The notes below the pieces were generated by a model. That model was not told the origin of the DNA. It did not search any database and saw nothing but the letters and a program-made list of their open reading frames with translations. From Christensenella minuta (GTDB lineage Bacteria; Bacillota; Clostridia; Christensenellales; Christensenellaceae): a stretch of 64,000 nucleotides of DNA. Every line of letters begins with the position of its first letter. Within the stretch, counting starts at the first letter, position 1. The stretch is from NCBI RefSeq assembly GCF_003628755.1, contig NZ_CP029256.1:453585-517584 (forward strand). The letters run 5' to 3'. The position numbers and the translations under genes were made by a program. Below are positions 1-64,000 of this stretch, one piece after another.

Positions 1-2
1 TT

Positions 3-110
3 CTAAAAAAGTTTTCAGCAGGTGCATTATCCGAAGGCGTCCCGGCTCTTGACGCAGACGGCAATATGGAATACTGTTTCAGTAGAGTTGATCCATGCAG
101 GGTATATTGA
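3..110 (+). CDS. 3' end of an unidentified gene entering from the left edge
   Basis: An open frame runs from the window edge to a TGA at 108-110 and gives about 35 residues ending in FSRVDPCRVY. The composition looks coding, but the fragment is too short to assign to a family. It ends about 100 bp before the stop codon of the convergent aldehyde dehydrogenase gene. No clear terminator is visible between them. It could equally be a chance open frame. Confidence 0.25.
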   Translation, partial: LKKFSAGALSEGVPALDADGNMEYCFSRVDPCRVY

Positions 111-206
111 AAGCCTTGGCCGCTGTGGAAAATAAGTCCGTCAGAGACCGCTTTCCTGGCTTTTTGAACAGTGCGGCGTACCAAATTCCGGCCTTTTCGT
201 CTCTTT

Positions 207-1586
207 TTATTTTTTACCGATAAATTTACGCAACCCCTTCATCTTCTTCCCGGTTGGCGGGAGGTAGCGGATAGGGAGGTCGATGCGGCTTGACTTGTGT
301 ACGATGCTCTTATAATGCGAGAACGTATCGAAGCTTGCCTTTCCGTGATAGCTGCCCATTCCGGAATTACCCACCCCGCCAAAGGGCATGCGCGAGGTTG
401 CAAGCTGCACGATCGTGTCGTTCACACAACCGCCGCCGAAGGATACCGTCCCGAGAATGCTTTTGGCTGTCTTCCGGTTACCCGTGAAAAGGTAAAGCGC
501 GAGCGGCTTGGGATGCTTCCTGATCTCCGTGACCGCATCGTAAAGATTGCGGAATTCGAGGATGGGAAGCAGCGGCCCAAAAATTTCTTCCTGCATGACC
601 GGATGGTTGTATGCGGCGTTATCGATGATCGTAGGTTCGATCAGCAGGGATTGCGGATCGCTCCTGCCGCCGAAGATGATTTCCTCGTTTGCCATCAGGC
701 CGTGCAGACGGTCGTAATGCTTTTGATTGATAATTTTCGGCAGCCAGCCGCAGGTAAGGGGATCCTCCGTATAAAATTCCGTGATCGCTTGTTTTAATTT
801 GGGCAGGAATTTATGCTTTATGGATTCCTGGACGTATAGGTGGTCGGGCGCCACGCACGTTTGGCCGGCGTTCAGGAATTTGCCCCAGGCGATCCGCTTT
901 GCCGCCACGTCGAGATCGGCCGTTTCATCCACGATACATGGGCTTTTCCCACCGAGCTCAAGCGTAACGGGAGTGACGAACTGCGCAGCGGATTCCATGA
1001 CCAGCTTGCCGACCGTTACGCCGCCCGTAAAGAAAATATAATCAAACTGCTGCTGCAGAAGGTCTTGGTTAGATTCGCGGCCGCCGAGCACCACGTCCAC
1101 ATAGTCCGGCGGAAAGGTTGCGTGCACGATATCCGCGATCACCTTCGAGGTAGCACGCGAGTAATCCGACGGCTTCAATATGGCAGTATTTCCCGCCGCA
1201 ATGGCTCCCGCCAGCGGCTCAATGGTCAGTTGGAAGGGGTAGTTCCACGGCGACATAATGAGCGCTGCTCCATAAGGCTCCGCAAGCACGAAGCTTCTGG
1301 ACGGAAACTGCGCGAGAGGGGTGCGTACGCGGCTGGGCTTCATCCAGCGCCGCAGATGCTTCATTAAAAAAGTAATCTCATCGATCGCGATGCCGACTTC
1401 CGTTTCAAACGCCTCGAAAGGACTTTTCAGAAGGTCTTCATGGAGCGCGTCGAAAATAGCGGATTCATTCCTGATAATTGCCTTTCGCAGGCTGGAGAGG
1501 GCGTCCATGCGGAATTCGTAAGGCTTGGTACGCCCGGTATAAAAGTATTCGTTTTGCATCATTACGGTTTCTGCCGCATGACTCAT
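207..1586 (-). CDS. Aldehyde dehydrogenase, NAD(P)-dependent, AlkH/YwdH-like class 3 type
   Basis: Oxidises an aldehyde to the carboxylic acid with NAD(P)+. The 459-residue product (from MSHAAE) matches the usual length of the fatty-aldehyde/class 3 ALDH group. Visible signatures are MSPWNYPF near residue 120, FFTGG near 188, the general-base glutamate in LELGGKSP (about E210) and the catalytic cysteine in GQTCVAPD (about C244). The open frame extends upstream to 2006 across the divergent rubrerythrin gene, so I placed the start at 1586, just after GGGGTG. An internal MMQNEYF start is possible. The C-terminus KKMKGLRKFIGKK is basic, as in membrane-associated relatives. The gene is divergent from rubrerythrin, which fits a stress or detoxification setting, but the substrate cannot be told. 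Confidence 0.9.
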   Translation of the reverse strand: MSHAAETVMMQNEYFYTGRTKPYEFRMDALSSLRKAIIRNESAIFDALHEDLLKSPFEAFETEVGIAIDEITFLMKHLRRWMKPSRVRTPLAQFPSRSFVLAEPYGAALIMSPWNYPFQLTIEPLAGAIAAGNTAILKPSDYSRATSKVIADIVHATFPPDYVDVVLGGRESNQDLLQQQFDYIFFTGGVTVGKLVMESAAQFVTPVTLELGGKSPCIVDETADLDVAAKRIAWGKFLNAGQTCVAPDHLYVQESIKHKFLPKLKQAITEFYTEDPLTCGWLPKIINQKHYDRLHGLMANEEIIFGGRSDPQSLLIEPTIIDNAAYNHPVMQEEIFGPLLPILEFRNLYDAVTEIRKHPKPLALYLFTGNRKTAKSILGTVSFGGGCVNDTIVQLATSRMPFGGVGNSGMGSYHGKASFDTFSHYKSIVHKSSRIDLPIRYLPPTGKKMKGLRKFIGKK

Positions 1587-1770
1587 GGTAGTCACCCCGA
1601 TCGTTCGTATTTTTTGGCAGGCCGGCTTCCGCCGGCGCAGGCAAACCAGCGTATGCCGTTTGTTAGCCGTCCATGCAAGCAATGTTCTATACGGCCGTTT
1701 ATGCAGGTTATTATATATTAATACCACCAAACGGCTCCCTTCAATCAGGAGGTTAAAAAGTAAAAAAATT

Positions 1771-1801
1771 TTGTTTAAGTATATTCGAGACTGTGTATAA
1801 T
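1771..1801 (+). promoter_or_regulatory. Promoter of the rubrerythrin gene
   Basis: TTGTTT at 1771-1776 and TATAAT at 1796-1801 are separated by 19 bp. A short dyad GACGC-n4-GCGTC follows at about 1811-1825 in the untranslated leader and could be an operator. A strong ribosome binding site GGGAGG (1841-1846) precedes the ATG at 1856. Confidence 0.55.
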
Positions 1802-1855
1802 TAGAAAGATGGACGCGTGGGCGTCTAATCGTAAAAGATTGGGAGGTATTTTGAA

Positions 1856-2398
1856 ATGGTAAAGTATGTATGTCAGGTATGTGGTTACACGGTAGAGGGC
1901 GAGCGGCCGGCGAAATGCCCGCAGTGCGGAGCGGACGGTTCCAAGTTCGATGAAGTACAGAGCGGCGCGCGCGTATGGGCGGACGAGCATAAAATCGGCG
2001 TTGCACAGGGGCTTGACGAAGAAGTAGTGAACGGTTTGAGGGAAAACTTCATGGGTGAATGCACGGAAGTCGGTATGTATCTCGCGATGGCGAGACAGGC
2101 CGACCGGGAAGGTTATCCGGAAGTTGCGGAGACCTACAAGCGTGCGGCGTTTGAAGAAGCGGAACACGCTTCCAAATTTGCAGAGCTTCTCGGCGAAGTT
2201 GTTTACGCAGACACAAAGAAGAACCTGCAGCTCCGCGCGGATGCGGAATGCGGCGCGACGGCCAGCAAACTGGCGCTTGCAAAGAGAGCAAAAGAGCTTG
2301 GCTACGACGCGATCCACGATACGGTTCATGAAATGGCGAAGGACGAAGCACGGCATGGCTGCGCTTTCCAGGGCCTGCTCGAAAGAGTTGTAAAATAA
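1856..2398 (+). CDS. rbr: Reverse rubrerythrin (NADH peroxidase component)
   Basis: Non-haem iron protein that reduces hydrogen peroxide in anaerobes. The 180-residue product has the reversed domain order. An N-terminal rubredoxin-like knuckle (CQVCGY at about 7-10 and CPQCG at about 22-25) is followed by a ferritin-like diiron four-helix domain with the motifs [23 protein letters not shown] and KDEARHG. This order matches the oxygen- and peroxide-induced reverse rubrerythrins of clostridia. It is monocistronic, with its own promoter, GGGAGG ribosome binding site and terminator. No PerR box was recognised with certainty. Confidence 0.93.
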
Positions 2399-2404
2399 AA
2401 AAAC

Positions 2405-2440
2405 AAAAAGCACGGAGCGATGGAGTTTCGTGCTTTTTTT
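2405..2440. terminator. Rho-independent terminator shared by rubrerythrin and the MATE gene
   Basis: AAAAAGCACG and CGTGCTTTTTTT form a perfect stem around a 14-nt loop. A-rich sequence on the left and T-rich on the right let it work in both directions between the two convergent genes. Confidence 0.8.
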
Positions 2441-2450
2441 ATGTTTTTAT

Positions 2451-3875
2451 TTATGCGGCCGCAAGGCCCTCCTGTTTTCCCTCCGCGTCCTCCTTACGAA
2501 TCCATGCATTGAGCTTCTTCATCTCGCGTATCACGAAAACCGCCACGATGACGGCAGAGCCGACATCGGCCACGGGCCCCGCGTAAAGGATGCCGTCCAG
2601 CCCGAAATACATCGGCAGGATCAGTACAAGCGGAATCAACAGCAAAAGCTGCCGCAGCATGGAGAGAATGGTCGCCTTAAACGGCTGGCCCGTCGCCTGG
2701 AAATAGCTTGTCGAGACGATCTGGAAGCCCGCGCAGAAGATGCCGCCAAGAAAAAGACGCATACATTTTACGGCAAACATGGTAAAGTTGGGTTCCGCGT
2801 CACCGAACAGGCTGAGGATCGCTTCGGGAAACAACTGGCACACAAGCCATGCGGCAATAACGACCACGGTGGAAATCCATGCCGCCATCACAAAGGTTTT
2901 TTTGATCCGCTTCGGCTGGCCGGCGCCGCGGTTAAAGCCCAAAATAGGCTGCGCGCCAATGCCGATTCCGATGCAGGCGGCCGCGAGGATCATGGCGATT
3001 TTCATTACGATTCCCATGGCCGAAAGCGCGATATCGCCGCCCACACCCGCCTGGTTGCCATAAAATACGAGGGAATTGTTCATCACGATCTGTGTAACGC
3101 AGGCCACGATCTGCGTGATGAAAGATGAGATACCGAGGGTCAGGATCATTTTGCAGGTACGTCCGTGCAGTTTCATATATTTTTTTTCAAAGCGCATACT
3201 CTTTCCGCTTTTAGCAAAATAAATGGAAAGGATAACCGTTGAGATTGCCTGTGAGGTGATGGTGGCGATCGCTGCGCCCGTTACGCCCCAATGAAACACA
3301 AAAATATAGAGGGGATCAAGTATTGTATTAAGGACCGCGCCGATCAAAATACTATACATGGAGAGGTTGGGGTTGCCGTCCGTACGCGCCATGTTGGAAA
3401 GGACGATGCTCACGACGTTAAAAGGCGTGCCCAAAAGGATGATCGTCGAATATTCTTTTGCATAAGCCATGCTGTCTGCCGTCGCACCGAAGGCTTTCAG
3501 CATCGGATCAAGAAACAGGAAGCAAGCCGCCATCATCACGCCGCTGATAATGATGGAGAGGATAAATCCGTTGTTGAGGGCGCGCTGCGCTTCCTCTTCC
3601 TTTTTTTCGCCGAGCTTGAGAGCGGCATAAGCGCTGCCGCCGGTTCCCACAAGGGCGGCAAAGGAAATCAGGATCGTCATAATCGGGAACGAAATCGTCG
3701 TTGCCGCGTTGCCAAGGTAACCGACGCCCTGGCCAATAAAAATCTGATCCACAATGTTGTAAACCGAATTAATTAAAAATGAAATAATGGCCGGCCAGGC
3801 AAAGGTCTTAAGCAGTTTGCCGATCGGTTCATAGCCTAATGGGTTTCTTGTTTCCGTAAGTACCGTTTCACTCAT
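2451..3875 (-). CDS. MATE-family multidrug efflux transporter
   Basis: Integral membrane antiporter, 474 residues with about 12 hydrophobic segments in two related halves (MatE fold). The N-terminal half includes LLKTFAWPAIISFLINSVYNIVDQ, split here as the typical MATE start region, with IFIGQGVGYLGNAA following. Such pumps export cationic drugs and dyes using Na+ or H+ gradients. The start at 3875 has AAGGAGG upstream and overlaps the stop of the marR-like gene by 4 bp (ATGA), so the two are translationally coupled. Expression should follow the operator pair at 4354-4410. The substrate is unknown. Confidence 0.9.
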   Translation of the reverse strand: MSETVLTETRNPLGYEPIGKLLKTFAWPAIISFLINSVYNIVDQIFIGQGVGYLGNAATTISFPIMTILISFAALVGTGGSAYAALKLGEKKEEEAQRALNNGFILSIIISGVMMAACFLFLDPMLKAFGATADSMAYAKEYSTIILLGTPFNVVSIVLSNMARTDGNPNLSMYSILIGAVLNTILDPLYIFVFHWGVTGAAIATITSQAISTVILSIYFAKSGKSMRFEKKYMKLHGRTCKMILTLGISSFITQIVACVTQIVMNNSLVFYGNQAGVGGDIALSAMGIVMKIAMILAAACIGIGIGAQPILGFNRGAGQPKRIKKTFVMAAWISTVVVIAAWLVCQLFPEAILSLFGDAEPNFTMFAVKCMRLFLGGIFCAGFQIVSTSYFQATGQPFKATILSMLRQLLLLIPLVLILPMYFGLDGILYAGPVADVGSAVIVAVFVIREMKKLNAWIRKEDAEGKQEGLAAA

Positions 3876-4330
3876 ACCGTCTTTCCTCCTTGGTTGTCTA
3901 TTGTAAATTCATAAGCGTTTTTTGCCATCAATTCCATCAGCCGCTCCGCAAGAATGATTTCTTCATCCGACATGCCCCGGGTAAGGATATCATTCCATTT
4001 CAAGACCGCCGCATAGACGGAATCGACAATGGGCTGCGCCTTTTCGGTGGTATACAGGCGGCAAACCCGCCCGTCCGCCGGGTCGGATTCGCGGCGGATA
4101 TAGCCGTATTCCTCCATTTTGTGGATCGCCCGGGTCGCGGTGGCTTTGTCGTAGTGGCCGCATTTTGCAAGATCATAGACGTTGATCCCCTGGTTCTCGA
4201 AAATACGGACGAGGAAAAAGTGCTGTCCCGCACCGATGCCGAGGGAATTTAGTTCCTGGTCGTAATAACGCATACCATATCTGTTGATGATAGAAGCATA
4301 TTTATTTAACGTAAAATGCCGTTTCGGCAA
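3872..4330 (-). CDS. MarR-family transcriptional regulator of the efflux operon
   Basis: Winged-helix dimeric repressor of about 152 residues. The recognition helix region reads GHYDKATATRAIHKMEEYGYIRR and is followed by the wing (DPADGRVCRLYTT), both standard for MarR. The open frame could start at ATG 4369, but that lies inside the operator and promoter. I therefore prefer TTG 4330 (LPKRHF), preceded by GGGGTGAT at normal spacing. It is the first gene of a coupled marR-MATE operon and very probably represses it until a ligand binds. Confidence 0.88.
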   Translation of the reverse strand: MPKRHFTLNKYASIINRYGMRYYDQELNSLGIGAGQHFFLVRIFENQGINVYDLAKCGHYDKATATRAIHKMEEYGYIRRESDPADGRVCRLYTTEKAQPIVDSVYAAVLKWNDILTRGMSDEEIILAERLMELMAKNAYEFTIDNQGGKTV

Positions 4331-4353
4331 AAGGATCACCCCAATCCATAAAA

Positions 4354-4410
4354 ATAGTTGCGTCTGCAACCTAAAATACTATAGCACATGATAGTTGCGA
4401 GCGCAACTAT
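4354..4410 (-). promoter_or_regulatory. Promoter of the marR-MATE operon with two MarR-type operators
   Basis: A near-perfect 20-bp palindrome ATAGTTGCGAGCGCAACTAT lies at 4391-4410. A second half-conserved copy with core GTTGC-n4-GCAAC lies at 4354-4373, with centres 37 bp apart. On the minus strand TTGCGC (inside the first palindrome), a 17-bp spacer and an extended -10 TGCTATAGT form the promoter. One operator covers the -35 and the other lies just downstream of the -10. Confidence 0.8.
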
Positions 4411-4533
4411 TTTTGGATAAAAAAGTAAAATATATTCAGAGAGGAAGCGGGAGCGGCGCAAGAGGTTCTTTTGATTGCCAGAAGCTATGCCTGTATGATA
4501 TCTTAAAGGTATCAACAACTGGGGGGATCATTT

Positions 4534-5313
4534 ATGAAAGACGAAATGTCGAAGTACAGGAGACGGCTTTTTGGGGGCCTGATCTTCTATGGGATATTTT
4601 CACTTGGAATCATTCCGTTTTTTACGCTTATTATGGGCACAAAAGACAATATTCTCACGACGTCCATGTCGGCGATGGGTAATACGAGCGGAAACATGCA
4701 CTTTTGGTTCATTATCTGGACAATCGTATTTTGCGCATACTTTGCCAGCTTTATGGGCTATCTGCTGATGCTCACTAAAAATACGCACTCTAAGATACGC
4801 GGTTTCGTCTATTTTGCCATTGTAGTGCTGATCGTAGGGAATTTCTTTCCGTTTCTGCCCGAGACATTTCCCGGATTTTCGTCCCTGCATAATTTCTGCG
4901 CGCAAATATCTTCCATATCGCTTGCAGTGAGCCTGATGCTGTTCGCACTGACGCTGCGCAATTCTTATTCACTGATGTTTAAAAAAGCGCTGGTGTTTGT
5001 ATTGGTCATCTGGATCGTTCTGGTTGCCCTGATGGGGCTTTTGGGGACCACCAGCCTGACAGAGATGACAGGGATTATTCTTGCCGGAATATTCCTATTT
5101 ACAGTGCTCGTATGGCTGTACCGCGAGGATACGTTCGACCCGGTACAGTCCTTAAAGGACAGCGACGCGGAGGAAGCGGTGGAAGCGGCGCAGAAGCTTT
5201 CCAGAAAAGCGGAGGCCGCAAAGAAAGAATACCTGAAGCTCGAAGCGGCGGCGCGCCGCGCTAAGATCGAGGCGGAAGAGGCCTGCCGGGTTGCCAAACA
5301 CAAAAAGGACTGA
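4534..5313 (+). CDS. DUF998-like multi-pass membrane protein with charged coiled-coil tail
   Basis: I do not recognise a function. The 259-residue product has six hydrophobic segments (about residues 13-33, 56-78, 91-108, 120-142, 150-172 and 178-200). This layout resembles the DUF998 group. A cytoplasmic Ala/Glu/Lys-rich helix of about 55 residues follows ([19 protein letters not shown] and onward), probably a coiled coil. GGGGGG precedes the ATG. It is followed 71 bp later by exonuclease III in the same direction, without a clear terminator. The tail could mediate oligomerisation or partner binding, but that is inference. Confidence 0.65.
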
Positions 5314-5384
5314 ATATGGCGCCGGGAGGCAGTGTATCAATAAAAGAACAGACCAGATGGCAGAATTGGATAGAAGGTGACAAA

Positions 5385-6140
5385 ATGAAATTGATTTCGT
5401 GGAATGTAAACGGCCTGCGGGCTGCGGCGGGAAAGGGCTTCCTTGAATATCTTTATGAGAGCGGAGCCGATGTTTTTTGTGTCCAGGAGACGAAAATGCA
5501 GCGCGGACAGGCGGAATTTGATTTTAAGGAATATGATGAATATTGGAACAGCGCAGAGAAAAAAGGATATTCGGGCACGGCAGTATTTTCAAAGGTGGAA
5601 CCGCTCAGCGTATCCTATGATTTTGGCGTGGAAGAGCACAGCCGTGAAGGCCGTGTTATTACGCTTGAATTCGGGGATTTCTACCTTGTAAACGTGTATA
5701 CCCCAAATTCCGGCGAGGGTTTGAAGCGCCTTGATTACCGCCTTAAGTGGGAAGACGATTTCCGCGCCTACCTGCATACGCTGAATAAAAAGAAAGGCGT
5801 AGTCGTGTGCGGGGACCTCAATGTGGCGCACACGGAGATCGACCTTAAGAACCCCAAGACGAATGTGAAAAACGCTGGGTTTACGCCGCAGGAACGGGAA
5901 AAAATGACAGAGCTTCTGGATTCCGGTTTTATCGATTCTTTCCGTTACCTGCATCCAGATGAAACGGGACGGTATTCATGGTGGTCCTACCGTTTCAACG
6001 CGCGGGCGAATAACGCGGGGTGGCGTATCGATTATTTTCTGGTGTCGGAGGATATGAAGGACAGGATCGAGGATGCGGATATTTGCCCGGACATTCTGGG
6101 CAGCGATCATTGCCCGGTTTTTTTGGTTCTGAAAGACTAA
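5385..6140 (+). CDS. exoA: Exodeoxyribonuclease III / AP endonuclease
   Basis: Repairs abasic sites by cutting 5' to the lesion and trims 3' ends (base excision repair). The 251-residue length is typical. Signatures are [10 protein letters not shown] at the start, FCVQETKMQ (metal-binding Glu), [14 protein letters not shown] (Asp/Asn pair), a DYFLVSEDM region and the catalytic [11 protein letters not shown] near the C-terminus. The open frame extends to 5316, but the family N-terminus and the ribosome binding site GAAGGTGA place the start at 5385. A strong terminator follows. Confidence 0.95.
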
Positions 6141-6146
6141 TAGAGC

Positions 6147-6169
6147 GGCGGCCTGAGGCCGCCTTTTTT
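6147..6169 (+). terminator. Terminator after exoA
   Basis: GGCGGCC-TGA-GGCCGCC followed by TTTTTT, beginning 7 bp after the stop codon. Confidence 0.9.
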
Positions 6170-6265
6170 CATACAATTTTAAGAAAGTGTTCAATGGGCC
6201 GTAAAACACTTCGCTCCGTTCCCCTCTATAATAAAAGCAGGGAAACCGGAACGGAGGCAGGAAAA

Positions 6266-7204
6266 ATGAACAACAAAAAAAGCAAGGTCATAAAAACGGC
6301 CGCCGCAGCTGCGGCGGGATTGTTTGTGGCGGGCGTTTTATGCAGCTGCGCGCCGCTTTATGGAAAAGTAGGGGAAATGATGGAATCGGCCGCCGGTCTT
6401 GGCCGTGAGAAGGTTGCGGAAACAAGGGAGGAACGTAATGTGGGGCAGTGGCCGTTCGGAGAAACCCGGGAGACCGCTGTGGCCTATTCTGGCCCGGAGG
6501 ACGGCGAATGGGACGATGAACAGGATGATATGAAGCCGTATGAGCCTTTTGGCGTAACCCTGAACGAAAGCGACGGAAACTACTGGTTTAATGGAAAGCC
6601 CCTTGCAGGGCTCCGTGACGAAGGATACAATACCATGACGTGCGGCATCTTTGCAGAAGTCGGCGCGTTTGTTTTCGTGGAACGGAATGGGAACGGAAAT
6701 ATTACGCGCGTTTATGAAACGGATTTAAAGAGCTTTGAGGACGCATGCGGGATGACCGGCCTTGAGACCTCGACGGAACAGCGGGCGGAGGAAATGGGGT
6801 ATGCGTTCCACCGGGAAAACGGAACTGTAAAGGACATGGACCGTAAAGAATTCTCCGTTTTTGAAACAAAGCTCCACGCAAAATACAGGAATGAGAACGC
6901 GGTCGTACAGGTGGATGATTATGTATTCTGGTTTGATAAAAACGACCAGATGGAACTAAGCTCTTTCTGCGCAAGCAGTGCAAGCCGCTATGGAGCCAAG
7001 GTCTATGCGGATTATGCCATTGCGGATGAAATAGATATTTCCCGGCTCGACGATGAAAAAACAGACCAGGTCATATTCGACGTGCTGAAAGCGAATCCGG
7101 AGAGCGATAAGCCCGGGATCGGCAGGCAGATCAAGAAAGCTATCGCACAGGCGTATGGGATCAGCGAAAACTATATTACGGTAGAAGTGGATGAACTAGG
7201 CTGA
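6266..7204 (+). CDS. Putative secreted lipoprotein of unknown function
   Basis: The product of 312 residues begins with a basic stretch (MNNKKSKVIK), a hydrophobic Ala-rich core and LCSCAP, a plausible lipobox with the cysteine near residue 27. The rest is acidic and soluble, without a domain I recognise. The C-terminal part (about 200-312) could be a small alpha/beta domain. GGAGG lies 8 nt before the ATG. The promoter is weak, with TATAAT at 6227-6232 and no good -35. It stands alone between two hairpins, so context gives no hint. The upstream extension of the frame overlaps exoA and its terminator and is not used. Confidence 0.6.
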   Translation: MNNKKSKVIKTAAAAAAGLFVAGVLCSCAPLYGKVGEMMESAAGLGREKVAETREERNVGQWPFGETRETAVAYSGPEDGEWDDEQDDMKPYEPFGVTLNESDGNYWFNGKPLAGLRDEGYNTMTCGIFAEVGAFVFVERNGNGNITRVYETDLKSFEDACGMTGLETSTEQRAEEMGYAFHRENGTVKDMDRKEFSVFETKLHAKYRNENAVVQVDDYVFWFDKNDQMELSSFCASSASRYGAKVYADYAIADEIDISRLDDEKTDQVIFDVLKANPESDKPGIGRQIKKAIAQAYGISENYITVEVDELG

Positions 7205-7210
7205 TGGATC

Positions 7211-7244
7211 AAACCGCCGGGCGCGTATTAACGCCCGGCGGTTT
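7211..7244. terminator. Hairpin between convergent genes
   Basis: A 13-bp perfect stem (AAACCGCCGGGCG with CGCCCGGCGGTTT) surrounds an 8-nt loop between the lipoprotein gene and the hydrolase gene. The T-tract is poor on the plus strand, so its strength as a terminator is uncertain. Confidence 0.6.
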
Positions 7245-7254
7245 GGTTACTCTT

Positions 7255-9380
<2,126 letters not shown>

Positions 9381-9434
9381 GCGGAGGAGACCGGCGGCCG
9401 GATCCTGTTTGCGGAAGCGGCGTGCGCTTTAATA

Positions 9435-9467
9435 TGACATATGGTGTCCGTTTTTGTATGGTACACT
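9435..9467 (+). promoter_or_regulatory. Promoter with TGACATATGGTGTC element
   Basis: The element at 9435-9448 lies in the -35 region and is followed by an extended -10 (TGG-TACACT, hexamer 9462-9467). The same element recurs at 10548-10561 with the same distance to its -10. No good -35 hexamer is present, which suggests an activator or an alternative sigma factor. Confidence 0.45.
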
Positions 9468-9500
9468 AAACCATCAACCATACTTGTAGGAGGAAACACA

Positions 9501-10328
9501 ATGATCGAGTTGCCGGAAAGCGTCACGCTGGCAAACCAGCTTACGAAAGCAATCAAGGGGAAAAGGATCGAACGCGTTATTGCGGGGAAAAGCCCGCATC
9601 GTTTCGCGTTCTTTGCCGGGGAACCGGAACATTATGGCGTGCTCCTGCGGGGGAAAACAGCGGGTGAGAGCCGTTCCTATGGAGGGCATGTCGAGATTGA
9701 ACTGGAGGATATGCGGCTCGATTTCAACGACGGGGTCAATCTCCGTTTCCTTGCACCGGGACAGGCGGAGCCGAAAAGGCACCAGCTTTACCTTGCGTTT
9801 GACGATGGGAGCGCGCTTGTGGGGAGCGTGCAGATGTATGGGGCGCTTTCGGCGTTCCGCGCAGGGACAAACGATAACCCGTATTACCTTGCGGCGCGGG
9901 AAAAGGCATCGCCGCTGGAGGACGGATTCGATGTGGATTATTTCCGGTCGCTTCTTCACAGCGTAGACCGGAAAAAGATTTCCGCCAAGGCATTCCTTGC
10001 GACGGAGCAGCGAATCCCGGGCCTTGGAAACGGGGTGCTGCAGGATATCCTGTGGACGGCGCGAATCCACCCCAAGAAAAAGGCGGGGGATTTCTCGGGG
10101 CAGGAGACCGCAGAGCTTTATATGGCTATCAAAAACGTGCTCCGGGATATGGCGGAAAAAGGCGGCCGCGATACGGAAAAAGATTTGTATGGGAATCCGG
10201 GCGGCTACCGGACGATTCTCAGCAAAAACAATGCAGCCATGGTTTGTCCGGAATGCGGAGGCGGAATCAAGAAAGAAGCCTATTTAGGGGGCAGTATCTA
10301 TTATTGCCCGGCTTGCCAGAAGATGTGA
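9501..10328 (+). CDS. Fpg/Nei-family protein lacking the catalytic N-terminal proline
   Basis: Related to formamidopyrimidine-DNA glycosylase. The 275-residue product keeps the helix-two-turn-helix (IPGLGNGVLQDILW, about 170-185) and the zinc finger (CPECGG...YYCPACQ) at the C-terminus. However, it begins M-I-E-L-P-E-S where active enzymes read M-P-E-L-P-E, so the nucleophilic Pro is Ile. The zinc-finger arginine position also reads GGS. Family knowledge therefore predicts DNA binding with lost or altered lyase chemistry. The start at 9501 is set by GGAGGAAACACA and by the conserved ELPE. Upstream extension of the frame is non-homologous. Confidence 0.85.
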   Translation: MIELPESVTLANQLTKAIKGKRIERVIAGKSPHRFAFFAGEPEHYGVLLRGKTAGESRSYGGHVEIELEDMRLDFNDGVNLRFLAPGQAEPKRHQLYLAFDDGSALVGSVQMYGALSAFRAGTNDNPYYLAAREKASPLEDGFDVDYFRSLLHSVDRKKISAKAFLATEQRIPGLGNGVLQDILWTARIHPKKKAGDFSGQETAELYMAIKNVLRDMAEKGGRDTEKDLYGNPGGYRTILSKNNAAMVCPECGGGIKKEAYLGGSIYYCPACQKM

Positions 10329-10355
10329 AACGCTAAACGGGCAGGAGGAAACGTC

Positions 10356-10533
10356 ATGGGCGCGAAGGAAGAAAGCTATTTATGACTTGGATGGAACGGA
10401 GGCTTTGTTTTTGGAGGCCATGCGGGAATCTGTTTCTTTTCACAGGGATCACTGCACATTGTATAGGAAGCTCTTGGAAAAGGAACGGTTCAATCCGGAT
10501 GATTATTGCAAAGCGGCTCGAAAAAATGATTGA
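10356..10533 (+). pseudogene. Remnant of a LuxE/PaaK-type acyl-protein synthetase, N-terminal part only
   Basis: After a good ribosome binding site (GGAGG) and ATG at 10356, the frame stops within 10 codons. A neighbouring frame reads ARRKKAIYDLDGTEALFLEA, then MRESVSFHRDHCTLYRKLLE, then KERFNPDDYCKAARKND and TGA. This resembles the first 50 or so residues of acyl-protein synthetases, which are normally about 360 residues. One frameshift and loss of more than 80 percent of the gene make it a remnant. The family call rests on memory of the N-terminal pattern and is moderate. Confidence 0.5.
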
Positions 10534-10547
10534 AAATTATGCTTAAC

Positions 10548-10580
10548 TGACATATGGCGTCATATTATATCTGTTATGCT
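10548..10580 (+). promoter_or_regulatory. Second copy of the TGACATATGG(C)GTC promoter element
   Basis: TGACATATGGCGTC at 10548-10561 is followed by an extended -10 (TGT-TATGCT, hexamer 10575-10580). Element-to-hexamer distance is 27 bp, as in the copy at 9435. It should drive the GyrI-like, yoaP and SPL genes. Confidence 0.45.
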
Positions 10581-10619
10581 GGCTTCAAACGATAAAATAG
10601 GAAAGGAAGCAAAACAGGT

Positions 10620-11071
10620 ATGGATTATGAAGTTGTAAAGATAGGAGAAAAAAAGTTGAAGGTATCGAAATCCGAACGGAAAACAAAGACGGAGAGGCGA
10701 TGCGCGATATTTTTCCGCTCTGGAATGATTTCCTTGGGAATGGTAAAGGGGAAATGATCCAAGGACGGATAAACACAAATTATATCGGTCTGTATACCGA
10801 TTATGACGGCGACTTTACAAAACCATATTCCTATCTTGCCGGGTGTGAAACAAATGGGAGCGGAATGCCTGTATTCACGGTGAAAAAGATCCGCGCCGGG
10901 AGTTATGCAAGATTCGTGACAAAAGATCCGGAAAACGGGCTTGGAGAAATCTGGAACGTGGTATGGAGCATGCCGCTGAAAAGGACGTATATCAGCGACT
11001 TTGAAGAATATTTTCCAGGGAAGGACGGGCAGCCCGAGGAAATACACGTCTATATCGGGGTGGAGGAGTAA
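10620..11071 (+). CDS. GyrI-like effector-binding protein, interrupted by a -1 frameshift at A AAA AAG
   Basis: Small-molecule binding domain related to AraC effector domains and GyrI/YdeE, about 150 residues. The N-terminus MDYEVVKIGEKK is in one frame. Homology continues as VEGIEIRTENKDGEAMRD and DIFPLWNDFL in the -1 frame up to 11071. The switch lies exactly at A_AAA_AAG (10649-10655), the canonical -1 slippery heptamer. Without a shift, translation ends at a TGA near 10758. Either one extra A sits in the A7 tract or ribosomes shift here. The stop at 11069-11071 abuts the TTG start of yoaP, so the genes form an operon. Function is probably ligand sensing or sequestration. Confidence 0.65.
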
Positions 11072-11823
11072 TTGGGGAATTTAATAGAAATAAGCGGAGA
11101 TACGGTTGACAGGGAGCATGTGTGCTGCGCGATTTCCGACAAAAAAAGTACGCAGGCGAAAAAGGAATGGATGAAGGGCTGCTTTGCCGATGGCTACCAA
11201 TTCTGGAAGGCGGACGCGCGGGGAAAGGCATTGATTGAATTTGTCCCGGCGGAAAACGCATGGGCGCCGATCGCCGCGGACGGTTATCTGTTTATCGATT
11301 GTTTTTGGGTCGCCGGTTCGCTCACGAAAAAAGGATATGGTACTGCGCTGCTGGAGCGGTGCAGTGAAACGGCAAAGGAACTGGGGGAAAAAAGGACTTG
11401 CGGCAGTTTGCGCCGACAAAAAACGGCCCTTCCTCTCCGATCCCGGGTTTTATAAAAAGCGCGGGTTTCGGACGGCGGATACCGCGCCGCCTTTTTTTAA
11501 ACTTCTGTATCTGCCGTTTGATGGAAATGCGATATCCCAAGATTCCGTGAAAGCGTCAAAAGAGGGACTGCTGCACAGCAGGGCGTTATGGTCTATTATA
11601 CGGACCATTGCCCGTGGACCGCAAAGTATATCCATTTCTGGAAAAGATTGCCGGGGAACGAGGCGCCTCCGTTTGCTTTCAAAAAATTGGCTCTAAGGAA
11701 GAAGCGCAAGAGGCACCCTCTCCGTTTCCAACCTTTTCAGTCTATTATAATGGAACATTTGTAACCAACGAAATCTTCAGCGGAAAAAAGTTCATCGGTT
11801 TTTTGGAGGGGAAGGGCTTTTGA
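11072..11823 (+). pseudogene. yoaP: Broken yoaP-like gene (GNAT acetyltransferase plus YoaP C-terminal domain)
   Basis: The pieces together span about 250 codons, the size of Bacillus YoaP. Piece one (TTG start, SD GGAGGAG) reads HVCCAISDKK, ADGYLFIDCFWV and GYGTALLERC, the GNAT core. After an extra A in an A-tract near 11390, the next frame reads GLAAVCADKKRPFLSDPGF and FKLLYLPFDG. Near 11570 it changes again to MVYYTDHCPWTAKYI. Near 11630 it changes a third time to PFLEKIAGERGASVCF and FVTNEIFSGKKF. Three shifts make a working product unlikely. The order of pieces is preserved, so this is a decayed gene and not an assembly of ORFs. Confidence 0.82.
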
Positions 11824-11824
11824 T

Positions 11825-12709
11825 ATGGAACTTGTACCTGCGAAGACGATCCTTGCCCGGCCCAAAGACGACTCGTGGTTTGGCAACGATTATAATATGA
11901 ACCTATATCGGGGGTGCTGCCACGGCTGTATTTATTGTGACAGCCGGAGCGAGTGCTATGGCGTGGAGGAGTTTGACCGGGTGCGGCTGAAGAAGGACGC
12001 ATTGCAGATTCTGGAAGGCGAGCTGCGGAAAAAGAGGAGGAAAGGCGTTGTGGGAGTAGGGGCGATGTCCGATACCTATAATCCGTTTGAAGAGGAAATG
12101 GAAGCGACGCGCGGCGCGCTTAAGCTGCTGGATCAATATGGTTTCGGTGTAGCGCTCGATACCAAAAGTACGCTTGTGCTGCGGGATATCGATCTGATCG
12201 AACGGATTTCCCGGAAACACTGCGCCAACATCAAGATAACGGTCACGACCGTGGATGATTCCTTGTCGAAGGTCATCGAGCCGTATGCACCGGCTTCGTC
12301 GGAGCGCTTTCGGGCAATTCGGGAACTTAGCCGCGCGGGTATCTTTGCGGGTGTGTTGTTTACTCCTATGCTTCCCTATATTACGGATACGGAAGAGAAT
12401 GTGGCGGAAATGATCCGGCTCGCGTATGAAAACGGGGCGCGGTTTATCTTTCCCGCGTTCGGCATGACGCTCCGCCAGAATCAAAGGGATTACTATTATA
12501 AAAAGCTGGACGAGCATTTTCCCGGACTCAGCCGGAAATACCGCAGCGTATTCCGAAGCAATTATTTCTGCGGTTCCCCGCAAGCAAAGAAGCTGCGCAG
12601 CCTGTTTCAGGCGGAATGTAAAAAATACGGCTTAATCTTCCGGATGCGGGATATCATTGCGGCATATAAAAAGTTGCCGCCGGAACCAAAACAGCTTTCC
12701 CTGTTTTGA
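11825..12709 (+). CDS. SPL-family (spore photoproduct lyase-like) radical SAM protein with C-terminal QLSLF
   Basis: The 294-residue product carries the radical SAM cluster motif Cx3Cx2C in RGCCHGCIYCDSRSE (about residues 34-41), which holds the [4Fe-4S] that cleaves S-adenosylmethionine. The group is COG1533, which includes spore photoproduct lyase, but most members are uncharacterised and this one lacks the extra N-terminal part of true SplB. The last five residues, QLSLF, match the bacterial beta-clamp binding consensus QL(S/D)LF, suggesting a DNA replication or repair role. It starts 1 bp after the yoaP stop in the same operon as the GyrI-like gene. No ribosome binding site is obvious, so it probably relies on coupling. 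Confidence 0.85.
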   Translation: MELVPAKTILARPKDDSWFGNDYNMNLYRGCCHGCIYCDSRSECYGVEEFDRVRLKKDALQILEGELRKKRRKGVVGVGAMSDTYNPFEEEMEATRGALKLLDQYGFGVALDTKSTLVLRDIDLIERISRKHCANIKITVTTVDDSLSKVIEPYAPASSERFRAIRELSRAGIFAGVLFTPMLPYITDTEENVAEMIRLAYENGARFIFPAFGMTLRQNQRDYYYKKLDEHFPGLSRKYRSVFRSNYFCGSPQAKKLRSLFQAECKKYGLIFRMRDIIAAYKKLPPEPKQLSLF

Positions 12710-12834
12710 ATCGGAAAAGGCAAAATATAGTGGCTCCGTTTTATAACTATGCTATATGAAGTGCGCGTAAAATACATACTTTTCGGGCGCTCAAAAACAT
12801 GTCAAAAAAGCATTAAATTTTTTGAAAAAAGATG

Positions 12835-12863
12835 TTGACAGAGGGAAGGGAGTTTGGTATTAT
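12835..12863 (+). promoter_or_regulatory. rrn operon promoter
   Basis: TTGACA (12835-12840), 17-bp spacer and TATTAT (12858-12863), preceded by an A/T-rich UP-like stretch. The leader carries a GCCGC/GCGGC hairpin at about 12870. The 280 bp between the SPL gene and 16S hold this promoter and leader and no gene. Confidence 0.85.
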
Positions 12864-12991
12864 AAATAAGCCGCAAAAAACGCGGCGAACCTTGAAAAAT
12901 CAATACAGTACCAAGAACGAAAAGGAAATGCTTGAAAGCGGAGCCTAGATCAATATGTTAGTTAAAAACGTCCGAGAGGGCGTTAAGATTT

Positions 12992-14529
<1,538 letters not shown>

Positions 14530-14658
14530 GGGTGTAGAAAAGAGAAGATTTAGGAAAGCGCGAGTAAGGTATTTTCTTTTCGGTACTGTATGATTTGAAA
14601 CAGCAAACTGCATAGTAAGCCTTTTAGAGCACATACAGAGATGTATGTGATTTAAAAT

Positions 14659-14734
14659 GGGGGTGTAGCTCAGCTGGGAGAGCACCTGCCTTGCAAGCAG
14701 GGGGTCAGCGGTTCGATTCCGCTCATCTCCACCA
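14659..14734 (+). tRNA. tRNA-Ala (TGC)
   Basis: 76 nt with GGGGGTG/CATCTCC acceptor stem (two G-U pairs), anticodon TGC and encoded CCA. First tRNA in the 16S-23S spacer. Confidence 0.96.
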
Positions 14735-14776
14735 AGTGGGGGAAAGCGGGAGACACCGGAGCAGCTAACTGAAAAT

Positions 14777-14853
14777 GGGCTCATAGCTCAGCAGGTTAGA
14801 GCACACGCCTGATAAGCGTGAGGTCGGTGGTTCGAGTCCACTTGAGCCCACCA
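14777..14853 (+). tRNA. tRNA-Ile (GAT)
   Basis: 77 nt with GGGCTCA/TGAGCCC acceptor stem, anticodon GAT and encoded CCA. Second spacer tRNA. Its 3' part is duplicated 128 bp downstream. Confidence 0.96.
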
Positions 14854-15028
14854 AAGCAACCGAAAGGTTGCGGGGCGCGATCCCTGAAAACTAAGAAAGG
14901 TGACGGCCGGAAGCGGTTGCGCGAACGAGAGTGAGCGCATAAGTTATCTCGCCGGTGGTTCGAGTCCACTTGAGCCCACCAAAGCAACCGAAAGGTTGCG
15001 GGGCGCGATCCCTGAAAACTAAGAAAGG
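14825..15028 (+). repeat. 76-bp direct repeat carrying the 3' third of tRNA-Ile
   Basis: Bases 14825-14900 and 14953-15028 are identical. Each holds the T-arm, 3' acceptor strand and CCA of tRNA-Ile plus 47 bp of spacer. The second copy lacks the 5' part of the tRNA and cannot form one. The rest of the spacer to 23S (15029-15248) holds no gene. Confidence 0.93.
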
Positions 15029-15248
15029 GAGCCCCAAAGCGGCAGCATAGGAAAGACAGAAAGCACCATGTGTGAGCATGGCGAGCGCATGAGGGGATTG
15101 AGGCATAGCCTCAAAGCACATTGAAAACTGAATAGTAGAAACGAAAGAGTAGAGCGAAAAGATATCTAAAAACTAATCTGCAAAGATGAAAAAAGGGTAA
15201 GATATAATTTTGCGAAAGTCTTAGGGAAAAAGAAAAGTAGACGAAAAG

Positions 15249-18165
<2,917 letters not shown>

Positions 18166-18269
18166 AACGAAAGTTGAAACAGCAGTCTAACACAAATGAC
18201 TTAAGACTTTCTCTTTCATGATTTACTATTCAGTTTTGAGTGTGCTGAGCACCTCTTTAAATTTAATAT

Positions 18270-18294
18270 TCCTCAGTAGCTCAGCGGTAGAGCA
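18270..18294 (+). repeat. Orphan 5' third of tRNA-Asn
   Basis: The 25 bases TCCTCAGTAGCTCAGCGGTAGAGCA, given here as a 5' piece through the D-arm, are identical to 18340-18364 of the intact tRNA-Asn. The sequence then diverges and lacks anticodon and T arms. Confidence 0.9.
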
Positions 18295-18339
18295 CGGGGG
18301 CTGGATTTAACCCTTACCGCAACCTTGAAAAGTTTATAA

Positions 18340-18414
18340 TCCTCAGTAGCTCAGCGGTAGAGCATTCGGCTGTTAACCGAAGGGTCGTTGGTTCAAACCC
18401 AACCTGGGGAGCCA
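18340..18414 (+). tRNA. tRNA-Asn (GTT)
   Basis: 75 nt with TCCTCAG/CTGGGGA acceptor stem, anticodon GTT in GGCTGTTAACC and encoded CCA. It ends 2 bp before 5S rRNA, so the two are processed from one transcript. Confidence 0.96.
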
Positions 18415-18416
18415 TT

Positions 18417-18533
<117 letters not shown>

Positions 18534-18541
18534 TCTAATTG

Positions 18542-18572
18542 AAAAAACCCGTTCAAATCGAGCGGGTTTTTT
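18542..18572 (+). terminator. rrn operon terminator
   Basis: AAAACCCG stem with CGGGTTTTTT around a short loop, just after 5S. The sequence from here to 18664 holds only the degenerate 5' edge of the VanW-like gene. Confidence 0.88.
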
Positions 18573-18664
18573 ATTGCTTTCAGCGCTATTTTTGCTTTTT
18601 AAAATAATGTCTCCACCACATTTTCACCACATCTCATGCAAACCGGGACAACAATATTTCCCTG

Positions 18665-19297
18665 ATGTGCAGCGCGGTCAACGGGCTGGCGCTTGCGCCG
18701 GGGGAAACGCTGTCGCTTAACGAACTGGTGGGGGAACGGACGGCGGAAAAGGGTTTTTTGCCGGCGCCCGCCATAACGGACGGGAAGGACCTGACGGACG
18801 AACTGGGCGGGGGTATCTGCCAGCTTACGGGTACGCTGTATAACGCCGCCTTGCTTGCAAACATGGAGATCGTGGAGCGCGTGCACCATTCATGGCCGTC
18901 GGATTACCTGCCGGTAGGGCTGGACGCGACGCTCAACTGGGACAACAAGGATTTGAAGATAAAGAATACGACGCAGTGGCCGGTATATTTCTCCGCCCGG
19001 TTCGAGGAGCATATTGTGGACGTGGCAATCTATGGGCAGCCCAGTGAATACGAGATCGAAATTAAAAGCGAAATCGTGGAGGAATACCAGGAGCCAAAGC
19101 CGCAGGTGATCTATACGGACGAGCTTGCGGTGGGAAAAACAGTGGTAAAAACCAAGGGCCGGAAGGGATATGTAGCGGAGGTCAGGCGCAATTACCTGAA
19201 GGACGGGGAAGTCATATACAGCGAGGAAATCTCAAGGGACACGTTCCACGAGATACAGGGCGTGGTCATAAGGGGCGCGGATGGAAAGAACAAGTAA
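18665..19297 (+). CDS. VanW-like plus G5-domain protein, 5'-truncated
   Basis: The VanW core is clear: NGLALAPGETLSLNELVG, ERTAEKGFLPAPAI, ELGGGICQLTGTLYNAAL and VERVHHSWPSDYLPVGLDAT. A G5 domain follows (VIYTDELAVGKTVVKTKG to the end). Full VanW proteins have a signal peptide and about 150-250 residues before this point, but here homologous codons start only near 18620 (FTTSHANRDNNISL) and an in-frame TAA lies at 18605. There is no start or ribosome binding site for that part; ATG 18665 is simply the first in frame. The upstream half is missing and the rrn operon lies where it should be. Members bind or remodel cell wall; this copy is probably not exported. Confidence 0.75.
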   Translation: MCSAVNGLALAPGETLSLNELVGERTAEKGFLPAPAITDGKDLTDELGGGICQLTGTLYNAALLANMEIVERVHHSWPSDYLPVGLDATLNWDNKDLKIKNTTQWPVYFSARFEEHIVDVAIYGQPSEYEIEIKSEIVEEYQEPKPQVIYTDELAVGKTVVKTKGRKGYVAEVRRNYLKDGEVIYSEEISRDTFHEIQGVVIRGADGKNK

Positions 19298-20729
19298 CAG
19301 GTGGAATAAAAGAATATGCGCGCTGGCTGCCATATTGGCGTTCCTTTTGTTCCCGGTAACCGCCCATGCGTTTTCGTACCAGGGAGATGGAATATTGCTG
19401 GAGATACCGGACGGGAGCAACATATATTACTACACGCCGAACGGGACGAACATGACGGGTGAGATGCTGATGGCAGCGCAGGAAGAAAACCCGATGGCGC
19501 TCACGGGAGCATATACGGACGGGGGGATGCTGTCGTATTCACTGAAGGTAACAAAGGAAAAAATTACTAAGGGGGAAGCCGAAGGGGAAACAGCTGGCGG
19601 AGAAGAAGGTGCAGGTCCGGCGCGGGAAAAAGCGGCGGAGCTGCGGGAAGTCCTTGCGGAAGAATATATGTTCGGGGAGGACGCGGAAGAAACGGTTGCG
19701 GGGAAGCAGGCGGCAGTCCTCGCGGGGGACAGCCTGAAAAACCCGGATTACGCAGTGAAGGTCAGCGTGCTCACGGAGGGCGGCGCAATTTACACCGTGA
19801 CGGTCATCTACCGGAAGGACGAAGACGGGCAATCGCTGGCTGCTGCGGAAACGCAGCTTGGAACGCTGCGGCTGGGGGAGGATGCAGTCCCGGCGGCGAC
19901 GGCAGAACCGACCCCGGAACCAACACCTGAACCAACGCCAACGCCCCCGGCGGCACCGGAAGCAACGCAGAAAACCCTCCCGCTGGAAACAAAGGAGCCC
20001 GGGCAGGAAGGAAGCATAGGGCGGCTATTGCAAAACCCACTTTTGTTGGCCTTTGGCGCAGCCGTGCTGGTAATCGTGCTTCTTACAGCCTTGCTCCTTG
20101 CAAAGCATAGGAAGGCCGGGAAGAAAGGCAGTACCGCGGGATATGAGGGCAGGCTGGGACGCAGCGGGAAGCCGCTGCCGGAGATGTCCGGGCGGGCGGA
20201 GCCGGAGCCGCCAAGTATGGAAGAAGACCCGGAAAAACCAGAATGGAATGAAGGAAGCGGCACGCAGGAAGCATGGCGAAACCGCACAGCATTGTCAGCG
20301 GGTGTTTTGGGCGGCGGACCATGGGAATATGGGAGCGGGCTAGGCGAAGCGGTGAAGCCGGAAGCATATATCTCCCGGCAACAGGAGGAATCGTTGGAGA
20401 ATATACCTTCTTTTCCAAGAACCATGATAAAAATCTACGACGCGGAGGCGGAGCTGATCCGTGGGTTTGACCTCAAGGCGCGCAAGGATTACATCTTTGC
20501 GGCAAAGCAGTTTCGCGAGTGCGCGCGGCACGCGGCGGACCAGACGATCCGCAAGAGGGCGGATATGCAGGCGGTGGAATGCCTGACGCTGGCAAAGGAG
20601 TTTGACGCGGCGCTGGTACTGGCGGTCAAGATTTTTTACAAGGATTACGACTATTCAGTGGAGGAACGCGAGAAGCTGAAATCCATGATTATCATATTAA
20701 AGAAAACAAGCAGGAGGAATGAAGGATGA
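19281..20729 (+). CDS. Exported protein with Pro-rich linker, one membrane span and cytoplasmic tail
   Basis: Unknown family, 482 residues. A signal peptide (WNKRICALAAILAFLLFPVTAHA) is followed by an extracellular domain of about 190 residues. It contains GDGILLEIPDG and YYYTPNGTNM and resembles small stress-bound exported domains. Then come a PEPTPEPTPTPPAAPE linker (about 215-232), a membrane span (about 252-275), a low-complexity polar region and a helical C-terminus rich in Ala, Arg and Lys that could be TPR-like. The architecture suggests an envelope sensor or scaffold. The start overlaps the VanW-like gene by 17 bp and the end overlaps the PRC-barrel gene, so all are one operon. Confidence 0.7.
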   Translation: MERTSNRWNKRICALAAILAFLLFPVTAHAFSYQGDGILLEIPDGSNIYYYTPNGTNMTGEMLMAAQEENPMALTGAYTDGGMLSYSLKVTKEKITKGEAEGETAGGEEGAGPAREKAAELREVLAEEYMFGEDAEETVAGKQAAVLAGDSLKNPDYAVKVSVLTEGGAIYTVTVIYRKDEDGQSLAAAETQLGTLRLGEDAVPAATAEPTPEPTPEPTPTPPAAPEATQKTLPLETKEPGQEGSIGRLLQNPLLLAFGAAVLVIVLLTALLLAKHRKAGKKGSTAGYEGRLGRSGKPLPEMSGRAEPEPPSMEEDPEKPEWNEGSGTQEAWRNRTALSAGVLGGGPWEYGSGLGEAVKPEAYISRQQEESLENIPSFPRTMIKIYDAEAELIRGFDLKARKDYIFAAKQFRECARHAADQTIRKRADMQAVECLTLAKEFDAALVLAVKIFYKDYDYSVEEREKLKSMIIILKKTSRRNEG

Positions 20730-21391
20730 AACGGGCAAGCGAAGTATTGGGACTGAAGGTATTGGGGATTAGGGAAGGAATGGAGAACGGGAGCGCGCAG
20801 GACTTTATGATCGACCCGCAGACTAGGAAGGTGGAATATTTGGTGCTCAAAACAAACAACGGGTATGGTTTCAACGCCCTGCGTATTTCGGATGTGATGG
20901 GCATTGGGGCGGACTACATCATGACGCAGACGGTGGAGAACGCAAAGAAGATGTACGAGTCGACAGAGGTTCTAGAAGTGATCGAACGGGGCTTTTTCAT
21001 GCTGGGCACGACGGTGCTTGCGTCCACGGGCGACATGGTGGGCAAGGTGGAGGATTTCAGCTTTGAGGAAAAGACGGGAGAGATCGGGACGCTGTATCTG
21101 GACAACCAGACGGAGTTCGAGGGAAGCAAGATCGTGACGATGGCGGGGAAAATGGTGTTCGTGGACCCGGAAGGAACGAATATCCTCAAGGTGACACAGG
21201 AAGCGGAGCCACAGGGGGAAGCGTTCCAAAGCGAATCGTTCCAATACCTGATGGGAAAAACGGTGAAGGAGACCGTGACAAGCGAGGACGGCAGCTTCCG
21301 GATCGAGGCGGACACAGTGCTGGGCGAGGAGATATTGCGGCAGGCGGCGCGGCACGACGACGTATTGCTGGCGCTGACCCTGAATGTGTGA
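20726..21391 (+). CDS. Protein with two PRC-barrel domains
   Basis: The 221-residue product begins RASEVLGLKVLGIREG and has a second repeat near residue 90 (FFMLGTTVLASTGDMVGKVEDF), both typical PRC-barrel strands (as in RimM and photosynthetic reaction centre H subunit). YlmC/YmxH-like members occur in sporulating Bacillota. PRC barrels usually bind a partner protein. There is no signal peptide, so it is cytosolic, perhaps docking to the tail of the preceding membrane protein (inference). It is preceded by AGGAGGAATGAAGG and overlaps both neighbours by 1-4 bp. Confidence 0.75.
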   Translation: MKRASEVLGLKVLGIREGMENGSAQDFMIDPQTRKVEYLVLKTNNGYGFNALRISDVMGIGADYIMTQTVENAKKMYESTEVLEVIERGFFMLGTTVLASTGDMVGKVEDFSFEEKTGEIGTLYLDNQTEFEGSKIVTMAGKMVFVDPEGTNILKVTQEAEPQGEAFQSESFQYLMGKTVKETVTSEDGSFRIEADTVLGEEILRQAARHDDVLLALTLNV

Positions 21392-22008
21392 TGCTGACGC
21401 TGTTCGCGCAGCTGCCGGAGGATGTGCGCGGCCATAGCAGGCGGGTAGCGGGCTACACGGAAATATTGTATGGATGGGCGCTCGAGGCAGGCGTCTATCC
21501 AAAGGACGAGAGCCTGCGCAGGGGCCTTCGGCATAAAATCCACACGCTGGCGCTGTGGCATGACATAGGCAAGCTGCTGGTTCCGCTCAAAATATTGGAG
21601 AAGCCGGGCGCGCTGACGGCGGGGGAGCGGCAGGCCATGAACCGGCATGTGCTGTATGCCAAGGAGCTATACCGCGAAGGGCACTGGCCGGTCGGCGTCG
21701 GCGAAGAGGAACGGAAGGCGGCGCTGGATATTTCGTGCCTGCACCATGAGCGTTGGGATGGCGGCGGGTATCCATACGGCAGAAAAGGAGAAGCGACGCC
21801 GGCCATCGCGCGGATTTGCGCTGTGGCGGACGCGTTCGACGCGATCATAAGCCTGCGGCCATACAAAAAGGAGCGCAGTGCAACGGAAGCGGTCGCGGAG
21901 ATAGGACGCAAGGCGGGTACGCAATTCGACCCGGTGGTCGCGCAGATATTCACGGCAAGGATACGGATGCTGGCAAAAAGCGAAGGAACGGCGCTTACGA
22001 GGATATGA
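21391..22008 (+). CDS. HD-GYP-type phosphohydrolase
   Basis: The 205-residue product is a compact HD domain: GHSRRVAGYTEIL, LALWHDIGKLLVP (the HD pair), a conserved His in MNRHVLYAKELY, then CLHHERWDGGGYPYG and ICAVADAFDAIIS. The HHERWDG.GYP pattern belongs to the HD-GYP group, which hydrolyses cyclic di-GMP or related dinucleotides, though the canonical GYP loop is only partly visible. ATG 21391 overlaps the previous stop (TGATG); GTG 21388 is an alternative. Its operon with exported envelope proteins suggests second-messenger control of wall functions. Confidence 0.82.
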   Translation: MLTLFAQLPEDVRGHSRRVAGYTEILYGWALEAGVYPKDESLRRGLRHKIHTLALWHDIGKLLVPLKILEKPGALTAGERQAMNRHVLYAKELYREGHWPVGVGEEERKAALDISCLHHERWDGGGYPYGRKGEATPAIARICAVADAFDAIISLRPYKKERSATEAVAEIGRKAGTQFDPVVAQIFTARIRMLAKSEGTALTRI

Positions 22009-22009
22009 G

Positions 22010-22843
22010 ATGGTGAGCAAGGCAAAGCTATGCGTCATAGGAATATTGGTGCTGGGGATACTGTCGTGCGGGGCGGCGTATGCGTTCGACCTGCCTGTGC
22101 GGCTTCCGGGAACGGAAGCTACAGCGGGACAGGGCGGGCTTCCGCTGGTACTGCCGAAAGCTGCGGAGTCGCTGCCGCGCGAAATCCGGCAGGGGCGGGC
22201 GCTGTGCGACGTTACGCTCAGGAGCCTGCCGGAGCAGGATGCGCCCGAAGCGGGAGAGGTACAGATGGGGGAAACGCTCGATGTGTACGCGGTCAATGTA
22301 AACGGGAAGTGGAACGCGGTGGCGGCAGACGGCGGCGCCATGGCATACATTCCAGCATCGGCCCTGTCGCTGACCGCGCCGACCATCCAAAGCGCGGACA
22401 ACCTCGACCCGCTGCTCACGGACGGCGGGGAGAACGGCTATCCGGGCGCAGTATACAACGACGAACGCTACTTAAAGCTGCTTACGGAAGCGAAGAAATA
22501 CATCGGTTATCCATATGTGTGGGGCGGATCGACGCCGGAAACGTCGTTCGACTGCTCGGGGTATGTGTGCTGGACTCTGAACCAGTCGGGGGTGTATGAG
22601 ACGGAACGGACGGACGCGCAGGGCTTATACAATATGAGCGGGCGGATAGAACGCGAGGACGCGCGGCCGGGAGACCTGGTGTTCTTCCAGGGGACGTATG
22701 ACACGCCGAACACGGTGACGCACGTCGCCATTTATGTGGGCAACGGATATATGCTGCACGCCGGCAAGCCGATTGGGTATGGCAGCATGGAGACGGACTA
22801 CTGGCAGGCGCATTTCTATGCGTTTGGCAGGCTGGCAGGTTAA
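22010..22843 (+). CDS. Secreted NlpC/P60 cell-wall peptidase with SH3-like domain
   Basis: The 277-residue product has a signal peptide (ILVLGILSCGAAYAF, about 10-26), an SH3b-like segment (ALCDVTLRSLPEQDAPEAG to AYIPASALSL) and a C-terminal NlpC/P60 domain. Catalytic residues are visible: Cys in SFDCSGYVCW, His in VTHVAIYVGNG and a polar third residue in MLHAGKPIG. It should cleave D-Glu-diaminopimelate or similar peptide links in peptidoglycan. The start is 1 bp after the previous stop. It lies in the same overlapping operon as the VanW-like and HD-GYP genes. Confidence 0.9.
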   Translation: MVSKAKLCVIGILVLGILSCGAAYAFDLPVRLPGTEATAGQGGLPLVLPKAAESLPREIRQGRALCDVTLRSLPEQDAPEAGEVQMGETLDVYAVNVNGKWNAVAADGGAMAYIPASALSLTAPTIQSADNLDPLLTDGGENGYPGAVYNDERYLKLLTEAKKYIGYPYVWGGSTPETSFDCSGYVCWTLNQSGVYETERTDAQGLYNMSGRIEREDARPGDLVFFQGTYDTPNTVTHVAIYVGNGYMLHAGKPIGYGSMETDYWQAHFYAFGRLAG

Positions 22844-22853
22844 GAGGAGTAAG

Positions 22854-23315
22854 ATGATGATGAGGATACAGGCAAGCACCAGGTATGCGCTGAGGATCCT
22901 GCAATACCTTTACGGGAAAGGGAACCGCACGGTCAAGGCGGGGGAGCTGTCCGGGCAGTTGGGGCTTTCGAGCCTGTATACCGCAAAGGTGCTGGGGAAG
23001 CTGAAAGAAAGCAAGGTCGTGCGTTCGGAGCAGGGATGCTACGGCGGCTACCGGATGGCGAGTCCGGCGGAAAAAGTCTCTGTGTATGAGGTATTCATAG
23101 CGATGGAGGGGGATTTTGTGCTGTACGAGCCAAAGGCGGACGGGCCGGAAGACGGGGCGGAGCAGACCATCCGGGAGTTTTTTGATGGGATCGAGAACGC
23201 GATGGTTTTCACGATGCGCAGGATGACGCTTAAAAAATTGTTTGACATGGGAAAGGAGCTGCCGGAGGGCGCGAAACGCGGCAAGGGAGAATCGGTGCTG
23301 GCGGCCGCGCGGTAA
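22854..23315 (+). CDS. Rrf2-family regulator without an Fe-S cysteine cluster
   Basis: About 153 residues, starting MMMRIQASTRYALRILQYL with AAGAGGAG upstream. The winged helix reads LSGQLGLSSLYTAKVLGKLKE followed by GCYGGYRMA, the Rrf2 signature. The three cysteines of IscR are absent (one Cys only, in the wing), so it does not bind a cluster in the IscR manner. It closes the envelope operon and may autoregulate it. Frame upstream of 22854 is within the NlpC/P60 gene and is a shadow. Confidence 0.85.
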   Translation: MMMRIQASTRYALRILQYLYGKGNRTVKAGELSGQLGLSSLYTAKVLGKLKESKVVRSEQGCYGGYRMASPAEKVSVYEVFIAMEGDFVLYEPKADGPEDGAEQTIREFFDGIENAMVFTMRRMTLKKLFDMGKELPEGAKRGKGESVLAAAR

Positions 23316-23415
23316 GGGTTAGAAAATGACGTACGGTAATTTAGGCTGACCGGAAAACGGAATATATTATTGCATCAGCTCCCTGAGTAAGGATAGACAT
23401 TTGTAAGGAATCCCC

Positions 23416-23442
23416 AAAAGACCGCGTATTGCGGTCTTTTTT
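23416..23442 (+). terminator. Terminator of the envelope operon
   Basis: AAAAGACCGC-GTATT-GCGGTCTTTTTT, about 100 bp after the Rrf2 stop. Confidence 0.88.
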
Positions 23443-23603
23443 CATGCGGTGCGCAGGGCTGCTGCAAGGCGTTTAACCGGATCAAAGCCGCGCGGTGAAA
23501 TGAAATGAGGAGGTCGTCCCGGACGCCGCCGCCGGCGGAGAGCGAATATATGGCGGAACTTTCCTTGGTTTACACCTAATAAAAAAGACAACGCATATAT
23601 GAC

Positions 23604-23632
23604 TTGTCAAATCCGAAATATAAATATATATT
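23604..23632 (+). promoter_or_regulatory. Probable promoter of the first hybrid kinase
   Basis: TTGTCA (23604-23609), 17-bp spacer and TATATT (23627-23632) in an A/T-rich island, 150 bp before the ATG. The 343 bp from 23443 to 23785 hold no convincing gene; a 25-codon frame at 23651-23728 has no ribosome binding site. Confidence 0.45.
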
Positions 23633-23785
23633 TAGAATATATAGAATAATATGGAACGGAAATTTAAAAATGTATTGAAAAAAATAGACGGTGAGTGTTT
23701 TGCGGCAGAAGTCGCGAGATCGGAATAAATAGAGCTTGGAGAGAAACGGTTTCATATTTTATATCGGCATACGGGGAATGGAGCG

Positions 23786-26599
23786 ATGGAACAGAAAATA
23801 CGGGATTTGGAAGAAGCGAATCTGGCGCTTAAGGAGAGCAACGAGAAATTATATAACAGCATGAAGGCATTCCAGATTGCCGCGGAGGAAAGCGGAAGCC
23901 TGGTGTTTACGTACGATACGAAAGAGCAGAAGATTCAGGTCGATGAGAGGACGGCACAGGCGTTTAACGTGGAACAGGTGCAGACGGGCGTGCCTTATGA
24001 AATGGTCAAAAGGGGAATTGTCGCCAGGGAATCGGAACAGGATTATATCCGTATCCACGAAGAAATGATCCGGGGCGGAAAGGAATCGGGCGGGATCGTT
24101 AAACTGATCCCGGCGGATGGGATAGAGGTGATTTATGATCTTAAGTTCCGCGCCATACTTGGGGAAGACGGAGAACCCACCGGCATGGCCGTAGGCGTAT
24201 ACCGGGATATTACGGAGCGGTATATCAAGGATATGGCGCAGGAGCGTTACCAGCAAATTGTGCTTTCCTCGGACCGGTACACCTATGAGTATGAAGAGGA
24301 AAAGGATTTGCTGTCTATTTTTCCCTCGCTTTCGGAAAGCGGCGGAAAAGAGGTGAAATATACCTTTGCGCATTTCCATGAAAAATTGAGCAGGGGAGAG
24401 CTATGCCCCAAAGGGGATATTATAATTATGGAGGATTTGCTCAAAAGCAATACCTTAAAGCCCGTGCAGGTGCAGCTTTACAGTGCAAAAACAGGGGAAA
24501 AGCGGTGGTATGCAATCACCAATTCCATGATGAAGGAGAAAGGCGGGTTCCAGCGGATTGTCGGGACAATCGCGGATATTACAGATATTAAGCAACGGGA
24601 AATATCGCATAAAAAGCTGGAGCATGTCCTGCAAAGCCTGAAAGACGAATATATCGGCATCTTTGAGGTGGATCTGGAAAACGATATGTTTACGACACTT
24701 TCTTACGGCGGGTCAGAGCTGATGCCCGAATTTCCGGACGACGGCTGTTACAGCGAGATGATGGACTGGCTGTGCGAAGCGCTGGCAGCGCCGGAATACC
24801 GTGAAGCCTATATCGGCTTCACAAGCCTTACGTACCTGCGGAAAGCGTTGTCTAAGGAACGCAGGGTTGAAGTGGAATATATGACTATGTGTAAAAACCG
24901 TAATTGGTGGAGGACCAGCTATCAGGCGGTGGAATATAAGGAAGGCATTCCGACGAAGGCCATTATGTACCAGTTTGACATTGATAAGGTCAAAACGGAA
25001 AAACTGATGCAGCAGCAGGCGATGCAGGAAGCATATAATTGTGCGGAAGCGGCGAATGCGGCAAAGACTGAATTCCTTTCCCGCATGAGCCACGACATCA
25101 GGACGCCGATGAATGCGATCATTGGGATGACGGCTATTGCAAGGACGCAGATCGGCAACCCGGAGAGAGTACAAGAATGCCTCGGGAAAATCACTGCCGC
25201 ATCCAAGCATTTACTGTCCCTCATCAATGAAGTGCTGGACATGAGCAAGATCGAGTCTGGAAAAATGGAATTGCAGGAAGAGGGATTCAATCTTGCGGAC
25301 CTCATCGACAACATGGTTTCCATGGTGCTGCCGCAGATCAATGAGCACGGCCATACCCTGCGGGTGACGGTTGAAGAGTTGAAGCACGAGTGGGTGGTGG
25401 GGGACAGCCTGCGTATCCAGCAGGCCTTTGTGAACCTGATCGGGAATGCGACGAAATACACGCCGGATGGAGGGAGAATAGACGTTCGGATTCATGAACG
25501 GCCGTTGAAGAACCCGGAGTACGGGGAATATGAATTTGTATTTGAGGATAACGGAATTGGTATGACAAAGGCGTTTCAGGATGTTATCTTTGAGCCGTTT
25601 ACCCGGGCAGAGGACCACGAGGTATTAAAGGAAAACGGGACAGGGCTGGGGATGACGATTACCCGCAACCTGATCCGAATGATGGACGGAGACATCAAGG
25701 TGGAGTCTGAACCGAAAAAGGGGTCAAAGTTCACGGTGACCATACACCTGAAACTGCAGGAAGAGCACTATGATAATGTAGAAGAACTGGCCGGACTTCC
25801 CGTGCTGGTTGTGGACGACGATCGGGTTACCGCCGAAAGCGCATGCATTATGCTCAACGACATCGGGATGCAAGGGGACTGGTGCCTTTCCGGAAGGGAA
25901 GCAGTCGGCCGCGCGATTGACAAGCATAAAAGCCAAGAGGACTATTTTGCAGTAATTCTTGACTGGAAAATGCCGGGGATGGACGGAGTTATGACGGCCA
26001 AAGCAATCCGGGAAAATATCGGGCCGGATATTCCAATTATTATTATTTCCGCTTTCGACTGGTCGGAAATCGAAACGGAAGCACGAGCGGCCGGAGTCGA
26101 TCATTTCATCTCCAAACCATTATTTAAAAGCCGTTTCATCCATTGTTTCAAGGAGATATTGCATATCGGCGGGCAGGCGCCCGAAGTCAAAACAGAGATG
26201 ATAGAACAATTGGATTTTTCGTGCAAACGCGCCCTGCTGGTGGAAGACAACGAACTCAATGCGGAAATTGTAGAGGAACTTCTGAAAATGACGGGGATAC
26301 GGGTCGAATGGGCCAAGAACGGCAGGGAAGCGGTGCGGATGGTGGAGGATTCGCCGGAAGGATATTATGACATGGTTTTTATGGATATCCAGATGCCCTT
26401 CCTGAACGGTTATGAGGCGACGGTCGCCATACGGAATATGGACCGGAAAGATACGCGGAAAATGCCGATCGTGGCAATGACGGCCAATGCATTCGCGGAA
26501 GATATCGACCACGCGAGAAATGCGGGCATGAACGAACATATTGCCAAACCGATCGATCTGCGGAAAATGGGCGAAGTGATGGCAAAATATTTATCCTGA
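23786..26599 (+). CDS. Soluble hybrid sensor histidine kinase with two receiver domains
   Basis: The 937-residue product has no membrane segments. It starts with a coiled coil (1-30), then PAS-like sensor regions (about 30-400). The HisKA box FLSRMSHDIRTPMNAIIGMTAIA has the phospho-accepting His near residue 435. An HATPase domain follows with NLIGNATKYTPDGG (N box), EDNGIGM and GTGLGM (G boxes). Two receivers follow: VLVVDDD with ILDWKMPGMDG (Asp) and SKPLF (Lys), then ALLVEDNE with FMDIQMP and AKPID. There is no Hpt domain and no DNA-binding output, so phosphotransfer must involve other proteins. The ligand is unknown. It is followed 49 bp later by a second, membrane-bound hybrid kinase with the same catalytic plan. 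Confidence 0.92.
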   Translation: MEQKIRDLEEANLALKESNEKLYNSMKAFQIAAEESGSLVFTYDTKEQKIQVDERTAQAFNVEQVQTGVPYEMVKRGIVARESEQDYIRIHEEMIRGGKESGGIVKLIPADGIEVIYDLKFRAILGEDGEPTGMAVGVYRDITERYIKDMAQERYQQIVLSSDRYTYEYEEEKDLLSIFPSLSESGGKEVKYTFAHFHEKLSRGELCPKGDIIIMEDLLKSNTLKPVQVQLYSAKTGEKRWYAITNSMMKEKGGFQRIVGTIADITDIKQREISHKKLEHVLQSLKDEYIGIFEVDLENDMFTTLSYGGSELMPEFPDDGCYSEMMDWLCEALAAPEYREAYIGFTSLTYLRKALSKERRVEVEYMTMCKNRNWWRTSYQAVEYKEGIPTKAIMYQFDIDKVKTEKLMQQQAMQEAYNCAEAANAAKTEFLSRMSHDIRTPMNAIIGMTAIARTQIGNPERVQECLGKITAASKHLLSLINEVLDMSKIESGKMELQEEGFNLADLIDNMVSMVLPQINEHGHTLRVTVEELKHEWVVGDSLRIQQAFVNLIGNATKYTPDGGRIDVRIHERPLKNPEYGEYEFVFEDNGIGMTKAFQDVIFEPFTRAEDHEVLKENGTGLGMTITRNLIRMMDGDIKVESEPKKGSKFTVTIHLKLQEEHYDNVEELAGLPVLVVDDDRVTAESACIMLNDIGMQGDWCLSGREAVGRAIDKHKSQEDYFAVILDWKMPGMDGVMTAKAIRENIGPDIPIIIISAFDWSEIETEARAAGVDHFISKPLFKSRFIHCFKEILHIGGQAPEVKTEMIEQLDFSCKRALLVEDNELNAEIVEELLKMTGIRVEWAKNGREAVRMVEDSPEGYYDMVFMDIQMPFLNGYEATVAIRNMDRKDTRKMPIVAMTANAFAEDIDHARNAGMNEHIAKPIDLRKMGEVMAKYLS

Positions 26600-26648
26600 G
26601 TCGGGAGCTTTTGGGTTGCCGTTCCAAACGGGAAGAAAGACGGGAAAT

Positions 26649-29195
26649 ATGGCAAAAAATGTAAGGAAATTTTTATGGATCAGCCTTATCTGCATTTTGG
26701 TTCTGTGTATCGGCGTGTTCGTGTGGATCACAGCGTATATGATCGACGAAAACGACAGGACGATCAGCGATGTCGGCGAAATCTACATGTCGGAAATGGG
26801 AAAGCAGATTTCCATGCACTTTGCGACCGTTATGGAACTGTACCAGTCGAAACTGCGCGGTGTGACAGGGAGCAATCCGCAGGAAGAAGCCGACGGTGCG
26901 GATACAGCGGCAGAGGAGCTGGCTGCCAGTGCGGCGGTATTTGGATTCAATTATCTCGGATTGTATTCCGGGAACGGGTCCTATGAAGACGTACTTGGCG
27001 GGGAAATCGTGGTCGACGGCGAAGAAGCGTTTACCGCCGCATTGAAAAGCGGGGAAGCGAAAATAACGGACGCGAAGAATAAAGACGGCGAGACATTGCT
27101 GCTCATTGGAATGCCTGCCGCATATCCAATGGGAAACGGGGAAATAAGCACGCTTCTTATTGCCGGAGTGCCGATGGAAACAGTCAATGAAACGCTGTCC
27201 CTTGAAATAGGCGCGACGCAGGTCTATTCGCACATTATCCGTCATGATGGAACGTATGTAATCCGCAATGCGGATGCCGCAGAAAGCTCCTATTTTGATA
27301 GAATCGTGGATTACGGAAATTTTGACGGGCAAAGCCCGGAGGAGGTGGTGGGGAAGATTTCCGAGGCTATGGCGGCGGGCGCAGAATACTCGATGGTTAT
27401 TGAAATTAATGGAGAAATCCGCAATACCCACTTTATTCCGCTTAAAGATTCAGACTGGTATCTGGTGTCGGTTCTGCCGTATGGTTTGCTGCAGGGGCCT
27501 ACGACACGCCTGCTTTACCAGCGGATTTATGTAGCTATCGGCGGGTGCATGGTCATTGTACTGGCAATGCTCCTTGCATACATCAGATATTTCCGTATGT
27601 CCCGGCAGCAGATGAGGCTGTTGGAAATTGCCAAAAAAGAAGCGGAAAGCGCCAGCCGTGCGAAAAGTGCGTTTCTGTCGAGCATGAGCCATGATATCAG
27701 GACGCCGATGAATGCGATCATGGGAATGACGGCAATTGCTGCGGCAAACCTCGACAATCCGGCCAAGCTTCAGGACTGCCTGAAAAAAATCACCCTTTCA
27801 AGCAAGCACCTGCTGGGGTTGATTAATGACGTTTTGGATATGTCTAAAATAGAAAGCGGGAAGCTGTCCCTCAATATGGACCTGCTTTCGCTCCGGGAAA
27901 CCATGGACAGCATCACGAACATCGTGCAGCCACAGATAAAAGCGAAGAAACAGAATTTCGATATATTTATTGGAACAATCCAGACTGAGCATGTCTATTG
28001 TGACGGGGTGCGGCTCAACCAGATATTTTTGAACCTGCTGTCCAACGCGGTCAAATTTACTCCAGAGGGTGGAACAATTGAGGTGAGGCTGGCGCAGGAG
28101 AATTCACCAAAGGGCGCTTGCTATGTAAGGAATGATATTCGGGTCATGGATACGGGCATCGGCATGTCGCCGGAATTTCAAAAGAGCATATTCAATTCCT
28201 TCACGCGCGAAGATACGAGCCGCGTCCGTAAAACAGAGGGTACGGGCCTCGGGATGGCAATCACAAAATATATTATCGATGAAATGGGAGGCAGTATCGA
28301 GCTTAGGAGCGAAGTGGACCGCGGAACGGAATTCCATATTATCCTTGATCTTGAACGGGGTGCGGATCAGGAAAAGGATATGTTCCTTCCCGACTGGGAA
28401 CTGCTCGTGGTTGACGATGACGAACTGCTTTGCCGGACCGCCGTTGCAGCCCTCGGTGAAATCGGAGTGGATGCAGACTGTGCCTTCGACGGGAAAACCG
28501 CGGTTGAGATGACGATCCGTCGTCACCGGGAAAGGCGTGATTACCAAATCGTCCTGCTTGACTGGAAAATGCCGGGTATGGACGGAATAGAAACCGCAAA
28601 GGAGATACGGAAATGTGTGGGCAAAGAGATACCCATCCTGCTTATCTCCGCATACGATTGGAGCGAGATTGAGGAGGAAGCGCGCGCTGCGGGGATCAAT
28701 GGCTTTATCTCCAAGCCCCTGTTTAAATCAACGTTGTTTTACGGCCTGGCTCCGTTCAGCGAATATTACCGTGCGGAATATGAACAAGACAGGGAAGAAG
28801 CCGACGATTATACCGGCAGGCGGATTCTTCTGGCGGAAGACAACGAGATCAACTGGGAGATCGTCAACACCCTGCTGTCGGCACACGGCTTTGTCATTGA
28901 GTGGACGAAAAATGGGAACGAATGCGTGGAGCGGTATGAAGCGTCGCCCCCGGGATATTATGACGCGGTACTAATGGATGTCAGGATGCCGGTGATGGAT
29001 GGATACGAAGCGGCGAAACAAATTCGGGAATCGGGCCGTACAGACTGCGGTATCCCGATCATAGCTATGACTGCGGACGCCTTTACAGAGGATATCCGGC
29101 GCTGCCTGGAAAGCGGAATGGACGCACATATCGCCAAGCCGATCGACATCCGGGAACTGCTGAAAATATTGAAAAAGCATCTGCGTAAAAAGTGA
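26649..29195 (+). CDS. Membrane-bound hybrid sensor histidine kinase with two receiver domains
   Basis: About 848 residues. Membrane spans near residues 8-30 and 290-315 enclose an extracellular dCache-like sensor. The cytoplasmic part has HisKA (FLSSMSHDIRTPMNAIMGMTAIA, His near 347), HATPase (NLLSNAVKFTPEGG, MDTGIGM, GTGLGMAI), receiver 1 (LLVVDDDE, LLDWKMPGMDG, SKPLF) and receiver 2 (ILLAEDNE, LMDVRMP, AKPID). The upstream TTG 26616 could also initiate, but ATG 26649 directly precedes the basic-plus-hydrophobic signal anchor. Catalytic regions closely resemble those of the preceding kinase, so the two probably arose by duplication with sensor exchange. Confidence 0.92.
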   Translation: MAKNVRKFLWISLICILVLCIGVFVWITAYMIDENDRTISDVGEIYMSEMGKQISMHFATVMELYQSKLRGVTGSNPQEEADGADTAAEELAASAAVFGFNYLGLYSGNGSYEDVLGGEIVVDGEEAFTAALKSGEAKITDAKNKDGETLLLIGMPAAYPMGNGEISTLLIAGVPMETVNETLSLEIGATQVYSHIIRHDGTYVIRNADAAESSYFDRIVDYGNFDGQSPEEVVGKISEAMAAGAEYSMVIEINGEIRNTHFIPLKDSDWYLVSVLPYGLLQGPTTRLLYQRIYVAIGGCMVIVLAMLLAYIRYFRMSRQQMRLLEIAKKEAESASRAKSAFLSSMSHDIRTPMNAIMGMTAIAAANLDNPAKLQDCLKKITLSSKHLLGLINDVLDMSKIESGKLSLNMDLLSLRETMDSITNIVQPQIKAKKQNFDIFIGTIQTEHVYCDGVRLNQIFLNLLSNAVKFTPEGGTIEVRLAQENSPKGACYVRNDIRVMDTGIGMSPEFQKSIFNSFTREDTSRVRKTEGTGLGMAITKYIIDEMGGSIELRSEVDRGTEFHIILDLERGADQEKDMFLPDWELLVVDDDELLCRTAVAALGEIGVDADCAFDGKTAVEMTIRRHRERRDYQIVLLDWKMPGMDGIETAKEIRKCVGKEIPILLISAYDWSEIEEEARAAGINGFISKPLFKSTLFYGLAPFSEYYRAEYEQDREEADDYTGRRILLAEDNEINWEIVNTLLSAHGFVIEWTKNGNECVERYEASPPGYYDAVLMDVRMPVMDGYEAAKQIRESGRTDCGIPIIAMTADAFTEDIRRCLESGMDAHIAKPIDIRELLKILKKHLRKK

Positions 29196-29312
29196 CGAAA
29201 AGGCACGGGGCATGTGTTTTCGCTTTGTGCAGATATGGCAAACGGCATATGTGCACTAGCCGGGTACGGCCGTGGGTGCATTCCCGATGATACCGGCCGG
29301 CAGGGGCCTCTA

Positions 29313-29368
29313 TTGACAAGGTGGCGTTGCTCCATTATAATTCCTACTATATATATGTACAAAATAGG
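29313..29368 (+). promoter_or_regulatory. Consensus promoter of the LysR gene with overlapping dyad
   Basis: TTGACA (29313-29318), 17 bp and TATAAT (29336-29341). A dyad CCTA-n18-TAGG at 29343-29368 covers the expected start site and could be the autoregulatory LysR operator. Confidence 0.7.
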
Positions 29369-29462
29369 ATATGAGTGCCGCAGGCGGTCCGCCGGACCCG
29401 TGATGCGGCCCGAAGCTTTTTGGCTTATTTTATTGGCGCCGGAACCATTAAGGGGGATTTAT

Positions 29463-30392
29463 ATGACGTTGCAGCAACTGCATTATTTGATTACGATTAC
29501 GGAAACGGGTTCTTTGAATAAGGCCGCGGAGGTTCTCTATATATCCCAGCCTTCACTCTCGAGTTCCATCAAGGAACTGGAAAAAGAGGTTGGGATCACG
29601 ATTTTTCACCGCAGCGGAAAGGGCGTAAGCCTAACGAATGACGGGATGGAGTTTTTGCTCTATGCGCGCCAATTGTACCAGCAATATGAATCGATCCTTG
29701 AAAAATATGGAAAGCCCGGGACCCTGAAAAAAAAATTCGGAGTTTCCGCCCAACATTATTCCTTTGCTGTAAAGGCGTTCGTTGAGACGGTGAAAAAGTT
29801 CGACACGTCAAAATATGAATTTGCGATCCGGGAGACGAAGACGCTTGAAATCATAGACGACGTCAATACTCTCAAAAGCGAAATCGGGATACTGTACCTG
29901 AGCGATTTCAACCGTAAGGCCATTGCAAAGCTGCTGAGGGCCAATCATCTGGAGTTCCATCGGCTGATCGATTGCCAGGCCTACGTCTATCTCTGGCGCG
30001 AACATCCATTGGCAAAATGCCGGGCGATCCGCTTTTCGCAGCTAGAGGAATACCCGTGCCTGTCGTTTGAGCAGGGTGACAACGGTTCATTTTACTTTGC
30101 GGAGGAAATACTCAGTACGAACGAATATGCGCGGACGATCAAGGCCAATGACCGTGCGACGATGCTGAACCTGATGATAGGTCTCAACGGCTATACCTTG
30201 TGCTCGGGAATCATTTGCGAGGAATTGAATGGAACGGATTTTGTTACCGTTCCATTTGAGGCAGACGAGCTGAATCCAAACAGCGCAATGGAGATCGGGT
30301 ATGTCGTGAAGAAAAACAGCTTACTCAGCGAAATTGGGAAATTGTATATTGAAGAAACGAAAAATTATCTGGATCAATATCAAATAAGATAA
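29463..30392 (+). CDS. LysR-family regulator next to metY
   Basis: The 309-residue product has the N-terminal winged helix TLQQLHYLITITETGSLNKAA followed by LYISQPSLSSSIKELEKEVG, and a periplasmic-binding-like effector domain (about 90-300). LysR regulators usually bind a pathway metabolite. Here the next gene is the sulfhydrylase metY, with a LysR-type box near -66 of its promoter, so a role in sulfur amino acid control (as for CysB, CysL or MetR) is likely but inferred. GGGGG precedes ATG 29463. Frame upstream to 29214 covers the promoter and is not coding. Confidence 0.88.
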   Translation: MTLQQLHYLITITETGSLNKAAEVLYISQPSLSSSIKELEKEVGITIFHRSGKGVSLTNDGMEFLLYARQLYQQYESILEKYGKPGTLKKKFGVSAQHYSFAVKAFVETVKKFDTSKYEFAIRETKTLEIIDDVNTLKSEIGILYLSDFNRKAIAKLLRANHLEFHRLIDCQAYVYLWREHPLAKCRAIRFSQLEEYPCLSFEQGDNGSFYFAEEILSTNEYARTIKANDRATMLNLMIGLNGYTLCSGIICEELNGTDFVTVPFEADELNPNSAMEIGYVVKKNSLLSEIGKLYIEETKNYLDQYQIR

Positions 30393-30402
30393 CCCATAAA
30401 GC

Positions 30403-30471
30403 ATATAGGCATAATCTATATCTATGTATACCTTTCCTGTATTGGACAGCTTAGGCACGGCGGCGTAAACT
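30403..30471 (+). promoter_or_regulatory. metY promoter with LysR box
   Basis: The perfect dyad ATATAG-n7-CTATAT (30403-30421, T-n11-A type) is centred near 30412. The promoter is TTGGAC (30443-30448), 17 bp and TAAACT (30466-30471), with a start near 30478. The box is thus at about -66, the classic recognition site of LysR activators, and the weak -35 fits activation. Confidence 0.6.
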
Positions 30472-30497
30472 GGAACCGAGGATAGGAGGTAAAGACA

Positions 30498-30605
30498 GTG
30501 AGAAATGCTTTATGGGGAACCGGCTGCTGCTGCGCATGCTATCCCCGCCTGTTAAGCCTTGAGCGAATGTGCCAATGTATCGTGGGTTCCAAACGGGCAC
30601 ACTGA
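30498..30605 (+). CDS. Cysteine-rich leader peptide upstream of metY
   Basis: A 35-codon ORF starting GTG with a strong ribosome binding site (AGGAGG, 30485-30490). It encodes ALWGTGCCCACYPRL in its first half and MCQCIVG in its second, so four of five residues 10-14 are Cys. It starts about 20 nt after the predicted transcript start and ends 40 bp before metY. GGAACC (30516-30521) can pair with GGTTCC (30585-30590), and GTGCC (30569-30573) with GGCAC (30596-30600), bracketing the Cys codons. No poly-U terminator is visible, so control may be by translation or RNA stability. Comparable poly-Cys leader peptides are known from mycobacterial cysteine attenuation. Confidence 0.6.
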   Translation: MRNALWGTGCCCACYPRLLSLERMCQCIVGSKRAH

Positions 30606-30645
30606 AAACGGCGTATAGAAACGATAACATCAGGAGGGATACAAG

Positions 30646-31950
30646 ATGACAAACATTAAAGATTCAAAGAACTGGAGTTTTGAAACCCGGCAACTGCATA
30701 TCGGCCAAGAAGAAGCAGATCCCGCAACGGGGGCAAGAGCTGTCCCGATTTACGCGACAGCTTCCTATGTATTCCATGATTCCCAGCATGCGGCCGACCG
30801 CTTCGGGCTGCGGGATCCCGGTAATATCTACGGAAGGCTGACCAATCCGACGCAGGATATTTTTGAACGGAGAATCGCATCCCTTGAGGGCGGCGCAGCG
30901 GCGCTTGGGCTCGCTTCGGGCGCAGCGGCGATCACTTACGCGCTCAATGCCCTGGCACGCTCGGGCGAGCACATTGTGGCGTCCAAAACGATCTATGGAG
31001 GTACATATAACCTGCTGGAGCATACGCTCCCGCTGTCGGCCGGGATCGCTACGACCTTTGTCGATCCGGAACGGGAGGGAGCGTTTGAAGAAGCAATCAG
31101 GGAAAACACAAAAGCGATTTTTATCGAAACATTGGGCAATCCAAATTCCAATATCATTGATATTGAAGAGGTCGCTGAAATCGCGCACAAGCATAATATC
31201 CCGCTGGTGGTGGATTCCACGTTTGCGACGCCGTATCTCGTAAGGCCGCTTGAATATGGGGCGGATATTGTCATACATTCCGCGACCAAGTTTATTGGAG
31301 GACACGGAACGGCTGTCGGCGGCGTTGTCGTGGACGGAGGACGCTTTGACTGGAAAAGTTCCGCGAAATACCCGTGGATATCGGAGCCGAATCCCAGCTA
31401 TCATGGCGTTTCTTTTGCGGATGCGGCGGGACCGGCGGCTTTTGTGACCTATATCCGCGCGATACTGCTGCGCGACACTGGCGCCACGCTTTCCCCTTTC
31501 CATGCGTTTTTATTCCTGCAGGGGCTGGAGACGCTCTCCCTGCGGGTGGAGCGGCATGTGGAAAACGCGCTCCGCATCGTCGATTACCTCAACGGGCATC
31601 CGCAGGTGGAGGCGGTTCATCATCCGTCTTTGGCCAGCGAACCGAGCTACAAGCTATATCAAAAATATTTCCCCAATGGCGGGGGATCCATCTTTACCTT
31701 TGAAATCAAAGGAACTGCTGAAACGGCCCGGAAATTCATTGATAATCTGGCAATTTTCTCCCTGCTTGCGAATGTGGCCGATGTAAAATCACTGGTGATC
31801 CATCCGGCCAGCACGACTCATTCCCAGCTGACGGAGGAGGAATTACTGGATCAGGGGATCAAACCAAATACGATCCGCCTCTCTATCGGTACGGAAAATG
31901 CCGATGATCTGGTTGCGGCACTGGAAGCGGCGTTTAAAGCGGTTTGGTAA
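30646..31950 (+). CDS. metY: O-acetylhomoserine (thiol)-lyase / sulfhydrylase
   Basis: PLP enzyme of the Cys/Met metabolism family, 434 residues. It forms homocysteine from O-acetylhomoserine and sulfide, and some members also use O-acetylserine. Typical features are ETRQLHIGQEEADPATGARAV, YATASYVF, YGRLTNPTQD, the PLP-lysine in HSATKFIGGHGTAVGG (about K209) and the C-terminal SLVIHPASTTHSQL and IRLSIGTE. AGGAGG lies 8 nt before the ATG. It is probably activated by the upstream LysR protein and modulated by the Cys-rich leader peptide. A strong terminator follows. Confidence 0.95.
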   Translation: MTNIKDSKNWSFETRQLHIGQEEADPATGARAVPIYATASYVFHDSQHAADRFGLRDPGNIYGRLTNPTQDIFERRIASLEGGAAALGLASGAAAITYALNALARSGEHIVASKTIYGGTYNLLEHTLPLSAGIATTFVDPEREGAFEEAIRENTKAIFIETLGNPNSNIIDIEEVAEIAHKHNIPLVVDSTFATPYLVRPLEYGADIVIHSATKFIGGHGTAVGGVVVDGGRFDWKSSAKYPWISEPNPSYHGVSFADAAGPAAFVTYIRAILLRDTGATLSPFHAFLFLQGLETLSLRVERHVENALRIVDYLNGHPQVEAVHHPSLASEPSYKLYQKYFPNGGGSIFTFEIKGTAETARKFIDNLAIFSLLANVADVKSLVIHPASTTHSQLTEEELLDQGIKPNTIRLSIGTENADDLVAALEAAFKAVW

Positions 31951-31980
31951 AAAACAGTAAAACAAACGGAAGATTCCGGC

Positions 31981-32012
31981 AGGCGCCGTTCATGTGGACG
32001 GCGCCTGTTTTT
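31981..32012 (+). terminator. Terminator after metY
   Basis: AGGCGCCGT-n8-ACGGCGCCT followed by GTTTTTT. Confidence 0.88.
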
Positions 32013-32200
32013 TACCGGCGGGCCAAGTAGCTGGGGTGAGAAGCGATTGGTTTCAGCTTCATACCGTCCTCCACCTTGGTTGTTCTCTGTATGCTGCGGC
32101 GGTCCCGGCATTTCCGCATTCTTGGAATTATGATAGAATGGAGGAGAAAAAACGGCAAATCGAAATTGCGGCAGGTTTATATTAGCGGAGGAATTAACGT

Positions 32201-32659
32201 ATGCAAAGTTTTCTCGAAACGTTGACAAGCGAAAGCAAAAATGTGGAGCTGCCCGAAGAATTTAATTATTTCGGGAAGCTTATCGGCAGCTGGAAAATCG
32301 ACTATATTGATAATAGCAATTCTCATTCGATTAAAGGCGAATGGCATTTTTCATGGGTTCTTGATGGAATGGCAATTCAGGATGTTATTATCTTGCCCGG
32401 TTATGAATACGGAACGACGCTTCGCGTCTATAATCCCGGTACGTGTGCATGGGATATTGCCTATTGTTATACAGGAAAAATTATGCGGTTTGAAGCGAGT
32501 AAACGAGACGATATAATAGTCCTTACGAATATTGAGGATGAAAAGAGAAAATGGGTTTTTGCCAAAATCGAGGATAATAATTTTCATTGGCAGGATGTTA
32601 TCGTAAAGGACAACGGTGAATGGCATATTAATTTTGACTTATATGCCCAGCGCATATGA
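32201..32659 (+). CDS. Small beta-rich hypothetical protein, A/T-rich
   Basis: A 152-residue protein, possibly lipocalin- or DUF1579-like, from the pattern GKLIGSWKIDY, GEWHFSWVLDGMAIQDV and repeated short beta strands with Trp residues. No catalytic motif, signal or membrane segment is seen. GGAGG precedes the ATG. Base composition is clearly more A/T-rich than neighbouring genes, and there is no link with the sulfur genes around it, so it may have been acquired by transfer. Confidence 0.65.
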   Translation: MQSFLETLTSESKNVELPEEFNYFGKLIGSWKIDYIDNSNSHSIKGEWHFSWVLDGMAIQDVIILPGYEYGTTLRVYNPGTCAWDIAYCYTGKIMRFEASKRDDIIVLTNIEDEKRKWVFAKIEDNNFHWQDVIVKDNGEWHINFDLYAQRI

Positions 32660-32983
32660 GAAAAATGCGCAGTGCATCCTGGCTGCTTACACCGTTGCCC
32701 TAAATTTGCCGCCCAATGCGGCAAATACAGAAGGCAGGGACAGTACACAGTTTGAAAAGCTGTAAATTGAAATTTATCGAGGAGAGGGCAAAGCCCGTCC
32801 CCGCTCAGCGCAAAAGAGAGACTGCCAGCTTTCCGCCGACAGCCCTCTTTTGTTGTCGCATTCCGTTTGCCGAGGGTCTAGTCTGAATGCCCTTGATGGT
32901 TCTTTATGGGGCGCCCGCCAAAGGATGGTCCTTTTGATTCCAGCTGCAAAAGCGCATCTGTATGGACTTGGATATGTAAATTT
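32660..32983. other. 324-bp intergenic region between convergent genes
   Basis: No gene seen. Holds an AATTTGCCGC-n5-GCGGCAAAT hairpin at about 32703-32727 and a longer imperfect CAAAAGAG/CTCTTTTG hairpin at about 32811-32852. Either may end transcription from the left or the right. Confidence 0.4.
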
Positions 32984-33913
32984 TTATTCGGAAAACATGG
33001 GGGTAGAAAGGTAACGGTCACCGGTATCGGGGAGGAGGACGACGATCACCTTTCCTTTGTTTTCCGGCCGCCTGGCAAGCTCCGCTGCCGCAAACACAGC
33101 CGCGCCGGAAGAAATTCCTACCAGCACGCCTTCTTCCCGTGCGATCTCCCTCCCGGACTCGAAGGCTTCTTCATTTGCGACCGTGAGGATTTCATCATAT
33201 ATCCCGGCATCCAGCGTTTCGGGAATAAACCCGGCACCGATTCCCTGGATCATGTGGGGACCTGCCGTACCCTTGGAAAGCACCGGGGATCCGGCCGGTT
33301 CGACAGCTACCACTTTTATATCGGGATTCCGGGATTTTAAATATTCGCCGACCCCGGAGACCGTACCGCCTGTTCCCACGCCAGCGACAAAAATATCAAC
33401 CCTGCCATCAGTATCGTTCCAGATTTCCGGGCCGGTGGTATTGCGGTGAACGGACGGATTGGCAGGATTTGTAAATTGACTGGGAATGAAGCTGCCGGGA
33501 GTTTCCTTTGCCAGTTCGTTGGCTTTTGCAATTGCGCCCTTCATGCCGAGCGCGCCCTCCGTCAGGACGAGCTGAGCTCCATATGCCTTGAGCAGGTTCC
33601 GGCGCTCGACGCTCATTGTTTCAGGCATTGTAAGAATAATTTTATAGCCCCTTGCAGCCGCGACTGAGGCAAGGCCGATCCCCGTGTTGCCGCTGGTTGG
33701 TTCGATGATAACCGTCCCGGGCTTCAGCAATCCCTTTGCCTCCGCATCGTCGAGCATGGCTTTGGCGATTCGGTCCTTCACGCTGCCGGCAGGATTGAAA
33801 TATTCCAGTTTGCCGAGCAAAGTTGCTTCCAGGCGGTGTTTTTTTACATAATTGTTCAACCCGAGCAACGGCGTACCGCCGATCAAATCCGTAATTTTAT
33901 CGTATATTTTCAT
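32984..33913 (-). CDS. cysK: Cysteine synthase A (O-acetylserine sulfhydrylase)
   Basis: PLP enzyme joining sulfide to O-acetylserine to make cysteine, 309 residues. Motifs: [12 protein letters not shown], the PLP lysine in [13 protein letters not shown] (about K46), [72 protein letters not shown] and [12 protein letters not shown]. It starts at 33913 with AAAGGAG. Its leader encodes a small peptide with two adjacent cysteines. With metY and the isc genes it forms a sulfur island. Confidence 0.96.
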
Positions 33914-33970
33914 AAGAAATCGCTCCTTTTGTAATTGAGGATAGAATTTGGTTGGTTTACAGATTGCCTT

Positions 33971-34012
33971 CTATAAGCGGCAACATCGTTGGCGTATACC
34001 TGTTTTCTCCAT
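33971..34012 (-). CDS. Cys-Cys leader peptide upstream of cysK
   Basis: A 13-residue ORF, MEKTGIRQRCCRL, with AAGGAGAG just upstream. It lies within the cysK leader and ends 57 bp before the cysK start. A TTGCC/GGCAA hairpin begins at the second Cys codon. It pairs conceptually with the CCCAC leader of metY: both precede cysteine or sulfide assimilation genes and both carry adjacent Cys codons. Confidence 0.5.
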   Translation of the reverse strand: MEKTGIRQRCCRL

Positions 34013-34047
34013 TATGGCTCTCCTTATTCTTTTTATAAACGCAATAA

Positions 34048-34086
34048 CCTATAAAACATATTAATTATATAGGAATTATTGTACAA
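34048..34086 (-). promoter_or_regulatory. cysK promoter with CCTATA/TATAGG dyad
   Basis: On the minus strand TTGTAC (34081-34086), 17-bp spacer and TAATAT (34058-34063). The plus-strand dyad CCTATA-n14-TATAGG (34048-34073) covers the -10 and most of the spacer. It shares ATAACCTAT with the rrf2 promoter. Confidence 0.55.
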
Positions 34087-34180
34087 CCATCGGGGCGCGG
34101 TGTCAAGACCGAAAAAAGCATCAATAAGCCGCCTGGAAATCAAAAACGGCGGGGCGGGATGAAGGAACGGGCGTGCATTG

Positions 34181-34209
34181 TTGAAAACTTACATAACCTA
34201 TGTTATATT
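34181..34209 (+). promoter_or_regulatory. Promoter of the rrf2/iscR-like gene with ATAAC-n4-GTTAT operator
   Basis: TTGAAA (34181-34186), 17 bp and TATATT (34204-34209). The perfect dyad ATAACCTATGTTAT (34193-34206) lies between the two hexamers, an ideal place for autorepression. Confidence 0.65.
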
Positions 34210-34236
34210 AGTAATTAGTAAGGTGGAGGTGATAGT

Positions 34237-34680
34237 ATGAAAATCTCGACGAAAGGACGCTATGCGCTTAGGATGATGCTTGATTTGGCACAACATCAGC
34301 AGGAAGGGTTTATTACCTTAAAGAGTATTGCGGAACGGCAGAATGTATCCAAAAAATATTTGGAGCAAATTGTTCCTTTGCTAAATAATGCCAGGATGCT
34401 GAAGACGAACCGCGGTTATCAGGGAGGCTATATCCTTGCCAAAAGCCCGGATCAATATACGGTAGGGGAGATTTTGCGCATAACAGAGGGAAGCTTGACC
34501 CCGGTTGCCTGTCTTGACGACACACCCAACCTGTGTGAGCGCAGCGGCGAATGCCCGACGCTGAACATTTGGCAGGGGCTCAATAAGGTTATTATGGACT
34601 ATTTGGACGGAATTACGCTTCAGGACGTTCTTGACCGGAACCAAAGTCAGGCGGCAGCGGCAAATGAATACTATATTTAG
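34237..34680 (+). CDS. Rrf2-family regulator with cysteine cluster (IscR-like)
   Basis: 147 residues. The winged helix reads MKISTKGRYALRMMLDLA, IAERQNVSKKYLEQIVPLL and NRGYQGGYILAKSP. Three cysteines follow (ACLDDTPNLCERSGECPT, about 92, 100 and 106) in the place of the IscR [2Fe-2S] ligands, although the first gap is two residues longer than in E. coli IscR. It therefore probably senses Fe-S or sulfur status. It sits before the desulfurase and scaffold genes and after divergent cysK, and candidate operators lie in all three promoters. AGGTGGAGGTG precedes the ATG. Confidence 0.9.
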   Translation: MKISTKGRYALRMMLDLAQHQQEGFITLKSIAERQNVSKKYLEQIVPLLNNARMLKTNRGYQGGYILAKSPDQYTVGEILRITEGSLTPVACLDDTPNLCERSGECPTLNIWQGLNKVIMDYLDGITLQDVLDRNQSQAAAANEYYI

Positions 34681-34754
34681 TGGCGCCTGGGCCGGAAGAT
34701 GCGGCAAGAGACACAATGCGGTCTTATTTTTTTGTGGGACGGGCCTATTCTGTC

Positions 34755-34807
34755 TTGACAAAGACGAAAAACGGGTGTACATTTAAAACATAGTAAACAT
34801 ATATGTT
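34755..34807 (+). promoter_or_regulatory. Promoter of the desulfurase-scaffold operon with AACATATATGTT palindrome
   Basis: TTGACA (34755-34760), 17 bp and TACATT (34778-34783). A 12-bp palindrome at 34796-34807 lies just downstream of the start site and continues into TATATAGATAT. It is a candidate Rrf2 operator. Confidence 0.6.
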
Positions 34808-34917
34808 ATATAGATATAAAAAGATGCTGCTGTGGACCGAACCTCGCGCCGAAATTTTTGGTATGAGGCGGTCAGGGCTGAAATTGCAAAGAATATTTAC
34901 ATGAAGGAGTGAGGCAA

Positions 34918-36108
34918 ATGAAAGTATATGCGGATAATGCGGCCACCACGAAAATGAGCCGGAAATCCATTGAAGCGATGCTTCCATATATGGAAAAAGA
35001 ATATGGTAATCCGTCGAGCCTGTATCGCCTGGGCCAGCAGGCGGCGGAAGCGCTTGACGAGGCAAGGGAAACGATCGCGCGGAATCTGGGATGCACGCCG
35101 GCGGAGATTACATTTACCTCGGGCGGCAGCGAGTCGGATAATCAGGCGCTTTTATCTGCCGCGGCCATAGGGGAGCGAAAAGGGCGTAAGCATATTATTT
35201 CCACGGCATTCGAGCATCACGCAGTACTGCATATGCTGAAAAAATTGGAAAAACGGGGCTTTGAAGTCACCTACCTCGATGTGCATGAGAACGGAATTGT
35301 GTCTCCCGGGCAGGTAGAGGCGGCAATACGTCCGGACACCTGCCTTGTGACCGTAATGTACGCCAACAATGAAATCGGGACGATTCAGCCCGTCGGGCAG
35401 ATCGGCGCGGTATGCCGTACCCACGGCGTAATTTTCCATACCGATGCCGTGCAGGCGGTAGGGCATTTGCCGATCAATGTACAGGAAGAGAACATCGATA
35501 TGCTTTCCCTGTCTGCCCATAAATTTCATGGTCCCAAGGGGATCGGTGCGCTCTATGCCAAAAAGGGCATCCCGCTTACCAGCCTGATCGAAGGCGGCGC
35601 GCAGGAACGCGGAAAGCGGGCGGGAACGGAAAACGTTCCGGCGATTATGGGTATGGCGGCGGCGTTTGATGAGATTAGTGCCCGTATGGAGGAAAACAGC
35701 CGGAAAATATCGAGGCTGAGGGATCAGCTGATCGACGGCCTGCTTGCGATCCCTCATTCCGTCCTGAACGGAGACCGGGACAGGCGGCTGCCGGGGAATG
35801 TAAATATTTGCTTTGAGGGCATAGAAGGCGAGTCCTTGCTGCTGCTTTTGGATGAGAAGGGGATATCGGCATCCTCGGGCTCGGCCTGTACCTCCGGCTC
35901 ACTCGATCCGAGCCATGTGCTGCTGGCGATCGGGCGGCCCCATGAGATCGCGCATGGATCGCTGCGCCTGTCCCTATGCGAAACGAATACTGAAGAAGAA
36001 ATCAAGTATCTCCTGCGCGAGATACCGGAGGTGGTTGAATATTTGAGAAGCTTATCTCCCGTATGGAGAGATTTACAGGAAGGGAAGAAAGATTATGTTA
36101 TACAGTAA
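34918..36108 (+). CDS. nifS: Cysteine desulfurase (NifS/IscS)
   Basis: PLP enzyme that releases sulfur from cysteine as a persulfide for Fe-S clusters and tRNA thiolation. 396 residues from MKVYADNAATT, preceded by AAGGAG; the GTG nine bases upstream is too close to that site. Motifs: YGNPSSLYRLGQQA, TSGGSESDNQALL, EHHAVLHML, the PLP-lysine in SLSAHKFHGPKGIGALY (about K202) and the active cysteine loop SSGSACTSGSLDPSHVL (about C325). It overlaps the scaffold gene by 14 bp. Likely sulfur donor for MnmA as well. Confidence 0.95.
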   Translation: MKVYADNAATTKMSRKSIEAMLPYMEKEYGNPSSLYRLGQQAAEALDEARETIARNLGCTPAEITFTSGGSESDNQALLSAAAIGERKGRKHIISTAFEHHAVLHMLKKLEKRGFEVTYLDVHENGIVSPGQVEAAIRPDTCLVTVMYANNEIGTIQPVGQIGAVCRTHGVIFHTDAVQAVGHLPINVQEENIDMLSLSAHKFHGPKGIGALYAKKGIPLTSLIEGGAQERGKRAGTENVPAIMGMAAAFDEISARMEENSRKISRLRDQLIDGLLAIPHSVLNGDRDRRLPGNVNICFEGIEGESLLLLLDEKGISASSGSACTSGSLDPSHVLLAIGRPHEIAHGSLRLSLCETNTEEEIKYLLREIPEVVEYLRSLSPVWRDLQEGKKDYVIQ

Positions 36109-36541
36109 AAAAGTAATGGATCATTTTACGCATCCCCGCAATGTAGGAGTGATTGAGAATCCGGACGGCGTCGGCGAAGTCGGCAACGCAAAATGCGGCG
36201 ACATCATGCGGATTTATTTGAAAATAGACCACGATACCATTTCGGATGTGAAATTTGAGACATTCGGCTGTGGGTCGGCAATCGCTTCGTCTTCTATGGC
36301 GACGGAGATGATTAAAGGGAAACCGCTGTCAGAAGCGCTGGAATTGACCAACAAGGCGGTTGCCGAAGCACTGGACGGGCTGCCTGCACATAAAATGCAC
36401 TGTTCTGTGCTGGCGGAAGAAGCCATCAAAGCGGCAATTCAGAACTATTACGAAAAAAATGGGATCGCATATGATGCGGGACAGTTCCCTGATTGCGAGT
36501 CCTGTTCGCACTGTGCCAGCTGCGATAAAAGCGGGAACTGA
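36095..36541 (+). CDS. NifU/IscU-type Fe-S scaffold with extra C-terminal CxxC tail
   Basis: 148 residues. The three ligand cysteines are in GNAKCGDIMRI, ETFGCGSAIASS and MHCSVLAEEAIKAA. The C-terminus adds CESCSHCASCDKSGN, four cysteines spaced CxxCxxCxxC, which the core IscU fold does not need. Similar Cys-rich tails occur in other clostridial scaffolds, as far as I recall. It receives sulfur from the overlapping desulfurase gene product. No hscAB or ferredoxin gene follows. Confidence 0.93.
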   Translation: MLYSKKVMDHFTHPRNVGVIENPDGVGEVGNAKCGDIMRIYLKIDHDTISDVKFETFGCGSAIASSSMATEMIKGKPLSEALELTNKAVAEALDGLPAHKMHCSVLAEEAIKAAIQNYYEKNGIAYDAGQFPDCESCSHCASCDKSGN

Positions 36542-36638
36542 ACCGCGGGTCTTGCGGATGGAGAACGAAGCTGCGGTACCGCCGTGCAAAAGGGTGCGCG
36601 GTTCATACGGAAAATAAATTCCGGCCTTTGATCCTTAC

Positions 36639-36666
36639 AAAAGCCTGTTCACCGGAACAGGCTTTT
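36639..36666 (+). terminator. Terminator after the Fe-S operon
   Basis: AAAAGCCTGTTC-ACCG-GAACAGGCTTTT, about 100 bp after the scaffold stop. Confidence 0.85.
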
Positions 36667-36791
36667 GTTGTGCAGAAACTTTTGGCATTGTAAAAACTTG
36701 GAGCGGATAAAAATCTAAAGAGATACGTGGAAATCCGCCGCCGCGGGTAGTAAAATAGAATCAACGGTAAAACACCCGGCAGGAGGCGCTT

Positions 36792-37988
36792 ATGGAACGG
36801 AAGGGATATTGGAAAGGTTTTATCAGCGGAATTGCGGCGCTTGTAATCGTCGGCTTCGTTATAACAATGGCGGGAAGCGCCCGCGGAGAAACCGGTACCA
36901 ATCTCAACCTGTATCCTGTTTTCGATAAAATAGAAAAGATCCAGGCATTGATTGACGAACATTTTTATTTCGATGAAGATGCGGAAAACGGGGAATATTA
37001 TATCTATCAGGGTATGCTCAGCGGTCTGGGGGACCAGTATTCTTATTATATGGACGCAAACGAATATGCGGCCTATAAACGGAAAATGGATGGAAATTAC
37101 TGCGGAATGGGCGCAACTGTGGCGCAGGATCCGGATACCCTTGAAACCTCCGTCGTAAGCGTGGAATCCGGCGGCCCGGCAGACAAGGCCGGAGTGCAGG
37201 AAGGAGATATCTTCCTTGAAATGGATGGAAACGACGTCACCCAAATGGACCTTGGAGACCTGATCGAAAACTATGGGATCGGCCCGGAGGGGAGTATACT
37301 TGCCCTGAGAGTGCGGCGGCCCTCCGACGGGCAGGAATACGATCTTACGATTATCCGCGAACCCATTATTTCCCAGACAGTGGCCCATCAGATGCTGGAT
37401 GCGGAAACGGGGTACATACAGGTTGCGTCTTTTCGGGCAGAGACTACGGAGCAATTTAAACAGGCGGTAGACGACCTTGTTCAAAGCGGCGCGACCCGCT
37501 TTGTGTATGACCTGCGCGGGAATTTGGGCGGAAGCCTCAACAGCGCGGCCGACATGCTGGATTATCTCCTGCCCGATGGACTGCTTGTCTATACGGCGGA
37601 TAAAAATGGTGCGAAAAAAAGCGTCTATGAGGGAAAGGACGGCCACGAGGTAAACCTGCCTTCCGTGGTGCTGGTGGATGGAAATTCGGCGAGCGCATCG
37701 GAAGTTTTCGCGAGTGCGATGCGGGATTATGAGCGGGCCAAACTGGTCGGTGCCAAGACCTTTGGAAAAGGGATCGTGCAGGAGACCTTCCCGGTGGGGG
37801 ACGGAAGCGTTGTCAGGCTTACGACGACGGCCTATTTCACGAAAAACGGGTATCCGATCCACGGACACGGACTTGAGCCGGATGTTGCCGTAGCCATGGA
37901 TCCGGCGCGCGACCCGGAGGAGCCGCTTGCCTCCGAGACCGATCTCCAGCTTCAGGCGGCGCTTAAGCTGCTGGATGAAGAAGGCTGA
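36792..37988 (+). CDS. S41-family C-terminal processing protease (CtpA-like)
   Basis: Serine protease exported to the cell surface, 398 residues. One N-terminal membrane segment (about 13-30) is followed by the YQGMLSGLGDQYSYYM region, a PDZ domain (about 105-190, DKAGVQEGDIFLEMDG) and the S41 domain. The catalytic Ser is in VDGNSASASEVFASAM and the Lys in TFGKGIVQE, a Ser-Lys dyad. It matches CtpA/CtpB proteases that process envelope or sporulation signalling proteins; which substrate is unknown. AGGAGG precedes the ATG. Confidence 0.94.
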   Translation: MERKGYWKGFISGIAALVIVGFVITMAGSARGETGTNLNLYPVFDKIEKIQALIDEHFYFDEDAENGEYYIYQGMLSGLGDQYSYYMDANEYAAYKRKMDGNYCGMGATVAQDPDTLETSVVSVESGGPADKAGVQEGDIFLEMDGNDVTQMDLGDLIENYGIGPEGSILALRVRRPSDGQEYDLTIIREPIISQTVAHQMLDAETGYIQVASFRAETTEQFKQAVDDLVQSGATRFVYDLRGNLGGSLNSAADMLDYLLPDGLLVYTADKNGAKKSVYEGKDGHEVNLPSVVLVDGNSASASEVFASAMRDYERAKLVGAKTFGKGIVQETFPVGDGSVVRLTTTAYFTKNGYPIHGHGLEPDVAVAMDPARDPEEPLASETDLQLQAALKLLDEEG

Positions 37989-38189
37989 CGGACAGGTCCG
38001 GCGAAAGGAATGTTTTGGGCGCCGGAATGGATATCAAAAGGCGGCGGACCTTTTGGGCGGGCGCTGAAATCGCTATTGCCCGGGGTCAGGGTTTATGATA
38101 GAATCAGATATGCCGGATTGGCGGTATGAATACATTTTGATACCAATCCTTCCAAAACAACAATAAAAGTTTGAATGGAGATCCACATC

Positions 38190-39587
38190 ATGAGGATTGC
38201 GATCGTCGGGGACGGAAAGGTTGGTTCCGCACTGACAGAGCAGTTGGCAAAAGAAGGTCACGATATTGTCGTAATCGACAGCAACAAGGCTGTTCTGCGG
38301 GAGGCGGTGGAGGAACTGGACGTTATGGTCGTGCACGGCAACGGCGCGACGCTCAAGGTGCAGGAACTTGCGGATGTGGAACACAGCGATCTTCTGATCG
38401 CCGCAACTTCCGCAGACGAAATCAATCTTCTTTGCTGCATTATTGCGCGTAAACTTGGCTGTCCGCACACCATAGCCCGCGTTCGCAACCCGGAATACGC
38501 GCATCAGCTCTATTTTCTGAAAGACGAACTGGGCCTGAGCATGATGGTGAACCCGGAGCTTGCCGCAGCGAGTGAGATTTTTCGCCTGCTTCAGTTCCCG
38601 TCGTTTCTACAGCGCGATTCGTTTGCCAAGGGACGCGTGGAAATCGTTGAAATCGAAGTGCGCGGAGAAAGCAAGCTGATCGGGAAGAAACTTGCGGAGC
38701 TTTATAAGACGGCGCGGGTCAAGGTGCTCGTATGCGCTGTGGAACGCGGCGACGACGTGTTGATCCCGGACGGAAACTTCAAACTGAGGAAGCATGATAA
38801 ACTTTATGTGACGGCATCTTCCAAAGACCTTGCGAAGCTGATCCACAACCTTGGATTGGAACGGCGCAAAATCAGGAACGTGCTGATCGTCGGCGGAGGA
38901 AATATTGCGTATTACCTTGCCGAGGACCTGATCGCTTCCGGTGTGGATGTAAAAATAATCGAGATCGATCCCGAACGATGCCTGCTTCTTGCGGAGGCGC
39001 TCCCCCGCGCGACGGTCATCGAGGCGGACGGCTCGGAACGGGGAGTGCTCGATTCCGAGGGCATCGGCGGTACGGACGCGGTGGTAACGCTGACCAATAT
39101 CGACGAAGAAAATCTTATCATTTCAATGTACGCCGATTTTGCGGGCGTATCCAAGGTGATTACCAAAATCAACCGCACGGAATACCACGAGGTCTTCCGC
39201 GACCGCGGTATCGAATGCGTCGTCAGCCCTAAGGAGCTGTGTTCCCACGAGATCGTACGGTATGTCCGCGCGATGCATAATACGACGGAGGATTCCATCA
39301 TTACGCTCCACAGGATCGTGGGCGGACGTATGGAAGCCCTTGAATTCAAGGCAAATGAAAACACATGGTATCTGGGCATGACTTTAAGCCAGTTGCGGCT
39401 CAAAAAGGATATCCTGATCGCGTGCATCAGCCGGCAGGGCGAAATCATCATTCCGCAGGGATCGGATTCCATCCGCCCGGGCGATACCGTGATCGTAGTG
39501 ACGACAGCGGAAAAGATCGTCCATGATCTGAACGATATTTTTGAGGAGCAGGAAGAACGCTTCCGGTTTCGGGAGGCGCGCGAATGA
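38190..39587 (+). CDS. trkA: Trk potassium uptake regulatory subunit TrkA
   Basis: Peripheral cytoplasmic subunit gating the TrkH channel in response to nucleotides. 465 residues in a duplicated RCK_N plus RCK_C layout: MRIAIVGDGKVGSALTEQL (Rossmann GxGxxG) with IARVRNPEY, then VLIVGGGNIAYYLAEDL near residue 230 with VITKINRTEYHEVF. The start at 38190 is supported by GGAG and the family N-terminus; ATG 38175 has no ribosome binding site. The promoter is TTGCCC (38076-38081), 17 bp, TAGAAT (38099-38104). It overlaps trkH by 4 bp. Confidence 0.95.
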   Translation: MRIAIVGDGKVGSALTEQLAKEGHDIVVIDSNKAVLREAVEELDVMVVHGNGATLKVQELADVEHSDLLIAATSADEINLLCCIIARKLGCPHTIARVRNPEYAHQLYFLKDELGLSMMVNPELAAASEIFRLLQFPSFLQRDSFAKGRVEIVEIEVRGESKLIGKKLAELYKTARVKVLVCAVERGDDVLIPDGNFKLRKHDKLYVTASSKDLAKLIHNLGLERRKIRNVLIVGGGNIAYYLAEDLIASGVDVKIIEIDPERCLLLAEALPRATVIEADGSERGVLDSEGIGGTDAVVTLTNIDEENLIISMYADFAGVSKVITKINRTEYHEVFRDRGIECVVSPKELCSHEIVRYVRAMHNTTEDSIITLHRIVGGRMEALEFKANENTWYLGMTLSQLRLKKDILIACISRQGEIIIPQGSDSIRPGDTVIVVTTAEKIVHDLNDIFEEQEERFRFREARE

Positions 39588-41032
39588 ACCGCCGTATGGT
39601 CCTATATGTGCTGTGTCTCATTATGCGTGTGGAAGCGGTGCTTTTGGTTCCTCCGCTGGTTATAGCCCTTGTGCAGCGGGAAGAAATGGCAGCCTTCGGT
39701 TTTCTTGTGGCGATTGCGGCGCTGCTTGGCGCGAGCCTGCTGACCCTTCTTAAAAAACCAAGAAAAAAAGTGTTTTATGCCCGCGAGGGCTTTATTATCG
39801 TTGCCCTTGCGTGGTTTGTGGTGTCCGTTTTCGGGGCGTTGCCTTTTTGGGTCAGCGGCGCGATTCCCAATTTTATCGACAGCCTGTTTGAAACAGTTTC
39901 CGGTTTTACGACGACGGGAGCAAGTATCCTGACGGATGTGGAAGCGGTGCCGATGAGCCTTTTGTACTGGCGCAGCTTCACCCACTGGCTGGGCGGTATG
40001 GGCGTGCTGGTTTTTGTGCTGGCGATCATGCCGCTGGCGAAAAATTCTGGGAACACGATGCATATACTGCGCGCGGAAAGTCCGGGACCGCAGGTGGATA
40101 AGCTTGTGCCGCGGATGCACAATTCGGCAAAGATACTCTATGCGATCTACGTAGGCATGACGCTGCTGCAAATCGTGCTTTTGCTCGCGGGTGGGATGCC
40201 GGTCTTTGAAAGCGTAACGACGGCGTTCGGCACAGCGGGCACCGGGGGATTTTCTGTGCTGAACGATAGTATGGCAAGCTTCAGTCCCTATCTCCAGTCG
40301 GTCGTCACCGTATTTATGGTTCTGTTTGGAATCAACTTTAATATTTTCTTTCTGGTCATTATGCGCGAATACTACAAAATACTGCGCAACGAGGAGCTGT
40401 GGGTCTATCTTGGCCTGCTTTTCGGTTCGATCATCCTCATTACAATCAATGTGCTTCCTATGTTTGCCAGTGTGGGGGAAAGCTTCCATCATGCGGCGTT
40501 CCAGGTCGCGTCCATTATGACGACGACCGGGTTTGCGACTGTGGACTTCAATATGTGGCCGCAGCTCTCGCGAACGATTTTGGTGATTCTTATGGTGCTC
40601 GGGGCCTGCGCGGGGTCAACGGGCGGAGGGATCAAAACGGCACGGGTGGTGCTTCTTGGGAAATCCTTTGTGCGCGACGTCCGCAAACTTCTGCGCCCGC
40701 GGTCGGTCGCGCTGATTAAGATGAACGACCGCACCGTAGAGGAAGATACGGTGCGGGGTGTGCACAGCTACCTCACGGCATATATCCTCATAGCGCTGAT
40801 TTCCGTACTGCTGATTTCGATCAACAATTTTTCGCTGGAGACGACGGTCACCTCTGTTGTGTCGTGCATGAACAACATCGGCCCGGGACTCGACCTTGTG
40901 GGACCGATGGGGAATTATGCCGCGTTTTCGGGCTTCAGCAAACTGGTGCTTTCCGCGGACATGCTGATCGGCAGGCTGGAAATATTCCCGATGCTGATGC
41001 TGCTTGTCCCCGCGACATGGAAGGCGCGGTAA
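39584..41032 (+). CDS. trkH: Trk potassium uptake channel subunit TrkH
   Basis: Integral membrane K+ transporter of 482 residues with about ten hydrophobic segments. Four pore repeats are seen, including TVSGFTTTGASIL, FGTAGTGGFSVLND, ASIMTTTGFATVDFN and MNNIGPGLDLVGPMGNYAAFS, and GGSTGGGIK as ACAGSTGGGIKTARV. ATGA overlap with trkA means coupled expression. No terminator is seen before paaK, 108 bp away. Confidence 0.95.
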   Translation: MNRRMVLYVLCLIMRVEAVLLVPPLVIALVQREEMAAFGFLVAIAALLGASLLTLLKKPRKKVFYAREGFIIVALAWFVVSVFGALPFWVSGAIPNFIDSLFETVSGFTTTGASILTDVEAVPMSLLYWRSFTHWLGGMGVLVFVLAIMPLAKNSGNTMHILRAESPGPQVDKLVPRMHNSAKILYAIYVGMTLLQIVLLLAGGMPVFESVTTAFGTAGTGGFSVLNDSMASFSPYLQSVVTVFMVLFGINFNIFFLVIMREYYKILRNEELWVYLGLLFGSIILITINVLPMFASVGESFHHAAFQVASIMTTTGFATVDFNMWPQLSRTILVILMVLGACAGSTGGGIKTARVVLLGKSFVRDVRKLLRPRSVALIKMNDRTVEEDTVRGVHSYLTAYILIALISVLLISINNFSLETTVTSVVSCMNNIGPGLDLVGPMGNYAAFSGFSKLVLSADMLIGRLEIFPMLMLLVPATWKAR

Positions 41033-41140
41033 GAATATGCGCTCCGGAGAGAAAAAATATCTTTGCGGAAAAACCTTGAAATGGTATCATAGATAAGAGA
41101 ACAGAAGAGCAAGATAACAAGAAAGGATTGACAAAAAGGA

Positions 41141-42442
41141 ATGGAGCATTATTATCAACCGGAGATCGAATGTGCTTCGCGCGAACAGATCCGCGCATGG
41201 CAGGACGAACGCTTGGTACGTACGGTAAAGCACGTATACGACAATGTGCCTTATTACAGAAGCATGATGGAGGAAAAGGGCGTGACGCCCTCGGATATCA
41301 AGTCTGTGGACGACCTGCATAAGCTGCCGTTCCTCACCAAGGACGACCTTCGGGACGCATATCCCTACGGGCTGTTGGCCGTTCCGCTTTCGGACGCGGT
41401 GCGCATCCAGTCCACCAGCGGGACGACGGGACGGCGCGTCGTGGCGTTTTATACGCAGCACGACCTTGACCTGTGGGACGACTGCTGCGCCCGGGCGATC
41501 ATGGCCGCGGGCGGAACAAAAGACGATGTGGTGCATGTCAGCTATGGCTACGGTCTGTTTACCGGCGGCCCCGGCCTGAACGGCGGATCGCATAAGGTCG
41601 GTTCGCTCACACTGCCGATGTCTTCGGGGAACACGGACCGCCAGATACAGTTCATGATCGATCTTGGGTCCACGATTTTATGCTGTACGCCTTCCTATGC
41701 GGCCTACCTTGCGGAAACGATATGCGAGCGCGGCCTGCAAGACAAGATCAAGCTCAAGGCCGGTATTTTCGGCGCGGAGGCGTGGAGCGAGGAAATGCGC
41801 CGGGACATCCAGGACAAGCTTGGCATCAAGGCCTATGACATCTATGGCCTGACGGAAATTTCCGGACCGGGCGTATCCTTTGAATGCAGTGCGCAGACGG
41901 GGATGCATATCAATGAAGACCATTTTATCGCGGAAATCATCGATCCCAAAACGGGAGAAGTGCTTCCGGACGGCGAGAAGGGTGAACTGGTTTTTACCAG
42001 CATCACTAAGCAGGCTTTCCCCTTGCTCAGGTACCGCACGCGCGACATCTGTGTTTTAAGCCATGAAAAGTGCTCCTGCGGCAGGACGCATGTGAAGATG
42101 ACCAAGCCCATGGGCCGGAGCGACGATATGCTGATTGTGAAGGGAGTAAATGTATTCCCATCGCAGATCGAGACGGTGCTCCTCAACAAGGGTTATCCGG
42201 CCAACTACCAGATTACGGTCAGCAGGGAGCACAACAGCGACAAGCTTGAGGTACAGGTGGAAATGACGCCGGAGATGTTCTCTGATTCGCTTGGGCAGAT
42301 CGCCAGGCGGGAGGAAGAGCTCATTGGGGCCCTCAAGGCGATGCTCGGTATTTATGCAAAGGTACAGCTTGTCGCGCCGAAATCAATTGCGCGCAGCGAA
42401 GGAAAAGCGGTGCGCGTGATTGATAAACGCAATCTCTATTAG
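41141..42442 (+). CDS. paaK: Phenylacetate-CoA ligase
   Basis: Activates phenylacetate or a related aryl acid with ATP and CoA. 433 residues with the AMP-binding signature STSGTTGRRVVAFYT, EAWSEEMRRDIQ, YDIYGLTEISGPG and the C-terminal MGRSDDMLIVKGVNVFPSQIE. In anaerobes such ligases are often paired with indolepyruvate oxidoreductase; here only an ACT protein follows. Together they suggest aromatic amino acid fermentation products as substrates (inference). Promoter TTGCGG (41063-41068), 16 bp, TATCAT (41085-41090). Confidence 0.93.
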   Translation: MEHYYQPEIECASREQIRAWQDERLVRTVKHVYDNVPYYRSMMEEKGVTPSDIKSVDDLHKLPFLTKDDLRDAYPYGLLAVPLSDAVRIQSTSGTTGRRVVAFYTQHDLDLWDDCCARAIMAAGGTKDDVVHVSYGYGLFTGGPGLNGGSHKVGSLTLPMSSGNTDRQIQFMIDLGSTILCCTPSYAAYLAETICERGLQDKIKLKAGIFGAEAWSEEMRRDIQDKLGIKAYDIYGLTEISGPGVSFECSAQTGMHINEDHFIAEIIDPKTGEVLPDGEKGELVFTSITKQAFPLLRYRTRDICVLSHEKCSCGRTHVKMTKPMGRSDDMLIVKGVNVFPSQIETVLLNKGYPANYQITVSREHNSDKLEVQVEMTPEMFSDSLGQIARREEELIGALKAMLGIYAKVQLVAPKSIARSEGKAVRVIDKRNLY

Positions 42443-42459
42443 AAAGGGAGGACCATGCC

Positions 42460-42891
42460 ATGACAGTCAAACAAATTTCCGTTTTCCTGGAAAACAAACC
42501 GAACCAGCTGGCTGAATTTGTGAAAGTGCTGAACGAGAACCACATCGATATGCGGGCAATGTCGGTTGCCGATACGAAGGACTTCGGGATACTTCGCGTG
42601 ATTGTGGACGATACCTATAAAACGGCGTGCGTGCTGAAAGATGCTGGATATGTCTGCTCGATCACGCCGGTGCTCGCGGTTGCGATTCCGGATGAGCCGG
42701 GCGGTTTGACCAAGCTGCTTACCATTCTCGGAGATAACGGCGTAAACCTTGAATATACCTATGCGTTTATTACGAGGCAAAAGGATACCGCCTATATGAT
42801 CTTCCGGGTGGAGAACAACGAAAAGGCGATTGAGGTTCTGACCAAAAACGGGATCACCCCGATTTGCCAGGATGCACTGAATGAATTATAA
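42460..42891 (+). CDS. Tandem ACT-domain protein
   Basis: 143 residues made of two ACT folds (QISVFLENKPNQLAEFVKVL and VLAVAIPDEPGGLTKLLTIL). ACT domains bind amino acids. This family member commonly follows paaK and probably senses an aromatic or branched amino acid to control the pathway. It starts 17 bp after paaK with AAAGGGAGG and ends at a strong terminator. Confidence 0.9.
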   Translation: MTVKQISVFLENKPNQLAEFVKVLNENHIDMRAMSVADTKDFGILRVIVDDTYKTACVLKDAGYVCSITPVLAVAIPDEPGGLTKLLTILGDNGVNLEYTYAFITRQKDTAYMIFRVENNEKAIEVLTKNGITPICQDALNEL

Positions 42892-42902
42892 GCCGTCACC
42901 GG

Positions 42903-42934
42903 GGACCGAAGCTTTTGCTCCGGTCCTCTTTTTT
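42903..42934 (+). terminator. Terminator after the paaK-ACT operon
   Basis: GGACCGAAGC-TTTTG-CTCCGGTCC (one mismatch) followed by TCTTTTTT. Confidence 0.85.
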
Positions 42935-42937
42935 GTT

Positions 42938-44464
42938 TTACAAAAGCGGGGCGAACATATTTAGGACCGTCTGCAGAAATTTAATATACCATTTTTCCTT
43001 CTGCATTTCATCGAGAGAAATCTCACGACAGGTTTTCAGTGTTGAAAGAAAATCATCACGGATCACCGGAATCGAAGAATTACGGTAAAGAAGGGCGGCA
43101 CATTCAAAGTGAAGGAATAAACTGCGGTAATCGGTATTGATCGTACCAACCACGGCAAATTTGTCGTCGCATACATAGGTTTTGGCATGAATGAACCCGG
43201 GAGTGAATTCGTATATTTTCACTCCGCATTCCAATAGCGCGCGGTAATTTGCGCGGGTCAGTAAAAAAACAATTTTTTTATCCGGGATATGCGGAACGGT
43301 GATGCGTACGTCGACTCCACTTCCCGCGGCGGCGCAAAGCGCGTTGCGAAGGGATGAATTGAGCACCAGGTAAGGGGTGTTGACATAGAGGTATTTTTTT
43401 GCACCGGCTATCATACCAAGGTATATGTTTTCCGCCAAAGGCAAATCGTCAAACGGGTTGCTGGCATAAGGCTGTACATAGCCGTCCGCAGGTATGGCAT
43501 CGGTTTGGAGGGGGCGCAGCAGGGAGACATCTGTTTTTTCATGTGCGGCAAAATCCCACATTTGCAGGAAAACAATCAGGAATCCCCAGGCGGCATCGCC
43601 CTTCATCATTAGGCAGGCATCCTTCCAAACGCCAAACCGTTCTTTTAGATTAAAATACTCGTCTGCAAGGTTCGTACCGCATACAAAGGCCGTTCGGCCG
43701 TCGATCACCGCGATCTTGCGATGGTCGCGGTTGTTGAACATGGAATCCACTACCGGAACGAAACGGTTAAAGACCTCGCAGCGGATACCATAAGATTCAA
43801 GCTCCCTGCAATAATTATGCGGAAGGTGGTCGATACATCCCATGTCATCATATAAAATACGCACCTCGATCCCGTTGTGCGCTTTTTGTTTTAATATGTC
43901 CAGTATGGCCTCCCACGCACGGCCTTCATTGATCGTAAAAAATTCGAGAAAAATATATTGTCCGGCTTTTTTCAGCTCGTGCAGGAGACTGGCAAGAAAC
44001 GATTCTCCCATACCGAAAAACTCGGTCTGCGTATTGGAAAATGCAGGGTAATTGCCCGCTTTACGAATATAAGAAAGCAGGCGTTCCCCATCCTGTTCTT
44101 CTCCTGCGATCAGCCTGCAAACTCCGTCATCATCAGAAAGGCAGGCTGCGGTATTACGGTATATGCTTTGTCCCCGCCTGCGCTCCTTTCGCCGGAGCTT
44201 GCGCTGGCTAAAGAAAAAGTATATCAGGATTCCGAACAAGGGAAAAACAAGGATCGGGATGATCCAGGCAATTTTGTAAGAAGGATCCTGCTTTTTATTG
44301 ACGATCCACAGCACCAAGAAAAGGCTGGCCGCGCGAAGAAGCCCGTTTAGGATGGGAAATGTGCCGCCGAGCATATATGCCGCGGAAATAACGAACCATA
44401 GTTGGATCCCGATGATTGTAAAGAACAGGAACAGCCTGCTCCTGAAAATATGCAGAACCTTCAT
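42938..44464 (-). CDS. cls: Cardiolipin synthase (first of two)
   Basis: Membrane phospholipase D-type enzyme that joins two phosphatidylglycerols to cardiolipin. 508 residues. Two or three N-terminal hydrophobic segments (LFLFFTIIGIQLWFVISAAY, then ILVFPLFGILIYFFF) precede two HKD motifs: HRKIAVIDGRTAFVCGTNLADEY, quoted as the HRK-n6-D core, and HAKTYVCDDKFAVVGT. The C-terminus LQTVLNMFAPLL is typical. It is divergent from a GT2 gene. A second copy, about the same length, lies at 61992. Confidence 0.94.
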   Translation of the reverse strand: MKVLHIFRSRLFLFFTIIGIQLWFVISAAYMLGGTFPILNGLLRAASLFLVLWIVNKKQDPSYKIAWIIPILVFPLFGILIYFFFSQRKLRRKERRRGQSIYRNTAACLSDDDGVCRLIAGEEQDGERLLSYIRKAGNYPAFSNTQTEFFGMGESFLASLLHELKKAGQYIFLEFFTINEGRAWEAILDILKQKAHNGIEVRILYDDMGCIDHLPHNYCRELESYGIRCEVFNRFVPVVDSMFNNRDHRKIAVIDGRTAFVCGTNLADEYFNLKERFGVWKDACLMMKGDAAWGFLIVFLQMWDFAAHEKTDVSLLRPLQTDAIPADGYVQPYASNPFDDLPLAENIYLGMIAGAKKYLYVNTPYLVLNSSLRNALCAAAGSGVDVRITVPHIPDKKIVFLLTRANYRALLECGVKIYEFTPGFIHAKTYVCDDKFAVVGTINTDYRSLFLHFECAALLYRNSSIPVIRDDFLSTLKTCREISLDEMQKEKWYIKFLQTVLNMFAPLL

Positions 44465-44518
44465 TAATAATCCTTTCGTACCAGTTTCGATCTTGTATAA
44501 CCCGATCTCGAATTTAAT

Positions 44519-44544
44519 AAACAGGAGGGAACGAAATCCTGTTT
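44519..44544. repeat. Inverted repeat in the cls/GT2 divergent intergenic region
   Basis: AAACAGGA and TCCTGTTT are perfect 8-bp arms around 10 bp. It lies between the divergent starts and may be a shared operator or leader hairpin. Confidence 0.5.
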
Positions 44545-44592
44545 AATGGACGCTTCGCCGATTTATAAGTAGAAAATCGAAAGGACGGGACT

Positions 44593-45834
44593 ATGAGTAT
44601 TGGATTTGAGATTCTCAAATGGATTACGATATTGATTACCGTTTATACAGCGCCCCTTATGGTATGGATGGCAGTCACGGGGGCGGCCGGGCTGCGGAAA
44701 CCGAAAAAGCTGGAACGGGTAGAGCATAAGGCGAATCGTTTCGCTGTTGTTATTTGCGCGCGCAACGAGGAACAGGTGATTGGAAATTTACTGAAGAGTC
44801 TGGAAGGACAGGATTACCCGGAGGAAGCGTATCGCATATTTGTGGTTGCGGATAATTGTACGGACGGTACGGCAGAGAAAGCGCGGAGGATGGGAGCGAT
44901 TGTCTACCAAAGGTTCGACCCGAAAAGAAAGGGAAAGGGGGCTGCCCTGCACTGGGGGATCAACCGCATTCTTGCGGAATACCCGGAAACCTTCGATTCG
45001 ATCTGTATATTCGATGCAGATAATCTTGTTTCCCGTTCTTTTTTGAAGGAGATGAACCTTGCCCTGTGCTCCGGGGCGCAGATTGCGCAGGGATACCGCG
45101 TCGGCAAAAATATCCACGATTCGTGGGTCAGCGAAGTATATTCTATTTATTGGCTCATGCTGATGCGCTTTTATTATTTACCGCGCCACCATATGGGGAT
45201 TTCCGGGGTGGTTGGAGGAACCGGATTTGCCTTTAAGGTTTCCGCATTGGGCGAGGAAGGATGGACTACCTATTCCCTGACCGAGGACGTAGAATTCTCG
45301 ATCCAGCAGGTTTGTGCCGGTCATACGGTTGTACCCGCAAGGAAGGCTGTATTTTATGACGAACAACCCATTTCCTTCAGAGCATCCGTTTCACAGCGCT
45401 TTCGCTGGATGGCGGGCGGCATGCAATGCATACCTCTTTACCTGAAAAAAATCATCAAGGCGGCTGGAAATGGCAACAAAAAAGCTCTTGACCTTGCATG
45501 GTATGTCCTCGTAATCCCGGCAAATGGGCTCGCCCTGGTGCTCAATTTGGCTTCCTTTGGCATGATGCTCCTGCATCCGGCCCTGAGTGAATTCGCGGCG
45601 CTGTTTTTGCTGGTGGGGCTTGCGTTCACATGGGCTGGTTTTACAGTAGTGGCCGCGGGAACGCTATTCCTGGAAAAACAGGAACTTAGGCCGATGCTTC
45701 GTGGAATTTTGCTGTATCCGGTTTTCATATTCTCAATGGCGGCGTTGTCTTTTGCGGCATTGATACGCCCGAAGACAGAGTGGACGCCGATTGCTCATGT
45801 AAGCCAATATACCATTGAGGATATTGAAAATTGA
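44593..45834 (+). CDS. Processive-type family 2 glycosyltransferase, membrane bound (copy 1)
   Basis: 413 residues with an N-terminal membrane segment, a cytosolic GT-A domain and three C-terminal membrane spans. Motifs: VVICARNEEQVIGNLL, VADNCTDGTAEKA, CIFDADNLV (DxD-type), TEDVEFSIQQV and QRFRWMAGGMQC (the Q-x-x-RW motif of BcsA/HAS-like enzymes). It should polymerise or transfer a sugar from a nucleotide donor to a membrane acceptor. Copy 2 at 50907 is very similar throughout. The position next to cls hints at glycolipid or lipid-linked glycan synthesis, but this is inference. Confidence 0.9.
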   Translation: MSIGFEILKWITILITVYTAPLMVWMAVTGAAGLRKPKKLERVEHKANRFAVVICARNEEQVIGNLLKSLEGQDYPEEAYRIFVVADNCTDGTAEKARRMGAIVYQRFDPKRKGKGAALHWGINRILAEYPETFDSICIFDADNLVSRSFLKEMNLALCSGAQIAQGYRVGKNIHDSWVSEVYSIYWLMLMRFYYLPRHHMGISGVVGGTGFAFKVSALGEEGWTTYSLTEDVEFSIQQVCAGHTVVPARKAVFYDEQPISFRASVSQRFRWMAGGMQCIPLYLKKIIKAAGNGNKKALDLAWYVLVIPANGLALVLNLASFGMMLLHPALSEFAALFLLVGLAFTWAGFTVVAAGTLFLEKQELRPMLRGILLYPVFIFSMAALSFAALIRPKTEWTPIAHVSQYTIEDIEN

Positions 45835-45959
45835 AGCTATATACAGAGCGGCCGTTTTCCAGGCTATTTATCCGCCATTGAGTTTTAAGTATAATCGCGT
45901 TATGATAAAAGTGGAAAGATATGAATCTGGAGGCTGATTTTAATAAGGAGGAGACCAGA

Positions 45960-46904
45960 GTGGCAGATGCGATTTTGATGGGAGAACCAATGGCGCTGTT
46001 TCATGCGGATGAGGAAGGCGCGCTCGAGGATGTGTCACGCTTTACGCGGTCTCTTGCGGGAGCGGAAGTGAATGTGGGCATCGGGCTTCGGCGGCTTGGC
46101 CACGAGGTCACCTACATTACAAAACTCGGGATGGATCCATTCGGGAAATATATCTTCCGCGCGCTTGAGCGCGAGGGAATCGGCCGGGAGTTTATCACGT
46201 TTGATAAGGAGCGTCAAAGCGGCCTTGTGATGAAAAGCCGTGTGAATTCGGGGGACCCGGTGCTGGAGTATTACAGGAAAAACAGCGCGGCAACTTATCT
46301 TACGCCGGCAGATGTGGAACATGTTGATTTTAACGGGGTGCGCGTCGTGCATATGACAGGGATTCTTCCGGCGATCTCTGAAAGCGCGTGCGCCGCGGCT
46401 TACCGGTTGGTACAGAAAGCGAAACTGGAGGGGGTCTATATTTCCTTCGACCCCAACCTCCGCCCCCAGCTGTGGCACAGCCAAAACGTGATGGTGCGGA
46501 CGCTGAATGATCTTGCCTCCCATGCAAACATGGTGCTCCCCGGGCTTGAGGAGGGGCGCATACTGACCGGAAGGAGCGACCCGGACGGGATCGCGGATTT
46601 TTACCAGGAGATGGGTGTGCGGACTGTTATTATCAAAATGGGCGGACAGGGCGCGTATGCCTGTAAAGGGGAGGAACGGCATATGGTGCCGGGATATCCG
46701 TTGGAACGGGTGGTGGATACCGTGGGCGCGGGAGATGGCTTCGCAGCCGGCGTCCTGAGCGGGCGCCTTGAAGGATTGCATTTTATCGACTCGGTGCGCC
46801 GCGGCAATGCCATTGGCGCGATGCAGGTAACGGTTGCGGGAGATAATGAAGGGCTTCCGACAAGGGAAAGGCTGGATGCGTTTCTGGCGCGTTTCAGGCG
46901 GTAA
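45960..46904 (+). CDS. PfkB-family carbohydrate kinase (2-keto-3-deoxygluconate kinase-like)
   Basis: Ribokinase-fold sugar kinase, about 314 residues from GTG 45960, chosen because AAGGAGGAG sits 7 nt upstream. An earlier ATG at 45921 is weaker. Motifs: ILMGEPMALF, VNVGIGLRRLG, FDPNLRPQLW and the anion hole DTVGAGDGFAAGVL. The closest functional group by pattern is KDG kinase, but substrate assignment is uncertain. It is followed by an amidase-like gene and a broken 6-phosphogluconate dehydrogenase, suggesting a former sugar-acid operon. Confidence 0.85.
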   Translation: MADAILMGEPMALFHADEEGALEDVSRFTRSLAGAEVNVGIGLRRLGHEVTYITKLGMDPFGKYIFRALEREGIGREFITFDKERQSGLVMKSRVNSGDPVLEYYRKNSAATYLTPADVEHVDFNGVRVVHMTGILPAISESACAAAYRLVQKAKLEGVYISFDPNLRPQLWHSQNVMVRTLNDLASHANMVLPGLEEGRILTGRSDPDGIADFYQEMGVRTVIIKMGGQGAYACKGEERHMVPGYPLERVVDTVGAGDGFAAGVLSGRLEGLHFIDSVRRGNAIGAMQVTVAGDNEGLPTRERLDAFLARFRR

Positions 46905-46916
46905 GGAGGAACCTGG

Positions 46917-47861
46917 ATGGCTGTATTTCGACTGAAACCGACGCGGGAAGCGCTGCACGGCGCGTTATCGCCGGAACTTCCGGCAGCGGTTACGATCGAC
47001 TCGGGGGACAGCGTAGAGTTTGAAACGTTGGAAGCGGATTGGCGGACGGAAAAATGTATGGAGCCGAGGAGCGGCAGCGGCATGTTTTTCCCGCGTTCGC
47101 GCGAGACGGACTGCGGGCAGGCGCTGATGGGGCCGGTGTATGTGCGGGGCGCGGAACCGGGTATGACGCTTGCCGTCCATGTGGACGAGCTGGTTCCGGG
47201 GAATTGGGGATGGAGCAGGGTCGGTATGGGCGATCCCGACCATTTGAGGCGTATCGGCTGCGGAGAGGGGGAATATTTCCTTACATGGGATATCGACCGT
47301 GAGAACAAGACCTGTATGAGCAATGAAGGGCACAGGGTGGCGCTTCGCCCCTTTATGGGGATTTACGCCGTCGTACCCGCAGGGGAAGAAGCGTTTACCA
47401 CTTATGTTCCGGGGGCGCATGGCGGGAATCTGGACTGTAAGGAACTCGCTGCGGGAAGTACCATTTATTTCCCGGCCTTTCACGAAGGCGCTCTTTTTTC
47501 CTTAGGAGACGGCCACGCGGCGCAGGGAAACGGCGAATCGGGATGTACCGCAATCGAATGTCCCTACGAGAAAGTAAAGATTACCTTTGAGTTGGTCCAT
47601 GAAGAAGCGGAGTTCCTTGCTGCGGATACGCCCGCCGGGTGGATCACCTTCGGCTACGGCGGAGATTTGACGGATGCGGCCTATATGGCGCTCGGACATA
47701 TGGTCCGTTTTATGGAGAAGAAATACGGTTTCCATAAGCGGGAAGCGCTCGCGATGGCGAGTCTGCTGGTAGATTTGAATGTGACGCAGGTTGTAAACGG
47801 AGTGCGGGGCGTCCACGCGGTCCTTCCGCACGAAAGCATCAAAAAGCGGCCGGAGGAATAA
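46917..47861 (+). CDS. Acetamidase/formamidase family hydrolase
   Basis: 314 residues of the FmdA/AmdA fold: GPVYVRGAEPGMTLAVHV, YAVVPAGEE, GGNLDCKELAAGSTIYFP, FSLGDGHAAQGNGE and a C-terminal helical stretch. Members hydrolyse formamide, acetamide or unknown short amides to ammonia and acid. AAGGAGGAAC precedes the ATG, 12 bp after the kinase stop, so they are one operon. The true substrate is unknown. Confidence 0.9.
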   Translation: MAVFRLKPTREALHGALSPELPAAVTIDSGDSVEFETLEADWRTEKCMEPRSGSGMFFPRSRETDCGQALMGPVYVRGAEPGMTLAVHVDELVPGNWGWSRVGMGDPDHLRRIGCGEGEYFLTWDIDRENKTCMSNEGHRVALRPFMGIYAVVPAGEEAFTTYVPGAHGGNLDCKELAAGSTIYFPAFHEGALFSLGDGHAAQGNGESGCTAIECPYEKVKITFELVHEEAEFLAADTPAGWITFGYGGDLTDAAYMALGHMVRFMEKKYGFHKREALAMASLLVDLNVTQVVNGVRGVHAVLPHESIKKRPEE

Positions 47862-47862
47862 A

Positions 47863-48429
47863 ATGGCACAGATTGGAATGATAGGGCTTGCGGTAATGGG
47901 ATCGAACCTTGCGCGTAATATGGAAAGCAAGGGATACCCGGTGGCGGTCTATGACATCGACAGGGCTGCAGAGCAGAGGTTCATGGATACCTATGGAGCC
48001 GGAAAATTTGAAGCGGCGGAAGCTTGTGGCTGGGATTTCGACCTGCGGACCGCTTTGCGGCTGTGACGGGGAGGCTGCATCATTCGCTCCGGGATGCTCG
48101 AAGACATGATCGGCGCCTTCTGCGACAGAAAACTCAGGAACCTGATGATGGCGCCGCAATTTGCCGGGATATTGAAGAAAACAGTCCCGGCCCTGAGAGA
48201 AATAACGGCGGCAGGCATACTGCGGGGAATCCCGCTGCCGGAGATGTCGTCCGCGCTTTCCTTTTTCGACGGTTACCGGTGCGCGAAGCTCCCGGCAAAC
48301 CTGCTGCAGGCACAGCGCGACTATTTCGGAGCGCACGGATACACGCTCGAGGAAGAAACCGGTACGCCGCGCCATACCGATTGGACCGGAAAAGGCGGAA
48401 AAATCACTTCGGAAACATATAACGTATAA
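47863..48429 (+). pseudogene. gnd: 6-phosphogluconate dehydrogenase with a large internal deletion and an in-frame TGA
   Basis: The N-terminal NADP-binding part is intact (MAQIGMIGLAVMGSNLARN, VAVYDIDRAAEQRF). At about residue 50 it jumps to EACGWDFDL, which belongs near residue 360 of the normal 470-residue enzyme. A TGA at 48064-48066 follows where the family has Trp (W-RGGCIIRS), and the same frame then continues to the true C-terminus (RGGCIIRS, KLPANLLQAQRDYFGAH). So about 280 residues were lost in frame and a Trp codon became a stop. It starts 1 bp after the amidase gene, so the operon once ended with this enzyme. Confidence 0.9.
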
Positions 48430-48463
48430 CCAGATGGCCTGAAACCGAATAGTTTCAGGCCAT

Positions 48464-49722
48464 TTAATCGTCTTCACCCGAAAAAACGGATTTATTTTCA
48501 GATAACAGGGGAATATCGTTTTGGCGTTTGGAAACAATATCCGTTTTAAGCACGGAAGCGTAGGAAACGGCATCCTTACCGAATCTTCCTCGGATCCTAT
48601 CGATGGCGCTTTCCAGATTTTCCTGCTTTTTGCTGCGTACCGGCGGCGCATCAAAAAACGTAATCTGCCCTCCCTCCTCGCTTTCCGTAAGCCCGGCAGC
48701 CGTAAGGGAAATAAGACGGATCGGTTTTTCCGGGTCCCATGCCTTAAAAATGATCTCCAAGCCCGTCTCCGCGAGGTCCTTTGTGAGATGGATCGGCCGC
48801 GGCAGCGTCTTTTGGCGGGAAATGACCCTAAAATCTGGGTCCTTGATCTGGACCTGAACGGTCTGGCAATAGAGGCCTGATTTGCGCAGGCGCGCGCCGA
48901 CGCTGTCCGCCAGCATCAGCACGCCCGCCCTGATATCGCTTTCGCCGGCCAGATTGCGCCGGAAGGTGATGCTGTTGCCAATGCTTTTGACCGGGTCGGA
49001 TTGGCCGATCTCCCGCACCGGGCTTTCGTCAAGCCCGTTTGCATATTCCCAGACGAGTTCGCCGGATTTGCCGAGCAGCTTCGAGACTTCGGCGCGCTTC
49101 AGCGATGCCAGCGCGCCGATGGTGTGAACGCCGACCTTTTGCAGGATATCCGCTGTTTTCCTGCCGACATACAGCATATCCGTTACCGGCAGGGGAAACA
49201 GGAGCGTGCGGAAATTCTCCCGTGTAATCACGGTGGTCGCGTCCGGCTTTTTATAGTCGCTGCCAAGCTTTGCAAATGCTTTGTTAAAGGAGACACCGAC
49301 GGAAATGGTGAGTTGCAGTTCTTCGCGCACCCGCCTGCGGAGCATATCGGCGATTTCCCTGCCCGAACCGAATAGATGCAGGCTGCCCGTTACATCGAGC
49401 CATGATTCGTCGATGCTGAATGCCTCTACCTTACTGGTATATCCGGCATAAATCTCATTGATTAGTTTGCAATATTTCGTGTATTCTCCGCGGCGGGGCG
49501 GGACCAGGACAAGCTCGGGGCATTTTTTTTCGCCTGCCACACCGTTTCGGCAGTCACAATGCCATAGCCCTTGGCAAGCTCGTTTTTGGCAAGGATAATG
49601 CCGCGCCTGCTTTCGGGATCGCCGCAGACTGCCATAGGGACGTTACGCAGCTCTGGACGCGCGATACATTCCACAGACGCATAATATGCGTTACAGTCGC
49701 AATGAAGTATTGTCCTGTCCAT
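48464..49722 (-). pseudogene. dinB: Y-family DNA polymerase IV gene (dinB) split by a frameshift in an A8 tract
   Basis: Translesion polymerase. The N-terminal piece (from ATG 49722, SD AAAGGGG) reads MDRTILHCDCNAYYASVEC to ETVWQAKK. The second piece continues without loss as KKCPELVLVPPRRGEYTKYC, FSIDESWLDVTGS (catalytic SIDE) and the little-finger domain to 48464. They meet at eight A residues (T8 at 49523-49530 on the plus strand); nine or six would restore the frame. Total size of about 419 residues is normal. It may be a true mutation, a slippage-rescued gene or a read error. Confidence 0.85.
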
Positions 49723-49755
49723 AAAAACGCCCCTTTCCATTCTTCGTATAATTAT

Positions 49756-49784
49756 ATTATAGAGGGGTGACAATTGAGTGTCAA
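49756..49784 (-). promoter_or_regulatory. Consensus promoter of dinB
   Basis: On the minus strand TTGACA (49779-49784), 17-bp spacer and TATAAT (49756-49761). No LexA/DinR box of the CGAAC-n4-GTTCG type is visible. Confidence 0.75.
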
Positions 49785-49871
49785 AGCGGTGGGGATTAAA
49801 ATCTTCGTATTCCAAAACAGGGCGATACGGTATATAATATATAGGCATGCTTAGGAAACGAGGAGAGTTTG

Positions 49872-50813
49872 ATGATTTATAATAACGTCCTGGAAGCGGT
49901 CGGGCACACGCCTATGATTCGCCTGAACCGGATGGCGGGGGAAGACTGCGCACAGGTACTTGTAAAATATGAGGGGCTCAATATAGGGGGATCGATCAAA
50001 ACGCGCACAGCCCATAATATGATCGTGGAAGCGGAGAAGCAGGGGCTTCTGGACAAGAATTCCGTGATCGTTGAACCGACGAGCGGGAATCAGGGGATAG
50101 GCCTTGCACTTGTAGGCGCGGTAAAGGGATACCGGACGGTAATTATCATGCCGGATTCCGTCAGTGAGGAACGCAGGAAGCTGATGGAGCATTACGGCGC
50201 GGAAGTAAAGCTTGTACATGACGACGGGAACATCGGGGACTGTATCGAACAATGCCTTAAAACGGCGCTTAAGATGCAGGCGGAAGACCCGAACGTATTT
50301 GTCCCCCAGCAATTTGCCAATCCGGCTAACCCGATGGTGCACAGGCACCATACGGCGCTCGAAATACTGGAACAGGTGTCGGGGCCGATCCACGGCTTTT
50401 GTTCGGGAGTTGGCACCGGCGGCACGATCAGCGGTATTGGTGAAGTGCTTAAGGCGCAGAATCCGGAAATAACGATCTGGGCGGTAGAACCGGAAAACGC
50501 GGCAATCCTGTCAGGCGGGAGCATTGCGACGCATTTGCAGATGGGTATCGGGGACGGCTTGATCCCGGAGAATCTGAATACAAAAATTTATAACGATATC
50601 TGTATCGTGACGGACGACGAGGCGATCAGTACCGCAAAGGACCTTGCGCGGCGGGAAGGGCTGATGTGTGGGATATCGAGCGGGACGAACGTGGCGGCGG
50701 CGCTGCGGCTCGCAAAGGAGCTCGGGCCGGGGAAAACGGTCGTTACCGTTCTCCCGGATACGGCGGAACGGTATTTCAGCACGCCGCTTTTTGAAGACGG
50801 AGGTAATCTTTAA
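49872..50813 (+). CDS. Cysteine synthase-family PLP enzyme (second copy)
   Basis: 313 residues from ATG 49872 (AGGAG upstream). It has the CysK/CBS fold with EAVGHTPMIRLNRM, the PLP lysine in LNIGGSIKTRTAHNM (about K44), [53 protein letters not shown] and LPDTAERYFST. The NIGGSIKTR and SGNQG variants differ from the NPAGSVKDR and SGNTG of the copy at 32984, marking another subfamily whose preferred sulfur or amine nucleophile is uncertain. No Cys leader peptide is seen upstream. Confidence 0.85.
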   Translation: MIYNNVLEAVGHTPMIRLNRMAGEDCAQVLVKYEGLNIGGSIKTRTAHNMIVEAEKQGLLDKNSVIVEPTSGNQGIGLALVGAVKGYRTVIIMPDSVSEERRKLMEHYGAEVKLVHDDGNIGDCIEQCLKTALKMQAEDPNVFVPQQFANPANPMVHRHHTALEILEQVSGPIHGFCSGVGTGGTISGIGEVLKAQNPEITIWAVEPENAAILSGGSIATHLQMGIGDGLIPENLNTKIYNDICIVTDDEAISTAKDLARREGLMCGISSGTNVAAALRLAKELGPGKTVVTVLPDTAERYFSTPLFEDGGNL

Positions 50814-50906
50814 GAGTTGTTAAGCGGTTCTTAAGAATTTAGGCTTTTTGGAATGATATAATAGAAGCAGAAGCCTGAAAAAGGCAGGAAACGGGGGTAT
50901 GGGGAA

Positions 50907-52145
50907 ATGAATCCCGGATTTGAAATCTGTAAATGGATCGTTATTATATTATCCATTTATTCTGCACCCATTATGGTCTGGATGATTATCACGACTCTGG
51001 CGGGGCTTGCCAAACCCCGGGAGTTGAAGCCCGGGGGAGCGGTGGAGCGCCGCTTTGCGGTGCTGATTTGCGCGCGCAATGAAGAAAGCGTGATCGGGAA
51101 CCTGATCGACAGCCTGAAGAAACAGGAATACCGCAATTTTCATGTTTTTGTGGTGGCGGATAATTGTACGGACCATACGGCACGCGTCGCGGAAAAGTAT
51201 GGAGCGACGGTATTTGAACGCTTCAATGAAAAGAAAAAAGGAAAGGGCTATGCCCTGCATTTTGGGATCAATAAATTGCTGAGCGGATATGCGGACGCCT
51301 ACGACTCAGTATGTGTGTTCGATGCAGACAATCTGGCGGCGCCTTCGTTCCTTACGGAAATGAACCGCGCGCTCAATTCCGGCGCTGATGTGGCTCTGGG
51401 ATACCGGGACACCAAGAATATCCATGATTCGTGGGTCAGCGAAGTATATTCCATTTACTGGCTGATGCTTCAGCGTTTTTACTATACCTCCCGCCATACT
51501 CTTGGGTTTTCCAGCATGGTGGGCGGAACAGGCTTTGCTTTCAAGCTGTCCGCGCTCGGGGAAGACGGCTGGACGACATATTCCCTCACGGAGGACGTCG
51601 AGTTTTCAATCCAGCAGATCTTAAAAGGCCATAAGATCGTTCCCGCAAGGAAAGCCGTATTTTACGACGAACAACCGGCGGAATACGGCGTATCAGTGAA
51701 ACAGAGGTTCCGCTGGATGGTCGGCGGGATGCAGTGTATTCCCCTGTATTTCAAAAAAATCATGCGGGAGGTGTTTCACGGGAACTTGAAAGCGCTTGAC
51801 CTCGCATGGTATATCTTTTTTATCCCGGCGACGGGGCTCGCCCTGCCGCTCAACGTGGCGAGCATATTAATGATGTTTCTGATGCCGGGATTCAGGGCGT
51901 TTGCAGGACCGGTAGTGCTGGCGCTTTCGTTGTTTAATTTTGGACTGGGGTTGCTGGTGGCGTTTCTGACGCTGAAGCTGGAAGCGCGGAAAATCAGGCC
52001 GATGCTGCGCGGGATAGTGCTTTATCCGATTTTCTTGCTGACCATGATGTTTATTGCTCTTGGAGCCTTGTTCCGCCCCCGTACGGAGTGGATTCCCATC
52101 GAGCACCAAAGCAAATACCGGATCGAAGATGTGGATATCGGCTGA
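50907..52145 (+). CDS. Processive-type family 2 glycosyltransferase, membrane bound (copy 2)
   Basis: 412 residues, with the same architecture and motifs as copy 1 at 44593: VLICARNEESVIGNLI, VADNCTDHTARVA, CVFDADNLAAPSF, TEDVEFSIQQILKGH and QRFRWMVGGMQC, with a single N-terminal and three C-terminal membrane spans. Similarity runs end to end, so this is a recent enough duplication to keep identical stretches such as IHDSWVSEVYSIYWLML. It stands alone with its own A/T-rich promoter (TATAAT near 50857). The product is unknown. Confidence 0.9.
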   Translation: MNPGFEICKWIVIILSIYSAPIMVWMIITTLAGLAKPRELKPGGAVERRFAVLICARNEESVIGNLIDSLKKQEYRNFHVFVVADNCTDHTARVAEKYGATVFERFNEKKKGKGYALHFGINKLLSGYADAYDSVCVFDADNLAAPSFLTEMNRALNSGADVALGYRDTKNIHDSWVSEVYSIYWLMLQRFYYTSRHTLGFSSMVGGTGFAFKLSALGEDGWTTYSLTEDVEFSIQQILKGHKIVPARKAVFYDEQPAEYGVSVKQRFRWMVGGMQCIPLYFKKIMREVFHGNLKALDLAWYIFFIPATGLALPLNVASILMMFLMPGFRAFAGPVVLALSLFNFGLGLLVAFLTLKLEARKIRPMLRGIVLYPIFLLTMMFIALGALFRPRTEWIPIEHQSKYRIEDVDIG

Positions 52146-52242
52146 TCCCGGAATACAGGGCGGCAGGGAAATTCCTTGCCGCTGTTTTAATTAAGCTAAA
52201 CGGCTTTAAGAATAAAAAGGACTGTTTGAGAGGGAGGAAAGT

Positions 52243-53478
52243 ATGGCTACGTTTGATGAAATTTACAGAAGGCTGCTCAGCAAAGCTGCCCAAGGCGGGA
52301 AAATCGAGGAAAGGGAATGCGATATGGACGACCTCAATTGCCTGCTTCATCCGGGCGCTTATCCGTTGGTATGGAAGGTAGGCGCGTGCGACTGCCCGCC
52401 CGAGCGGCGCAGGGAGTGCGCGGACGGATGTGAATTCGGTGCGATCCGGCCGAACGGCAAAGATGGAATTGAAATCGATCCGAAAGAGTGCGTCGGCTGC
52501 TGTGCCTGCGTAAATGGCTGCGACCGGGAAAAGCTGAAGGCGAGCCGCGATGTGATCGCCGTGCTGGACGCCTTGCGGGACCGCAAGGGCCCCGCCTATG
52601 CGCTGATTGCCCCGGCGTTTACCGGACAATTGGGACCGGGGGTCACGCCCGGAAAGCTGCGGACCGCGTTCAAGAGACTCGGTTTTGACGGCATGATTGA
52701 GGTAGCGCTGTTCGCGGATATCCTGACGCTTAAGGAGGCCCTCGAGTTCGATAAAAATATTTTACAGGAGTCCGATTACCAGCTTACAAGCTGCTGCTGC
52801 CCGATGTGGATTGCCATGATCCGCAAGGTTTACCATGAATTGATGCCTCACGTTCCCGGAGCGGTATCGCCAATGGTGGCGTGCGGACGGACAGTGAAGT
52901 CGCTTTATCCGGAGGCGCTCACCGTTTTCGTTGGTCCATGTATTGCTAAGAAGGCGGAGGCAAGGGAGCAGGATGTTGCGGATGCGGTAGACTATGTGCT
53001 GACATTCCAGGAAGTACGGGATGTTTTCGAGGCAATGCAGATCGAACCGGATGCCCTTCCGGAAGACGACAAGGACCATTCTTCGCGGGCCGGACGGATT
53101 TATGCTCGGAAGGGGGGAGTGAGCGAGGCTGTAAAGGCGACGGTGAGCCGGCTGAATCCGGATCGGAAAATCACCGTGCGTACACAGCAGGCGGATGGCG
53201 TTCCGGCATGCAGGGAGATGCTGACCGCACTGCGTGAAGGGAAAACAAATGCCAATTTCTTTGAAGGTATGGGCTGCGCAGGCGGCTGCGTGGGCGGCCC
53301 CAAGGCGCTCATCGACCGCGGGGAGGGAACGGAGTATGTGGAGGACTACGGGGCGCAGGCAGCCTATCCGACGCCGATCGATAATCCCTATGTGATCGAA
53401 CTGCTGCACCGCCTTGGTTTCGACACGGTGGAAAGCCTGATTGAACACAGCGACATTTTCACCCGGGATTTTAAATAG
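52243..53478 (+). CDS. [FeFe]-hydrogenase-like protein with a ferredoxin domain
   Basis: 411 residues. An N-terminal region has Cys-rich clusters (ACDCPPERRRECADGCEF and ECVGCCACVNGCDREKL) for Fe-S centres. The C-terminal part holds all three H-cluster signatures in modified form: L1 LTSCCCPMW, L2 FVGPCIAKKAEA and L3 FFEGMGCAGGCVGGP. The usual small-subunit C-terminus is absent. No maturase (HydEFG) or partner subunit lies nearby. This fits the divergent single-subunit hydrogenases proposed to be sensory or of unknown role, rather than a main H2-producing enzyme. It is monocistronic with a bidirectional terminator. Confidence 0.85.
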   Translation: MATFDEIYRRLLSKAAQGGKIEERECDMDDLNCLLHPGAYPLVWKVGACDCPPERRRECADGCEFGAIRPNGKDGIEIDPKECVGCCACVNGCDREKLKASRDVIAVLDALRDRKGPAYALIAPAFTGQLGPGVTPGKLRTAFKRLGFDGMIEVALFADILTLKEALEFDKNILQESDYQLTSCCCPMWIAMIRKVYHELMPHVPGAVSPMVACGRTVKSLYPEALTVFVGPCIAKKAEAREQDVADAVDYVLTFQEVRDVFEAMQIEPDALPEDDKDHSSRAGRIYARKGGVSEAVKATVSRLNPDRKITVRTQQADGVPACREMLTALREGKTNANFFEGMGCAGGCVGGPKALIDRGEGTEYVEDYGAQAAYPTPIDNPYVIELLHRLGFDTVESLIEHSDIFTRDFK

Positions 53479-53486
53479 AGGAAATC

Positions 53487-53516
53487 AAAAAAAGCATCCC
53501 TCCGGATGCTTTTTTT
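53487..53516. terminator. Bidirectional terminator
   Basis: AAAAAAGCATCC-CTCC-GGATGCTTTTTT between the convergent hydrogenase-like gene and murC. Confidence 0.88.
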
Positions 53517-54898
53517 TAATCCTTAAAAAAGATCATCTGCTGTTTGTTGATATCTCCGGAACCAAGCGTCATTACAATATCGCCCGGCTTCCAGTTTTTG
53601 AGGAGGTAATCCTTGATACCCTGGAAAGTAGGGATATACATGCACGAACACGAGTTTGAGTTGATCGCCGCCACTACATCGCGCGCGTGGATTCCCTGCG
53701 TATCGGTATCCCGCCCGGGATAGATGTCCGGCATCAGCACTTCATCCGCGTTGCCGAAGCACTGGGCGTATTTGTCTTTCAAAGTACGCGCCCTTGTATA
53801 GGAATTACACTGGAAAACAACCCACAGCTTATGATGGGGAACGAGGGAAGCGGCCTCTAGGCATGCCGCGATCTCGCTTGGATGATGCGCATAGTCGTGG
53901 AATACGCGCACGCCGTCCCTCTCGCCGATCAATTCAAAACGCCGTCCGGCAAGCCGGTAATCTTTAAGCGCACGGATGGAGATATCGACGTCAACGCCGA
54001 ATACCTCGCGGGCAAAAGCGGTTGCTGCAAGGGCATTGCGCAGATTGTGCAAGCCGGGTACGGTAAGCTCCAGCGTCCCCAGCTTTTCTCCGCGGCAGAC
54101 CACGGTTCCGCTGCCGCAGCCAAGTTCGTTGAATTCGGGGGAATCCAGATACCAATCGCTTGCGGGGCCGTCGTTGTACGTCACAATGCGGCAGGGCGCA
54201 TAGTCCTTTAAGCGGTAAGCAAGCGTATCCGACTGGTTCAGGAGCAGGATGCCGTTCTGTCCCAGCTTCTGGATAAATTCTACGAAGGTATCGAAAATAT
54301 CGTTGATGTCGCGGTAACAGTCGAGGTGATCGTCATCGATGTTGTTGACGAGGACATGGGTCGGATGCAGGGTAAGGAAACTGCGCACATATTCGCATGC
54401 CTCGGTGATAAAAGCATCGTTCGTACCGACTTTTACGCCGCCGGAGAGGAAATCGACCATGCCGCCCACATGGACGGTGCAGTCTTCCTCGGAATGCTGC
54501 ATGATAAGCGCGAGCATGGAAGTGATGGTCGTCTTTCCGTGGCAGCCCGAAATACAGGCTACGCGTTGGTATTGGCTGGAGATCAGCCCCAGCAATTTCG
54601 ATCGCTCAAGCATCGGAATCTCGTGCGCAGCCGCGTAAGCATACTCCGGGTTATAGGGCTTGATTGCGGCTGTATAGACCACAAGCCCGGCTCCATGCAC
54701 GTTTTTTTCATCGTGTCCGAAAGTGACGGGAATGCCTTTTTGGTCCAATTGGCGGGTAAACGCTGATTCTTTCATGTCGGATCCCGTTACGGCATATCCG
54801 TTGGCGGCAAGGATCTGCGCAAGCCCACTCATGGAGCAGCCGCCGATCCCAATGAAATGTATCTTTTTATCTTTAGGAATTGTAATTTTCGTATCCAT
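53516..54898 (-). CDS. murC: UDP-N-acetylmuramate-L-alanine ligase
   Basis: Adds L-Ala to UDP-MurNAc with ATP, the first peptide step of peptidoglycan synthesis. 460 residues: KIHFIGIGGCSMSGLAQIL (N-terminal Rossmann), SGCHGKTTITSMLALI (P-loop), VNNIDDDHLDCY, LAGRRFELIGERDGV and FHDYAHHPSEI. It stands alone and is not in a division cluster. The start at 54898 follows GGGAGATTTGA. Confidence 0.96.
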   Translation of the reverse strand: MDTKITIPKDKKIHFIGIGGCSMSGLAQILAANGYAVTGSDMKESAFTRQLDQKGIPVTFGHDEKNVHGAGLVVYTAAIKPYNPEYAYAAAHEIPMLERSKLLGLISSQYQRVACISGCHGKTTITSMLALIMQHSEEDCTVHVGGMVDFLSGGVKVGTNDAFITEACEYVRSFLTLHPTHVLVNNIDDDHLDCYRDINDIFDTFVEFIQKLGQNGILLLNQSDTLAYRLKDYAPCRIVTYNDGPASDWYLDSPEFNELGCGSGTVVCRGEKLGTLELTVPGLHNLRNALAATAFAREVFGVDVDISIRALKDYRLAGRRFELIGERDGVRVFHDYAHHPSEIAACLEAASLVPHHKLWVVFQCNSYTRARTLKDKYAQCFGNADEVLMPDIYPGRDTDTQGIHARDVVAAINSNSCSCMYIPTFQGIKDYLLKNWKPGDIVMTLGSGDINKQQMIFFKD

Positions 54899-54971
54899 TC
54901 AAATCTCCCAATTTTAATCCGGCCGCTGCTGTAAGGCCGGTATGCACGGCGCGTTGCCCGAATGCCTTTAT

Positions 54972-55000
54972 ATTATACTGAATATGCAATGTTTTATCAA
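54972..55000 (-). promoter_or_regulatory. murC promoter
   Basis: Minus strand TTGATA (54995-55000), 17 bp and TATAAT (54972-54977). Confidence 0.7.
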
Positions 55001-55047
55001 CTGCTTTTGAGGTGCCTTTTTTCCTGGAATGTGCTATAATAAACAAT

Positions 55048-55752
55048 ATGGGCGACGAAAATATGAAAATTAAATTATCGGATGGCAGCGACCTTGGCAT
55101 TGATGTGACCAGAAAAGCGATGAAAAATATCCGCCTGCGTGTCCGCCGTGACGGGAGCGTGTGCGTAAGCGCGCCTTTTGGCGTAAGCAGCGGGAGGATA
55201 CAGGAATTTGTGTCCTCAAAAAGCGCGTGGATCGAAAATCACATTAACAGCCTGCTCCGGCAGCAGGATTCAGATGAAGAACATGTTTTATTTATGGGGA
55301 CGAATTATGCGCTGGAGGTTGTGAAGGACCGCCGGACCGGCGTGGCGTTGAACGGCGAAAACATGACGATATTTTGCAGCAAGCCGGAGGAGTATAAAGA
55401 TGTGCTCCAGAACTGGTGGGTGCAGCAGGCACTTGCTTACCTTGGGGATGTCGTAAATAAATGGTACCCCGTTTTGGGGCAGGATGAAGAGGATAAGCCG
55501 GTCATCAAAATACGGAAAATGAAGACCTTGTGGGGAAGCTGTACCAGCACGCAGAGGACGATACGGTTTAATTACTATTTGATGTGCGCGTCGGCGGAGG
55601 GCATTGAATATGTGGTTCTGCACGAGCTGACACACCTTCTTTATCCCGACCACGGAGCCGGTTTCAAGGCTTTTCTTTCCAGACATATGCCGGATTGGAA
55701 GGAACGGAAACGGCGGCTTGAAAGTCAGTGCGCGGGAATGCGTATGCTTTAA
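55048..55752 (+). CDS. YgjP-like zinc metallopeptidase domain protein
   Basis: About 234 residues. The N-terminal beta domain reads KAMKNIRLRVRRDGSVCVSA. The C-terminal half has KMKTLWGSCTSTQRTIRFNY and the zinc site HELTHLLYPDHGAGF, the signature of the YgjP/DUF45 family. Activity is assumed to be proteolytic but is not established for the family. An extended -10 (TGC-TATAAT, hexamer 55035-55040) puts the transcript start at or next to the ATG at 55048, with no ribosome binding site. It may be leaderless. ATG 55063 (MKIKLSDG) is the alternative. Confidence 0.85.
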   Translation: MGDENMKIKLSDGSDLGIDVTRKAMKNIRLRVRRDGSVCVSAPFGVSSGRIQEFVSSKSAWIENHINSLLRQQDSDEEHVLFMGTNYALEVVKDRRTGVALNGENMTIFCSKPEEYKDVLQNWWVQQALAYLGDVVNKWYPVLGQDEEDKPVIKIRKMKTLWGSCTSTQRTIRFNYYLMCASAEGIEYVVLHELTHLLYPDHGAGFKAFLSRHMPDWKERKRRLESQCAGMRML

Positions 55753-55791
55753 AGAAGTGAGAGAAAAAGACATTTTTCAGTTAGAATTCTC

Positions 55792-55821
55792 TTGACAACA
55801 TTAAGGCTTATCTATTATAAT
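55792..55821 (+). promoter_or_regulatory. Promoter of the five-tRNA operon
   Basis: TTGACA (55792-55797), 18 bp and TATAAT (55816-55821). Confidence 0.75.
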
Positions 55822-55851
55822 AATTCTTGCGCGCGACGGACGCGTATTAGC

Positions 55852-55935
55852 GCGGGCGTGGCGGAATTGGCAGACGCGCCAGACTTAGGATCTGGTGCCC
55901 TAGGCGTGAAGGTTCGAGTCCTTTCGCCCGCACCA
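55852..55935 (+). tRNA. tRNA-Leu (TAG)
   Basis: 84 nt with long variable arm, GCGGGCG/CGCCCGC acceptor stem, anticodon TAG and encoded CCA. Confidence 0.95.
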
Positions 55936-55944
55936 ATTTCATCT

Positions 55945-56019
55945 GCGGGAGTGGCTCAGTGGTAGAGCGTCGCCTTGCCAAGGCGAATGTCGCGAGTTCG
56001 AATCTCGTCTTCCGCTCCA
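55945..56019 (+). tRNA. tRNA-Gly (GCC)
   Basis: 75 nt, GCGGGAG acceptor, anticodon loop TTGCCAA, encoded CCA. Confidence 0.95.
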
Positions 56020-56080
56020 TGATATGAAATGTCGTTCCCATCGAAGCGGTGGGAACGTACATTTTTGAAAAGATTGAAAT

Positions 56081-56154
56081 GCGGGTGTAGCTCAGTGGCA
56101 GAGCACCGGCTTCCCAAGCCGGCTATGTGGGTTCGATTCCCATCACCCGCTCCA
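56081..56154 (+). tRNA. tRNA-Gly (CCC)
   Basis: 74 nt, GCGGGTG/CACCCGC acceptor, anticodon loop TTCCCAA, encoded CCA. Confidence 0.95.
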
Positions 56155-56258
56155 TGTCACAAGCCGTCCTCGCGTTCGTTCCGTCTGTGAGGCGAAAAGC
56201 TTTGCAGTGACGGACAGCCCCGCAGAGGGGGAGTCCAAAAGACCTTCGGGCAAATTAT

Positions 56259-56332
56259 GCGGGTGTGGCTCAATGGTAGAGCGTCGGCCTTCCAAGCCGA
56301 ATGCGTGGGTTCGATTCCCATCACCCGCTCCA
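56259..56332 (+). tRNA. tRNA-Gly (TCC)
   Basis: 74 nt, GCGGGTG/CACCCGC acceptor, anticodon loop CTTCCAA, encoded CCA. All three glycine isoacceptors are thus clustered. The 104 bp before it hold no gene. Confidence 0.95.
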
Positions 56333-56342
56333 TGACCGGTAC

Positions 56343-56419
56343 GGACCACTAGCTCAGTTGGCTAGAGCACCTGACTCTTAATCAGGGTGTCCAGGGTTCG
56401 AGTCCCTGGTGGTCCACCA
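56343..56419 (+). tRNA. tRNA-Lys (CTT)
   Basis: 77 nt, GGACCAC/GTGGTCC acceptor, anticodon loop CTCTTAA, encoded CCA. Last gene of the operon. Confidence 0.95.
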
Positions 56420-56421
56420 CG

Positions 56422-56447
56422 AAAAGCCGCTATACAAGCGGCTTTTT
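56422..56447 (+). terminator. Terminator of the tRNA operon
   Basis: AAAAGCCGCT-n5-AGCGGCTTTTTT. Confidence 0.9.
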
Positions 56448-56577
56448 TACTGTTTCTGGATATTATTTTTATATAAAAAGCCAGGCTGGCGCTTCATTTC
56501 AAAATGATGGAAGTTTGACGGGATGAGGTGGTAGCCTGTATGAAAAAGGACTAGGAATAAAAAGCGGAGGTAGCATG

Positions 56578-57027
56578 ATGAGTAAGATCGAAACGGTGCA
56601 AAAAGAAATGATAGCGGCAATGAAAGCAAAAGATACAGAGCGGAAAGAGACGCTGACCCTCCTGCTGTCTGCGCTGAAAGCGAAGGCAAAGGATAAAAAA
56701 GAAGCTTTGACCGAAGAGGAAGAAAATACCATTATCCTGAAGGAGATAAAGCAGGCGGAGGAAAGCCTTGCCGGGGCGGAAAAGGCAGCCCGGGCGGATT
56801 TGATTGATATGAATAAAAAACGCATCGCTGTTTTGGCGGACTTTGCCCCGAAGCAGATGAATGCGGAGGAAATCAAACAAGTCATCGCAGGTGTCCTGCA
56901 GCAGCTTGGCATCGAAAAGCCGGAACCGAAGGACAAAGGAAGTATCATGAAAAACCTGATGCCCCTCGTAACAGGAAAGGCCGATGGAGGGCTTGTAAAC
57001 CGAATGGTAGGCGAACTCATGAAATAG
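56578..57027 (+). CDS. GatB/YqeY domain protein
   Basis: About 149 residues, all helical: SKIETVQKEMIAAMKAKD, then an EEEENTIILKEIKQAEES stretch and the C-terminal GSIMKNLMPLVTGKADGG. It corresponds to the YqeY family, homologous to the tRNA-binding tail of GatB. The role is uncertain, possibly related to tRNA amidation. GGAGG is 7 nt before ATG 56578; ATG 56575 is possible but close. A terminator follows. Confidence 0.9.
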   Translation: MSKIETVQKEMIAAMKAKDTERKETLTLLLSALKAKAKDKKEALTEEEENTIILKEIKQAEESLAGAEKAARADLIDMNKKRIAVLADFAPKQMNAEEIKQVIAGVLQQLGIEKPEPKDKGSIMKNLMPLVTGKADGGLVNRMVGELMK

Positions 57028-57042
57028 AAGATTTTGCGGCGC

Positions 57043-57070
57043 AAAATCCCCGGACACCCGGGGATTTTTT
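57043..57070 (+). terminator. Terminator after yqeY-like gene
   Basis: AAAATCCCCGG-n4-CCGGGGATTTTTT. Confidence 0.88.
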
Positions 57071-57133
57071 ATCGCGGCTTGGGCCAGCCAGGAAAGGAAT
57101 ACCGGGCGGTTTGGCCCGTTATGCGAAATGATT

Positions 57134-57592
57134 TTAGGGCATAGCGGCTTGTGTTTGGATAAAATGGATGATGAAATTCGCCGCCGCGCCGATCATAGCC
57201 GCGCCGATCCCCGTATACAACATTCCAAGAACGGCCTGCGGAAGCAGGTTAGAAGAGCGAAGCAGAATACCGAATGTAATCATACAGGCCATAATGATAT
57301 AGCCTTTTACATCAAAAAAGGCGAACGCGCATATTTTTGGGCGGGGAAAGGCTTCGATCCGCGCGGTATGCTTGCGGAAAAGCCGGAAGAAAATAAACTT
57401 GAAAAAAAGAAAAAAGACCGCCGCGGTCACCGGAAGGGAGAGCCATAATGGCTCAAGGTTTCCAAGCAGAGCGGGAAGACCGATGGAAAGCACGGCTGTT
57501 CCTGCAATACTCCAAACGATTCCGGCAAGCAGCGGAAGATATTTTTTATTGATTCGGGGGGCGTGGTTCAAACCCGTCTCTCGTGTGGTCAT
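57134..57592 (-). CDS. Small four-span membrane protein of unknown function
   Basis: 152 residues with four hydrophobic segments (about 18-42, 48-70, 95-112 and 118-142) and basic ends. No family recognised. GAGGTG lies 7 nt before the ATG. Its stop is 60 bp from the yqeY terminator on the other strand. It lies just downstream of the DUF2185 gene on the same strand (48 bp), so the two may be co-transcribed. Confidence 0.6.
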   Translation of the reverse strand: MTTRETGLNHAPRINKKYLPLLAGIVWSIAGTAVLSIGLPALLGNLEPLWLSLPVTAAVFFLFFKFIFFRLFRKHTARIEAFPRPKICAFAFFDVKGYIIMACMITFGILLRSSNLLPQAVLGMLYTGIGAAMIGAAANFIIHFIQTQAAMP

Positions 57593-57640
57593 AATTTACA
57601 CCTCGGTCCCGATTTTGTGTCCAGGTAAGACAATCCGGCT

Positions 57641-58000
57641 CTATTCTTCATCAAAAAAATGTCCGGCTTTTGCAAATTTGCCGTTTTTCTCGCGAATGAA
57701 TGCCGTCTCGTAGTCGGCATCGAGGAAAGGGAGTACGGCGGGGTCATAGCTGCATATCGTACTCAAGGGAAAGGCGGCGGTGTTTCCCGGGGTGTTCATG
57801 TAGGTGGTATCTTCGTCGCCGGCAAGGAATACCCAGCCGGAATCCATTGTACCGGGGATCGGAAAGTCCCGGTACATGATGCCGATTTCATAACCATCCA
57901 CAGAGATACGGTCGCTGACAACGCACCCGCAGTCGGGATTTTTGACTTGCAGGTCCGTGCGGATTTTCAGATCACGAAAATAAATCTTTTGCTGCTCCAT
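57641..58000 (-). CDS. DUF2185 domain protein
   Basis: 119 residues from MEQQKIYF. The core CGCVVSDRISVDG, GIMYRDFPIPGTMDSGW, FLAGDEDTTYMN and TICSYDPAVLPFLDA matches DUF2185, a family often found as immunity-like or stand-alone proteins. No toxin is adjacent. AAAGGAG lies about 10 nt upstream of the chosen ATG; the longer frame to 58057 runs into the promoter region and lacks conservation. Confidence 0.75.
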   Translation of the reverse strand: MEQQKIYFRDLKIRTDLQVKNPDCGCVVSDRISVDGYEIGIMYRDFPIPGTMDSGWVFLAGDEDTTYMNTPGNTAAFPLSTICSYDPAVLPFLDADYETAFIREKNGKFAKAGHFFDEE

Positions 58001-58171
58001 AGCATGTTCGCTCCTTTTCACAAGACTTAGTGTACCCCTAATTCTGTGGGGAATCAATAAGTGTTTTATTTAATATTGATAAACGAATTCCCTAAAAAAA
58101 TGCAAAAAGCTTGCAAAAATGGTGCTCAGGAGGTATAATAACGGGGCACCCCAAAAGGGAAAGGAATCAGT

Positions 58172-58843
58172 ATGAAAAGAACGATTGTGAAAACCTGCCA
58201 AATTATGTGCGCCGGAGTGCTTGTTCTGGCAATCGGCATTACCGCATTGCCGCGTGTAATGGCTGCGGAATTGCCTGCGCAGACTGAGGCGGAAACAATT
58301 GGCCAAACCAGTGCGGAAGCGCTGGGGGAAAGTATTTCGCAGGCAGTGTTTGAAACATTTACAGATGAAACTTTGGTCACGCCTTATGAATATGATCCAT
58401 ATGGTGACCTGACGGTCCTTTCAGGATGCACGGCGGAAGAACTGGAGGCATTGCTTGCGGACTCGGGCCTCGAGGGGCTGGGGACGTGCTATGCAGAAAA
58501 GGAACAGACGCACGGTATCAACGCGCTTTTTCTGATTAGTGTGGCGCAGCTCGAAAGCGGATTCGGAAAGAGCAAGCTCGCCGAAAATTGCAATAACCTC
58601 GGCGGAATCAAGAATGGCAACGACGGGTATATGGAATTTCCGACCAAGCAGGACTGTGTGGAATACCAGGCGACGTTGCTGCGGGACGATTACCTTGATG
58701 AAAATGGAAAATATTACCGGGGCAAAACCACGAAAGATGTGAGCCAAAACTACTGCGGTGGATCGGAATCGTGGTATACGCAGGTGGAAAGCCTGATGCG
58801 CAGTAATTTTGAAAAAGTCGGGGAAATGCGCGCGGCGGCTTGA
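58172..58843 (+). CDS. Secreted glucosaminidase (GH73 / LytG-FlgJ type)
   Basis: 223 residues with a signal peptide (about 1-31, ending PRVMAAE), a low-complexity linker and a GH73 lysozyme-like domain: FLISVAQLESGFGKSKLA with the catalytic Glu, NNLGGIKNG and DGYMEFPTKQDCVEY. It hydrolyses N-acetylglucosamine links of peptidoglycan. Promoter TTGCAA (58111-58116), 17 bp, TATAAT (58134-58139). Monocistronic, with a strong terminator. Confidence 0.88.
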   Translation: MKRTIVKTCQIMCAGVLVLAIGITALPRVMAAELPAQTEAETIGQTSAEALGESISQAVFETFTDETLVTPYEYDPYGDLTVLSGCTAEELEALLADSGLEGLGTCYAEKEQTHGINALFLISVAQLESGFGKSKLAENCNNLGGIKNGNDGYMEFPTKQDCVEYQATLLRDDYLDENGKYYRGKTTKDVSQNYCGGSESWYTQVESLMRSNFEKVGEMRAAA

Positions 58844-58863
58844 CGACAAGCGGCGCGCAGTAG

Positions 58864-58897
58864 CCATGCACGCCCGGGAGGGCGGCATGGTTTTTTT
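58864..58897 (+). terminator. Terminator after the glucosaminidase gene
   Basis: CCATGC-A-CGCCC loop GGGCG-GCATGG followed by seven T. Confidence 0.9.
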
Positions 58898-58992
58898 GTG
58901 CCAAAAAGCGTTTTTGCCTCCCGGTGATTGAACCCGAAGCGCGAATAGCGTATAATGGGGTCAGAAATTAACTGCGGCAAAGGGAGAAAGAC

Positions 58993-60156
58993 ATGAAAAA
59001 AATCACATTAGTGTTAGATGGCGTTGCCGACCGGCCGAATGCGGCGCTGGACGGGAAGACGCCGCTTGAATATGCCAAAACGCCGAACCTTGACGCGCTG
59101 TACAGAAAGGCGCTCGGCGGAACGGTGCTCACTATCCCGGAAGGCCTTGAAGTGGGAAGCGCGGTAGCCAACCTGAGCCTCCTCGGGTTTGACCCGTATA
59201 CATACCGGGGACGTTCGATTATCGAAGCGGCAGGCTTGCATCTGCCGATGAATGAAGACGATCTATACATCCGCTGCAATCTCGTGACTTTTGAAGGCGA
59301 TTCTTTTGAGACGAGCCGTATTAAAAGCTACAGCGCATACGATATTGCGACCGAAGTTGCGGAGCCGGTTGTACGCGCATTGGCGGAAGAGGTGTTCGGC
59401 GGCGAATTTCAGCTTATTTATTGCGGATCGTTCCGCTGTACGCTGATTGTAAAGAATGGGAAAAGGCTTTACCCGGTAGACTTTATGCCCGCTCATGATA
59501 TCATTGGGCAGGATATCGCTCCGTTTATCAGGACGGAAGGAAAACAGGCAAAGTTTTTTGACCTGATGAAAAAATCGTATGACTTCCTGCAGGAAAAGGC
59601 TATCCCTGCAAATGGCATGTGGATGTGGGGCGCGTCGGTTATGCCTGAAATCAAGGGCGATACCCGCGGACGCGTCGCGCTTTCGGAAACCCTGCTGATG
59701 GACGGGATCACAACGATTGCCGGACTTCCTAATATCGGCACCAAACGCGAAGGACGTACCTTTGAGGATTTCCTTGAAGAGAAGCTGGAAAAGGCGATTG
59801 GGGCAGTGCGCGAATACGAGGATATTTATGTCCATATTCAGGAAACGGACGATCTCTCCCACGAGCTCCAGCCGGTGGAAAAGATGGAAGCCGTAGAGGC
59901 GATAGACAGGGTGTTCCTGAAAGACTTCCTTAAAAATATCGGGGAGGATTATACGCTGTCTGTGGCGTCCGACCACTTTACGTTTTCCGATACCGGCGCC
60001 CACGGCGGGGAGCCGGTGCCTTTTTTATTCTATGATTCGCGCAACGAGAGGGAACAGGACGGGCGCTTCACCGAGCAAAGCGGCCGTGACAAGCAGTATA
60101 CCATTACGGCGGCGGAGCTTAAGGCGATGCAAAAGCAGGCGGAAACGGAGAGGTGA
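58993..60156 (+). CDS. apgM: Cofactor-independent phosphoglycerate mutase, archaeal (ApgM) type
   Basis: Interconverts 3- and 2-phosphoglycerate in glycolysis. 387 residues of the alkaline phosphatase superfamily: TLVLDGVADRPNAALDGKTPLEYAKTPNLD (split: DGVADRP and KTPLEYAKTPNLD), the serine loop GLEVGSAVANLSLLGFDP, HIQETDDLSHELQP, and VASDHFTF with GAHGGEPVPF near the end. The usual GSDVAN reads GSAVAN here, an Asp to Ala change beside the catalytic Ser. Promoter TTGAAC (58928-58933), 17 bp, TATAAT (58951-58956). Confidence 0.92.
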   Translation: MKKITLVLDGVADRPNAALDGKTPLEYAKTPNLDALYRKALGGTVLTIPEGLEVGSAVANLSLLGFDPYTYRGRSIIEAAGLHLPMNEDDLYIRCNLVTFEGDSFETSRIKSYSAYDIATEVAEPVVRALAEEVFGGEFQLIYCGSFRCTLIVKNGKRLYPVDFMPAHDIIGQDIAPFIRTEGKQAKFFDLMKKSYDFLQEKAIPANGMWMWGASVMPEIKGDTRGRVALSETLLMDGITTIAGLPNIGTKREGRTFEDFLEEKLEKAIGAVREYEDIYVHIQETDDLSHELQPVEKMEAVEAIDRVFLKDFLKNIGEDYTLSVASDHFTFSDTGAHGGEPVPFLFYDSRNEREQDGRFTEQSGRDKQYTITAAELKAMQKQAETER

Positions 60157-60164
60157 TTTTCCGC

Positions 60165-60193
60165 TTGACACACCGGAGGAAGCCTGCTATAAT
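60165..60193 (+). promoter_or_regulatory. Promoter of the T-box/trpB2 unit
   Basis: TTGACA (60165-60170), 17 bp and TATAAT (60188-60193), a perfect consensus. Confidence 0.88.
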
Positions 60194-60221
60194 TAGCAAT
60201 TATAAATAGAAAACCAGTGAT

Positions 60222-60476
60222 TCAGAGGAGTAACCGGGAATACCGCTTTTAAGAGAGCAATGGGTGGTGAGATCATTGCAGCACAGGATTTTCGGTGAAT
60301 GGACTGATGAGGGCAGGGAGAACAACGAAAGTTTAGTAATACCTGACGGAATTTCCAGCCGTTACCATGGAAACACAATTGGTTGATTGTGGCAGAGAGG
60401 GCGCTTTGCGCCAATCCGGGTGGCACCGCAGAAGTTAAGACTTTTGTCCCAGAAGTTGGGACAAAAGTCTTTTTTG
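60222..60476 (+). promoter_or_regulatory. T-box riboswitch, probably tRNA-Trp specific
   Basis: The T-box core CCGGGTGGCACCGC (about 60416-60429) is followed by a terminator GACTTTTGTCCC-n7-GGGACAAAAGTC-TTTTTT (60439-60475). Stem I has the usual GNTG-rich start and AGAGAGCAATGGGTGGTGAGA. The specifier loop near GGTGAATGGACTG places TGG (60300-60302) as the specifier codon, matching tryptophan and the downstream TrpB-like enzyme. Uncharged tRNA-Trp should stabilise the antiterminator. Confidence 0.9.
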
Positions 60477-60513
60477 ATTTTAAAAACAGAACATTTGAAG
60501 GGAGAACAAAGCA

Positions 60514-61887
60514 ATGGTAAAGATTCCGCACAGACTCTATTTAAACGAAGACGAGATGCCGAAGCAGTGGTATAATATGCGCGCAGATATGAAAGAATTG
60601 CCTGCGCCGATGATGAATCCGGCGACAATGCAGCCGGCAACGGAAGAGGACCTCTACCCGGTGTTCTGCAAAAAGCTGGCGCACCAGGAACTGGATAACG
60701 AGACGAGGTATGTGGATATCCCGGACGAAGTGCTCGAGATGTACAAAATTTACCGCCCGTCGCCGCTGATCCGCGCGTTCAATCTGGAAAAAGCGCTTGA
60801 TACGCCCGCAAAAATCTATTACAAGTTCGAGGGAAACAATACCTCAGGCAGCCATAAGCTCAATTCTGCGATCGCACAGGCCTATTATGCAAAGGATCAG
60901 GGACTGAAAGGCCTTACGACCGAGACGGGAGCAGGCCAGTGGGGGACTGCACTGGCGGAAGCATGCTCTTATTTTGGGCTTCCGCTTACGGTATTCATGG
61001 TGAAGGTCTCTTACCAGCAAAAACCCTTCCGCAAAGCGGTGATGCAGACGTTTGACGCAGACGTGATCGCCAGCCCGAGCAATACGACGGAAATTGGCCG
61101 CAAAATATTGGCGGAGAACCCGAATACCTCGGGCAGTCTCGGCTGCGCGATTTCCGAAGCGGTGGAAAAAGCGGTCTCCACGGAAGGCTACCGCTATGTG
61201 CTTGGATCGGTGCTCAATCAGGTGCTGCTTCATCAGTCGATCATTGGCCTTGAATCCAAGCTCGCAATGGAAAAGCTGGACGAGTATCCGGATGTCGTGA
61301 TTGGCTGTGCGGGCGGCGGATCAAACCTGGGCGGCCTGATCGCGCCCTTTATGCAGGACAAGCTGACCGGAAAAGCGGATCCGCGGATCGTTGCGGTGGA
61401 ACCGGCTTCGTGCCCGTCCTTTACGCGCGGGAAATACGCGTACGATTTCTGCGATACGGGCAAAATTACGCCAATGGCAAAAATGTATACGCTGGGCAGC
61501 GGATTCATTCCTTCCGCGAACCATGCGGGCGGCCTGCGCTATCACGGAATGTCGCCGATCCTGTCCAAATTGTATCACGACAAATATATGGAAGCGGTCT
61601 CTGTTGAACAAAGCAAGGTGTTTGAGGCGGCGGTACTATTTGCCAAAAAGGAAACGATCCTGCCCGCGCCGGAATCCGCGCATGCGATCCGCGCGGCAAT
61701 CGATGAAGCGCTCCGCTGCAAGGAGGCGGGAGAGCAGAAAACGATCCTGTTTGGCCTTACGGGGACGGGTTATTTCGATATGACGGCGTATGAATCCTAT
61801 CATGATGGGAAAATGAACGATTATATCCCAACAGATGAAGAACTGCAAAAAGGGTTTGACAGCCTGCCGGAAGTCCCGGAGAAATAA
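60514..61887 (+). CDS. trpB: Tryptophan synthase beta-like protein TrpB2
   Basis: PLP enzyme converting indole and serine to tryptophan, 457 residues. The longer N-terminus (VKIPHRLYLNEDEMPKQWYN), the PLP-lysine in NNTSGSHKLNSAIAQAYY (about K110), TTETGAGQWGTALAEAC, CAGGGSNLGG and GFIPSANHAGGLRYHG mark the TrpB2 subfamily, which lacks the TrpA interface. No trpA or other trp gene is near. It is controlled by a Trp T-box, so it probably salvages indole. AAGGGAG precedes the ATG. Confidence 0.94.
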   Translation: MVKIPHRLYLNEDEMPKQWYNMRADMKELPAPMMNPATMQPATEEDLYPVFCKKLAHQELDNETRYVDIPDEVLEMYKIYRPSPLIRAFNLEKALDTPAKIYYKFEGNNTSGSHKLNSAIAQAYYAKDQGLKGLTTETGAGQWGTALAEACSYFGLPLTVFMVKVSYQQKPFRKAVMQTFDADVIASPSNTTEIGRKILAENPNTSGSLGCAISEAVEKAVSTEGYRYVLGSVLNQVLLHQSIIGLESKLAMEKLDEYPDVVIGCAGGGSNLGGLIAPFMQDKLTGKADPRIVAVEPASCPSFTRGKYAYDFCDTGKITPMAKMYTLGSGFIPSANHAGGLRYHGMSPILSKLYHDKYMEAVSVEQSKVFEAAVLFAKKETILPAPESAHAIRAAIDEALRCKEAGEQKTILFGLTGTGYFDMTAYESYHDGKMNDYIPTDEELQKGFDSLPEVPEK

Positions 61888-61892
61888 GAAAC

Positions 61893-61926
61893 TGAAAAAG
61901 CGCGCACGGCCTGTGCGCGCTTTTTT
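61893..61926 (+). terminator. Terminator after trpB2
   Basis: AAAAAGCGCGCAC-n5-GTGCGCGCTTTTTT. Confidence 0.9.
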
Positions 61927-61991
61927 GTTTGTTGCGCAAAAATTTGTTTTAACGTAAAATGGTAGCTGGGGCAAACCCATGGGAGTATCAT

Positions 61992-63527
61992 ATGAAAAAA
62001 TTTTTCAGTTTCTTTATTAGCCGGATGTTCATCGTGTTCGCACTGATCGGCATTCAGGCATGGATCATTATCAGCCTTTTTTTGTATTTTGACGACCAGT
62101 CGGAGGTCATCCGGACGGTTTTCTGGGTGATAAGCCTTGTGATGGTGCTTTATATTGTGAACAAACGGCAGAATCCATCCTATAAACTTGCATGGATCAT
62201 TGTGATTCTGGTGCTGCCCGTGTTCGGCGTACTGATGTATATCTTTTTCAGCCAGCGCCAGTTGACGAGAAGGCTGCGCAGGAAAGCGGAGCTGGAGCTC
62301 GAAAAATCAAGGCCGCTTCTGGGGCAGGACCGACGCGTGACGCATGAACTTGAACAAAAGAGCCTCGACGCATTGCGCCAGACGGACTATATACGCCGGG
62401 CGAGCACCTTTCCCGTTTACGACAAAACGGAATCCGAATATTTCTCCAGCGGGGAAGCTTTTTTCGGACAGCTTAAAACAGAGTTGGAAAAAGCGGAACG
62501 CTATATCTTCATGGAATATTTTATTGTGGAGAAAGGCGTCATGTGGGACAGCGTACTTGAAATCTTGCAGCGTAAGGTAGCCGAAGGTGTGGACGTACGG
62601 TTTATGTATGACGATATGGGCTGCGCGCGTACGCTTCCGTTCCGCTATTTCAAGCGGCTGCGGGAAATGGGGATCAAGGCCACGGTATTCAATCCGCTCA
62701 GGCCGGAGCTATCTTCGATCTTCAACAACCGCAACCACCGCAAGGTGACCGTGATCGACGGGCATACGGCATTTTGCAGCGGAGCAAATCTTGCGGATGA
62801 GTATATCAATGCAATCGAGCGTTTCGGGCATTGGAAAGACGGCGCTGTCATGCTGAAGGGGGCGGGGGCGTGGGCCTTTGCCGTGATGTTCCTGCAGGCC
62901 TGGAACTTTATGATGCAGGAAGACAGCGATTATTCCGTGTTCCGGCCGAAACCGGAGGAATTGGACGGGCGCGGGTCCGACGGATATGTCCAGCCGTTCA
63001 CGGACGATCCGATGGATGACGAATACGTCAGTGAAAACACCTACATGAATATGCTCAGCAGGGCAAAACGGTATCTTTATATCAACACGCCGTACCTGAT
63101 CCTTGACAACGAATTTATGACTGCGCTTGAAAATGCGGCTAAAAGCGGCGTGGATGTACGCATTACCACTCCGCATATTCCCGATAAGAAAATGGTATTC
63201 CTGCTTACCCGCGCGCATTACGAGGAACTGCTGAAGGCGGGGGTCAGGATTTACGAATACACGCCGGGGTTCATCCATACCAAGACCTTCGTGTGTGACG
63301 ACGAATTCGGGATTATCGGCACCATCAACCTCGATTACCGCAGCCTGTTCCTGCACTATGAGTGCGGCGTATGGCTCTATGGGACAAAGGCCATCGGGCA
63401 GTTGAAGGAGGACTATCTCGAGACGCTTAAGGTGTGCGAAGAGGTATCTTATGACGAGATATGCCATCGCCCATGGTATATCCGCCTGATGCAAGCGATT
63501 TTGCGTGTTTTTGCGCCGCTGATGTAA
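61992..63527 (+). CDS. cls: Cardiolipin synthase (second of two)
   Basis: 511 residues, same architecture as the copy at 42938: N-terminal membrane segments (FIVFALIGIQAWIIISLFLY and ILVLPVFGVLMYIFF), HKD motif 1 in HRKVTVIDGHTAFCSG and HKD motif 2 in HTKTFVCDDEFGIIGT, and C-terminus ILRVFAPLM. GGGAG precedes ATG 61992; the frame upstream to 61959 has no ribosome binding site. Two synthases with different promoters may be used under different growth or stress conditions. Confidence 0.94.
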   Translation: MKKFFSFFISRMFIVFALIGIQAWIIISLFLYFDDQSEVIRTVFWVISLVMVLYIVNKRQNPSYKLAWIIVILVLPVFGVLMYIFFSQRQLTRRLRRKAELELEKSRPLLGQDRRVTHELEQKSLDALRQTDYIRRASTFPVYDKTESEYFSSGEAFFGQLKTELEKAERYIFMEYFIVEKGVMWDSVLEILQRKVAEGVDVRFMYDDMGCARTLPFRYFKRLREMGIKATVFNPLRPELSSIFNNRNHRKVTVIDGHTAFCSGANLADEYINAIERFGHWKDGAVMLKGAGAWAFAVMFLQAWNFMMQEDSDYSVFRPKPEELDGRGSDGYVQPFTDDPMDDEYVSENTYMNMLSRAKRYLYINTPYLILDNEFMTALENAAKSGVDVRITTPHIPDKKMVFLLTRAHYEELLKAGVRIYEYTPGFIHTKTFVCDDEFGIIGTINLDYRSLFLHYECGVWLYGTKAIGQLKEDYLETLKVCEEVSYDEICHRPWYIRLMQAILRVFAPLM

Positions 63528-63587
63528 TAAAGGGGATTTTTTGGGTATCAATATACCGTTCAGAATTTTTAGTTGGGGAGATACGGT

Positions 63588-64000
63588 ATGACATTAATGG
63601 ATGCCGGCGTTGGCCGTCTGGCCGACCAAACCGTGAATGATATTGCGCAAAATGCTGTGGATTCCTATACCGCCTGGGAAAAAGAAACCTTTGCCCTCGG
63701 CGGGCTTGTAAACACGGTCATCTATGCGGCCATCGTGGCGGCGGCCGCTTTTATTATCATCAAACTGATCCAGCATTTCCTCGCACGGAAGTTGACGGGA
63801 AATGCCCGGATTTTTTACCGCCTGATCTATGTGGCGATTATTATTATCGCCATACTGTGCGTGCTCGTCACGATCAAACCGCTGGGTAATCTTGGGACGG
63901 GCCTTCTCGCAAGCTCGGGAATTGCGGGTATTGTCATCGGTCTTGCGGCCCAGCAAACGCTCGGTAACGTGTTCAGCGGCATCTCTATCAGCGCGGCAAA
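63588..64000 (+). CDS. MscS-family mechanosensitive channel, 5' part
   Basis: The first 137 codons run to the window edge. Two membrane segments (about 42-63 and 83-103) and the pore helix GLLASSGIAGIVIGLAAQQTLGNVF (split: SSGIAGIVIGLAAQQ, then TLGNVFSGISI) identify the MscS family. It opens under membrane tension to release solutes. GGGGAG precedes the ATG. The gene lies 57 bp after cls and may share its transcript. Confidence 0.9.
   Translation, partial: MTLMDAGVGRLADQTVNDIAQNAVDSYTAWEKETFALGGLVNTVIYAAIVAAAAFIIIKLIQHFLARKLTGNARIFYRLIYVAIIIIAILCVLVTIKPLGNLGTGLLASSGIAGIVIGLAAQQTLGNVFSGISISAA

Follow-up and report, generated by a model that had tools for sequence, protein, structure and literature searches.

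The his and trp attenuation leaders of enterobacteria (for his, see also the available part of PMC11805395) resemble the locus described here in having a short leader open reading frame (ORF), led by a Shine-Dalgarno (SD) sequence, that contains codons for the product of the pathway. In contrast to those leaders with their codon runs, the present locus and its relatives often have one or two sensing codons, each standing behind a CGA, and no terminator is found at the locus itself, although 12 relatives possess both a terminator and a competing strand. Leader ORFs with Cys runs lie ahead of the cys operons of Mycobacterium and Propionibacterium acnes and of cbs in Bifidobacterium longum (PMC1262725, available part); there, likewise, Cys codons precede cysteine genes and conserved terminator hairpins are lacking. 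Those Cys runs are near the stop codon and the available part of the paper does not mention a coupling to CGA, whereas in the present family metY leaders mainly use AUG, and a run is absent from most members. Similarly, uORFC-8-2 upstream of cysS in Rhodobacterales has two tandem Cys codons, and ribosome-mediated attenuation was proposed for it (PMC8632094, available part); it differs in the bacterial group, in the gene, and in always having a terminator, and CGA goes unmentioned in that part of the source. Tests of slow codons in the Salmonella his leader revealed that CGA slows leader translation and that neighboring codons matter (PMC4046918, available part), but these were laboratory constructs, and CGA-AUG and CGA-UGU are not among the codon pairs described in that part. 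Arrest peptides of the TnaC type have a conserved C-terminal block and a stop codon right after a conserved residue, as does part of one subfamily of the present leaders, NFRFGRM.

In the bacterial group of the host, amino acid control of this sort is usually exerted by T-boxes and riboswitches. The main text of a structured-RNA survey (PMC11109978) contains no mention of metY, homoserine, homocysteine, or cysteine. Our literature search, with most subscription papers and all preprints outside its scope, returned no description of a CGA-AUG leader or of a metY or cysK leader peptide in Clostridia. Here, we describe leader ORFs in front of both genes in a 64,000-nucleotide stretch (the window) of the single 2.97-Mb contig of Christensenella minuta.

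Results

A leader ORF in front of metY

The metY gene of the window (product scoring 610 bits against TIGR01326, cut-off 495) is preceded by an SD-led ORF whose stop codon lies 40 bases from it (Table 1). A first-pass annotation had reported this ORF, its own AGGAGG, and six Cys residues with four of them in five positions, and all of these features were confirmed. The Cys codons are numbers 10, 11, 12, 14, 25, and 27. Among 23,435 open 34-codon frames simulated with a first-order Markov model of the leader region, 0.085% contained at least six Cys and a single frame (0.004%) contained at least four Cys in five codons. The annotation had overlooked the CGA-AUG that sits directly 5' of the CQC motif. 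One promoter-like site was found upstream of the leader versus 0.6 expected in shuffles, and this region is conserved in the related genome G003. A gene for a LysR-type regulator, possibly an additional regulator, lies directly upstream of the leader on the same strand (29457-30392).

Table 1. Features of the metY and cysK leader regions (window coordinates)
Feature	Position	Strand	Support or comment
Promoter-like site TGGACA-17-TAAACT, for leader and metY	30443..30471	+	9/12 matches
Shine-Dalgarno AGGAGG of metY leader ORF	30484..30489	+	Kept in G003; eight bases upstream of start
metY leader ORF, 35 codons, GTG start, VRNALWGTGCCCACYPRLLSLERMCQCIVGSKRAH	30498..30605	+	Leaders of relatives
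Variable Cys site, codons 10-14, TGC TGC TGC GCA TGC	30525..30539	+	Run not retained in G003
Proposed sensing core CGA ATG TGC CAA TGT (R-M-C-Q-C)	30564..30578	+	CGAATG invariant in four aligned same-genus sequences; codon statistics
Shine-Dalgarno AGGAGG of metY	30632..30637	+	Sequence
metY, O-acetylhomoserine/O-acetylserine sulfhydrylase	30646..31950	+	PF01053; TIGR01326
cysK, cysteine synthase A	32984..33913	-	TIGR01139, 457.9 bits, cut-off 351
cysK leader ORF MEKTGIRQRCCRL, SD-led	33971..34012	-	G003 counterpart MKKLFLHQRCCRGQTKA
CGA TGT TGC core of cysK leader	33980..33988	-	Kept in G003
Shine-Dalgarno AAGGAG of cysK leader	34020..34025	-	Sequence

The reported absence of a terminator was also borne out, with no intrinsic terminator found in 30380-30720 (0.4 expected in shuffles). 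Two nested complementary pairs, said to bracket the Cys codons, do exist as strings (GGAACC at 30516-30521 with GGTTCC at 30585-30590; GTGCC at 30569-30573 with GGCAC at 30596-30600), but they carry no weight because the leader RNA folded no better than shuffled sequences (-45.1 kcal/mol; shuffle mean -45.8 kcal/mol; z 0.17; an equal or better fold in 107/200 shuffles). This ordinary fold and the loss of the strings in G003 led us to reject the pairs as a switch. We also rejected a candidate anti-SD in the leader (TATCCCCGCCTG versus CAGGAGGGATA) that looked promising by eye and is partly kept in G003; with a ribosome on CGA-AUG the predicted exposure of the metY SD barely changed, from 0.52 to 0.60 in the window and from 0.49 to 0.61 in G003, and with a ribosome at the leader stop the values were 0.71 and 0.53, respectively. 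Rfam yielded no match above the gathering score over the window metY leader (two matches were at chance level) and, in the loci of 15 relatives, only a c-di-GMP-I riboswitch in L131, located outside the leader. The leader peptides of the window and L022 matched zero NCBIfam families, a search in which HMMER is weak with queries so short.

Conservation in relatives

A DNA search of 61 genomes with the leader region detected, outside the genome itself, only G003 (76% identity over 317 bases), the MetY of which is 92% identical to that of the window. The G003 leader ORF, VGIKFLSGNRPVCHRAPYSRLLSLNRMCRCSL, has PVCHRAP in place of CCCAC and retains LLSLxRMCxC, with a core that reads CGA-ATG-TGC-CGA-TGT. 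Two more genomes of the genus, aligned by metY homology alone, retain CGAATG at the corresponding position, within MDWHKVQKSRSARERMRRCCNGKNRK and MYRRKVQKSRSAKQRMWRCCKGEKQR; thus, this string is invariant across four aligned same-genus sequences that were selected by homology alone. The loss of the ORF from close relatives, considered in the first-pass annotation, was not what we observed, as CGA-AUG leaders are present in four of six same-genus genomes (G000, G002, G003, and G004); no such metY leader was seen in G001 or G005. Alignment of the leaders revealed a conserved ORF and CGA-AUG, whereas the CCCAC run is replaced in G003. In more distant relatives even less is retained, as in MTELLIALVRKNFRFGRMCCRCCR and MENQKRYFEKLVRANFRFGRM-stop.

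Cys codons occur 4 to 13 codons before R-M in L040, L066, L145, L146, and L150 (MetY 82-86% identical), compared with 9 to 13 in the window, and the L065 leader has no Cys codon in the stretch ahead of R-M. The Cys run therefore looks like a variable Cys site. Several family members end in FGRM-stop without any Cys, which indicates that the residue shared by metY leaders is Met rather than Cys alone. A comparison with the poly-Cys leaders of actinobacteria, offered in the annotation, did not hold; CCCAC is not close to the stop codon and is not kept in G003, and several family members contain no Cys at all. The accompanying proposal of a sensor of Cys-tRNA charging survived in part. Ribosome-based sensing is the best reading because a conserved SD-led metY leader ORF recurrently carries sulfur amino acid codons, but it is CGA-AUG that is kept rather than CCCAC.

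Eight close leaders, when aligned, had a mean column identity of 47%, and beyond CGAATGT there was no invariant stretch over two columns; these members were picked for carrying CGA-AUG, so the invariance of CGAATGT is partly by selection. The other invariant columns, single or in pairs, fall in the metY SD and start codon. By a hand tally, the leader carriers are genomes of roughly thirty numbered families, with Massiliimalia massiliensis (L080), Oribacterium sp. NK2B42 (L096), and Ruminococcaceae bacterium YAD3003 (L135) among those named. First scans of named Parabacteroides, Bacteroides, Treponema, Spirochaetales, and Synergistaceae metY loci (L086, L088 with just 155 bases upstream available, L089, L105, L112, L121, L130, and L144) disclosed no leader. 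In L292 and L294, the metY leaders have an exceptionally high Met and Cys content (e.g., MSHGNTWPMNMYEMADSMCCMQDMMCFSCTPCSEMRM) and look like classical multi-codon versions.

Arg codon choice before Met and Cys codons

We compiled 216 non-redundant metY upstream regions, counting that of the window and taking at most 330 bases from each; they contained 330 SD-led short ORFs, listed whether or not they bore CGA. The sources were 158 placed loci, less 11 with identity below 55% or fewer than 150 bases upstream, and 80 fetched regions, less one that was 81 bases long; clustering at 90% reduced the resulting 226 to 216. The fetched regions were hand-picked from the matches listed, and most genomes already seen were omitted, which would lower the leader count if anything.

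In these short ORFs, CGA accounted for 83 of the 97 Arg codons before AUG and for 30 of 43 before Cys codons, divided into 30/36 before UGU and 0/7 before UGC. Its share was 6/32 before stop codons and 65/577 before other sense codons, with no residue above one in four. The Fisher p values versus other codons (5e-50 for AUG and 6e-21 for UGU) treat related sequences as independent and therefore serve only as effect sizes. The pattern was similar with strict SD and ATG starts (60/65 before AUG, 24/28 before UGU, and 20/153 before other codons) and without any SD requirement (86/108, 30/38, and 93/807, respectively); the reverse strand gave 0 CGA of 4. Bare CGAATG, with no ORF requirement, was present in 100 of the 216 regions, compared with 10 to 21 for each of its five synonyms. 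Among the Arg codons of the window's 58 longest ORFs, CGA accounts for 49 of 1079 overall and for 1 of the 22 before AUG. With CGA dominant before AUG and UGU and uncommon elsewhere, it is the codon that is retained in the leaders and not merely the amino acid.

An in-frame CGA-AUG leader was identified in 82 of the 216 metY regions; the other 134 had none by the same criterion, and no CGA-Met/Cys leader was found for 15 of the 32 most similar metY genes (78% or more). The possibility that the window ORF is a chance frame without function, its Cys run an accident of GC-rich sequence, draws on this absence from over half of the metY regions, on the failure of G003 to keep CCCAC, and on the ordinary leader fold. 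We find it hardly credible, however, in view of the recurrence of the in-frame core, the codon statistics of the family, and the cysK leader described below, which repeats the design in the same window. Cys and Met make up 8.0% and 7.0% of leader ORF residues compared with 3.3% and 1.9% in other SD-led short ORFs, an enrichment that is partly circular since leaders were selected by CGA-Met/Cys.

Some further counts were obtained with a set in which several minus-strand loci (31/158) lay on the wrong strand and their leaders were missed, hereafter the partly misoriented set. UGN follows AUG in 56 of 84 CGA-AUG leaders of this set, stops included, a feature that a pure Met sensor does not explain; the Cys codons at this position, in the same partly misoriented set, were 20 UGC and 17 UGU. 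The UG is kept even where it gives a stop or Trp codon, and CGAATGTG was the commonest 8-mer in the first 152 regions, occurring in 33 of them (partly misoriented set). These observations are what would be expected if CGAAUGUG were an RNA-level element, that is, a pairing or protein site merely overlapping a short ORF. Yet CGAATG was in frame with SD-led short ORFs in 78 of 101 copies and CGATGT in 24 of 33 (partly misoriented set), compared with 7/15 for CGTATG, 2/12 for CGCATG, 0/9 for CGGATG, 2/20 for AGAATG, 3/26 for AGGATG, and 0/10 for CGATGC. In addition, a complementary CATTCG downstream, rejected as a pairing partner, was present in only 2 of 58 regions of the partly misoriented set, Rfam matched nothing over the metY leaders, and the cysK leaders use another string, CGATGT. 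We thus regard an RNA-level element as quite improbable.

A second leader in front of cysK

The cysK gene of the window, on the opposite strand, has its own SD-led leader ORF that the first-pass annotation overlooked. Its G003 counterpart keeps CAA-CGA-TGT-TGC-CGC, with the remainder changed. To assemble a comparable set, for which 40 cysK regions had been hand-picked as not adjoining metY, 13 of 99 regions that lay behind metY were dropped and short ones and near-duplicates were removed, leaving 81 cysK regions not directly behind metY, the window included. An SD-led short ORF with CGA-UGU (12) or CGA-AUG (1) occurs in 13 of these 81 regions, including two, L443 and L482, that lie 180 to 311 bases upstream and may be chance matches. 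The Arg codon was CGA in 12/17 cases before UGU, 0/5 before UGC, 1/4 before AUG, and 8/112 before the remaining codons. Several of these leaders end in R-C-stop (MIIVKHERC, MLRKYFIKRC, and MMYLPNEKRC). As a bare string, CGATGT was found in 13 of the 81 regions, its synonyms in 3 to 9, and CGAATG in 4, an excess over synonyms less clear than that of CGAATG before metY (100 versus 10-21). Counted as codon pairs, AUG:UGU after CGA was 83:30 for metY and 1:12 for cysK (p 6e-6). With AUG dominant before metY and UGU before cysK, the identity of the codon behind CGA corresponds to what the downstream gene produces.

Just behind the -10 element of cysK is an inverted repeat, CCTATATAATTAATATGTTTTATAGG (34048-34073, minus strand), that is nearly kept in G003 and resembles a string before metY in L012 and L013. 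It looks like a repressor operator of the Rrf2/CymR type. Since this operator-like repeat accompanies the CGA-UGU leader, cysK may be under double control.

A CGA-independent search and a shared peptide block

The pattern N-(F/Y)-(R/S)-x-G-(R/S)-M, which is tied neither to CGA nor to metY, was searched in 391 genomes of the class and gave 29 matches, compared with 20 for the reversed pattern. Fifteen were in short metY leaders, two in leaders of genes for NlpA-type lipoproteins, and 12 elsewhere; CGA was used in 17/17 of the leader matches versus 1/12 of the remainder. An earlier, narrower pattern had produced six matches in 291 genomes (one when reversed), five of them in metY leaders.

NlpA-type CGA-AUG leaders were found at three of 30 loci (L192, L201, which is the same as L360, and L362), in a scan with negatives valid for plus-strand loci only. 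The NlpA assignment is by PF03180 for L201 and by sequence only for L192. AUG after CGA thus occurs mainly in metY leaders and in these three NlpA-type leaders, and UGU in cysK leaders. The best Pfam stretch of the L201 and L362 proteins, profile positions 99-234, lies close to the protein start, and the matches to L201 in several other genomes fall into two pieces with the order swapped; the arrangement suggests that this NlpA-type protein may be circularly permuted.

The block N-(F/W/Y)-R-x-G-R-M, which is NFRFGRM-like, was present with its other codons varied in 36 of 84 CGA-AUG leaders of the partly misoriented set, and decoding alone needs no such peptide. The Arg three codons earlier in these 36 leaders uses all six Arg codons (CGA 5/36), and 17 of 81 CGA-AUG sites end exactly at R-M-stop. 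Such features are at home in the main rival to our reading, a ligand-induced arrest peptide resembling TnaC, in which a nascent chain ending in FRFGRM or LLSLxRMC would stall the ribosome when Met, Cys, or S-adenosylmethionine is abundant and CGA would merely add delay. Unlike TnaC, however, 48 of the 84 leaders (partly misoriented set) lack the block and share only R-M, the cysK leaders share only R-C, the block is absent from the window, and conservation is at the codon level. An arrest peptide also leaves unexplained both the use of CGA at 83 of 97 Arg positions and the presence of UGU, never UGC, after CGA, and the residue following CGA varies with the downstream gene. We judge this rival to be unlikely, while ranking it ahead of the other alternatives.

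Type B leaders

In 12 metY leaders from other genomes, termed type B, CTCCCGGGCA (ATCCCGGACA in L250) lies no more than a few bases behind CGA-AUG, and approximately 70 to 95 bases further a TGCCCGGGAG-like strand begins a terminator. By our criterion, a terminator is present in 12/12 type B leaders and in 7/72 leaders outside type B in the partly misoriented set. The left arm of the terminator can alternatively pair with the strand behind CGA-AUG, with 9 or 10 of 10 positions matching in 11 of the 12 (for L131, the script picked a nearby site instead of the distant competing partner). At the family level, type B was compared through an alignment of 11/12 loci. L250 exhibits one compensatory change in the competing helix and L018 keeps one pair through G-U, which makes a thin case for this putative helix. 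By its anatomy, as read from sequence, type B is an attenuator, having the terminator and competing antiterminator that typify his and trp leaders and that are absent from the window.

Judging by the usual ribosome footprint, a ribosome halted on UGU-UGU before CGA-AUG would leave the first strand free, and one halted on AUG would cover about four of its ten bases. Since halting at CGA-AUG would thus hide some of the competing strand, control in type B could have either sign. In five type B leaders (L045, L113, L132, L133, and L287), the leader SD is complementary to a segment toward the end of that leader ORF (e.g., AAAGGAGGCGCA and TGCGCCTC), a second possible switch helix according to inspection by eye and single folds. 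L046 contains a further type-B-like leader, MCCRM..SRA.

Discussion

In our judgment, the metY leader ORF is probably a translated regulatory leader peptide gene in which the CGA-Met/Cys codons sense the charging of Met-tRNA and Cys-tRNA. It would belong to a leader family that extends across Clostridia in front of sulfur amino acid genes. The working part would be the codon string CGA-AUG-UGC, represented in relatives mostly by CGA-AUG-UGN and often by CGA-UGU as well. A ribosome translating the leader would slow at CGA, read by tRNA-Arg(ACG) through I-A wobble, and the codon behind it, AUG or UGU, would be read slowly unless Met-tRNA or Cys-tRNA were plentiful. The dwell time of the ribosome at this site would set expression of the downstream gene. 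Translation of the leader, slowing, the sensed molecule, and the direction of control are features that we infer. For the window, with its ordinary fold and no terminator, the candidate outputs are metY translation, Rho, and mRNA stability.

The decoding background offers a possible rationale for CGA. Among the 49 tRNA genes of the genome (the tRNA set of one genome), the Arg anticodons are ACG, CCG, CCT, and TCT with no TCG, so CGA is readable only by tRNA-Arg(ACG). In other bacteria the first anticodon base of this tRNA is inosine, and CGA would therefore be read through a poor I-A wobble. In yeast, inhibitory codon pairs reportedly include cases in which CGA in the P-site hinders decoding of the next codon; by analogy, a similar hindrance may apply in the metY and cysK leaders.

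According to the available part of PMC4046918, CGA is among the slow codons of the Salmonella his leader in several contexts, AGG and not CGA is the slowest sense codon, and tRNAs whose anticodon starts with G decode NNU more poorly than NNC; the presence of UGU rather than UGC after CGA fits the last of these points. The slowing by CGA in several contexts would also suit a mere timing codon that holds the ribosome near the polymerase and couples translation to transcription, with amino acid sensing located elsewhere, and type B leaders do need the ribosome to be rightly placed when the terminator forms. Such a role, however, requires neither a position immediately before Met or Cys nor a change from Met at metY to Cys at cysK, and we consider it very unlikely.

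Beyond the sensing of tRNA charging at metY, CGA plus a sensed codon may constitute a modular amino acid gauge, a generalization that we hold to be evenly balanced between true and false. A single AUG or UGU would then be as telling as a run of codons, the codon after CGA would name the amino acid whose synthesis or uptake the downstream gene serves (Met in the case of metY and the NlpA-type genes, Cys in that of cysK), and the output could be a terminator or something else. We file the metY and cysK leaders as leader-peptide control of a new form, set apart from the poly-Cys and arrest-peptide families because the defining features of those families are lacking or not settled here.

The genome also uses tRNA-sensing RNA, because a T-box leader (60208-60454, 98.3 bits) precedes a gene at 60514-61887 whose product we take to be a TrpB-type tryptophan synthase beta chain.

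To our knowledge, slowing by codon pairs is known mainly from artificial constructs. If our reading of the leaders is true, a large bacterial group controls Met and Cys genes by translation where riboswitches and T-boxes would be expected, and natural selection uses an inhibitory codon context, CGA before the sensed codon, as a sensor. The family would then provide some ninety natural leaders (82 for metY and 13 for cysK) with a built-in control for specificity, Met before metY and Cys before cysK.
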